From Brachyhypopomus gauderio (Eukaryota > Chordata > Actinopteri > Gymnotiformes > Hypopomidae): a stretch of DNA of 64,000 bases. Under the pieces are notes generated by a model. That model was not told where the DNA came from and did not search any database. It saw only the letters and a list, made by a program, of their open reading frames with translations. This document shows positions 1 to 64,000 of this stretch, in pieces. The stretch spans positions 16,765,384 through 16,829,383 of the forward strand of contig NC_135226.1 in the NCBI RefSeq assembly GCF_052324685.1, in the 5' to 3' direction. Position 1 is the stretch's first letter; every line of letters begins with the position of its first letter. A program made the position numbers and the translations under genes.

Positions 1-108
1 GGACTGACATGACTGATATGACTGGACTGAAATGACTGACATGACTGGACTGACATGACTGTTATGACTGGACAGATATGCATACAAACTATACATACAT
101 TTAGGTAG

Positions 109-110
<2 letters not shown>

Positions 111-165
<55 letters not shown>
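111..165. repeat. (GT)n microsatellite
   Basis: About 27 uninterrupted GT dinucleotides. The equivalent site in copy B (about 2697-2718) has a much shorter run, so the locus has changed length since the duplication. Confidence 0.95.
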
Positions 166-166
<1 letters not shown>

Positions 167-1953
167 TAGTGTATGTACTCAAACTATGACAACATATACT
201 AATACATACATACATAAGTATACATAGAAACTATACATACATATAGGTATAAAGGTGTGTGTGTCTGTGTGTTTGTGTGAGAGAGAGACAAAAAAGAAGC
301 CAAATATCAGTTTGTATGAGCATGTGTTAGTCACTGGGATATGGGTGGGTATGGCTAGGGAAGTGTCATTGTGAATGCTATAGGAAGGCCTGCTTGCGCC
401 TGTATGTGTGTGTGCCTGGTTAATAGACACAGAGAGATCTAGGTAGCCAGAGCAATGTTTACTTAGGGCACAGAGATGGGAGGGGGAATGTGGGTGAGAG
501 TGTGAGAGAGACTGAGAGTGTGAGTTTCAGCTTGCGTGCGTGTGAGAAGGAGAAGGTGACAGAGGGACTTTACATGCATTTTTATGCATTGTATATAATA
601 CTGCACTGTAGAGCCATACGATAACCGATTTAGATGAAACTTGACAAATTTGTTGAGGATGGGATTCTGAATGGGCTTGTGCATTTTGGTCAGAATTGGA
701 TAAAATATGAAAGAGCTTTAAGAATATGAATATTATATGTATCGATGCTGTCCATTAAAAAAATATTTAGCAGGTATAAGTGTCCTCAAATCCAAAATCT
801 TTGGATTGTTTTTTGATTTCACACTCTGTAGAGTATTATAAGACTTTGCTTGACATGATAGTATGAAAATCCTAGGAGGAGTATGAAAAGTGATGATTTC
901 AAACTATTATTAACTGTAAATAAACTGTGCATTTTTTAATAGGACATGTAATGGGAAAGTTGTTCGCACTACTGCAAGGAATCAAAAGAGTCCAATTGCA
1001 TGTTCCCAAGTGGAATTATGTAGGGGATACACTTGCTTTTTTTGCAATAGCGCCCCCCAGTGGCCAATCGACACCCGGCTGGATTATGTCATAGGGGGCG
1101 TGCACTTGTCCACACCCAAGAGGTTTCGTGCAGATCGACCAATGGTAAGCCTGTCAAACGCGTGCCGATCACTGATTGGCCGATTACGTCAGCCATTTTG
1201 GAAGTATGGCATGTCTGCTTTAGGACCTGGTTCCCAGAGGCCCATAGATGATGTCTGCCAAGTTTCATGTGGATCGGCCAATCTGAGTGCATGGGGCAAA
1301 TTTTTGCATGTTATAGCGCCCCCTAGCAGGTGAGGTATGGCAACCTCTGCAAGCTGCCCCAGACCCTCACAGGGAAGCTGTCTGTGAAGTGCCATCTCAT
1401 TACATGCAAGTTTTGTTAAGTTAGAGCTCCATATGCGCAAAATTTACTATTGAATTTACGCCCCCTCATTTGATTGGCTTATACTGACTAGGTAGTGAAG
1501 AAATTAGCATTTTTGTTGGATACATTTTAAAGTTCAGACTCTTCTGAACGTTTTGATACCACATATGTGCATGTATGTGAAAAATCCAGGGACTAGTTCG
1601 CGCTCAAAGATGTGTGTGATTTTGCACATTATGCAAATTAACTCGAAATCTAAGTGGGCGGAGCTAAAGGGTCCTAGAGGCTTTTTTGTTTGGTTTGATC
1701 CAAGGAATCCATCAGAAGTGGAATTTCGTTTCTATGACCTACGGTGTAGGAGATATGGACCAAAACGCAAAATGCTGCGCTATAGCGCCACCATCAGGCC
1801 AATGTGGGTCATTGTCTGGGTTTCCCTCATTGCACCTCTGGTGCACCTGTCTGACAAGTTTGGTGTTTCTGGGCCTTACGGTCTAGGCTGCAGTATGCGT
1901 TTTACAGCCTGAAAAATAATAATAATAAGAAGAAAAACTCGAGCAATTACAAT

Positions 1954-2033
1954 AGGGTTCCCACACTATGTGTGTGAACCCTAAAAAACCCTAACAATTA
2001 CAATAGGGTTCCCACACTATGTGTGTGAACCCT
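1954..2033. repeat. Pair of identical hairpin-forming palindromes
   Basis: Two copies (1954-1982 and 2005-2033) of a 29-bp imperfect palindrome beginning agggttc and ending gaaccct, with a CACA/TGTG inner stem. A third copy sits at 4519-4547 at the end of the second repeat unit. Position at the ends of both units suggests they are terminal structures of the element. Confidence 0.7.
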
Positions 2034-2398
2034 AACAAGCGGCGATTGGCGGGTTCACACACAAATAGGCATATTTTGGCCTCAATAGGCAAAAGGAAGC
2101 CCAAAAGGTCCTTTAGACCTAAAAGTGAAAAGAAGCTGTTTGGGTTTGGCCAGTGTGTGCTCTACAGATAGTGTGTGATGACATCTGCGTGTGTCAGAAA
2201 GGGAGACACAGAAATACCACATCTGGCTAGGGCTGCATCTATGTGAACAATATAGGAAGGCCTGCATGTGTCTATACATGATTGGGCCTGTATATTACAG
2301 ACAGAGAGAGATTGAGGGTGCCAGAGACTATGCTTTGTTAATTCACTCCTTGGACACCTTGCACGCCTAACATGACTGCCCGTGTATTCAAAGTATGA
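2034..2398. repeat. Diverged partial third copy of the unit
   Basis: The stretch around 2225-2340 (phrase 'ctataggaaggcctgc' followed by a tract with acagagagag) is a diverged version of 385-450 and 2935-3000. It lies between the end of copy A and the minisatellite of copy B, so the array was built from at least three partial copies. Confidence 0.5.
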
Positions 2399-2660
2399 AT
2401 GTAGTCTGCAAAGCCTGCCATAACATGACTGACATGACTGGCATGACTAACATAACTGATATGACTGAAATGACATCACTGGCATGATGAACAAAAGTAA
2501 CATGACTGATATGACTGACATAACTGGAATGAGTGACATGACTGGCATGACTGTAATGACATGACTGATATGTCTGACATGACTGGACTGACATGACTGA
2601 TATGACTGGACTGACATGACTGATATGACTGGACTGACATGACTGTTATGACTGGACAGA
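2399..2660. repeat. Minisatellite built from a ~10-bp 'atgactgaca' motif
   Basis: A degenerate 10-bp motif (atgactgaca and variants) runs for about 260 bp. In its last part it is organised into a 23-bp higher-order unit repeated about three times. The same array continues into the start of the other unit copy at 1-75, which is truncated by the window edge. The reverse-strand reading frames (Ser-His-Val rich) are artefacts of the repeat. Confidence 0.85.
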
Positions 2661-4547
2661 TATGCATACAAACTATACATACATTTAGGTAGAAATGTGT
2701 GTGTGTGTGTGTGTGTGTGGTAGTGTATGTACTCAAACTATGACAACATATACTAATACATACATACATAAGTATACATAGAAACTATACATACATATAG
2801 GTATAAAGGTGTGTGTGTCTGTGTGTTTGTGTGAGAGAGAGACAAAAAAGAAGCCAAATATCAGTTTGTATGAGCATGTGTTAGTCACTGAGATATGGGT
2901 GGGTATGGCTAGGGAAGTGTCATTGTGAATGCTATAGGAAGGCCTGCTTGCGCCTGTATGTGTGTGTGCCTGGTTAATAGACACAGAGAGATCTAGGTAG
3001 CCAGAGCAATGTTTACTTAGGGCACAGAGATGGGAGGGGGAATGTGGGTGAGAGTGTGATAGAGACGGAGTGTGTGAGTTTCAGCTTGCGTGCGTGTGAG
3101 AAGGAGAAGGTGACAGAGGGACTTTACATGCATTTTTATGCATTGTATATAATACTGCACTGCAGAGCCATACGATAACCGATTTAGATGAAACTTGACA
3201 AATTTGTTCAGGATGGGATTCTGAATGGGCTTGTGCATTTTGGTCAGAATTGGATAAAATATGAAAGAGCTTTAAGAATATGAATATTATATGTATCGAT
3301 GCTGTCCATTAAAAAAATATTTAGCAGGTATAAGTGTCCTCAAATCCAAAATCTTTGGATTGTTTTTTGATTTCACACTCTGTAGAGTATTATAAGACTT
3401 TGCTTGACATGATAGTATGAAAATCCTAGGAGCAGTATGAAAAGTGATGATTTCAAACTGTTATTAACTGTAAGTAAACTGTGCATTTTTTAATAGGACT
3501 TGTAATGGGAAAGTTGTTCGCACTACTGCAAGGAATCAAAAGAGTCCAATTGCATGTTCCCAAGTGGAATTATGTAGGGGATACACTTGCTTTTTTTGCA
3601 ATAGCGCCCCCCAGTGGCCAATCGACACCCGGGTGGATTATGTCATAGGGGGCGTGCACTTGTCCACACCCAAGAGGTTTCGTGCAGATCGACCAATGGT
3701 AAGCCTGTCAAACGCGTGCCGATCACTGATTGGCAGATTACGTCAGCCATTTTGGAAGTATGGCATGTCTGCTTTAGGACCTGGTTTCCAGAGGCCCATA
3801 GATGATGTCTGTCAAGTTTCATGTGGATCGGCCAATCTGAGTGCATGGGGCAAATTTTTGCATGTTATAGCGCCCCCTAGCAGGTGAGGTATGGCAACCT
3901 CTGCGAGCTGCCCCAGACCCTCACACGGAAGCTGTCTGTGAAGTGCCATCTCATTACATGCAAGTTTTCTTAAGTTAGAGCTCCATATGTGCAAAATTTA
4001 CTATTGAATTTACGCCCCCTCATTTGATTGGCTTATACTGACTAGGTAGTGAAGAAATTAGCATTTTTGTTGGATACATTTTAAAGTTCAGACTCTTCTG
4101 AACGTTTTGATACCACATATGTGCATGTCTGTGAAAAATCCAGGGACTAGTTCGCGCTCAAAGATGTGTGTGATTTTGCACATTATGCAAATTAACTCGA
4201 AATCTAAGTGGGCGGAGCTTAATGGTTGTATATTAATTGTCCTATTGAATTTAGTCAAGGAATGCATAGGAACTGGAATTTTGGTTCTAGGACCTACGGT
4301 GTAGGAGATATGGACAAAAAGTCAATATGCTCTGCTATAGCGCCACCATCAGGCCAATTTGGGTCCCTGTATGGGAATCTGGTCCTTGGAGTTAACTGAA
4401 CCTTTTTGCCAAGATTGGGTTTTCTAGGCATTACGGTCTAGGCTGCACGATGCATTTTATGTCAAAAAATGGGCAAAAGAATAAGAAGAAAAATAAGAAA
4501 AATACCAGCAATTACAATAGGGTTCCCACACTGTGTGTGTGAACCCT
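2555..4547. repeat. Interspersed repeat unit, copy B
   Basis: Second copy of the unit at 1-2033, at a constant offset of 2,554 bp through 4219, which shows near-absence of indels apart from the GT run and compensating changes. It ends in one hairpin (4519-4547) where copy A ends in two. No coding capacity is evident; short ORFs in both copies occur in the same places only because the DNA is duplicated. Confidence 0.75.
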
Positions 4548-4795
4548 AAAAATGTAAATGTATTAGATAACTGAATATGTTAAGTTTATGATTGGTAGGG
4601 GTGGGCCCTTTTTGAATCGGACCACTGCACAGTGCGCATGAAGAGTTGTTCTGGTTGTGCATATTGTTTGAAGAACCTTTCGTTATCACCCCGCTGCAGC
4701 CCAAATGTATGAGTTTTGAAATGAGTGTTTTCTTCAAATGAGTATTTGCAACGTTGTCAGATTTCAGTGCATGTAACTTATTTAGTTAACGCTAA

Positions 4796-5130
4796 TATAG
4801 TCCAATGGGGGACTGCGCTACTTCCCATGAGTCCCTGCGACTCCGGTATTGTTCTCTGTTAATGTGATGTCTATGCATCTATGTTGATTGATTATGTACT
4901 TGATTATGTGCGTTACTTGGTTTAAGTCCCCCTTCATCAGTTTATATAGTTTTACTGTGTGAATTATTCCATGCCATGTTTGTGTAGTGTTGTCGTGTTA
5001 TTGCCACTTCCTCATGTTTCGTGTCTCTTGCATGAGTAGGTTGCTGAGGCAAGTTGAAGAAAAAAAGCCTTGTTGTGTTGCAATGGATCTGTTTGCTACC
5101 TCTCCTTCCTACACCATGCCACAATATTGT
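4796..5130 (+). mobile_element. LTR-like interspersed repeat (relative of 14879-15222)
   Basis: Begins with 'gtccaatgggggac' and ends with 'caccatgccaca'. The same beginning and ending, with a matching middle, recur at 14879-15222. Near the 3' part is an A-rich stretch followed by 'gccttgtt', which in the other copy is 'aataaaaagccttgtt', a polyadenylation-like signal. This organisation fits a solo LTR, but I do not see a convincing target duplication here. Confidence 0.45.
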
Positions 5131-5134
5131 TAAA

Positions 5135-5437
5135 ATTGAATGTGAACAAGGATAAAGACCACTAAAGAAAATTTGATTTGTCCATTACATCCACTTAAGA
5201 ATCTATGCCAATACAACTTAACTTCTTTAGGTATAATTGTATGTGAACTAGAGAAAAGACCACTAATGAAAACTTGATTTGTCCATTGCATTCACTTAAG
5301 AGTCTATGCTAATACAACTTAACTTCTTTAGTTATAATTGTATGTGAACTAGAGTAAAGACCACTAATGAAAACTTGATTTGTCCATTGCATCCACTTAA
5401 GAGTCTATGCTAATACAACTTAACTTCTTTAGTTTCT
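5135..5437. repeat. Three tandem copies of a ~101-bp repeat
   Basis: Copies begin at about 5135, 5236 and 5337 with 'attg(a/t)atgtgaac' and each ends in 'acaacttaacttcttta'. The last two copies are more alike than either is to the first. There are no spacers between copies. Confidence 0.9.
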
Positions 5438-5472
5438 CTTTGTGCAAAAACTTAAGTTTAAGGCAACAGGTT

Positions 5473-5818
5473 TGTGACGCTGGTGTGTGAGAGGAAGGAT
5501 GAGACACAATGAGCGTCTTGCGATGCACACTAAACGTTTAATCAAACACAAACACGTGAAGTCCAGCACAAACGGAGCAAGCACGCTGACGCAATGCTTG
5601 CACGGGCATGAACTTTAGACAAAGACGAGCACAAGACACTGCGCAAACGCACAATAAATAGGTGTATTACACAGACCCACGTGACCTCGGGACAAGGCAC
5701 AGGTGATACCACGAACACGCTCACAGACGACCCACGCCCACGGATGTACAAACATGGACATAACGACACGCAGACAACGCAACGGCACGCCCACAGGGAA
5801 GGGTCCGGCACCGTGACA
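5473..5818 (-). mobile_element. Solo LTR (TGTCACG-type)
   Basis: A 346-bp block with LTR ends: on the minus strand it starts TGTCACGG and ends GTCACA. Flanks are aggtt and gggtt, a 5-bp target duplication with one mismatch. Internal phrases (for example 'acgagcacaagacactgcgc') match the LTRs of the element at 6477-9017, so it is an older, diverged member of the same or a sister family. No internal region remains. Confidence 0.8.
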
Positions 5819-5849
5819 GGGTTTTCACGCAATTTTCTAGTAAGGTCAA

Positions 5850-6265
5850 CTAATTAGGGTTAAGAGTGTGGATTGACACAACTTTTTCAATGATTTTGCA
5901 AAGAAATTTGTTCCCATTTTCTGAGAGGGGAGAGAGGGACTGTATCATGTCCATGAAGGCCACGGCAATTCCAGCACTGACATAACGCTTGGTTATTGTG
6001 CGCTTTTCACAGAGTGTTCTAATAGATAATGACATATTGAAAAATACACCAAAATGATCAGGGATTGCAACATCAGCAATTTCAGTATTATTAATATCTA
6101 TGCGTTTAGAAATGATAAAATCTAAAATGTGGCCATGCCTATGAGTTAGAACTGATACATGTTGTATAAGATCAAAAGAGTTAGGCGTGCTCATGAATTC
6201 AGAAGTGATTGGATTTGTGGATATATCTATGTCAATATTAAAATCCCCAGTAATTAAAACATTAA
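5850..6265 (-). pseudogene. LINE endonuclease fragment (L2/CR1-like)
   Basis: The minus strand encodes the C-terminal half of an apurinic-like endonuclease of non-LTR retrotransposons. The GDFN motif is at about 6240-6255, followed by 'THRHGHILDFII' and 'IPDHFGVFF', which corresponds to the (S)DH catalytic end of the domain. The ORF closes at 5850 before any reverse transcriptase, and no reverse transcriptase follows nearby. It is a truncated dead copy. Confidence 0.75.
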
Positions 6266-6476
6266 AATCCTAGAAAGCATTTCTGCAAAATATTCAATCT
6301 TCAGTTTTAATATTTGCAGACGTTTTTAGCATGGGTTAGACACCACTTAAACTTTAGCTTGGTTTATTCACAAAAGTCACTGACACCATTTTTTATGCTG
6401 TAATACCATTACACAGATAATGAACTCAAGTCCCTGAGTGTCTTCAGGGAAAAACTTCATCATTTAAAAGCATTAT

Positions 6477-6816
6477 TGTGACGGTGGGGTCGCGGCGAAG
6501 AACGAGACACACAATCCTTCACAGATACGTCACTTTTACTTGTACACGGTTATTGCGCAATAGCGCACGAAGAACAGAGATACACACACACACTGCAACG
6601 TGTAGACTTTAGACATTGACGAGCACAGGACACTGCGCGAGCGCACATTAAGTAGACAAACCACAGTAGCCCCACGTGATCACGAGACGATTCACAGGTG
6701 AGACTTGTTAATCACACAACAAAACCCTACCCACGTATATACACTGACGCAGACAAAGCACGTGGACTACGTTGACACACGCCCAAAAGGGAGGGGCCGG
6801 GGTCCTCAACGTGACA
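6477..6816 (-). repeat. 3' LTR of the element at 6477-9017
   Basis: 340 bp, apparently identical to 8678-9017. On the minus strand it begins TGTCACGTTGAGG and contains 'GTATATACG', a possible TATA box about 90 bp in. Confidence 0.9.
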
Positions 6817-6958
6817 GACGCCCCCTCCAAGGGCACTACCCGTCCCGGGGTGCCAACAGGACCGAGTGCCCCGAACCCACGACGATGGGCGGATCCGACG
6901 CGCTCAGTCCTGCGTCTGGGAGGTGACCGCCCTTGGGGAAGCGTCCGCCACGGACCGC

Positions 6959-8650
6959 CTAGAACACCCTCCCTGGGAAGACGGGGGAAAAGACGGAAGA
7001 CACATTAAACGGAACAGACACGCATACACACACAGGCACACTGACATACATCGGAATAAACGGGAAAAGGGGGTTTGGTACACAAACGGGCAGACATACG
7101 AACACTGGCACACTCACACATGAGACAGGCGCCAGGCTGCGCGCCAGGAGGAGAGCGACTAGGGGAGAGAGATCGGGTGCTGCAGGCGCTGCGGGTACTT
7201 GTCCTGCTCCAGCCTTTGCTGCATGGTCTCCGCCTGGTACAGCGCGGCTGGCTTGCGCGCCTGGTACAGCGCGGTTGGCGTTCGCGCCAGGTGCTCCGCG
7301 GCGGGCTTGTGCGCCTGATGCAGCGCGGCGGGCTTGCGCGCCTGATGCAGCGCGGCTGGCTTGCGCGCCTGATGCAGCGCGGCTGGCTTGCGCGCCTGAA
7401 GCAGCGCGGCTGGCTTGCGCGCCTGATGCAGCGCGGCTGGCTTGCGCGCCTGATGCAGCGCGGCTGGCAGACGCCCCGTGCGGGCCGTTAGGTGTTTCCC
7501 CGTCGATGTCCATGTCCTCCGTCCCCCGGCTCCACTCCATGGACTGCTCCGGGCTGCCACCCCGGGAGCAGTCCATCGCGCTCTCGCCGGAGCGATCGGA
7601 GTGTGGACGACGCTCCGCACTCCCTTTCACGGTCCTAACCGACCTCACCGAGGCAGGCGGACTGTCCTCCTCTTCCTCCGTATAGGAGTCCCCCTCCGTC
7701 TCACCGTAGTCGGCGGTAGGCGTGGAGCACCCCAATGGAGGGTAGTCCTCTTGCTCCTCCTCCTCCTCTTCACCGTAGTCCTCGCTCTCTGAAGGAGGGT
7801 AGTCCTCTCCCTCCCCGCCGTAGTCTACGGTGGATGCGTCACCTAAAGACGGAGGGTAGGCTTCCTCCTCCTCTCCCCCGTAGTCCTCGGTAGCGGACTC
7901 GCTCTCTGAAGGAGGGTAGTCCTCTCCCTCCTCACCGTAGTCTACGGTGGATGCGTCACATAAAGACGGAGGGTAGGCCTCCTCCTCTTCTCCACCGTAG
8001 TCTACGGTGGAGGCGTCGCACACCGAGGGAGCGGGTTCTTCGCCCTCATCTTCCTCTTCGTCCTGCTCTTCCTCCGTGGAGTCCCCTGCCCCGAACTCGT
8101 TCTTCGGGGAGGTCTCGACCGCTCCGAAAACCCCGGAGTCCACCTTCGGCGACGAGGGAGCGCGGGACGGAGGGGAGTGTCGCTCCCTCCACAGCCTCAC
8201 CGCGCCCTGGCGGAAGAACTCCGCCAGCTCGGGGTCCCTCTCCACTAGCCCCTGGGCTGTGGACAGCTGGAGGGCGCACACTGGGTCGGTCTCCAACTCC
8301 TCGACCGTCGGCATAGCCTCGTGTCGCGGAGAGGGGTTCTCCTCAGGCTCCTCCTCTGGTGTCCTCCCCTCTTCATAGAGTTCGGCGAAGCCCACCCGTA
8401 TGGGCGAGGGCTCCCGGGAAGACGAGGGGTGTCGCTCCTGCCACACCTTTACCGCCGTCTGGCGGTACTCCTCCGCCAGCCAGGGAATGGCGGTCTCCCG
8501 AGCTGCGCACAGCATATAGGAGCACTCCGGGTCCTGTTGGAGCTGCTCCATAGTCGGCGTGACCGGACTGCGTGGAGGGGAGGAAGAGGTACGGTGACGC
8601 CGCTTGCTGGGGCGCTGTGCCTTCTTTGGCCGGGTTGCGTATCCTGGCAT
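6959..8650 (-). CDS. Gag-position ORF of LTR element, 563 aa, family unknown
   Basis: Single ATG-started ORF filling nearly the whole interior of the LTR element, 28 bp after the 5' LTR. By position it should be the gag-like protein, but I recognise no zinc knuckle, protease or polymerase motif. Layout: basic N-terminus (about residues 1-35); two diverged copies of a ~50-residue module of the form DPxC...LA(E)x(F/Y)RQ.AV..W.ERH (about 35-85 and 115-165); a long Asp/Glu-rich region with repeats around DASTVDYG and YPPS (about 190-350); about ten 9-residue Ala-Ser-Gly-Gln-Arg repeats, from 27-bp DNA repeats; and a Val/Cys/Pro-rich tail. The intact frame fits a recent copy. Function is not known to me; a structural role in particle formation is only an inference from position. 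Confidence 0.65.
   Translation of the reverse strand: MPGYATRPKKAQRPSKRRHRTSSSPPRSPVTPTMEQLQQDPECSYMLCAARETAIPWLAEEYRQTAVKVWQERHPSSSREPSPIRVGFAELYEEGRTPEEEPEENPSPRHEAMPTVEELETDPVCALQLSTAQGLVERDPELAEFFRQGAVRLWRERHSPPSRAPSSPKVDSGVFGAVETSPKNEFGAGDSTEEEQDEEEDEGEEPAPSVCDASTVDYGGEEEEAYPPSLCDASTVDYGEEGEDYPPSESESATEDYGGEEEEAYPPSLGDASTVDYGGEGEDYPPSESEDYGEEEEEEQEDYPPLGCSTPTADYGETEGDSYTEEEEDSPPASVRSVRTVKGSAERRPHSDRSGESAMDCSRGGSPEQSMEWSRGTEDMDIDGETPNGPHGASASRAASGAQASRAASGAQASRAASGAQASRAASGAQASRAASGAQARRAASGAQARRGAPGANANRAVPGAQASRAVPGGDHAAKAGAGQVPAAPAAPDLSPLVALLLARSLAPVSCVSVPVFVCLPVCVPNPLFPFIPMYVSVPVCVCVSVPFNVSSVFSPVFPGRVF
7230..7485 (-). repeat. 27-bp coding tandem repeat inside the LTR element ORF
   Basis: About nine to ten copies of a GC-rich 27-bp unit (core 'gcgcctgatgcagcgcggct' on the + strand) encode a 9-residue Ala-rich repeat in the minus-strand ORF. 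The middle copies are nearly identical and the outer ones are more diverged, the usual pattern of unequal exchange within an array. Confidence 0.9.
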
Positions 8651-8677
8651 TTCTGTGTCTCTTGCGGCTCGTCAATC

Positions 8678-9017
8678 TGTGACGGTGGGGTCGCGGCGAA
8701 GAACGAGACACACAATCCTTCACAGATACGTCACTTTTACTTGTACACGGTTATTGCGCAATAGCGCACGAAGAACAGAGATACACACACACACTGCAAC
8801 GTGTAGACTTTAGACATTGACGAGCACAGGACACTGCGCGAGCGCACATTAAGTAGACAAACCACAGTAGCCCCACGTGATCACGAGACGATTCACAGGT
8901 GAGACTTGTTAATCACACAACAAAACCCTACCCACGTATATACACTGACGCAGACAAAGCACGTGGACTACGTTGACACACGCCCAAAAGGGAGGGGCCG
9001 GGGTCCTCAACGTGACA
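8678..9017 (-). repeat. 5' LTR of the element at 6477-9017
   Basis: 340 bp, apparently identical to 6477-6816. The first bases of the interior on the minus strand are GATTGACGAGCCGC; they lack the usual TGG of a tRNA primer site, although CGAGCC also occurs in the 3' ends of some tRNA-Arg complements. The primer is therefore unclear. Confidence 0.9.
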
Positions 9018-9040
9018 ATTATACAGTGCCACAGGCATAT

Positions 9041-9050
9041 CTATATAAGC
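9041..9050 (+). promoter_or_regulatory. Possible TATA box of first OR gene
   Basis: CTATATAAGC followed by TGTGGT, 170 bp upstream of the start codon. The same words occur upstream of the second OR gene at 20409-20418 although surrounding bases have diverged. The LTR element ends only 24 bp upstream of it. Confidence 0.5.
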
Positions 9051-9217
9051 TGTGGTAGTAGTATTACAGTATGAACAGGTAATCATTTGGCTGTACATGT
9101 GTTGAAAATTTAGCAAAAGACATTTAAAGTTATTAATGCAATTGTGCATGTGATATATTCTGATGCTTTTAAGACATTTTCACAGTTTGTTATCAATTTT
9201 TGCATCCAAAAGGAGTA

Positions 9218-10150
9218 ATGGAAAATTCTACAGGAGAATTCATGTTTGTTCTTCATGGACTGAATGACACAAAGACAAACAAACACATTTACTTTGCATT
9301 TGGTCTTATTGTGTATATAATAACTCTGTTTGTAAATGTTATGCTAGTTATTACTGTCATTCTGGACAAAACACTTCATGAGCCTATGTATCTGTTCATA
9401 TGTAATTTGTATATAAATGGTATAGGTGGTGCTTCTGCTTTCTATCCAAAGATCCTTGCTGATCTTTTTTCAGACACTCATGTAATTTCATATACTGGTT
9501 GTCTTATACAAATATGTGCAATTTACTGGTATCTATTCTGTGAATTTACAAGTCTAACTATCATGGCATATGATAGATATCTAGCTATTTGTAAGCCTCT
9601 GGAATATCACTCTATTATGACACACCAGATGGTGGTGAAACTGTTGGTTTGTACCTGGCTTTTCTCCTTACTAGAAACATCTGTTGGGACTGTACTGACA
9701 GCCCAACTAACCTTATGTGGTAATGAGATTGACAAGCTTTACTGCTTTAACTGGGATGTTGTAAAGCTTTCCTGTACAGATATCACTTTGAACAGCTTAT
9801 ATGGGTACATTCTAATACTTTCTCATGCTTCTCAATTCATATTTATCATTATTTCATACATTAATATCATCAAAGCATCTTTGAAGTCCAAGACAGAGAG
9901 AGTCAAATTCATGCAGACCTGTCTGCCCCATTTAATAACTCTCAGTAATTTCACTTTTTCCCTGCTTCTTGATGTTTTGTGTGCTCGCTATGGGAAAGGA
10001 GAGAGACTTCAGGCTCTGCGCAATATTTTAGGTATAGAGTTTCTCGTGGTGCCTCCTCTCCTAAACCCCATCATATATGGGATCAGAATGACACAGATTC
10101 GTAGCCAGTTTGTGAAAATGTACAGTAATACAATTAACACATTTAGATAA
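9218..10150 (+). CDS. Olfactory (odorant) receptor, 310 aa, intact
   Basis: Seven-transmembrane odorant receptor of the rhodopsin-like family, expected in the cilia of olfactory neurons and coupled to a stimulatory G protein. Supporting features are a single exon; the N-glycosylation sequon NST at residues 3-5; LHEPMYLF at the start of TM2; a conserved Cys before TM3; the diagnostic MAYDRYLAIC at the end of TM3; paired Cys in the long second extracellular loop; and PPLLNPIIYGIR in TM7. Length is normal for the family. An in-frame non-ATG extension exists upstream, but the start is placed at MENSTGEF, which is shared with the second gene. The neighbour at 20629-21561 is a tandem duplicate. A 2.5-kb LTR element lies 200 bp upstream of the start codon. 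The exact teleost OR subfamily and ligand are unknown. Confidence 0.93.
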   Translation: MENSTGEFMFVLHGLNDTKTNKHIYFAFGLIVYIITLFVNVMLVITVILDKTLHEPMYLFICNLYINGIGGASAFYPKILADLFSDTHVISYTGCLIQICAIYWYLFCEFTSLTIMAYDRYLAICKPLEYHSIMTHQMVVKLLVCTWLFSLLETSVGTVLTAQLTLCGNEIDKLYCFNWDVVKLSCTDITLNSLYGYILILSHASQFIFIIISYINIIKASLKSKTERVKFMQTCLPHLITLSNFTFSLLLDVLCARYGKGERLQALRNILGIEFLVVPPLLNPIIYGIRMTQIRSQFVKMYSNTINTFR

Positions 10151-10209
10151 GTAGTAATGCTGAAGTCGGATCTGTGTGTGTTTTCCATTTGACCTTGATC
10201 AGACTTTAA

Positions 10210-10400
10210 TTCTAGTCAAGTCAATTCAAGTCAAATTTATTTATTTAGCACTTTTTACAACACATGTTTTCACAAAGCAGCTTTACAATTGTATGGGTCC
10301 AAATCCCTAATGTGCAAGCCAGAGGCGACAGTGGCAAGGAAAAACTATGATGGTGGGGATTAGGAAGAAACCTCGGGAGGACCAAGACCAATTCTAGCCA
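10210..10400 (-). mobile_element. 3' tail of a fish LINE (Rex/L2-like)
   Basis: Contains the widespread fish LINE 3' phrases 'tcaaatttatttatttagcac', 'cacaaagcagctttacaa' and 'gccagaggcgacagtggcaa'. On the minus strand it ends in TTGACTTGAATTGACTTGAC, the tandem tail typical of such elements. It is severely 5' truncated with no coding part, and it begins about 60 bp after the OR stop codon. Confidence 0.7.
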
Positions 10401-11578
10401 TCTTCTACTATAATTCCATGTTAAATCATAACATATCTAACTGAAGAAGACATTTTTATTTTAGCTGAATCCTGAACTACTCTAAACTAAACTTTGTTGA
10501 GGTCACTTAAAAGCTGTGGAGTCAAGTAGAGGAGAAGAGAGGGTAATACACTAAATACACTGCACAAAGAGCAAAAGGGAAGGCTAGCAGTGCCGAGCAG
10601 AGTAGAGGTTTTGGGGGAAAGTAGAGTGAGGTTCAAGATGCGGTGTGTTGTGCAATGGCAGATTCTGCCCCAGGACCTGTGTTTTTATGAAGAATGATAT
10701 TTGCTTTAGAAGTTTAGGATAACCCAAATGAGTGGAGAAAAGCAATGTGCTTCTTCCAGAAGAGAAGGATTCCATAGGCGTAGAATAGTTTTGGCCTGTG
10801 AGTTTGAATGCGGAGAGTAAGATGTTCTTTAGTGTGACTATGCAGAGACTAGTTCCAAAATTTCTAAATTAATTAAATTCATGGACACATCCTAAAGGAC
10901 CATAGCTATATGATTTAGCATTAGATTCAAGCAGAAATGGAACCTTCATCTGAGTTTTCTAGATTTAGCTAACACATTTGGTTTGGTGCTACATAATCTT
11001 GTGGAAAGCATTTTGTTTCTTTCATATGCTGTAGGGGAGTTGTAGGTGGGAGAGACTGCAAAAAAATCCCTGGCTCCATCCAATTATGACGTATTTGAAT
11101 GACATGACAACACTGACAACTACTATTTGTATCCAGCAGTGGCTAGAGAAGATAAATGTTCACTTTAGGTGGGCAAGAATGACGGTTAAACCTAGTAAGC
11201 GTAGCAAAGTGTAAAAGGAACATTTGTGTGGGATTTTTTTGATAGGAGAACTGATTTCTTCATACTGGAGAGTTAAGGTAGATGGTATAGTGCAGCATCA
11301 AATGATGAAATGCAAGCTGTGGGGCTAAAGACAGAAATGATAAAGGTATATTTAAATAAAAATAAATGCGAAAATATATAATAAGATTATGCTGAAATGT
11401 ATATAAATGGTGAAATGTATATTTAAATAAATATCTTCTAGGCATTTAAAATGTAAAATTGTGTAAATTATATTACATCCTTTAACATAATAGATAGACC
11501 AGGTAGATTCAATTATACTATTGCTCGGTACATGTTCAGACAACAAAATGCAGGTAGAATCCACCAGAAGTGCAAAAT
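10401..11578. other. Gene-free stretch
   Basis: AT-rich DNA without a recognisable gene, long ORF or repeat with clear ends. No feature is called here. Confidence 0.6.
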
Positions 11579-12648
11579 TGTCACGTTGTGGGGGGCCCCC
11601 TACCGGTCGCCCCCGGTTACAGCGGCAGCGGTCCTGTTTTTGTCACGTGATGTTCGTCCTTCAGGTGGGCGGGACCCGTGATCCGTCTCACCTGAGGGTC
11701 GTTTGTTCGTCTATATACGTTAGGGATGCACCGAAAATTCGGCCACCGAAAATTTTCGGCCGAAATGGCTTAAATTTGCATTTTCGGTTTTCGGCCGAAA
11801 TACTTTCATCACCGAAACAACACGGCCGAAACAATGTGCTGTGATGACGCAAGCAAAAATCGCCACCTGTACGCGCTTATTTGGATAAAGCTAGCAAAAA
11901 AGTTTTCCAGTGATGGCGCCGAGGCAAAGGACATTACACCAAAAATTATGGAACTCGTTTAGACGATCAGCCGTTCTCTGTCGTAGGGATTTCGTAGGCT
12001 AATAGAGCACTTTGAGCCCCGTTATGTTTTGCCGAGCCGAGTTTACCTGAGCTGTTTAATATTGTTGCAACTCACGTCACGTTTTTATGAGAGAATTTAT
12101 ATTTATCTTTCAGGCCAGTCAGTTATAATTTAATTTAACTCGTATAAAATACATATATTTATCCTCTCAGATAAAAACGGTCTGCAAGCGAGTTAAATTT
12201 AATTAGTGGTCGGCCATTGTCAGCTTTATCGCCGTTAACGGCCCACCACTAATTTTATTTTATAATATGCATTACTGTAATGTCAGTGCTAAATAAATAT
12301 TTTCAAATCAAATTTTGTAGTTGATTTATACTTTGAAAAGCAATGCCTTGATTTTAGTGAGGTTAGCCATAAATCCAATGTTACTAATAATTGGCATAAT
12401 GTATTTCGGTGTTTCGGTTTTCGGCCTTGGTTTCCTCATTTTCGGTTTTCGGTTTCGGCTAAGAATTTTCATTTCGGTGCATCCCTAATATACGTCTTGT
12501 CTTTGTACCAGTTGACTGCTGGTTATTATTTCCTTCATTTGGAACAATGCACGGGTTTTTGGTTTGCACACTTTCTATTAAACCATCCTCTTTCCCTGAG
12601 ACTTGGCGTGATCGCTTCCTTTTTGAGTTGCTCACCCTGCCCGTCACA
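11579..12648 (+). repeat. Left LTR, interrupted
   Basis: Segments 11579-11720 and 12496-12648 together form one LTR. Both ends match the right LTR at 14518-14671. The hAT insertion lies between them and duplicates atatacgt. Confidence 0.88.
11721..12487. mobile_element. Non-autonomous hAT transposon
   Basis: 767 bp with terminal inverted repeats tagggatgcaccgaaa / tttcggtgcatcccta and a perfect 8-bp target duplication atatacgt (11713-11720 and 12488-12495), the hallmark of hAT elements. Both ends are rich in 'tttcggttttcggc' subterminal repeats. No transposase ORF is present. It landed inside the TATA-like sequence of the LTR. Confidence 0.93.
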
Positions 12649-14292
12649 GAATAACCAGCCACCTTTCGGAAGCCGCCAGTCTCCTTTGCTTTCTCCTTCG
12701 TTCGTGGTCATGTCTCGTGGTAAGTGTTTGTCTACGTGCGGTATGTTTGTCGTGTATTGTCTGAGAGAGTGTTGAGTCTGTCCCCACTCGTCCCGCCGTG
12801 TTTAAATGTTGTTTGTGTTTAAACCCGTAAATTACACTAGATGACTAGAGCTGGGGACCGGTAGACTCCGCTCTCACCCAGCGAAACTACCGGTGCCTCA
12901 CATTGCACACGTCGGTTGTCCGTTATCATCTGTGTGTGTGTGTGTGTATGTACGTTGTAGTGTTTTGTTTTAATAACGACGCGGACGTGAGCGAGTGTGT
13001 GAGTGTGCCGTGGTGTGTGTTTCGCTGGTGGTGTTCGTGTGTGTATGTAGTCGGGTCCACCGGTGCGTGCTGCGCGCTAGAACGCGTGAGACGCGATTCT
13101 CTCTGCTCCTTTTCGCCTCGCTCACCCGATATCCCGCGGTGACGGGGGTGAGCGACTGCGAGCCAGAGGGATGCGTCGCTGTGGGCGTGGTGCGCAAGCC
13201 ACTCGCGCATAGCTCTCTCTCTCCAAAGATCTACGGATCCCGTGGTGAAAACGGTGAGAGAGAGAGCTGGAGTGGGCGCGTCACGCTCCGCAGAGCGCGC
13301 GCATCGGTGGGTCCTGTCCGTTTGTTTGTGTTCTGTCTTTGCGTGTTCGTTTTGTCCTAGAGTGTAGCGTGCTTTGTTTTATGTAATTCCTCTCTTGCAC
13401 CCCTCTTCACTGTGTGTGGGGAGGGGCCCATTAGAGGTCCCGTGCCACTGGATGTGGCACGGAGGGCACCTTGGGTGCGTATATGTTAAATGTTGTGTCT
13501 GTGTTTTTTGTTTTGTTGTTCCCCGGAGGGGCCCCCCCTAAATATGTTTTTGGGGGGGAGCTATGGGGTTCCTGAGCCACGACATGTGGCTCAGAAGGCA
13601 CTGCTCCATCAGAAGACCTGACCGGTTGGGAGGGACCCCTGAGCAAAGAGGAGCCCCTGTACCCCTTTGTAGGCGGAGGATGCCTGGGGTGTAAGGACAG
13701 GGTGTCTCCTCATGCCAAGAAGGGGTCCCTTCCCCCCTGTGTAAAAGGGGGGTCAGTGGTCGGAGCAGTGCGCGTTTTGTGTTATGTGTTGTCTGTGTGC
13801 GTGTGTTTGTGATGTGTTGCAGGTCGCTCCTGGTGGTGGACTGCGGTACTCCCGGACCTAGTGGGGTCTCCAGGAGGAGACCCTCTCCTTCGAGCTCGGG
13901 GTGACCAGCGTGTCCCTGTTGCGGATTGCCAGGGCCCTGGTCTCTGGCGCTCCTGGGTTGGGTGGAGGAGTCCACCTTGAGATGAGGGGCCCCGGGGAGG
14001 GGTTCACTCCCCAGGAGTCTGGGGTGACCCCTAGCGAAAGGGCAGGGGTCAGCTCCGAGCGAGGAGGTAGGTTCGGGAGGTGGTTGGTGGAAGCCGTGGC
14101 CGCACCCCAGTGTGGCGGCCTGCACACATCCACACCTGTGACGTTCGTTGGGCCATGTGCTCCGGGTCCGCACTCAGCGGTGGGGCTTAAGCGGCCTAAT
14201 GGCCGGTTAGGGCGCGAGGGCCCTGTGACCGACCGGGGCGTGGTTATCGTCTTGTTGACGGCCCAGTCGGTCCAGGGTCCCGCCCAGGAGGC

Positions 14293-14436
14293 GAGCTAGC
14301 TTGTGTGTTTTATGTTTTCAGCTCCAGGACTGCAGGGAACGGGTCCCTGCCTTGTCTGCGTCCTGTGACGAGGAGCTTATGTGTTTTGTGTTTCAGCTCA
14401 GGATGGCAGGGAACGGGTCCCTGTCTTGTCCCCGCC
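14293..14436 (+). repeat. Two tandem ~75-bp modules with acceptor-like tracts
   Basis: Units at about 14293-14363 and 14373-14436 each contain 'tgtgttttatgttttcag' or a close variant, then 'cagggaacgggtccctg'. Each therefore carries a pyrimidine-rich tract plus AG, followed by a small GGGTCCC palindrome. They lie in the 3' part of the LTR element interior. Confidence 0.8.
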
Positions 14437-14517
14437 CTCCCGCCCCTTTGTTGTATTTTGTGTGCTGCCGCTGTAAGCCGCACATCCGGAGGGGAGTGCA
14501 GCTTTGGTGGGGGGGTC

Positions 14518-14671
14518 TGTCACGTTGTGGGGGGGCCCCCTACCGGTCGCCCCCGGTTACAGCGGCAGCGGTCCTGTTTTTGTCACGTGATGTTCGTCCT
14601 TCAGGTGGGCGGGACCCGTGATCCGTCTCACCTGAGGCGTCTCACCTGAGGGTCTCACCCTGCCCGTCACA
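14518..14671 (+). repeat. Right LTR, internally deleted
   Basis: First ~120 bp and last ~30 bp match the left LTR. About 140 bp between them (from 'gtttgttcgt' to 'gagttg') is missing and replaced by a short repeat of 'cgtctcacctgagg', which suggests the deletion occurred between short direct repeats. Confidence 0.85.
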
Positions 14672-14878
14672 AAAATAGTAGCATAGTGTAATTGTAAGGA
14701 CTGCAAATGGTGCATTATGAGGAGTGCAAATAGAACAGAGTTTAGAATTATTAATGAAAATAATGGTCACTTTGCATTTAATTCATTTACTTTTTATTTC
14801 AAAATGGCCTTTTAAGATTTTTGTAATAAAAGCTTTTCAAATAATTCTATGATTTTGCCATTTTAAGTTTATTTATAT

Positions 14879-15222
14879 TGTAGCATCAGTCCAATGGGGG
14901 ACACTAACTCCAATGAGCCTTTGCGACTCTGGTGTTGATCCGTGTTATGTGTAGTGTTATGACGTGTTATTAGTTATGTATTGGATTGTGTGTGTTATTA
15001 GTTTAAGTTAATCTGTTTATGTAGTCTGTAGGTGCCTGAGTTTCCCTGCAATGTGTGTGTAATGCCATTTCATCCTTGCCATTCCCTCGTGTATCAAAGT
15101 CAAGTCTGTTCGACATTATCATGGCTTCACTACGCGATTACGTTATTGAGGCTATCAATAAAAAGCCTTGTTACTTTGTAGATGGACCTGCCCCTGCCTC
15201 TCCTTTCCACACCACGCCACAG
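14879..15222 (+). mobile_element. LTR-like interspersed repeat (relative of 4796-5130)
   Basis: Begins tgtagcatcagtccaatggg and ends cacgccaca, with 'caataaaaagccttgtt' as a polyadenylation-like signal. The TG...CA ends fit a solo LTR. No matching target duplication is visible. Confidence 0.5.
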
Positions 15223-16747
15223 TGTTTTCAATGATCTTTTAATGATTGTTTACTAACCTGTTAAACATGGCAATTGGGAGAAACATCTAAACACACAGAA
15301 TGATCATTTGCTGCTGATTGCTTTGAGTCTGATGTTGACTGCATACAGATTTGGAGTAACATACGGTGTCCTGGACCAAAATGAGGATCCATTTGCAGAA
15401 AAAACTCAGTTTTATTATAAACAGAGAGGGGTAAGTCAAAGGCGCGAATAACCACAGTTCAGATCGACAACAAAAGAATGGCCAGATTAAACAGGCAGAG
15501 ATAAAGTGAGGCGAGACAGAAGGCAGGGTGCTTAACAGACATCCAAGAACGGCAGGAAAAGCAAACAGTGATCCAGGCAGAGGTATAAGACAAGGTCTAG
15601 GCCAGGGATGGGCAACTTCCATGACAAAGAGGGCCAAAATTTTTTCAGCACTATTATTGGAGGGCCACATGACCACGCACTTCAAATAATTGGATATGAA
15701 AGACACTACAAATTATTCTCAATAAGAACACATTTTAAATGAATTCAGATCTGTATGTTTATTGCACCAACATACATCTATTTTCTGCATATAAATGCAT
15801 TAACATGTCCTTAATAAGCAACAAAGACAAAACATTTGCTTAATAAAAAAGTGCAAAAAGGAATTTGAACTCCTTCATATCAAAGAACTGTAACGCGTAG
15901 CGCTGCGGAGCGAGGAGGCGGACACAAACGCTGAGAAGAGCGAGATTTAATAAGGGGAATTCCATAGGCGAAGTCGTTTGTACAGGCACGGGTCAAAACG
16001 GGAGAGCCGTCCAAGTGGTCAACAGGACAGGCAGGAGTCGTAACAGGAGAGCCATTCACAACGGAGAAACACAACGGAGACGGAAAATACCAGAACAGCG
16101 ATGACAGAGATAATCCACAAAACCGAACAAACCACAAATAACCGACAACGGGCGAAACACAGAGATACAAGTACACAGGACTAAACTAGACACAACTGAA
16201 CGCAATGACGACACGGGCGTGGCAGACAGAGGGAAACCAGGGGGGTGTTCCAAGAAGCGGGTTAAGCGAGAAAACCCGGGTAAGTTAACTCAGAGTTCAC
16301 GGAAACTCGAGGTTTTCCGTTCCAGAAACCGAGCTTAGAGAGAACCGGAGTCAGTTACTATAGCAACTTATGCTCTGAAGCTAACCTGCTCGCTGGCAGG
16401 TTAACTTGGACCTGACCCAGAGTTACAAACACGTCATTATGACGTGTCTTTTCCTCGACGATCAAGTGGATATTGAAACTCAGTCTATTCGCTGAGTTCT
16501 TCGTCGGGAACGCCTTATAAAACCCCGAATAGACATAGGCCTACTATCATTTTCGGATTATTTTTTTAATGAACGTTATCGTTTTCAGCACAATCCATTA
16601 CTTACATCAATAACTTTATTATTATAATAACATTTCAAATATTACACATCGCGGATCAGCCCTAAATTCTCTCCAGATTGTTATATATCGGTCTTCGTTT
16701 TTTGCTAGTGGAAGTTTTCTTTATAGTGTAGGAGATGCGGAATCTGT

Positions 16748-17273
16748 GGGTTTCCATCCAAACCTTTCGAAAAAATAATGCGCAATTTCCAAGTTTCGGC
16801 AGAAAAAAATGCGAATTAAGCCTTGTTTCCATTCATTACAGTTATGCGAATAAACTTTAGATCACGTGAGAGGACGCCAAACAATAGTGGTTTTACGTCC
16901 ATCTGGCAGTTACGCATTTTTGCACGTTGAGGTTTTGAAACATTTTTTTCTTTTTCTTTTCTATACATGGAGAAGTTAAATTCAATTTTTGCTCTCTCCA
17001 GAACTGTTTTTGTATGCATTTGCCATTTTTACATCGCGATCGTGTACAGAACCACATGACTTGAGGCATGATACGTCATCGTTTATGCGAAAAACCCTTT
17101 TCCATCCAGTTTTTCCGAATTTTGGCGATGCGATAGTCTAACTTTTCCACCTCCTCCTAGCGTAAAAATCTTTTTGCGATATTTGGGGCTTTTTTCGAAT
17201 TTTGGTCTTTTTCCATCCAGTTTTTTTCATGCGCATTTTCAAAATGCGCAAAAACTCGGTGGATGGAAAACCC
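16748..17273. mobile_element. Short inverted-repeat element inside the Harbinger
   Basis: Inverted ends gggtttccatcca / tggatggaaaaccc (16748-16760 and 17260-17273), with repeated internal 'tttccatccagtttttt' words and AT-rich, 'atgcgca'-containing subterminal parts. Non-coding MITE-like block of ~525 bp; no certain target duplication. Level five of the nest. Confidence 0.65.
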
Positions 17274-17336
17274 TCGGTCTGTCCGAAAACTATGTCCGGC
17301 ATTAAAATGACTAGTGCCCGGTTTTGTGGTGTTTCC

Positions 17337-18216
17337 TGGGCTTAAGCAAGTTATGGACATCAAAGAGGAATTCCACAGCATCATTGGTTTGTCTTTAATT
17401 CACACGGACAATAAAGAAATTAAGCAAAGGAGAGGCAATATATAACGAACTTCATTCCATTTACATTTTAAGGATTTCCTAGAGTGATTGGCTGTATTGA
17501 TGGAACCTACATATGCTACCTATTCCAGCACCATTAGAACATGAAAATTCATCTATAGCATTAATGTACAGGTACTAACCTTTATAATCCTTAATGAATA
17601 CTTATCTTTAATGGTAACAAAAATAACGTAGCTATTGTAACTGACCGTTCTTCCCATCAAGATCATATGTGATGCTTCCCACCTCGTCACAAATGTTGAA
17701 GCCAGATGGCCAGGATCCGTGTATGATTCCACACTGTACAACAAATCTGAACAGAGTAGGCCTGCGGTAGTTTTGCTAGTTGTTCACATGCAGTGTAATA
17801 GTTAAATCATTGCAAACCCTAGTGTGATTATAGGACATGACGGCCTCCTTCATGGAGACAGAGGGTATCCCTGCCTGTCCTATAGGCCTACCTTATGACT
17901 CCCTATTCAGATCCTGCACCTGGACCACAGTCCCGCTACAATCAAGCCCACAGCAAAACCAGGGCAAGAATTTAAATGACCCTAGGAATCCTCGAGGCCA
18001 GGTTCCAGTGCCTGAAGGTGCTCAGAGTAACCCCTGATAGGGCGTGCCACATAATAATGGCATATGTGGTATTACACAACATTGCAACCACCCAGGAAGA
18101 GCGACAGCCTACCATCTCTGACATGCCCACAGACGAGGAACCTTACATGCATGTGGGTGACAACAGAGATGGTGGAGTTGTCAGAGACTCCATCTGGAAT
18201 TACTGCTTTCCACATT
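17337..18216 (+). pseudogene. Harbinger transposase relic (HARBI1-like)
   Basis: Pieces of the DDE nuclease of the HARBI1 family are readable across frames: 'FPRVIGCIDGTYI' (about 17474-17512, with the first catalytic Asp), 'ICDASHLVTNVEARWPGSVYDS' shared-type region (about 17665-17730, second Asp), and 'CHIIMAYVVLHNIA' (about 18046-18090). Frameshifts and stops separate the pieces, and the N-terminus is disrupted by the inserted short element upstream. Not functional. Confidence 0.8.
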
Positions 18217-19351
18217 AAATCATGCACCACCACCCACCCCACCATCCACCCTGTAACCTTTTAATATACATTACAGTCAAAATCACTGCTATGTTTCATT
18301 ATTTCATTTTTCCTGTAAATAAATATATTTTATAATATATTTTAAGAATAAGATATAGTTATGTACAGCCATACCACTTTGTACAATATTCTTATACTTC
18401 ATTTTTATCTGATGCCATGTGTGTTTCACACCACTCAGATTAGACCTGGAATTAGTAAGTGTTCAATAAAAAAATATTTAAAAACTCAATACAGTATTAT
18501 AAAGGTGGAGAAAATAATAATATAATCGCACCCTTCTGCTAAATATAAAAATATAATTTTCACTCACGCATTAACTCTGTTGGCAATTTTTTGACATGCT
18601 GACTGCCTTTCTCTAGCAGCTACCGCAGTATTACATTTACGTTTAATAATATCTAAATATTCTGCATACGCAAGCTACAGTGGTGTGAAATACGATGTTC
18701 GGCTGATTTTCGCGTTTAAATCCATGATAAATCCTATTTATCTGCGTTCCATTAAGAATGCCTTTCATAGTTACGCGTGAACGCGCTTCTGTCTGGGTCA
18801 ACCTACTCAGAGTTGAGCGACCCTGATTACTTTAACTCCGATCCGCCGTTTTGGAACCGAAAACTCTGAGTATGTCAGATCGGGGTAAGACAACTCCGAG
18901 TTCAGGGTTAAGTTTAGAGTTTGTTAAACCCGCTTCTTGGAATACCCCCCAGGACAACAGACACGCAGGGCGGGATAACCGGGCAAGGAACAACACCGAC
19001 ACGGGAGAGGGGGGCGTAGCCCTACGTGACAAGAACAAAAAAGTCCTGCTCTATTGGGTTTTTTTCTTTTAATTATTAAATTATTATTGATCTATTTGCC
19101 GCCAGTTGCCCATCCCTGGTCTAGGCAGAGTCGAGATCATAAAGGTCGAGATCAAACGAAAATGCAAAACAGAGACAAAGAAAATATTGCTTGATGGGAT
19201 GTCAGGATGAGATGCCAGTACTTTGCAAAGTCCTGATGATGCTGGCTGGTTTAAATAAGTAATCATTGTGATAGAGAACCGCTGAGTCTCTAAAATTCAG
19301 GAGATTGTGACCTCTGGTGGCGAGATGGGGGAAGTGGCCACAGTCCTGACA

Positions 19352-20400
19352 CTTGGAAACCATGGAGGACCTCAATGATGTAGCATACAGGACTCTATAG
19401 TTAATTCTGGCAAATTAAATGGGTTAATGTAATCTGAAACATATTGGTATTTTTAGCCTGCTGGTATTTTAGCTTGGTCAATAATATTTAACAGTAATAA
19501 TGGTTACGGTGTATGCAGGCCAAATATTTACAGTATAGACTATACCTCTGAATATAGGGGTAATCCACACACCTGTTTTTCATTTAGGGCTTTTAATATC
19601 TGTGGTAAGCTCCATGTTGAGCATTTTTATTTTTTTGCTCAGCCAGATGAAGTAAATACTGAACCTGTAACACTATCAAAATATTTTCACTTCACAGGAA
19701 ATGCCCGTCTATAATTACTTTTTAGTGCCCATGAGTAAAGCACGAGTTCCTAATACAATTATTGTTAACAATTGCCTACGTCTGTAAGGTCATTTCACTT
19801 GATCTTGACAGACAGGGACACACAACCAACAAAAACGGAAACAGTCTTTGTAGGTTCTTTTTATCTGTTAACTGGCCTGGAAATGAAGGTAATTTAAGTA
19901 TACTTATTTAAGCATGTAAGAGGGTGAGCGTCTCTCTGACAGTGGCTACCATCATTAACATGAGACTGGACTAATAAAAGTCTTGCTAGTTGTTGCTAGT
20001 CCTGGCTAGTTGCACAGCTACAGTAATGTAGATTTTTCTGAAACAGGGCAAAATAACTACATTGGAGGCTTGCTGATCGTTCAGATATGTATAACTATAA
20101 CTGTGAACAGCTGATAGAGCCCTCAAATACTCAAAATACACTCAATGGTGCACTTGAATATTGTATATTTACCAACACTAATATTTGCAGGCACTATTTG
20201 CAATTTGTGGTTTTAGTTTAACAAGGCTTATAGTTTAAGTGTATACCACAAACTATAGCTCCATTAATTCACAAAAGTCCCTAAAAAAGGTTGTATCATA
20301 ACACACATACATAATGAGCACATAAGTCTCTTGAGTGTCTTCATGGAAAAGACTGTCCCATTTCATTATTAATAAACATCACAGACAGATGTCACAAACA
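19352..20400. other. Gene-free stretch upstream of second OR gene
   Basis: AT-rich DNA. The part from about 20160 to 20400 is homologous to about 6290-6476 upstream of the first OR gene (shared 'ttcacaaaagtc' and 'ttgagtgtcttca'), so the OR duplication included several hundred bp of upstream sequence. Nothing else is recognised. Confidence 0.6.
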
Positions 20401-20408
20401 TATGTAGC

Positions 20409-20418
20409 CTATATAAGC
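20409..20418 (+). promoter_or_regulatory. Possible TATA box of second OR gene
   Basis: CTATATAAGC followed by TGTGGT, 211 bp before the start codon and the same as the site at 9041-9050. Conservation amid diverged flanks supports a core promoter role; this is inference. Confidence 0.5.
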
Positions 20419-20628
20419 TGTGGTCATAGGCATGGAACTTCAATTACTATTATTCAGCTGCACATTTTATATGGTCAGTTATTAAAAGATGGTTGCGGAT
20501 GTGTTGGGATTTTTGCACAAGACTTTAAAAATTATTAAGAAAATTCCAGCTTTAATATATTTCCTGGGCAATGATGCTTCTAAGATTTTTTAAAAGCTTG
20601 ATATATGGTTTTGCATCCAAAAGGAGTA

Positions 20629-21561
20629 ATGGAAAATTCTACAGGAGAATTCATGTTTGTTCTTCAAGGACTGAATGACACAAAGACAAACAAACACATT
20701 TACTTTGCATTTGGTCTTATTGTGTATATAATAACTCTGTTTGTAAATTTTATGCTAGTTATTACTGTCATTCTGGACAAAACACTTCATGAGCCAATGT
20801 ATCTGTTCATATGTAATTTGTATATAAATGGTATAGGTGGTGCTTCTGCTTTCTATCCAAAGATCCTTGCTGATCTTTTTTTAGACACTCATGTTGTTTC
20901 ATATGTTGGGTGCTTAACACAAATGTTCATAATTTACTGGTATCTATTCTGTGAATTTACAAGTCTAACTATCATGGCATATGACAGATATATAGCTATT
21001 TGTAAGCCTCTGGAATATCACTCTATTATGACACACCAGATGGTGGTGAAACTGTTGGTTTGTACCTGGCTTTTCTCCTTACTAGAAACATCTGTTGGGA
21101 CTGTATTGACAACTCGACTAACCTTGTGTGGTAATGAGATTGACAAGCTTTATTGCTTTAACTGGGATGTCGTAAAGCTTTCCTGTACAGATATCACTTT
21201 GAACACCTTATATGGGTACGTTCTAATACTTTCTCATGCTTCTCAATGTGGATTCATCATTGTTTCATACATTCACATTATCAAAACATCTTTGCATTCT
21301 AAGGCAGAGCAAGTCAAATTCATGCAGACATGTCTGCCCCATTTAATAACTCTCACTAACTTCTATGTTTCCCTGATGCTTGATGTTTTGTGTGCTCGCT
21401 ATGGAAAAGGAGAGAGACTTCAGGCTCTGCGCAATATTTTAGGTATAGAGTTTCTTGTGGTGCCTCCTCTCCTAAACCCCATCGTATATGGGATCAGAAT
21501 GACACAGATTCGTAGTCGGTTTATTAAAATGTACAGTCGTAAATTCAACGCCGTTACGTAA
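20629..21561 (+). CDS. Olfactory (odorant) receptor, 310 aa, intact
   Basis: Tandem duplicate of the receptor at 9218-10150: about 275 of 310 residues agree, with no gaps. It has the same family marks (NST sequon, LHEPMY, MAYDRYIAIC, extracellular-loop cysteines, PPLLNPIVYGIR). Substitutions are not spread evenly. Seven fall within 14 residues leading into TM3 (from 'LDTHVVSY' to 'MFIIYW'), others group in TM5 and TM6, and the C-terminal tail differs, while TM1-TM2, TM4 and TM7 are nearly unchanged. An upstream in-frame ATG at 20605 would add eight residues; the start at MENSTGEF is preferred because the first gene lacks the upstream ATG. Ligand unknown; a shifted odour preference is an inference. 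Confidence 0.93.
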   Translation: MENSTGEFMFVLQGLNDTKTNKHIYFAFGLIVYIITLFVNFMLVITVILDKTLHEPMYLFICNLYINGIGGASAFYPKILADLFLDTHVVSYVGCLTQMFIIYWYLFCEFTSLTIMAYDRYIAICKPLEYHSIMTHQMVVKLLVCTWLFSLLETSVGTVLTTRLTLCGNEIDKLYCFNWDVVKLSCTDITLNTLYGYVLILSHASQCGFIIVSYIHIIKTSLHSKAEQVKFMQTCLPHLITLTNFYVSLMLDVLCARYGKGERLQALRNILGIEFLVVPPLLNPIVYGIRMTQIRSRFIKMYSRKFNAVT

Positions 21562-24500
21562 GTAGTGCAACATTGAACACGTTTCCCATTTGATTTTGAT
21601 CAGACTTTCCACTTCTAGCCATCTTGTACTCCATGTTAAATAATTCCATTATTATTCCAGAATTATAAATGGATGTAAATAGAGACATGAACTTTGTCCC
21701 TTTTGAACAAGATCTACACTAAGGTGAAAAGATGTTTTATACTTCAGAAATAATCTTATGCAAATAAAAAAGTATCTTTAAAGTAAGCATGTAGATTTTC
21801 ATTTTAGAATTAAACTGGGATTTGTTTGACTGGTGAACAGGCAAACATAGTAATAACGTACTAAGTATTTTAAGATGAGGCCAGGTTACCTTACAGGAGT
21901 AGCTGTAAAATTTCTTCAATATAACTTTATAGAGAGAATGCTATACTTAAAAGACAAGAGCAGCTGTACAACTTGCAATGCTAATAATTAGCATCCCATC
22001 TTCTTAAAATCAAACTTCTTTGTTTGCTTGCTTATTTGTTTTTGAGTTAAACTAAGTAGCTCAGCCATCTTGTTCATAATGAAGCACATTGACTCAAAAC
22101 AGTTTGTCGGAATTGCTCAGTAAAAATAGATATTTTTAAGTCATACGTAGACAAGAGACAGTCGCACCATTGACACAGTTGTAGGGACTTGTGGAAAAAT
22201 ATTTGTAAAAGATTCCTCCTCGAACAGGGAGCCACGTCCATTCATTCAAACAATGGCGAGCTTCAGGATACAAAAAAGAATATTGGACTTTTCCTTGAGT
22301 AACATTTTAATTTATGAACTATATTTGAATCTATTTGAATATTTGTTCAAATATAGGTTGAGTCTCATAGGACTGATTCAGCAGTTTTAAAATGGTATTA
22401 CATTGTCTCTACTATACACAATATTTACACAACTGTGCCGTCCCATTTCAAAAATGTAAATGTTCCACAAAGACTGGTAAGGGTTATGCTACAAATGTGT
22501 TACTCTTGTGTCAGATGAGGTGTGTATAAAGTGCTTCAGTGACACTTTATAAACATTTGTAAATCAGGTTAGGTCAAGTGCTGTTACTTACAATTTAGAC
22601 TCCCATTTAGACCAGAGGAATATACAACTTTTATTTCCACAATTTTTTTTTCCCCTTTAACAGTTAACAAAATAGTTAGGCAGGAGCAGACTGGGTCTTC
22701 CCAAGAATTGGTCCAGAAACAGCTCCCTGCCAACACTCAACCTTCAATGTTGTGACTGTATTCCATTAGAGACCCAAGCCAGAATATTTCTAAAGGATTT
22801 ATTTTATTGCTAAAAGGGAACAAAAGCAATACATGAAATATATCAGATGTATCACTACAAATAAATTTCATTTGTACTTACAATAATTTTACATAAAAAA
22901 ATATTATTCCTTTGGGTTTCAAACCTATCACTTACCTAAAATATATATTATTATCTATATATTATTCTTAGCTCCACATTACAGCTCCAACAATGTGCGC
23001 TTTCATTTATGAACATTCAAATGCAGGTCAAGAACTACCTGATTCAAGCCATACCTAGTTTAATGTAAAGCAAACATTAAATAAATATTCAACATTTTTT
23101 CAAATATTGACAAATAAAAAACAATAAAAATAAAATAAAGATGTGGAGTACAAACTCAGTACTACAAGAGTAAATTCTGTATGAGACAGAGTCTTCCTTT
23201 GTTATGAGCTATTGTGCGAGTAATTATACACGCACAAATGAAGATTCACACAACACTGTCAAGAGAACATGTGTAAAAGTGAAAACAGAGGTGCATTTCC
23301 TTCTGTAATGAAGAACAGTTATATTTGCTTTGTTATATTTACTTCTTTTCAAATCATTGGTGAATCCATCTACAAAAAGAAAAGCAAAGCTTTCTGCAAC
23401 AAGGATTATTGCTGGAACTCGCTATCAAAGAATAGAGCAACATGCATCATTTTTGTTTGTTTTTTTTAAGAAAGATTAAATGAAATGTAGTAAAGAAATT
23501 CTTGCTAAATGCTTCATTTTCTATGTGGTACAATACTTGCACGTTGCCACCAAAAATATTTGATGTCAAATTTGACTCTTTTGCTAGATCACATTTTCCT
23601 TGGTTGTTTAGCAGAGTTAGTCCTATACTATCTACAAGAGTATCTACATAGCAACTACTACCCTGCACAGACCGTAAACACTACTGAGCCCAAGATGCAA
23701 AGTGCTCGACACAAATCAAACATACTGAGTTCCAGCTATACAGAGAAATTTGCTTAAGTTTGTATGTAAATCAAACAAAATTTTGCATTTGTATAGTTCC
23801 CAACTTCATTTAATTAGTATTACTGAAGCAGGGGACGAGAAGAGCATTTAAACACTTTAACTGTGTATTCTGCATTAACAGAGCAGCTATAATTTATAAT
23901 GCCATACTACCATACTTTACAAATGTTAATGTTTCAGTAGAAAGTTATTTTTTAGTTACTTTCAAGTGTTTGGGCCAGACAGCTTGCTCTAGCAATTTTC
24001 AATATCCTTTTTCAATATAGTACAAGCTTCTAAACTATTAAGTCAAATTATGCTAGCAGAAAGCTTTCAAAAATACACATTCACTCACTTCAAGGCAGGT
24101 CAACCTGAGGTACTTGTCAGGGTTATAATTCCATAAGTGTATCATAGATTGTAGGCAGCATATGATAAGATTGAAACTCACAGTGCACTCTGACAGTGGT
24201 GCCAAACCTTTTCTTCTGAGACAACCAGAAGGATATAAGTGTTAATGATCCAAGGCAGGGAAAGTGATTAGTAAATCCCCCATAATTAAGCAAATCAAAA
24301 ACACTAAACAAAGGGCAGACCCCTTTGCTGCTTATTCAGACGAACAAACATTTGTGTTTTCATGAAAGCTCCATGACACTGTAAAGCTCATGAAACATAA
24401 AATCGCCACACACAAAACCAAGCTTATTTGTTTACTCTGCATTGAATTGCACCTTAAGACCTTTGTAGCAAGAAACTGATTATGATTGCTCATTTCACAG

Positions 24501-24580
24501 TGAGAAATAACATTCATGCCTTAGGACTTTTAAATAGTAAGGTGAAAGCCCACAAAGATCAATTGCCATAGCTAAGAGAG
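21562..24580. other. Gene-free stretch between OR gene and pgm2l1
   Basis: About 3 kb of AT-rich DNA containing no recognised gene. The right-hand part should include the 3' UTR of pgm2l1 (minus strand). Minus-strand AATAAA words near 22793-22811 are possible polyadenylation signals, but several others occur and the end cannot be fixed. Confidence 0.5.
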
Positions 24581-27500
24581 CTAAAGTAATCTGCGAATCA
24601 GATCGTTTTTCTCAGGCTCCAGGAACTCCTCCACCAGAGCTGACGTCACTTTCATTAGCTCCTCCTCCAACATGGAGATATCGCTGCATGGATTAAAACA
24701 GAAATAAAATGTACTTTTTTTTTCTTAAAAAGCAACGCAGCTTTTCTTGATCACTGAAAAATTATAAGCTTGGCCTGAAAATTGTCAGACAAAATTATGA
24801 TCTGAAATCTTATCCAGCAGTAAACAATCTAATCTGTTTGTAATTTACCTTTGTGTCTTGCCCCACGATAACCACAAGAAAAATAAACATTATAGGATGA
24901 CATGAAATATGGGTCGTACGTAGAGTTGCCACATGACTGGAAAAGTGTAGAGTCAGTGCACTAAAAAACATTCACCTAAATTCAACCTCCACGTGAACAG
25001 CATCACTTTCTGAAACAACATAATTAAGCTGAAGCAGATTTTGTTGCGACACTTTTTGCTCTGCGTATCTCGTGTTAAGGAACAGAAGATCTTTTCACAT
25101 TGCCCATGTATACAGTTTATATACTACTTGCAATATTCCTTGCGAGTCCAAAAATGAACTGTGTGATAGTAAACCACATACCTTTTACCAGGCGGTGCAC
25201 AGAACTCTGTGTAGTACTTGATTTTGGGTTCTGTCCCACTGGTCCTAAGAGTGGCAACAATACCATTTTGAAATGTGAATGTAACCATTTGGCTGCTTTT
25301 GGACACTGGTAAAACCTAAATAAAGAAAACACAGACAAGAGGTCCTGATTAGTCACTCAAACGGTGTGCTGAGTGAAGCAAATCTATGTCAAAACAGAGG
25401 ATACATACACATTTTCGGTCCGCCTGACTGCTGTCATAACCTGTAGTCACATCTCTGATGTGCACAATGGTGTATCCGCCACATGCTTTTGGGTAAACAC
25501 CCTCACCTTCAAAGTTGCGTAAGCGGCTAAATATTCTTTCTACAGTAGGTGGGTCATTGCAAACAACATAGGAGGTTCTTGAAATGTGGTAACCATAACT
25601 ACAGGAAAAAACAAGTTATTAGGAGATTAAATATATTAACACATATACAAAAATTTTTTCAACAAATCAATACCATCATGCATCTTCATGCAAACAATTC
25701 CTACACAGTCTTGAATTGTCTGAGCTCTGTCCAGCTTTACAGGATTCATAATCAATCATAATGGTAGTCATATTTGTTGTTAGGTTAACAATACTGTCTT
25801 GTGAACTATCCATCTAATAATACTGTACATGTATACAACAATACAATAGAGAAAATTCAAAGGTTTGTGGTAAATACAGCAATTTTGATGAGTGCCAACA
25901 ATGTTCCTTGCAATTTTACTTTTCATAGCAAACATATTTAGACTCATATTTAAGGGGAATTTATGCTCCTTTCCTATGAACAAAAATCCCTCAATTAACG
26001 TAAAATAATTCTGTACTAAGTCTTCAGTTACTCTGAAGCAAATTCATAATATTTTTTTTAAAAGCTCCACTCACATTTCATAGATGTTTTGAAGTTGCTG
26101 TGTAAGCGTTACATTTTTGGTATGCAAATAGGCCGCCATCTCCGCGACAACCACAGCAGCACTGACCCCATCCTTGTCCAGGACCATGTTACCACACAGA
26201 AACCCTAACACCACAGCAGACAACAGAGTGCTATTCACTGAATATACAACCTTACCTGAATAGGGTAATATTACTGATTATATAAGACAAGGAATGTACG
26301 CTGAAATGATATTCAAATTATAGGTGTAATGTTAACAAATGAGGTGTGGATTTCTTGAAGATCTTCAGACTTTTATTAATTTTTAATGAAGTCTTTTCAT
26401 TTTCTAATAATCATAATTGCACAAATGTCTAAACACATCATTATCCTTTAAATAATAATTATAACAATGTCATGGTTATATGTCCATTTTTTCCCAATGA
26501 CAATTTTATAATATATCTGAACTTTGTGTTCAGAAGTCAAAACAGGTAAACTTAGGAAAATCAGATTGAAGAGGTCATAGTTCACAACTATCATAATTAT
26601 GAAATGTGTGTTTAGAGGAATATAAAAAAAGGTATCACTCCAATTTCTGTATTTCCTTTTTTTTCTTCTGAATTATAGCCCACAGTCAAGTTGTCTTATT
26701 GTCTGGTCCCACGTGTAGTTCAGATGTGACACAGGCTTCCAGACATTATCCATCATAATTTAGCAATGCATATACTGCTGTAATGCATAGGTCACCATAG
26801 CTTTTTATTGAGCAACACTATTTGTAATACACAATAATAGAATATAAATAAATTATAAATAATTTGTGTCTGGAGAGAAAATAGGCCTGTTTTGTTAGCT
26901 CTGCTATTGTAGTAAGTCAGTCACACACTGATATCTTGGAGAACAAGCCTGAGATATTTTTTCTCTTTAAAATTATTTCAATGCTTTGTGAAAGCATAAA
27001 GAATCAATATGGTATAAAGTCAAATTCCATCACTAGAGGGCGCCATTCAACTACCAAACTACCAAGTGAAATAATTGTATAGGGCTCTGGCTGTTAATAC
27101 AATAAAATTCTACTCACCAATGGACTCTTCAAAAGAAAAAATGACCTCTTTTCCTGTTTTGGCTAACTCGTGGATTTTATTTCCAATCCATTTGAAGCCT
27201 GGTAGTGTTTCCTGAGATAAGGAAACGTTAAAAAGGACTGAGGGAACAGGACACAATCAGTGCAAGAGTGTAAAGATTTAACAAGTATGATCAGTCAATA
27301 AATGTTAAACTGTTAAAATGTTTTGTTTCAGTTTTTTCCAATGTGACCTTAAATCCAATGTAGCACCAAAAAACAAAAAACTTTAAAAAGACTCCAGACT
27401 GCAAGGCAGTCAGGCAAGATCATTATCACACCGACACAAGACAAAACAACAAGATTTTTTTCTTAAGGTTGTCACTAACCTCAAAGTAAAAGCCCTCTAT

Positions 27501-30500
27501 ATGTGCCAAAGCTTTGAGTATTTTTGAGGAGACGGTGGTGGCCAGCATGCACACTCTATCAGTCTCTGAGTCTGGGTGCGTGTCCTTCCAGTTGAACAGC
27601 ATCCACCAGCCCAGTAGTGCAGCAAGTTCATTACCAGTAAAAACTTTCCAACCGTACCTGTCCACATACGAAATATAAGTGTATCTACCCAAGAGGGCAC
27701 GTTGCATACTTTAAACCATTAACTGCACAGCAAGTTAGAATTTACATCCCTAAAGCAGGAAGATACTGACTCGTCACACTGCTCTGCCACAGCCAGGCGG
27801 TCAGCATCAGGGTCTGTAGCCAGCACGATCTTCACGCCCTCTTTCTCAGCAAGGTGAAGAGACAACTCCTGGAAGGAGCCGAGGGAGGGAAAAACAGCAC
27901 TTTAATTCAGAGTGAATCCAGTGCCCTAAATACTAAAGCTGTCTGAGTCTGAGTGCTATAGCCTCACAGTTTCACATAGCCCACTATAAATACTGGGTAA
28001 ACGGTGACTGCAAGTCTGCAGGTATAAACAGACATTGAGACTTCTTGCAGGTAGCAAATGTTTCTGGCTACATCAGTACCTTTGTTTTACTGTTTTTCAC
28101 TATAATGAACATTTCATTAATATAATGATTTCAAAACCATTACTGTACAATTTATCTCTGCCTGTACTTCAACCACCTCAGTACTTTATTAAACTCATTA
28201 TATATTGTATAAGAACCCATGAGCAAACGTGCAAAAATAAACAAATCATGTTCCTGATTATATCCTCGTTTAAGAAAACATTTGCCGATTTGGTGTCCTC
28301 ACCAGAACAGACTCGCCTTCCTCTGGATTAGGACAGCTGACGGTTGAGAAGTTTGGATCGGGGTTCATCTGCTCTGGTACAGGGATGGGAGGTGGGAACC
28401 CAAAGGTCTGAAATGCCTTTTGGACATAGTCGTGTCCAACTCCATGGAAGGATGAGTGCACAAACCTCAATGGAGACCTTGTGTTGAGATCTCTACAATA
28501 GAAGAGCTGCATCTGAGACGTTTATATCAATGTAGCGACTGTGAAGGTACAGAGTGTGAATCTTGTCTTTCAGAAGCAGTGCCAAACTGAACCTGTGGAA
28601 ACAGATGGTACCGAGCTCCTCCATGTAGCAGTGACAGACATCTTCTAGCGGATCTTTCTTCAGCGGACTGCTCTCAACCAGATCCTCATGCCAGGACTCT
28701 GCCCAGGGCTCGGGATTTTCTTGAATGCAACGAAGGATTTCTTTATCGTGTGGTGAGGAAATCTGAGCACCATTTTGCCAGTAAACCTGTAGAGAAAAAT
28801 TGTGTCCGTGATTGAAATGGATCCCTAGCTGTATTTTAGGAGTATTACATATATTGGGCCATTGTGCTCCAACTGTATGAATTGGAAAATGTAATTCTAG
28901 AGTGACATTCATTTCCCCACAAACATTTAGGAAACACCACAATTGCATTGTGAGTACCTTGTTACTAAGTAACAGTTTAACTAGCTAACAATAACAGCTA
29001 ATGTTAGTTAATCTTTAACCTCGTAAAAACAACCTGATGAAGCTGTGGTCTTAAATGAGCCATGACAAACTATAGTAACAGAACAGCCACTAGAGAAACC
29101 TCTACTTAAAGTAGGGCTGTCTATTTAAGAAGTTGGATGTTAATTTTATATTAAAATGTTTGAGAATGCTGTTGAATTTTGGTGGTTTACAGTTGACAAA
29201 CTGATTTACCCAATAATCAGGCAAACACTATGCACATTTGAGAGAGAAAATGGTGATATTTTGAATGTAATGCTACAAGGAATGAAGCCGATTGCCATCT
29301 CTCATTGTGGAGAGACGCACCAAAGTTCTGACTTTTGTTATCTGGTAGGTATTACACCGGTACATGACACGCAGTCATAGTCATTCAGCCAATGGAAAAG
29401 CACTTGTTTTACAGGGAAATGCAAGAAAGCAGCAAAGCTTATAAAAGGAAGTAAACTGTTTAGCAGTGGTAAATGTTCTTTGTTCTCAGTTGAAATACAT
29501 CACGCTTTAAATCGGGCAGTGTAAGAAGTACTGCTGACCTTGTATCCGTTGTCTTCTTTTCTGTTGTGAGAGGCAGTGATCATTACACCCGCAGCGGCCC
29601 CGAGCTTCTTTACAGCATATGGCTATAAGACAAAACGAACATGTCGACTTGAAAGGACAACTGCGCTATACGATTTGTCAAACAGAAGGTCCACTGCATT
29701 TCCTTAAGCAAAGTCCCCTGACTGATTAAATATGTGCTTATAAAGGATAGAAGAGTCTGATAACACATGTAAATGACTAACTGATGAAGATATGTGTACA
29801 GAGTTCATGAATAACCAGTTATGATTTGTACATAGTCTTACCACAAATGGGGTAGGCACATATGTAGAAAACAGATAAACAGGAACATTTTTACAAAGCA
29901 TAACTGCTGCAGTTAATTTTGCAAGTCTGCAAAAAGAAAAGCAGAATAAGGAAAACATCTCAATACAACATCATGTCAGTGAAATAGAAAGAAGGATATT
30001 TGATAAGCAGCTTAAATAAATAAATATTTAGTTATTAAAAATAACTCAAAACTAAAATATTCCACATACACACACACACAATATTGTACATACAAAACTC
30101 TCATTCTATATATAGGCCCCTATATATATATATTTATGAATGAAAGGATCGTTACTGCATTACAGATACAACAACACCCAGTATCAGACACCACAGATGC
30201 AGTATTTGGCAAGAGCATGCTGATAGCTTCTTGCCACTCCCAAAACAAGGCAGGATTATGAAAGCAAAGGGTCCTAAATGGACAAATGTAGTGGGAAATC
30301 ACTGAATTCAGGTGTTTCATTCAGTCCACAGGTGTATGTCAAGCACCTAGTCATGCAGCCTGTCTTTGCAAATATTTGTGAAAGAATGTGTTGCTCTAAA
30401 GTGATCACTGATCACAAGATACCACCGTTGCAAGTTAGTTCATGGAATTTTGCCCTCTTTGACATTCCACATTCTTCTGAAAAGTGTATTTAGGAAACAC

Positions 30501-33500
30501 AGGTAATCTGCCAGAGGCCATGTACAGATCAGTGTCAACAGTGATCTGCTCACTGAACAACTGCAGTTCCAAACCTCCTCAGGCATTAACAAAAGCACAA
30601 AATCTGTACACCAGAAGCTTCATGGCAAAGGATATCCATGGCTGAGCAGCGACATGCCTTAAGTCACAAAACACAGTGCCAAGTGTTGGTTCTAGTACTG
30701 GAAAGCACACTGACTGTGGCCAACTCCATATTAAGGCCTATAGATTTACAATGGAATAATAAAAGCTGCAGTAGGTGAAATGTGTAGGTGTCCCAATACA
30801 TTTGTCCATATAGTGCATTTCTCTATCTGGAAGACAAGCATCCCACCTTACATAACATTATTTTTAGCACCATGTACGCAGTTTAGCTTCATTGTCAAAA
30901 TACACTGAACACTGTGAATTATGCAGTATTTACATATTTATCAGTCCAGGCAAAGTTTAGTAAGTGTCAAAGCCTGAAGATACTATGGGCTCAGCAACAT
31001 TGTATTCATTTTTACCTTTCACTGGAACAACCACTGTGTTCCTGTGCTCGTGTGTCATAGCCAACCACCAATCCTCTGTTCCCCAGATCAGAGAAACATC
31101 TGGCCAGGTACATGTACATCCCCTATATTACATTTAGACATATGGTTAGGCACATGGTAAACTGGCGTTATGCCAACTTGTAATGAGAACACTAAAGCTC
31201 TTCTAAAACTGATCTCTTTTCAGGAATAAGGCCAGTGGTGGTTCTAGAGGGTGGGGCCAGGTGCCCTTGTCAAAACATCCTTGGCCTCTCCCCTCAGTAC
31301 TGGCAACGTAGCAATTTTGTCGCTATTTATAGCGAATTTAAGCAAACATTTTCGGATCCGAAACACCCTAACCCCCCATGACAGACATAGTGGTCCCTGT
31401 CTGGTCCTCCCAGTCCAGATGGTCTAGAACCACTACTGGATAAGGCCGAGTTGATCTTTCTCTAAATAAGGGAGAATCTGAACATTACATGTAGTGTACA
31501 ATTGTTCAAATAATAAGGAACCCAGTACCCGCCCAGGTTTAAAGGTAATCGAGAGTCATACCTGCGTTGACTGTATGACAGTGAGATCATTAACACGGGA
31601 GAAACCAGCTCCCATGGCTGCTCTGAGCCCTGCGGTTCCAAACGTCATTCGAGAGCACAGCCTCCTCCTAAGCTCCTCCACGTGGCCATCCCGCACCAGG
31701 GTCCTGATCTGCTCCCGCGTCGCAACATTCTAATGCCACCACCATGAAGAAGACGAACACAAAATAGCATTTGGTGTATGGAGATATCAATGCATCACTA
31801 ACCATAGCTGGTCTATCACCTTCTTACTAACAGAGACAATGACGAGGAGATTTTTCCACATTATGCAATAGGCCCAACAGCATTTGCTTTTATACAAGAC
31901 AGATTTCAGCCACCATGAGTGAGTAATACTATCACACTAATTAATTAGTGCAAGTAATGCACTTTCGTTTTTAGTGTATCTTCTTACAGTGTGCTCGTTA
32001 ATGAGTAGATTATGGAGCTCACAATTAAGTTTTCTTTAAGAGAAATGATTTAAGAGACTCATTATTTTAACCAATCGAGCAAAGCAAGAAAGCAAATTGT
32101 TACTTTTAATATTTTCTTGCATCATCGTTTTTCACAAAGTCCCTGTGGAACTATTTAAACCCAAGACATTCCATTTAAAGCCCACATCATCAAACTCAGA
32201 TCAATTTTCACTGTACTCGAACTTGTTTGAAAGTGCTTGAGAGTTATTTGCATTCACATTGCTGACCTAATGTCCATCTATAATTAGATGCATACATTAT
32301 GAACTGCACATTGTTTAGAACCAGTGTATTAACTTACAGACTAACTGATGTCATCATTTGTTCATTACGAAAAAATATGACAAAAAGAAAAAAACACAGC
32401 ACTTGTCACATGCATAGAGGCATGTCACCTTTACCATGAAGGCACAATAAAAAAAACTTGGTCTATAATAGGAAAAAAAGTTTGGAGTGGACAGAAAATG
32501 GGAGGAAAGGGAAGCCCAAGATCAGAGTAGACAGGGACAAGGGAGAGGGAGATTTTGAAGAGTGTTCAGGTAGACTGAAAACAAAATAAAGGCCAGGTTT
32601 AATGGATTAAATGAAAGAATGACAAATTTGAAGTGGCTGTGATCTAACTGATGCTTAAACTAAAGTGTCCATGTCTTTTTACAATCTTGGCAAGTGCTAT
32701 GCAGGACGAACATTTTATGCAAGATCATCGTAGCTGAGCACTGGTAAGCTATGCGTTTCCTGTGGCTAGAGCAAGGGCTTCGTTGGTACTGGCAAATTCA
32801 ACATCCTCAATAAAGAAATGGATCTCAAATGTCACAACAAAACACAAAATACCTACAACATAGATGAGACAGGATGTTACTGATGCATCCTCAGGAAATA
32901 TCATGGCTTCAAAGGGATGTGAAAATGTGAACCAGTGGAAGTGAAAAGGTAATGTTCAGATAGCAGGCATGCATCACTGAGAATACAACTGTACTCTAGA
33001 CATAACTATCAGACACAACTATCACTATAAGACATAAGAATCAGAAAATTAGGCTAGAACCTGACAGTTTAATGCAGTCTAAACTCAGCAGACTTTCAGA
33101 ATCAGGACCGAGCAGCATCTTATCCCCTGTCCCCCTATGCTTGGTCTACTTCAATGCACTTACAGTAATTTAAGCCATCTAAAGTATGTTAAAAACATGC
33201 CGACACATATTGAAATCCTGCTACTTTGTTTGCATGAAGCAAGAGAAGTGGAATTAACAGAAAGCTTGACATTCAACTACCTATTATAGTCTGTAACCAG
33301 TGTATACAGAAAGAGCACTACTAGAAAGGACGTGGCTTCATATACTAGATTAGCAAAGCTGCCCTGTACAGTGGACTCCTGTCTTCCCGAAATACCACTG
33401 GGTGCAATTCAAATCTAATGAAGGTCTTAGATCTAGAGCCTCTGTAGACACAATGTAGCTCTGCAATGAAAGCAGAAACATTGCTGATTCAAGAAGGTCC

Positions 33501-33856
33501 AGTGAAGTATTTTCTCGAGGTGGGCTTATCTAGGAGGAGATACATCCAATCATTTTTAGCTTTAACTCTAAAGTTTTTACCTAAAATGTGCAAAATGAAA
33601 ATGAAGGAATAACCCCAGTAGCCAGTCACTGCAGAGAACTGCAGCTTTACGGAACCTGCATAAAGTCCCCAATCACACACCCATTGTGTTCGGCGACCGG
33701 CGAGAGAAGGATGACACGTCCGATAGTCCCGTTTCAAAGGGAACTCACACACACCTTATCCCAGGACATCCACTCATTGACCCGCGTGTCCAAAGTAGGG
33801 TCTCCGGTGTTCCCGGGACAGTCGGAGTTCGCGTTAAGGTCCTCATTTGACCACAT
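24581..33856 (-). CDS. pgm2l1: Phosphoglucomutase 2-like 1 (glucose-1,6-bisphosphate synthase), complete
   Basis: Cytosolic alpha-D-phosphohexomutase that in mammals makes glucose 1,6-bisphosphate from 1,3-bisphosphoglycerate and glucose 1-phosphate. Fourteen exons, all GT-AG: 33755-33856, 31562-31729, 31016-31122, 29842-29926, 29539-29622, 28593-28786, 28303-28492, 27771-27868, 27480-27657, 27118-27211, 26075-26204, 25409-25598, 25182-25315 and 24581-24683. They sum to 1,857 bp (618 aa plus stop), close to human PGM2L1 from memory. Key parts are the catalytic phosphoserine loop [13 protein letters not shown] (exon 5), the metal loop DPDADRL (exon 8), the sugar loop [11 protein letters not shown] and FEESIG (exons 9-11), and the phosphate loop [12 protein letters not shown] (exon 13). 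Phrases such as [10 protein letters not shown] and LEEEL...EEFLEP fit PGM2L1 better than PGM2. Phases agree at every junction. No break was found. Confidence 0.95.
27030..27043 (+). promoter_or_regulatory. CTCF-like motif in pgm2l1 intron 10
   Basis: tcactagagggcgc matches 13 of 14 positions of the CTCF core. It lies 74 bp downstream of the pgm2l1 exon 10 donor. Occupancy cannot be judged from sequence. Confidence 0.3.
30240..30815 (+). mobile_element. Tc1-like transposon relic in pgm2l1 intron 3-4
   Basis: Ends in 'gtgtcccaatacatttgtcc' then atatagtg, the terminal sequence of a common fish Tc1/mariner group. Upstream is 'caagcacctagtcatgcagc' and 'tttgtgaaagaatg', matching the 5' coding part of such transposases, followed by later fragments. 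It is internally deleted and decayed; the left terminus was not located with confidence. Confidence 0.7.
31233..31438. mobile_element. Short hAT-type element in pgm2l1 intron 2
   Basis: 206 bp with inverted ends cagtggtggttctaga / tctagaaccactactg. Eight-bp flanks aataaggc and gataaggc agree at seven positions, as expected for an aged hAT target duplication. No coding part. Confidence 0.8.
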
Positions 33857-35019
33857 ACTATCCAGATAGCCAGCGAGCTAGCTACACTGAATACACACTA
33901 AAAATCGCTCTGATCGCCGCACGTTGACTTGTATATTAGCCTATCCAAACCAAACTACTCCGGTGATACAATATAGGTTCGGTCGTTTAAAACTAGACAT
34001 GAAACCATACCTATCTGTAGTTATCGCTGCCTAACAAACTTAGGGACGCGGGCTAGTTATCACGAGAACGCTACCCGCTGCACAGCAGCGTGAGATTTTG
34101 CAGAGATATCGCGATAGTTCCGAGGCGTTTACTAGAAAGACCCAAGACCGTCTCACGCGTCTTGGGTCTTTATACGGAGGTTTGATTGGATACTGTAAAT
34201 GTAAATTATCCTGTATGAATGTGAACTGTGAACTGGTTTTAACCTCCTTCTCTTTCCCTGCAGATGGTGCAAGCACCCACAGGGCTGAAGTTCATAGTGG
34301 CAGGCAAGCGTGAGATTTAAGACCTCACTGTAATGTCAAAAGTAAAATGCATTGTATTACAAACCAGCATAAGTATGGATTTCAGTTCACTACACAATCT
34401 CCCATGTTTGGTAATTGAGAAACACTGGAAGTGACACAGAAGGAAAAAAAAAACATGTATCATATTAGGTTTTCTTTTTAAAGAAGGATGTTTAAATGCA
34501 GTTAATATTTATTAATAATGCCTTCAGTTGTTTGAATAACTATTTGACAATACGCTCAGATATAATAATAGTTCTAGGCATTGATTTGATAAACAGTAGT
34601 AATGTTTTAATGCACAATAAATTTTGTTTAATTATGTAGGACCTGTTAAACCAGTCCAATAGTAATAGCCCCCTCATAACACGAAGAACCAGCTGATGTT
34701 TACACTCAGAGACCAATACACAACAAGTGAAACAGAACTCCTTTATTACAATTATAACTGTAAAAAAAATTTTAAGTTACGTATAAAATGTCTGTCCGGC
34801 TGTGTATCGGTTTTTGCACCAGAACGTTTCTCTAGGCTTGTAGAAGCACTGTTTTTAAAAATCATCCTTAAACATAAATCACTTATTACCCATATGAGTA
34901 GAAAGCAGAAACAAGCGATGGTCTGTAATGAATGCTCTGCTCTAGCCACTGTAGAGCCCACATTTGTTTTCCCTTGGAACTTTATACTTTATTACTGCTC
35001 TATCATGTCATTATACTAG
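33857..35019. other. pgm2l1 upstream region
   Basis: The first ~400 bp upstream of the pgm2l1 start are richer in CpG (33900-34150) and probably hold its TATA-less promoter; no single site stands out. They also contain a 13-bp perfect hairpin (34136-34171). The rest is AT-rich with no recognised gene. Confidence 0.4.
34136..34171. repeat. Perfect 13-bp inverted repeat with 10-nt loop
   Basis: aaagacccaagac (34136-34148) and gtcttgggtcttt (34159-34171) are exact reverse complements separated by 10 nt. It sits about 300 bp upstream of the pgm2l1 start codon in a locally CpG-rich stretch. Confidence 0.85.
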
Positions 35020-35020
35020 A

Positions 35021-35085
35021 CATTTACATTTATGGCATTTAGCAGACGCTCTTATCCAGAGCGACTTACAAAGTGCTTTGCATCT
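35021..35085 (-). mobile_element. SINE/LINE tail fragment
   Basis: The conserved fish repeat tail 'gcagacgctcttatccagag' then cgacttaca is present. It matches the tail of the SINE at 40950-41147. The head is missing. Confidence 0.65.
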
Positions 35086-35108
35086 GATCACAGAATTCAT
35101 CCTAAGTA

Positions 35109-36732
35109 AAAAAAAAAAAAAAAAAAAGTAAAATTCATTTATATAGGACTTTTCACAGGCACAAGCCACAAAGTGCTTTACAACGGAAAATAAAATAAAA
35201 TAAAATAAAATAAATAAAAAACACAAAAACACACACTATAAACCAGAAATAAAATACAGTGCACAAGGTCAACGGCTGCAAATTCCACCACTAACTAAAC
35301 GCCTGCGTAAAAAGGAAAGTCTTTAGCTGTTTTTTAAAAGTATCCACAGAGTCAGCTGACCTTAAATGTGGAGGAAGTGTGTTCCACAGTTTTGGAGCAA
35401 CCACCTTAAATGCTCGGTCTCCACGAGTCTTTAGATGTGAGCATGGCACAGACAGTAAACTCAGGTTGTTTGACCTGAGTGATCGCGATGAAGTGTAGGG
35501 GTGGAGCAGGTCAGCGACATACACAGGAGCTGTGTTGTGTAGTGCTCTGTATGTTAAAGTTAAAATCTTGAACTGGATTCTGAATTCTACAGGAAGCCAG
35601 TGTAAGGATTTTAAAATGGGTGTTATGTGAGACCGTCTGCTTGACTTGGTCAGTAACCTCGCTGCAGCGTTTTGAATTATCTGTAAACGTCCACAAGCTG
35701 ATACACTGAGAGATGAAAACAAGGCATTACAGTAGTCTATGCGAGATGAAAAAACGCATCTCTGGATCTGCTGTTGAAACCATAGATCTCAGTTTACTGA
35801 TATTTCTCTAGTGGAAGAAACAGGATCTTGACAGCTGTTTAACATGAGAATCAAATGCTAAAGACTGATCGAAAATAACTCCCAGATTTCGGAGGCTAGA
35901 GTGGATAGCAGAGGAAAGAAGCCCAAGATTTTGCTTAATCGTTTGACTAAGACTTTCGGGAGCAATGCTCAATACCTCAGTCTTGTTGTCATTTAGCTGT
36001 AGGAAGTTATTTGAGGTCCATTCTCTGATTGATTGAAGACAATCTAATAGCCTAGACAAACTATGAACCTCACTTGGTTTAAAAGAGAAATAAAGCTTAA
36101 TATCATCAGCAAATAAATGATAGGAAATATTAAAACTATTTAAAATCTGCCCCAAAGGTAACATGTACAAAGAAAACAACAAAGGCCCTAAAACTGAACC
36201 CTGTGGAACCCCACAGGTTAATGGGGTTGCCTCAGACCTGTAATCTCCCATCGTAACTGAGAAACTTCTCCCAGTGAGATAAGAAATAAACCAATCAAGT
36301 GCTGTTCCAGATATGCCCACCCAGTCACGTAACCTATTTATCAGTATTTCATGATCAATGGTATCAAACGCAGAACTGAGATCCAGCAGCACCAACACAG
36401 AGCAGTGAGACCCTCAGGAGAGCAGTCTCTGTAGAATGCCTCTTCTGAAACCCAGATTGTAAAGAGTCGTAGCAATTGTGATTTTCTAAAACTGTAATCA
36501 GTTGGATTGCCACCACCTTCTCTAAAATTTTGGATAAGAAAGGAAGCTTAGATATAGGCCTATAGGTCTTAAGCACAGCCGGGTCTAAATTTGATTTCTT
36601 TAAAAGAGGCTGAACAGTGGTGTGTTTAAAATAAGATGGAAAGCAACCTGTTAACAGTGAGGAATTTACAATGGCCAATATAGCAGTACGGATAGTACGG
36701 ATAGGCCAGAATTCAAGATACCCTTGAGTCAT
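35109..36732 (-). pseudogene. L2-like LINE, 5' truncated, dead reverse transcriptase
   Basis: On the minus strand, reverse transcriptase blocks appear in order: 'YRPISKLPFLSKILEKVV' (about 36540), '[16 protein letters not shown]' (about 36370), '[19 protein letters not shown]' (about 36200), the catalytic '[10 protein letters not shown]' (about 36090), then the thumb and C-terminal region ending at 35291. A T-rich/TTTTA-repeat tail and poly(A/T) run to about 35109. The frame is broken by a small deletion near 36400, an in-frame stop near 35810 and a frameshift near 35730. The endonuclease half is absent. Confidence 0.88.
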
Positions 36733-38649
36733 TAGACATTATCTTTACAGAATAACATACCTGAATGCTTTTAAGGGTGTTATTAATCAATAAAAATTGA
36801 CATAATATTTAGATGTTCTAAAATGTCTTTAAAAATGAATTTTGAGGGACAAAATAATATACATCCAGCTTACAAATGAACTACAAGCAATGAAGTGCAT
36901 AATTGACAAAAAGAAAATAAAAATGTGTCCACATGAAAGGGGTTTAAGATTTGATGGCCTATATGTATTACACCTTCTTAATACTTTTACTTAATACATT
37001 TAAGCTTAGTATTTATTTCAAGCAATAAAGAGTAGGTAATGCTCTCAGGACCTAGGCAGGCAGTAATGAAAACAAGCTAATGATGCACAATGGCTTATTT
37101 TAAAGAAAATGAAAATAACTGGTCAAACTTTAATAATTGTATCAGCAAACCAATAAATATGTCATGATAAGTATAGGCTATTTATTCTATTGTCACTGCA
37201 CTTATATTTCTTTATTTTGTTTCATACACTACATGCATTTGTGGTACATACAGCTCACCATGGTAAACAAAATACATTTTTGTTTTATAATAAAGCTGCC
37301 TGTATAATCATTTAAGAGAACATGGCACCATAATTCATACAGATGCAAGCATATCAGAAAATGACCACTTGAATTTTCCAGAATAGGTCTGCTGTGGTTC
37401 ATGTTTGACATCATCTCAGAAATAATGTCATACATATTGAAAATAGGTAGCTTTCTTGTACCAGATCTGCATCATATTGTATTCACTCTGTATTCATAAT
37501 ATCTGAATTTCAGAAACTTTTGGGATTCACTTTTAGATCTCAGTTGCCCAGCAAACTCTAAATCTATTTTGTCAGTAGGTTTGTCAGCCTTACTTAGCAA
37601 GTCTACATGGTATAGCCAGAAATCATTCTAAATCACTTTATTTATATCATTATATCACTTTATAAACCTACTGCTAATAAATCATGATAGAAGATCATTG
37701 CCAGCATATTTCACATTATGAAACCCAGATAAAACAGTTACTTGTCTTGTTTATGTATCAAAATAAGAAAAACTGATTAGTGTCCCTGTGATGGAGACCA
37801 GCTCTTAAATTAGTGAAACCCAGTGTCACGGTGCACCAGTCCCAGCCTAAGAGGGACACGCCCATTCCTACCGACACACCCACTCCTTCTCAGTCACTGT
37901 CTATCATCCCCTCATTATTAAGTTATTACTTTGTCCTGTTGCTCATTTCTGTTCCATCTCCTCTGTCACTATTAAGACCCACAGGTCCTGCCATCTTTGA
38001 TGCGCACAGCATGCTGAGTGGTCAAAGACATCAGTCCAAGTTCCACGGTCTCTAAGGCGACAGACAAGCTTTCGCCCCTCACTCCCTCATCACCGCCATT
38101 ACATGCTGGAGTTCCTTTTTGACACAGTCTAGAAAAAAGGAATTCAAGGACAGGTCTCTTCTTAGACAGAGACACTGTTAAAGCAGAGGCAATGGATTAA
38201 TCAAAATCTCATGTCATCTTTTACACCAATATCTTACACAGCAAAATATATCTCAAGATAAAAAAGATTATATGTCGTAGTAATGTAGAAATGAGTCCAG
38301 CTCTTCAAAATTAAAAAAAATACAGTATTATTATTTTAATCAAATTCATAACTGTCCCTGAAAATACAGCCCATCTTGAGCTATGACTTTTCTTGGAGAT
38401 GTTATATCTGAGGGATGTTACATCGCAGATGTTACATTGGTTGTTCGTGGATACGTATAACTGAAATACAGAAATACAATGCACAAGAGTCAAGTGCTCA
38501 CGAAGTCAGGTTCATTTCAAATGTCCAGTGTGCCCAAGAGGGACCTCCATAGTAACTATCCTGTATACAACCACTTTGGTGATTTCTGCTAATCCCTTCA
38601 AAGGCATAAAAGATGCCAGTAGTCCCTCTCCAGTGTATGCTCTACATTT
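36733..38649. other. Gene-free stretch between pgm2l1 and abcg4
   Basis: AT-rich. It probably includes the abcg4 3' UTR immediately left of 38650. A more GC-rich block at about 37824-38121 beginning tgtcacggtgcaccag resembles an LTR start, but I found no target duplication and leave it uncalled. Confidence 0.4.
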
Positions 38650-52856
<14,207 letters not shown>

Positions 52857-53359
52857 GAGATCGGGGGGTCCGTTGGTGTTCTGAGACAGGATGAGAGGTG
52901 AGCACATGTAAATTCACTGCGACAATTAGCAGGAAGGCTGTTTTATTACTCTGTGGACCTGCACGTTGTATAGACCACCCAAGTCATCTAGTAATTCTAC
53001 TGTGGATCTCTTAACAGTTTTAACCAACCTTGGTGCAAAGTCTTCTAACATTAGAGGCTATGACCATACTAGGTTTCATAAACAAATGTATTTTGATCAA
53101 ATACTCTATTACAATAAATATCTTATTATACAAACATTAATAGTACAGGTGAAATGAATACTAATACTCTTTTCTCTATAGTGAAAAGTTTACTCAAACT
53201 ATAAAAAATATTAATATAAATCTCTAATGAACAATGTTCTGCTTTTTTAAACAGTTTTTCAACTCTAAAATGATCACAATTCATGAGCAGTTGGCATCGG
53301 AAACGTTGCACAGACTACTTCATAATAAGCACTACGAAATTGATATAATAAGCACTAAG

Positions 53360-54060
53360 AAGTTGATATAATTAGACCAATACTGAAAACTGGTTTAGAT
53401 TCTAGTGACCTAAACAAAATTATTTCAAATTTAACAGTGATTTCCAGAATACCTGAGAAGGCAATTGCAGCCCAATTACAAACGTACATTGATAACAATA
53501 ATCTTTTGAACAATTTCAGTCTGGCTTTTGTTCCAAACACAGTAATGAAACAACAGCCTTTGATAAAATTCAGTATTCAGTACAGTATTACACTATACAG
53601 TATTACCTCTACTGAACTACCCATCTCAGACTGATCGATTCATTAGTATTAGACTCTATGGCACTCTATATCAGCAGTTTGCTTCCTATCTTGCAAACAG
53701 AACAATTTGTACACATCCAGAATTATCAGTCAGAAAGTTTCCCATTTCTTGTTCCACAGGGTTCAATCTTAGAGCCACTATTACTCATCATTTATCTTCT
53801 CATTCTCAGCAATATGTTTCAGCACTACACATGCTTTAAATCTACTGACCTTGTTATGCCTTTGCTAATTCAATTGCAGTAGCTTCCTGTGTCATAGTGG
53901 ATTAATTATTTTAAAATATTAATAACATGTAAAACTCTTCAGAACTTTCCCCCTGACTATCTCATTGATCTCACAACCCACAATCCCTCCTGCTCTTTGC
54001 AGACTTGGGGCTGTTTGAGCCTAGTATTCATTTGGGCTAATAATCCATTCCATCTGCATA
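53360..54060 (+). pseudogene. Decayed LINE reverse transcriptase
   Basis: The + strand shows 'RPILKTGLDSSDLNKIISNL', 'ISRIPEKAIAAQLQTYIDNN' and 'VPQGSILEPLLLIIYL', then 'KTLQNFPPDYLIDLTT', the order of an L2-type reverse transcriptase and its C-terminal region. Much of the middle, including the catalytic FADD block, is missing, with frameshifts throughout. An old copy upstream of abcg4. Confidence 0.7.
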
Positions 54061-54772
54061 ATGCTCTTCTTTAAAATTTGTTGCACTGGGGAATAAGTAT
54101 CAAGGGAATCTCTTAGCTGCAAAGAGCTGTACAGTTGGGCAGAGGGGTTACCATCGGACAAGGTTTATTTTGAGCATACAGATAGCACATGCGGAGCGAC
54201 GAAATACAGGTAGTTATAAAATTAAATCAGCTTATGTTTTACAAATTAATATCAAAAGTCTATACGTGAAAATGTTGCCATGTCAAATAATGAAGCAATG
54301 ATCTGAACTTTTTATAAGCACACTGTATATGTGCCTGCAGTGGATATGTTTCAAAAGACAATATATATAATATACTAAGACATAATTTTACAGACTAATT
54401 TTTACAAAAAAACATGGGGACAGAAATGCATTGTATAAGGAGATTTAAAACCATTTGAGCTTCGTTCAGTGTCAAGAGAGGAAACTCTGGTTCACTTGAG
54501 CATCATAAAGCCGTGCTGTCAGGCATGAACTTGTAGAGCCCAGAGTGCCATCCCTAGAATAAAACAAAAATAGAAATAGCAGTGTTTTTCCTTACCATTA
54601 TGATAGAGTTGGCAACGGTAGTATTGTTGACTGAGAAGGCAGTCATAAGACATGCCATTCCTTGTGTGTGTGATTGAGTAAAATAATCCTATGTAGCTCG
54701 CCACTTCCAAGACAGCGCGTGCATCTGCTTGATCCCTATAGTGGCGTCTTCTAGTTGCAATTACTCCATAAC

Positions 54773-54833
54773 CTGCTCGCGACGGGTCCGCGCCGTTTAC
54801 ACGCGAACAGTTTGTGTTTATATCTTGACGTCA
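54773..54833 (-). promoter_or_regulatory. Candidate abcg4 promoter and non-coding first exon
   Basis: On the minus strand a perfect CRE palindrome TGACGTCA (54826-54833) is followed after 2 bp by GATATAAAC (TATA-like), then a CpG-dense ~40 bp containing GGACCCGTCGCGAGCAG with a donor-like CAG/GTTATG at 54773/54772. A transcript starting about 30 bp after the TATA word would contain no ATG before this donor, so splicing to 52880 would make ATG 52856 the first start codon. This is inference. Confidence 0.35.
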
Positions 54834-55554
54834 CTGACATTACCGCCAGCCGCCGGCGTTTTGATGAACATGACCATTAGAGCTTACCGGCAAAAAGACA
54901 CCTGGGGATAAGGCTTTAGACTATGTTGCTGAACACAGTTTGACATTTGAAACGTAACACACCTGTGCACTGATTTAAACTGCTAGATGGTGCGAGATTT
55001 CAACGCGAATTTTTAAACTTAATTATTTTGACAATGTGAAATTATTGGAATACGTGTACGAGCAAATCTGCACAGATGCATAGGTATTAAGTATTTAATG
55101 TTGTTAGATATTTAACCTGTACCATGCTAGCGATTTGCAATTTGCATCTTCTAAAGGTATTAAGGAGAGTAATATATCTCTCGTTTGTCAACCACTCATT
55201 TGTCCAACAGTGGGGTTTAATAACGGATAACCAAACATACACCAGAATACTTGCTCCCCCTTGTGGATTTTTGTCCCTGGATATAATCGAGTAATAACTT
55301 ACCTACTCCCCTCTTCCCCCAAATGATTTCTCTCACACTCTCTCTCCTTCTCTCAATTTAGGTGAGGATGAGGTTAAAACGCTTCCTCACCAGCTCTGAG
55401 GCCTTCAGAGGGCGCTTATGGGAAGCGGCTGGTCGCACGGGCTTGTGTGTTCATATCTTGCTATATTTATGTTTTGCTAACAAAGCCCCCTACATGTTAA
55501 ATTATCCAGGAGTTTGAATTGCAGTAACTTGCAGACATGAGTACTGAGACGCAT

Positions 55555-55847
55555 TGTCACGGGCGAGTAATGATGCAGTAGACGAGTATCCATTAACATG
55601 CAGGTTTTATTAGCTGAACGTATAGCGCGCATGTAGCGCTCAGCAAACATACATAAGCGGACTCAACATTGAATGAGCTCACAAAGACGAGATATATGCT
55701 AGACACATAACAAGCCCCGCGTGTGACACATTAAGATGACGAGACGAGTGAACGCATAAATACACACACGACCACATACACAGGAACTACATATAAGGAG
55801 ACAAACAGACAAAGCATGCACAAGCCCGAAGGGAGGGGGCTGCAACA
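55555..55847 (-). mobile_element. Solo LTR (TGTCACG-related)
   Basis: 293-bp block ending CCGTGACA on the minus strand and beginning TGTTGCAGCC. Its first 60 bp ('CCCTCCCTTCGGGC', 'TGCTTTGTCTG') follow the same order as the LTR at 8678-9017. Flanks do not give a clear target duplication, so boundaries are approximate. Confidence 0.6.
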
Positions 55848-57684
55848 TGAGGTGATGCAGTTATTGATAAAGTGTGCAGGGATGAATGGAGCGCCAGAAG
55901 GGATAATTATAAGCTCAAAATATTAAAATAAAAAAAATGAATGCATGTAATCAGCTTTACAGGCCATCATCTCTAGAGCAAAAGAAAAAAAATGCAAGAA
56001 CTGATTGAGCTGCTAAAACACTGCAGCCATTGTTATACAGACCTCTTTCCACATTCCTGGCCTCACTACACACCAGCCTTTTCTTTATACAGTGAAACAT
56101 TATGACCTTAACAGCTAACTTCTTTTCCCACTTTTTCTGTGGTATTTCAGATCACTGAGCTAGTTTCCTGCCTAGAATATATTGCTGATATTTATTGATA
56201 TATAAATACATAAAGCAGGTTTTTTTGTGCAGAAGTGTATCAGTATTGCTGTGGTCTCCTCCTACACACCACACCTTTCCATCTGAGTTGTAATATTGTA
56301 TAAATGGGCACCCCAGCTAGGGTAGCCTAAAAAATGAGGTTGAAATTGCTCATAATGTAATAAAGTGATATTGAAATGCATCACCGATCAACATATTTGC
56401 TTTGTGCAAAAACATGTATATTATGTATTTTTGCAAGCTGAATCCAAATATATTTTCAGAATTGAATTTCTCCACCAATACAATTTTTTGTTCCAGTATC
56501 CTTATGCCAGCAGTACCAGGATCTGCTCTATGCTGCTCCCTATGGCTTATCATTGTATTTTTTCATTACATATTGTTTTCTGCTATTTATTTTAATAATT
56601 CTGGCCTTTTATATTTGTTTTCTTCTCTTTATGTTATGTCTATAAATTATCTAAAGCACTCCGAGTTGCATGTATGAAAGGTGTTCTACAAATAAAGATT
56701 ATTATAATTATTATTCAGGTGGGACACTGATGATACAGGGATGAAATCAAGACTTACTGCCGAGTGCCTTGTGGGTAATTACTTGTGTGGGTCTTCACAT
56801 TATCTGAATTCCAACACATCAACAAGAAAAAACCTGTTGGGTTCTGAGGCTGGGACAGAGGATCAAAGATTCATTCAGTATAAAATATTTTGTGCTCTCA
56901 TTTACCATACTCCTATATTACATATAACAACACACCATACACACAAAGAGAACTGAAAGCGTTGAAAGAATCACTACAAACGGATGCAAAAACTTTATTT
57001 AAACCCTTTTCTGAAGAACAGCCACATATTATTAAAAAATGCTTATAATTGGCCTGGTCAAATGTCTCCATACCTTATTTACTGTAGGTTTTCAGAGTTG
57101 GTTTTAAAACTTGTTTGTTTTAAACAAGAGAATCCAGGACTAAAAGTCCAGCAAAACATGTTATTTGTATGCATTGTTTATTTTCCTTTGTCCTTTAAAG
57201 CCATAGAAATAGCACAATTTACAACACACTAATAAGGCCCACACCAAAATTGTCTGAGGCTGGGCAAGAATTTAAAGCAAAAATAAGGAGACCTTGTATG
57301 CAGAAAGTAAAAAAAAATACTATTTACTGTAGCTGTAGGGTATACTAACTGAATATAAAAGAAAAAAGTATGCATATGTTTAAACAGTATTCAATGTTCA
57401 CCATTTTAGGCTATTAAACCTCTGTGAGGAATAACGCAAAACCGCCTCATTTTATCATCAAAAGAATGTCAAATTGAGATTTATTGAAACTGAATCTTTA
57501 TATATAAAAAATGGATGCAAAACATGAAATTGGACCTATGTATAAACATAAAGCACAAATAACATGAAGATCTCATCACAACAGATGACAAACTTCTGAA
57601 ATATACATGCTTGAATAACCTGCTTTATTCCTTCAGCCTCAGTGTGTTGACATCCCAACCGTGCAGGTAGGTCCACATTCCAGA
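55848..57684. other. Gene-free stretch left of spcs2
   Basis: Apart from the LINE tail at 56660-56716 no gene is seen. The right-hand part should include the spcs2 3' UTR (minus strand), immediately left of 57685. Confidence 0.5.
56660..56716 (+). mobile_element. LINE 3' tail fragment
   Basis: 'gaaaggtgttctacaaataaag' followed by an 'attatta' run is a typical fish LINE terminus. Coding part absent. Confidence 0.55.
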
Positions 57685-60045
57685 CTACTTAGTTTTCTTC
57701 GCCGTTGCCAGTGTATCATGAAGTTTTGATACACATTTTTCATACTGGTCCATCACTAATGTACCATTTTCATCAAAAAATGCCCCCACAGACTTCGTGA
57801 ACTCTGTCTCCCTGAAACGCTTGGTTTTCCCATCTGTAAAGGAGACTTTCAGGGTGTATTGGTCATCAAACCTACAGAAAACATTTCAGTAATTTAGTAG
57901 ATATCTGAAAATGAACAGAAAATGTATTAGCAAACATTTAACTGACAAAAGTAAAATGGAAAAGAAGCTGCACCTTTTAAGACTGGAAGAAAGCTGCCAC
58001 ATGTGGTCTGGGTCCATGCCAGCTGGGTCTTTTTGAACAGCCACAAGAAATATGTTTTTCTCTTTGTAGGAGGTATACAAGGTTAGGATGCCCATCATTA
58101 TAAAATATGTATGATTTTATTAAGGAAAGAACAATGAAACCTCAGATCTGAGATATATACATATTAGTTATATATTATATATTAGTTTCAGTTGTTTGAT
58201 CTTGAGTTTTAAAACTCTCCATCAGTTGTAAAACTCCACCCATCACCCCAGCCAAATTTCAGAGTAAATTAAATACATAATGTGTAAATGTATAGCAACC
58301 TACAAAAGTCTAAATGATTAATGTTCAAACTTTCATGTTAGCTTCAGCTTTGGTTTGGAATTTTAGACATTTTCCATCAAGATGACCATCACAAACCCTT
58401 TTTTTTTACCCTTTGTATATTTAACTTTTTTAATTTAACTTATCATTTAGGAATATACAGACCATTTTAGAACAGAGTTTGAGCTTTAAAGCATTCACCT
58501 TCAACAAAAATATTCATTTTTTGGCAAGACCGCTTACTCTTAAGCTTTAAAGGATATGAAATAACACAACATGCCAGAACTGGTTTGGACTCTGGAAAGG
58601 GGTGTAGGTAGTCCCATATTAAAGCTACTATAGCAAAAAGGCAGGAGATTGTGCAAATGAAGAGACGTCCATCCACGAGGTTGAAGTTTTCAACATAACC
58701 ATACTTCTCAATGAGAACCTGTCATAAGGGGGATATGTTGGTAAATAAAGGAATAATGTAGTGTAATCCCAAAATGTCATAACGTTACCCTTTCTCTTTG
58801 ACCCACCTTCTTGGCTGCATCATCAAGAGAATTCTTCACAGCCGCACCATCCCATTTGTCAATCTTCACAGGTTTTTCATCAATCCTCCACTAAAGATAC
58901 AAAATGTGACCACACATTTATCAACATTCATCTCCCCGCCATTCCCCTTTGAAATTCAGCACCTAGCTTTAACAAGAAACGACACAGGCACGCACAACAG
59001 CCATTTTGCACAGTTGACAAGATTCTTGGTTTTCATTATAGCAGTGCTATGCAGCAAGGAATAATGCTGAATATATGAAGAACACAAACATTGCTTTTTA
59101 GATATTGGATAAAAAGGGGATTTTGGCTTGCAGTTAACTGTAAAAATGTAATTATTGGTGTACGTTTCAGACAACCCATTAATTTGAGAGAATTTTTTTC
59201 TCGACTAAAGACCAAATTATATAATTATATTGCTTCAAATTCACCAACATTTATTGTGCTTCTTTAATTTTGCTGGAAATAGATTTTTTAGATACTGCTA
59301 GTTAGTTTAGTAAACTCATTAGTTATATCACACCCTTGGACCGCAAGCAGAACCCTTTTCATATATGCAATGTTATGAAATTATTCTTTATGCAAAATTA
59401 TTCGTCGTGCCATATGGTTTGTCTGGAGGTTGCTAGATAGCCAACCACCTGAAACTAGGCCTACTTCAAACCGGTTTTCGCTTTTAGAATACATTTGCCA
59501 ACAACTCGGACTCTTGCCGAATAACTTGAGATATGAACATTGATTATCCGTATCCAAAACAGCTTGTTGGTGAGCTAAATATCTTGAAACCGAGGACAGC
59601 AACGAACATTTGACCTGCACGTCCATTCATGCGGCAACTTGGTAGTCCATTTGGCGCAAATAACGGTATGTTGTGTGTGCGCTTCGACATTTCAACTGTA
59701 AATTAACGTTAAGCTTCGATACTGCATGTCCACATATATGCAAGTATATAACTTAATTATGCAGTTGACCAAATGGCTACAGTTATAGTCATACACACAG
59801 TTGACTGATTTCTAAAAGCGCACCGATTTCACGTTTCCGTTTTAACAACCCAGCTAACTAGCAGTTAGCAAGCTTGCTCTGTCACAGTGACCAAACGAGA
59901 TGATGGATAATTTTATCTGAAGGGACAATACTCGGCTGTTCTGCAAGTACAACGTCGACACAAACGTCCGTTGTGCCAAATGGAAAATGCAATAATTAAA
60001 TCTTACTTTTTCCAGTAGACTGTTCTTGCCGTTCTTGGCAGCCAT
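57685..60045 (-). CDS. spcs2: Signal peptidase complex subunit 2, complete
   Basis: Non-catalytic ER-membrane subunit of the signal peptidase complex, which removes signal peptides from secretory proteins. Five exons: 60007-60045, 58807-58890, 58558-58718, 57974-58108 and 57685-57871, together 606 bp (201 aa plus stop). The start is [13 protein letters not shown]. The family region '[20 protein letters not shown]' spans about residues 22-41; two membrane segments lie at about 60-80 and 95-112; the C-terminal cytosolic part begins '[11 protein letters not shown]' and includes '[15 protein letters not shown]'. The protein is shorter at the N-terminus than human SPCS2 (226 aa from memory). Three introns are GT-AG; the third is U12-type AT-AC (58109-58557), required for the reading frame VISYFIMMG. 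Phases agree at all joins. The AAGATGGCTGCC at the start codon also fits a YY1 site. Confidence 0.95.
58109..58557 (-). other. spcs2: U12-type AT-AC intron of spcs2
   Basis: Reading the minus strand, the intron starts ATATCCTTT (58557-58549), the exact minor-spliceosome donor, and ends TCATAC (..58109). The sequence TTCCTTAAT (58127-58119) differs at one base from the U12 branch consensus TTCCTTAAC and lies about 11 nt before the acceptor, the expected distance. No GT donor or AG acceptor at this junction keeps the conserved protein. Confidence 0.93.
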
Positions 60046-60049
60046 CTTG
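60034..60049 (-). promoter_or_regulatory. YY1-like site over the spcs2 start codon
   Basis: AAGATGGCTGCC on the minus strand matches the YY1 core (AANATGGC) and overlaps the ATG. Such placement is common in TATA-less housekeeping promoters; no TATA box is seen upstream. Confidence 0.4.
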
Positions 60050-62614
60050 TCTTCCTGGTCCCTTGCTGTGACCTGGCTCACTCTGATTGGCTATTCTGTA
60101 TAATAAGCGTCCAATCAAATGACCCTGCTTTGACTTTAGGTGCCTAAACTCCGTCCCTTATTTTTAAGGTTCTCAGAAATATTCGATAATTATTGAATAA
60201 TGAATCCAACAATGTTAATACTATATCAAAATTCACCTTCAGCATTTTTTAATGTTTGCGCTCTATGTATGTGCTTGCGGCTGGAACATCTTAAGGCTAC
60301 TAGCTCCCTACGTATGATTTCGTGAGACTGAAATGTTTTCAAGTTTGAAATAGGCTGTAGGTTCCGAGCATCTGCTAATCTTACTACATTGAATGCGAGG
60401 ATATTGATAGACAGCAATCAAGCAAAAATAAGTAGCCGTAAAGGCGCAGGAGGCCTTTGGCATAAATCACAATAAGATGCCAGATTCTGCTTTAGATTTG
60501 CTTGGATGTTGGTTAACATCTACTAGTCTATGGTCAATTAATTAGTCAAGTCACTGAAAATTACGTATGATAAATGTATAAGATCAAGAACTGAATATCA
60601 GTTGTATGTCTTCTCATTTTAAAAGTACTAACACGAGGGGTGTAACAGCAAATTCTGGGCCCTGTACACTCTCAATGTCAGTGGGCCCCTATTCGCTGAA
60701 TACATCTTTCTTGTGTAGGTACAAGACCAATATTATAAACTTAATGGCCTTATGTGATTATTAAAATAATCTCACCCCTTCCTTAATGCATGTGTAATAA
60801 TAAAAATGAGCACTCTGACCAGCAAGGAAAATTTTTTCTTTATCTTTTATTCACTCTGAATAAATGAATAAATGGTCAAAGTCTCACTTGATTTTCTTCC
60901 AGAGTCTGTTTCTTTGATCGTAACATCAACAAAACAGAATAAAGAATAAATGAAAATATCAATGTGAAATTTATATATATATATATCAGTTATATATATA
61001 TATGGTAGAAAGAAATTTAAACTTCAACTGAACTGGATTGCTACTTAATAGCCTTGAACTACCGTTAGTCATAAATCAGCCATATTAATTTGATTATCTA
61101 ACTTTATAAACACCAGACAATAATCCATTTTATATGCTTAATTTACTGAAATAGTGCTTACATGTCTTCCTGAACACATAAAAAAATAAAATGGAAAATA
61201 ATAAACTATGAATTGATATGCTACACTTCGTTTTGCTTACAGATCACAAGATAATCGCGTTCAGATAAACCAAGAGAACACTGTGGCTCAAAAGGCCAAA
61301 CCATTAAAATATTGTTTAGAAAAATAAACAATTTGTGTATTTGGTCCCATTATTCACATGATTTTCAGAGCAGACACAACATCCTCTAAACACCATCCAA
61401 CATATTTGTCAAATGTCAAATACTTTGAAGAGGTGAAGACAAGTGCAAGTTGAGCTGATCTGCTTCAATGCACACATTTGCAATATCCGCTTAAAACTCA
61501 GTTTCATTTAAAATCCATTGTACAGTACTGAAGCAAATCTAGAATGTCAGGTCATACATTCATAGACAAAGTCTATAGAAAATATGGTGATCTGTTTAAA
61601 TGGGAAATATCTGCAATTTTGGCACATTTATGAAACTTCATTAGAGACAATATAATTTTCAAAAATGTTTACAGTGATAATGAAGTGTAAGCAATGAATA
61701 TAGGACTGTTAATACATACAGTGCAAGTGTCTCACTTCTCTTTAAACAATAAAGGTGTAGCCTTGTTGAGTAAAAAAAAAATCCACTTTTCATAGTATGC
61801 ACACTTCCCAAAATAGTCATATGTAGTGAAAAATATTCAACTAGAGGAATAAAAATAAATGAAAGACAAAGTATCTCACATGTGCAAACATAATGCACAA
61901 CATGAAGGAAGCTCCTATAAAAGACATTTTTAAAAACAAAATCTCTCAAAGCAACATAGCACGCTTTTGTTTTTACTGAGACAATGAATGAGGTGAGTTG
62001 GATAATGTAGGTAAAGCTTTCATGGTGCGATCCAAATGTAAACATCTGGATATAAGCACTGCATGTGTCTCTTGGCCAGAAATTCAAGTCAGTATCATTG
62101 ACATCATTATATTGAGCACTTAAAATGTTTTGTTAATACCTAAACACAAAAAGGCATTTGCAGTTAAAAATTACAACTGCTACTCAGCATTTACATATTA
62201 GTGCCTTTTTGAATTTTAACAAAATAAAACATTAAATTTATAGCAATAATACACTGTATAAAGGTAGGCTATTTTACTTTATTCTAGACCCCAGTAAATC
62301 AAACAGTCCCAGGGCAGATTTTATGATGGGTATTTAGCCAGTGACAAGACTTTCTACAAATGGAACATGAAGCAAAATGAAAAGCATTAATGGCAAAGAT
62401 CAATGCCTTTAATTGTATCATATGAAACAGCTGCTGTTTTAGCACAATTATCTGAGAAACTCATTTTGTCATGCATTTTATGGAGAATAAAAATAATCAA
62501 GCATAGTTTCCACAGTCCCAGCGATATTCTCTAGCCCCAAATTACCTAGACTTGCATGCTCAATTTTCCTTTGCCCATCTCCCTCCAAAAAAGATCTATC
62601 TTCATTTAGGATTT
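60046..62614. other. Gene-free stretch between spcs2 and rnf169
   Basis: The first ~100 bp right of 60045 should be the spcs2 promoter. The part left of 62615 should be rnf169 3' UTR, of unknown length; AATAAA-type words near 60846-60870 and later are possible ends. An (AT)n microsatellite lies at 60971-61004. No other gene is recognised. Confidence 0.45.
60971..61004. repeat. (AT)n microsatellite
   Basis: Two ta/at runs separated by 'cagt', forming a potential cruciform. Confidence 0.85.
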
Positions 62615-63787
62615 CTAATTAAAATGTTTGATCCTTCTAGGAGTTCTTCCTGATCTGCGCGGACTGAGGACGGCTTTACCATCTACAGATACCCAGGAAC
62701 GTAGAAAATATTTATCAGAGCTAGTCTTATGCCTTTTGACCTGGCATTCTTTGTCAAATTGTCTTTGCAGCTTTAGTGCGAGTTCTCTGTCCTTTCTCTC
62801 TTGACACATCTTTTCAGCATACAAACCACTCTCCACACACTGTGTTTCAAAGGCATCACAGCATTCTGTTCTGGATATTTTTATCTTCCCAGTCTGTTCC
62901 AAATGTTTGGTTTTCTGGCTCCTTTTCTTGCCCCTTCTTGAGGTAGGTCTGTTGAACACATAACTCCTGACTGCATGCTCATCTCTCGAGTCCTGAAGCT
63001 CGTCAGTATTGTGATTATGACAACTTTCTCCAGCAGATGCATCAGTCATAGGCGATTTGAAGTTTTCATTTTGAAGCAGTTTTGAAGGTGCACAACGTGG
63101 TTCACAAGCACCACACAACTTGTGAGAATCCGAACTAGCTAACGTCGATTGGCCGTCAGGCTCCCTGCTACAATGATCGAAACTCAACCGTCGTTTATTC
63201 CTCAGCAAAGACTTTTCTCTCTGTTTTCCATAAATATCTATGTTTACACTGCATGTGCAATGCTGACCTTGTGATCCTTTTCCCACTGGAACTGAGTTAC
63301 AGGATTTACCATCTTTGTCTTCTCCAGAGCTTTGCTTGACAGGCAAAGAGTCAATCACTGGGCTTGTGATGGTGCCTTTCGACGTCACCTTGATACACTG
63401 ACGATCTATTTCAATCTGCTTCCACTTCTGTAGGATTGTGGGGCTGGCTTCGTAGCTGGTGGTCTTCTGCAGGCTCTGGGTTAAGTTCCTGGGAGTGGAC
63501 TTGACAATAGTGGGTTCCATTAGCCGGCCATCTGGTAGCCTCTTTGGTGGGGTGCACGGTGAGCAGACAATGGGTTTGAAGTGATTGAGCTCTTCTGAGA
63601 TGCTGTCATTGCTTTCTGGGCTGATAGACCGCTCTGGTTTAACATGAGGCACTAAGGAAGTAGCAGGAGAAGCAAGGATGGAACGCCAGTGGTGTCTCTT
63701 GTCAAGAGGAAGAACAGGTGCTGAGAAGGAGCGACTATTCTCAGAGGACAAGAGGATTCCGGCATTGTAACTATGAGCAATACTGGC
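62615..63787 (-). CDS. rnf169: E3 ubiquitin ligase RNF169, last exon only (5' part outside the window)
   Basis: RNF169 is a nuclear RNF168 paralogue that binds ubiquitylated H2A at DNA double-strand breaks and limits 53BP1 recruitment. This is the long last exon, about 385 codons, ending in RRIKHFN. Recognisable parts are 'SSENSRSFSAPVLPLDKR' near its start; Ser/Thr-rich linker with 'PDGRLMEPTIVKSTPRNL'; and at the C-terminus the ubiquitin-binding MIU helix 'KDRELALKLQRQFDKE' (about 62730-62790) followed by the 'YFLRS' Leu-Arg motif, the pair that gives RNF168/169 their nucleosome specificity. The acceptor is either the AAG ending at 63788 or the CAG ending at 63783. The RING finger lies in upstream exons not in this window; 63788-64000 is intron. 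RNF168 is the alternative, but neighbours and sequence favour RNF169. Confidence 0.88.
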   Translation of the reverse strand, partial: ASIAHSYNAGILLSSENSRSFSAPVLPLDKRHHWRSILASPATSLVPHVKPERSISPESNDSISEELNHFKPIVCSPCTPPKRLPDGRLMEPTIVKSTPRNLTQSLQKTTSYEASPTILQKWKQIEIDRQCIKVTSKGTITSPVIDSLPVKQSSGEDKDGKSCNSVPVGKGSQGQHCTCSVNIDIYGKQREKSLLRNKRRLSFDHCSREPDGQSTLASSDSHKLCGACEPRCAPSKLLQNENFKSPMTDASAGESCHNHNTDELQDSRDEHAVRSYVFNRPTSRRGKKRSQKTKHLEQTGKIKISRTECCDAFETQCVESGLYAEKMCQERKDRELALKLQRQFDKECQVKRHKTSSDKYFLRSWVSVDGKAVLSPRRSGRTPRRIKHFN

Positions 63788-64000
63788 CTTCAGTGAAGAG
63801 AAACACAGGAATAAGAATTTAGTAAGGAGACTTTAGAAGAGTTTGGAGAAATACTCTAGAAGAAGAGAAAGTGGGGTGGTCACTTGTGTCAAGATTACTC
63901 TTCCAAATGTGCAATATGTTTAGGACTGCACAAATCTCCACTGAAGTCATACCTTCTCTGGTGCTGAAAGGTGTGACTGAGCTCTTATTTTTCCTCTGCC
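63788..64000 (-). other. rnf169 intron (partial)
   Basis: Sequence upstream of the last rnf169 exon; no further exon is recognisable before the window end. Confidence 0.6.

Follow-up and report, generated by a model that had tools for sequence, protein, structure and literature searches.

We analysed a window of 64,000 bp from the Brachyhypopomus gauderio genome (C16:16765384-16829383), in which olfactory-receptor genes at 9200-10150 and 20605-21561 lie on either side of a stack of nested transposable elements (Table 1). The gene copies, at 9097-10218 and 20499-21621, are 88% identical, and their similarity stops at 10218, where a repeat (10216-10284) starts that has an inverted copy at 45249-45317. 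The same gap holds a second nest, an LTR element at 11579-14671 (duplication AAAAT) whose left LTR houses a 767-bp hAT (11721-12487; duplication ATATACGT, ends TAGGGATGCACCGAAA). Elsewhere in the window there is a young LTR element at 6477-9017, with identical 340-bp repeats, the duplication ATTAT and a single 563-codon open frame on the minus strand (6959-8650). A third hAT lies at 46551-47622 (duplication CTCTAGTG, ends CAGTGGTTCTCAAACT), a 2-kb direct repeat (1-1987 and 2585-4552, 93% identical) runs from the window edge, and a reverse transcriptase fragment is found on the minus strand at 35808-36398 (RVT_1, E 2.8e-23).

An earlier note on this DNA had described the stack as five transposons, each inserted into the one around it. 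The layer classes, the boundaries and the topology of that nest proved essentially right, and the 8-, 5- and 3-bp duplications and the inverted ends were verified letter by letter.

Table 1. Features of the transposon stack, in plus-strand order (window positions).
Feature	Position	Strand	Details
Outer LTR, 3' part on minus strand	15367..15602	-	TGT..ACA ends; AATAAA at 15416-15411; genome match only to itself
hAT target duplication GTCTAGGC, left copy	15595..15602		8/8
Composite hAT, left arm	15603..15888		inverted ends 15/15; 39 other matches among best 40 scored, 98-99% identity
AGAAC, left copy, apparently inherited	15884..15888		exact at left junction in 18/29 other copies
Putative LTR-derived core, first part	15889..16240	-	ATTAAA at 15951-15946; 39 other matches among best 40 scored, 96-98% identity
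Harbinger target duplication CAG, left copy	16238..16240		single CAG in 32/39 other composites
Harbinger, left part	16241..16747	+	inverted ends 22/23; 39 other matches among best 40 scored, 98-99% identity
MITE copy, 528 bp	16748..17275		without family ends AGCC.. and ..T; replaces 15-20 bp of Harbinger
Harbinger, right part with broken DDE transposase gene	17276..18949	+	recognisable pieces about 17311-18218
Putative LTR-derived core, second part	18950..19031	-	opens with right CAG copy (18950-18952); joins first part via one CAG in 32/39 other copies
AGAAC, right copy, apparently inherited	19032..19036		exact at right junction in 25/29 other copies
Composite hAT, right arm	19032..19118		inverted ends 15/15; present in 36/39 other copies
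hAT target duplication GTCTAGGC, right copy	19119..19126		8/8
Outer LTR, 5' part on minus strand	19119..19351	-	relatives of right half in genome

Each layer was used as a query against the window's own assembly (796.5 Mb, 840 contigs). For every query at most the best 40 candidates were scored, the window's own included (the best 40 of 2699 for the LTR-like core and of 326 for the hAT arm), and all copy numbers are lower bounds. Copies of the composite hAT were collected in two ways. Twenty-nine other loci (L013-L041) were fetched via the core and hence chosen by it, while 10 further loci (L089-L098), all on the plus strand, were taken from the 39 other hAT-arm matches and are free of choice by the core; five arm matches adjoining core matches were left out of this set. 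Randomised windows were first-order Markov samples. Within the window, no further copy of any stack layer was found at E up to 0.01.

The innermost inverted-repeat element had been placed at 16748-17273. It is a real element with copies elsewhere, and its right end lies at 17275. The best 40 places scored include 39 other copies at 98-100% identity and, by its sequence, the window element is a truncated member of this MITE family. Among 29 other copies, 22 start with AGCC, 26 end in T and 14 have a perfect 3-bp duplication, these ends and this duplication length being the best of 216 combinations tried; in the window copy both the family ends and the 3-bp target duplication are absent. When aligned locally without constraint, the two MITE ends were no more similar than randomised sequence (score 21, randomised maximum 27); when the ends were anchored, their similarity was above chance, with 10 of 20000 randomisations as good. 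Folding into a hairpin (z -2.99; 2 of 100 randomised sequences equally stable) was not used as evidence.

The junction between Harbinger and MITE is whole at one of the 40 scored places, the window itself. All 16 other Harbinger copies examined, drawn from the 39 other left-part matches, are uninterrupted at the MITE site and contain two TCTGT motifs, which lie 22 bp apart in 11 of them and 17 bp apart in five. The MITE occupies the whole of this spacer save its last GG (20 or 15 bp). Since TCTGT is native in every one of these copies, it is ruled out as the target duplication of the MITE. The equal phase of its two copies was likewise rejected as support for a target duplication, since it carries no weight when the native gene has both.

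We infer the route of the MITE into the Harbinger from these junctions. Entry by DNA repair, in which a copied patch filled a break and the transposase of the MITE played no part, has in our estimate slightly less than an even chance of being correct. A duplication is absent, the Harbinger has lost 15-20 bp and the MITE both family ends, and TC is common to both partners at the right junction, all as expected of such a patch. However, a normal insertion would look alike if each junction later lost a little sequence. Furthermore, the boundaries are set inwards from the usual ends by just a few bases, and a few other copies have odd ends too (7 of 29 do not start with AGCC).

The Harbinger itself, proposed at 16241-18949 with a CAG duplication, was borne out by CAG on both sides, inverted ends matching at 22 of 23 positions and an empty site elsewhere. 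In 32 of 39 other composites, a single CAG stands where the two parts of the core join; in the remaining seven, one core part is missing or shortened, or (L014, on C26) the core is interrupted by a Harbinger. At the level of sequence, the empty site shows this element to be a real insertion into the core. Membership of PIF/Harbinger agrees with the 3-bp target duplication and with a DDE transposase, both of which are present. It should also be noted that a scan of the window for exact 12-base inverted repeats with 3-bp duplications missed the Harbinger; its ends differ at base 7.

The transposase is a relic. Two of seven single pieces match DDE_Tnp_4 (E 0.006 and 0.0094, under the curated cut-off), and the pieces joined with an X at each break match the same family at E 7.1e-15. 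Conserved pieces of the gene are joined across two candidate GT-AG introns (17387-17472 and 17572-17661); frame changes and stops persist. Because these two candidate introns account for part of the frame changes, decay of the transposase was dropped as a clock. The Harbinger end gave no match in viral and prokaryote contigs. An 80-aa piece of the transposase gave one pattern match in viral contigs, which was not confirmed, and none in the PDB, while the hAT end gave only three matches in viral contigs, of at most 21 bp.

An intact junction between core and Harbinger was seen at two of the 40 scored places, the window and C26:1603359-1603558. The latter belongs to a composite hAT at about 1601200-1604050 of C26 (L014, L099), which has a Harbinger at the identical site, CAG on both sides and both hAT ends missing. 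If a Harbinger-bearing composite hAT had moved or been duplicated between the window locus and C26, the Harbinger would have arrived as cargo. The shared site and its flanking CAG speak for such a transfer, as does the resemblance of the two copies: over arm and core, the closest relative of the C26 copy is the window copy (6 differences in 592; next, 10 in 590), and the window copy in turn has four nearest relatives, C26 and three more, each at 6 differences. However, the window copy is near the common state of its family, so nearness alone says little. No variant, in either the Harbinger or the composite, is private to the window and C26 pair; window-only columns number 5 in each, and C26-only columns 6 and 5, respectively. 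The left parts of the two Harbingers differ at 10 of 506 positions, compared to 6-9 differences between the window and 13 others and 7-11 between C26 and the same 13. In addition, a FastTree phylogeny of the composites groups C26 with L013 (support 0.74) rather than with the window, both ends of the hAT are missing on C26, and CCAG stands at the left edge of many Harbinger copies, in keeping with two separate insertions at a preferred site. We consider a transfer between the two loci unlikely; two Harbinger insertions at a preferred site fit the data best.

The hAT at 15603-19118 was also confirmed, with GTCTAGGC on both sides and inverted ends identical over 15 of 15 bases. An 8-bp target duplication and short terminal inverted repeats, both found here, are the marks of a non-autonomous hAT. 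Their combination in strict form (an 8-bp duplication with an exact 15-bp inverted repeat) occurs three times in the window, in the stack hAT and in two others, and not once in 10 randomised windows.

Copies of this hAT elsewhere in the genome reveal how its layers are related. The left arm is present in all 29 core-fetched loci and the core in all 10 arm-fetched loci. With the two sets pooled, the left arm is found in 39 of 39 other copies, no more than 9 bp from the core in 38 of them, and the right arm in 36; the right end was not recognised in three arm-fetched copies (959 bases each). Perfect 8-bp duplications flank 28 of the 39 (22 of 29 core-fetched and 6 of 10 arm-fetched); these comprise 26 different sequences, and 25 of the 28 fit nnnTAnnn. 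One duplication, TTCTACAT, is common to L019, L020 and L089, which may therefore be duplicated loci. The composite unit of arms and core is, by these signs, one that moves as a hAT, and as far as sequence can tell the copies show the hAT and the "inner solo LTR" to be a single family, composite in nature. Two copies are at odds with this pattern, L025, in which the arm is split, and L013, whose left arm deviates over its last 26 bases. Furthermore, as the arm copies are the best 40 of 326 candidates, a core-free hAT may exist unseen.

From several features of the core we infer that it is a putative LTR-derived sequence. The alternative is that the core is ordinary inner hAT sequence, with TGT..ACA and AGAAC present by chance. 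No core-free copy occurs among the 39, as this alternative would predict, and the signature of AGAAC with TGT..ACA is weak alone: the window contains 27 pairs whose inverted ends match at 6/7 or better, compared to 20 randomisations that averaged 10.95 and never exceeded 18. However, given the nest, any such 5-bp/TGT..ACA pair arises in 40 of 3000 randomisations and one with 6/7 ends in only 2 of 3000. The core's minus-strand start, TGTCACGT, is common to the two LTR elements of the window at 6477-9017 (ATTAT) and 11579-14671 (AAAAT). G+C content shifts at both core edges, from 0.329 to 0.511 and from 0.634 to 0.333, and one locus (L044) has an 84% relative of core bases 12-110 that lies outside any hAT and has TGTAA directly before it. 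We therefore regard ordinary hAT sequence as quite an improbable source, and favour a core derived from an LTR. There is an even chance, in our judgement, that an LTR came to form the permanent body of a hAT mini-element and that DNA transposition, not reverse transcription, spread it through the genome. If so, retroelement promoter and poly(A) sequence would have been dispersed by a DNA transposon.

Membership of the core in the hAT family (39/39) also bears on the order of events. Since the core travels with the hAT, it would have been inserted before the hAT landed at the locus, reversing the order of these two layers, and AGAAC would have been made elsewhere and inherited. The inner solo LTR of the earlier note, 15889-19031, does have AGAAC on both sides; exact AGAAC junctions in other composite copies rule out that this duplication was made at the locus. 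The note had named in advance, as a result that would speak against its reading, a flanking duplication that is part of an element itself, and AGAAC, inherited with the composite hAT, is such a duplication. Five independent insertions at the locus (outer LTR, hAT, inner LTR, Harbinger and inverted-repeat element, in that order) would account for the nesting and for the 8-, 5- and 3-bp duplications, all of which are seen, but with the same core inside all 39 other hAT copies fetched this history is extremely improbable. Five sequence layers are present, and the insertion events at the locus would number four. The relative order of insertion, described as firm, holds for the Harbinger and the innermost element and fails for the hAT and the inner LTR. 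Likewise, of the flanks expected to match uninterrupted outer elements once restored, those of the Harbinger in the core (32/39) and of the innermost element in the Harbinger (16/16) do so, while the search for copies of the outer LTR uninterrupted by the hAT yielded none.

The outermost layer had been read as a solo LTR at 15367-19351. Its termini (TGT at 15367, ACA at 19351) and its LTR relatives support an LTR. A target duplication of 4-6 bp is absent, the flanks being TACGG and CTTGG, so we name the layer an old, degraded LTR rather than a clean solo LTR. Alternative boundaries with a 4-6 bp duplication gave 18 scattered candidates, all with inverted ends of at most 6/7, and were rejected. 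For the left half, no relatives were found in the genome beyond the match to itself. For the right half (233-base query), the best 40 scored include 39 other matches at 75-88% identity. Thirty-six of these are restricted to about the last 50-110 bases of the query, 21 cover query bases 151-233, and 30 stop at base 233 (19351 of the window). Among the relatives, four same-strand pairs on C104, C6, C8 and C7, known from the positions of the matches alone, are spaced 4.3-4.7 kb apart, as is expected of paired LTRs in a single element. These relatives, from which it has diverged by 12-25%, mark the outer layer as an old, degraded LTR. The loss of its duplication is in keeping with that age. Reduction of the element to a solo LTR is the probable origin of its present form.

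Taken together, the stack was very probably made by four events, in the order old LTR, composite hAT, Harbinger, MITE. An LTR retroelement would have inserted long ago and been reduced to a solo LTR (15367-19351 minus the inserts). Elsewhere, an LTR-derived core would have entered an ancestor of the hAT. Already carrying this core, a non-autonomous hAT some 0.8 kb long would then have inserted into the old LTR, presumably mobilised in trans, and made GTCTAGGC. A PIF/Harbinger would next have entered the LTR-derived core and duplicated CAG, and the transposase gene it carries has since been broken. Finally, a young MITE of about 0.5 kb would have come into the transposase gene, either by insertion with junction losses or by capture during break repair. 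CpG ratios (outer LTR 0.45/0.48, hAT arms 0.13/0.43, core 1.15/0.87, Harbinger 1.22/0.58, MITE 1.34) were dropped as a clock, since they differ between arms and core, which travel as a single unit. The stack is ordinary genome history, to which the composite hAT adds a mildly interesting twist.

Nested transposons serve as relative clocks, and at this locus a textbook 5-bp duplication combined with nesting misorders one layer. The composite origin is revealed only by copies elsewhere in the genome. The TCTGT direct repeat sets another trap at the locus, mimicking a target duplication although it is native sequence.

Non-autonomous hAT elements have 8-bp duplications and CAGGG.. inverted ends. 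The family described here is the same in both respects and differs by the LTR-derived core in each of its 39 other copies. A narrow literature search found no LTR-carrying composite hAT, which says little about what is in print, and a search with these element ends returned only papers unrelated by title. Compared to teleost PIF/Harbinger elements, as described in the passages of PMC9179366 drawn on here, the window copy has the same 3-bp duplication, DDE transposase and inverted-repeat ends; its transposase is broken, however, and its 23-bp end match (22/23) is slightly under the 25-50 bp given there. Nested insertions are common in eukaryotes and nesting is used as a temporal order, with DNA transposons inside LTRs named as a fish example, in the relevant passages on REANNOTATE (PMC2672092) and FishTEDB (PMC6404401). 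The window stack shares with the nested elements of those passages the insertion of one element into another. It differs in that nesting order is not arrival order for one layer, because the DNA transposon brought its guest along.
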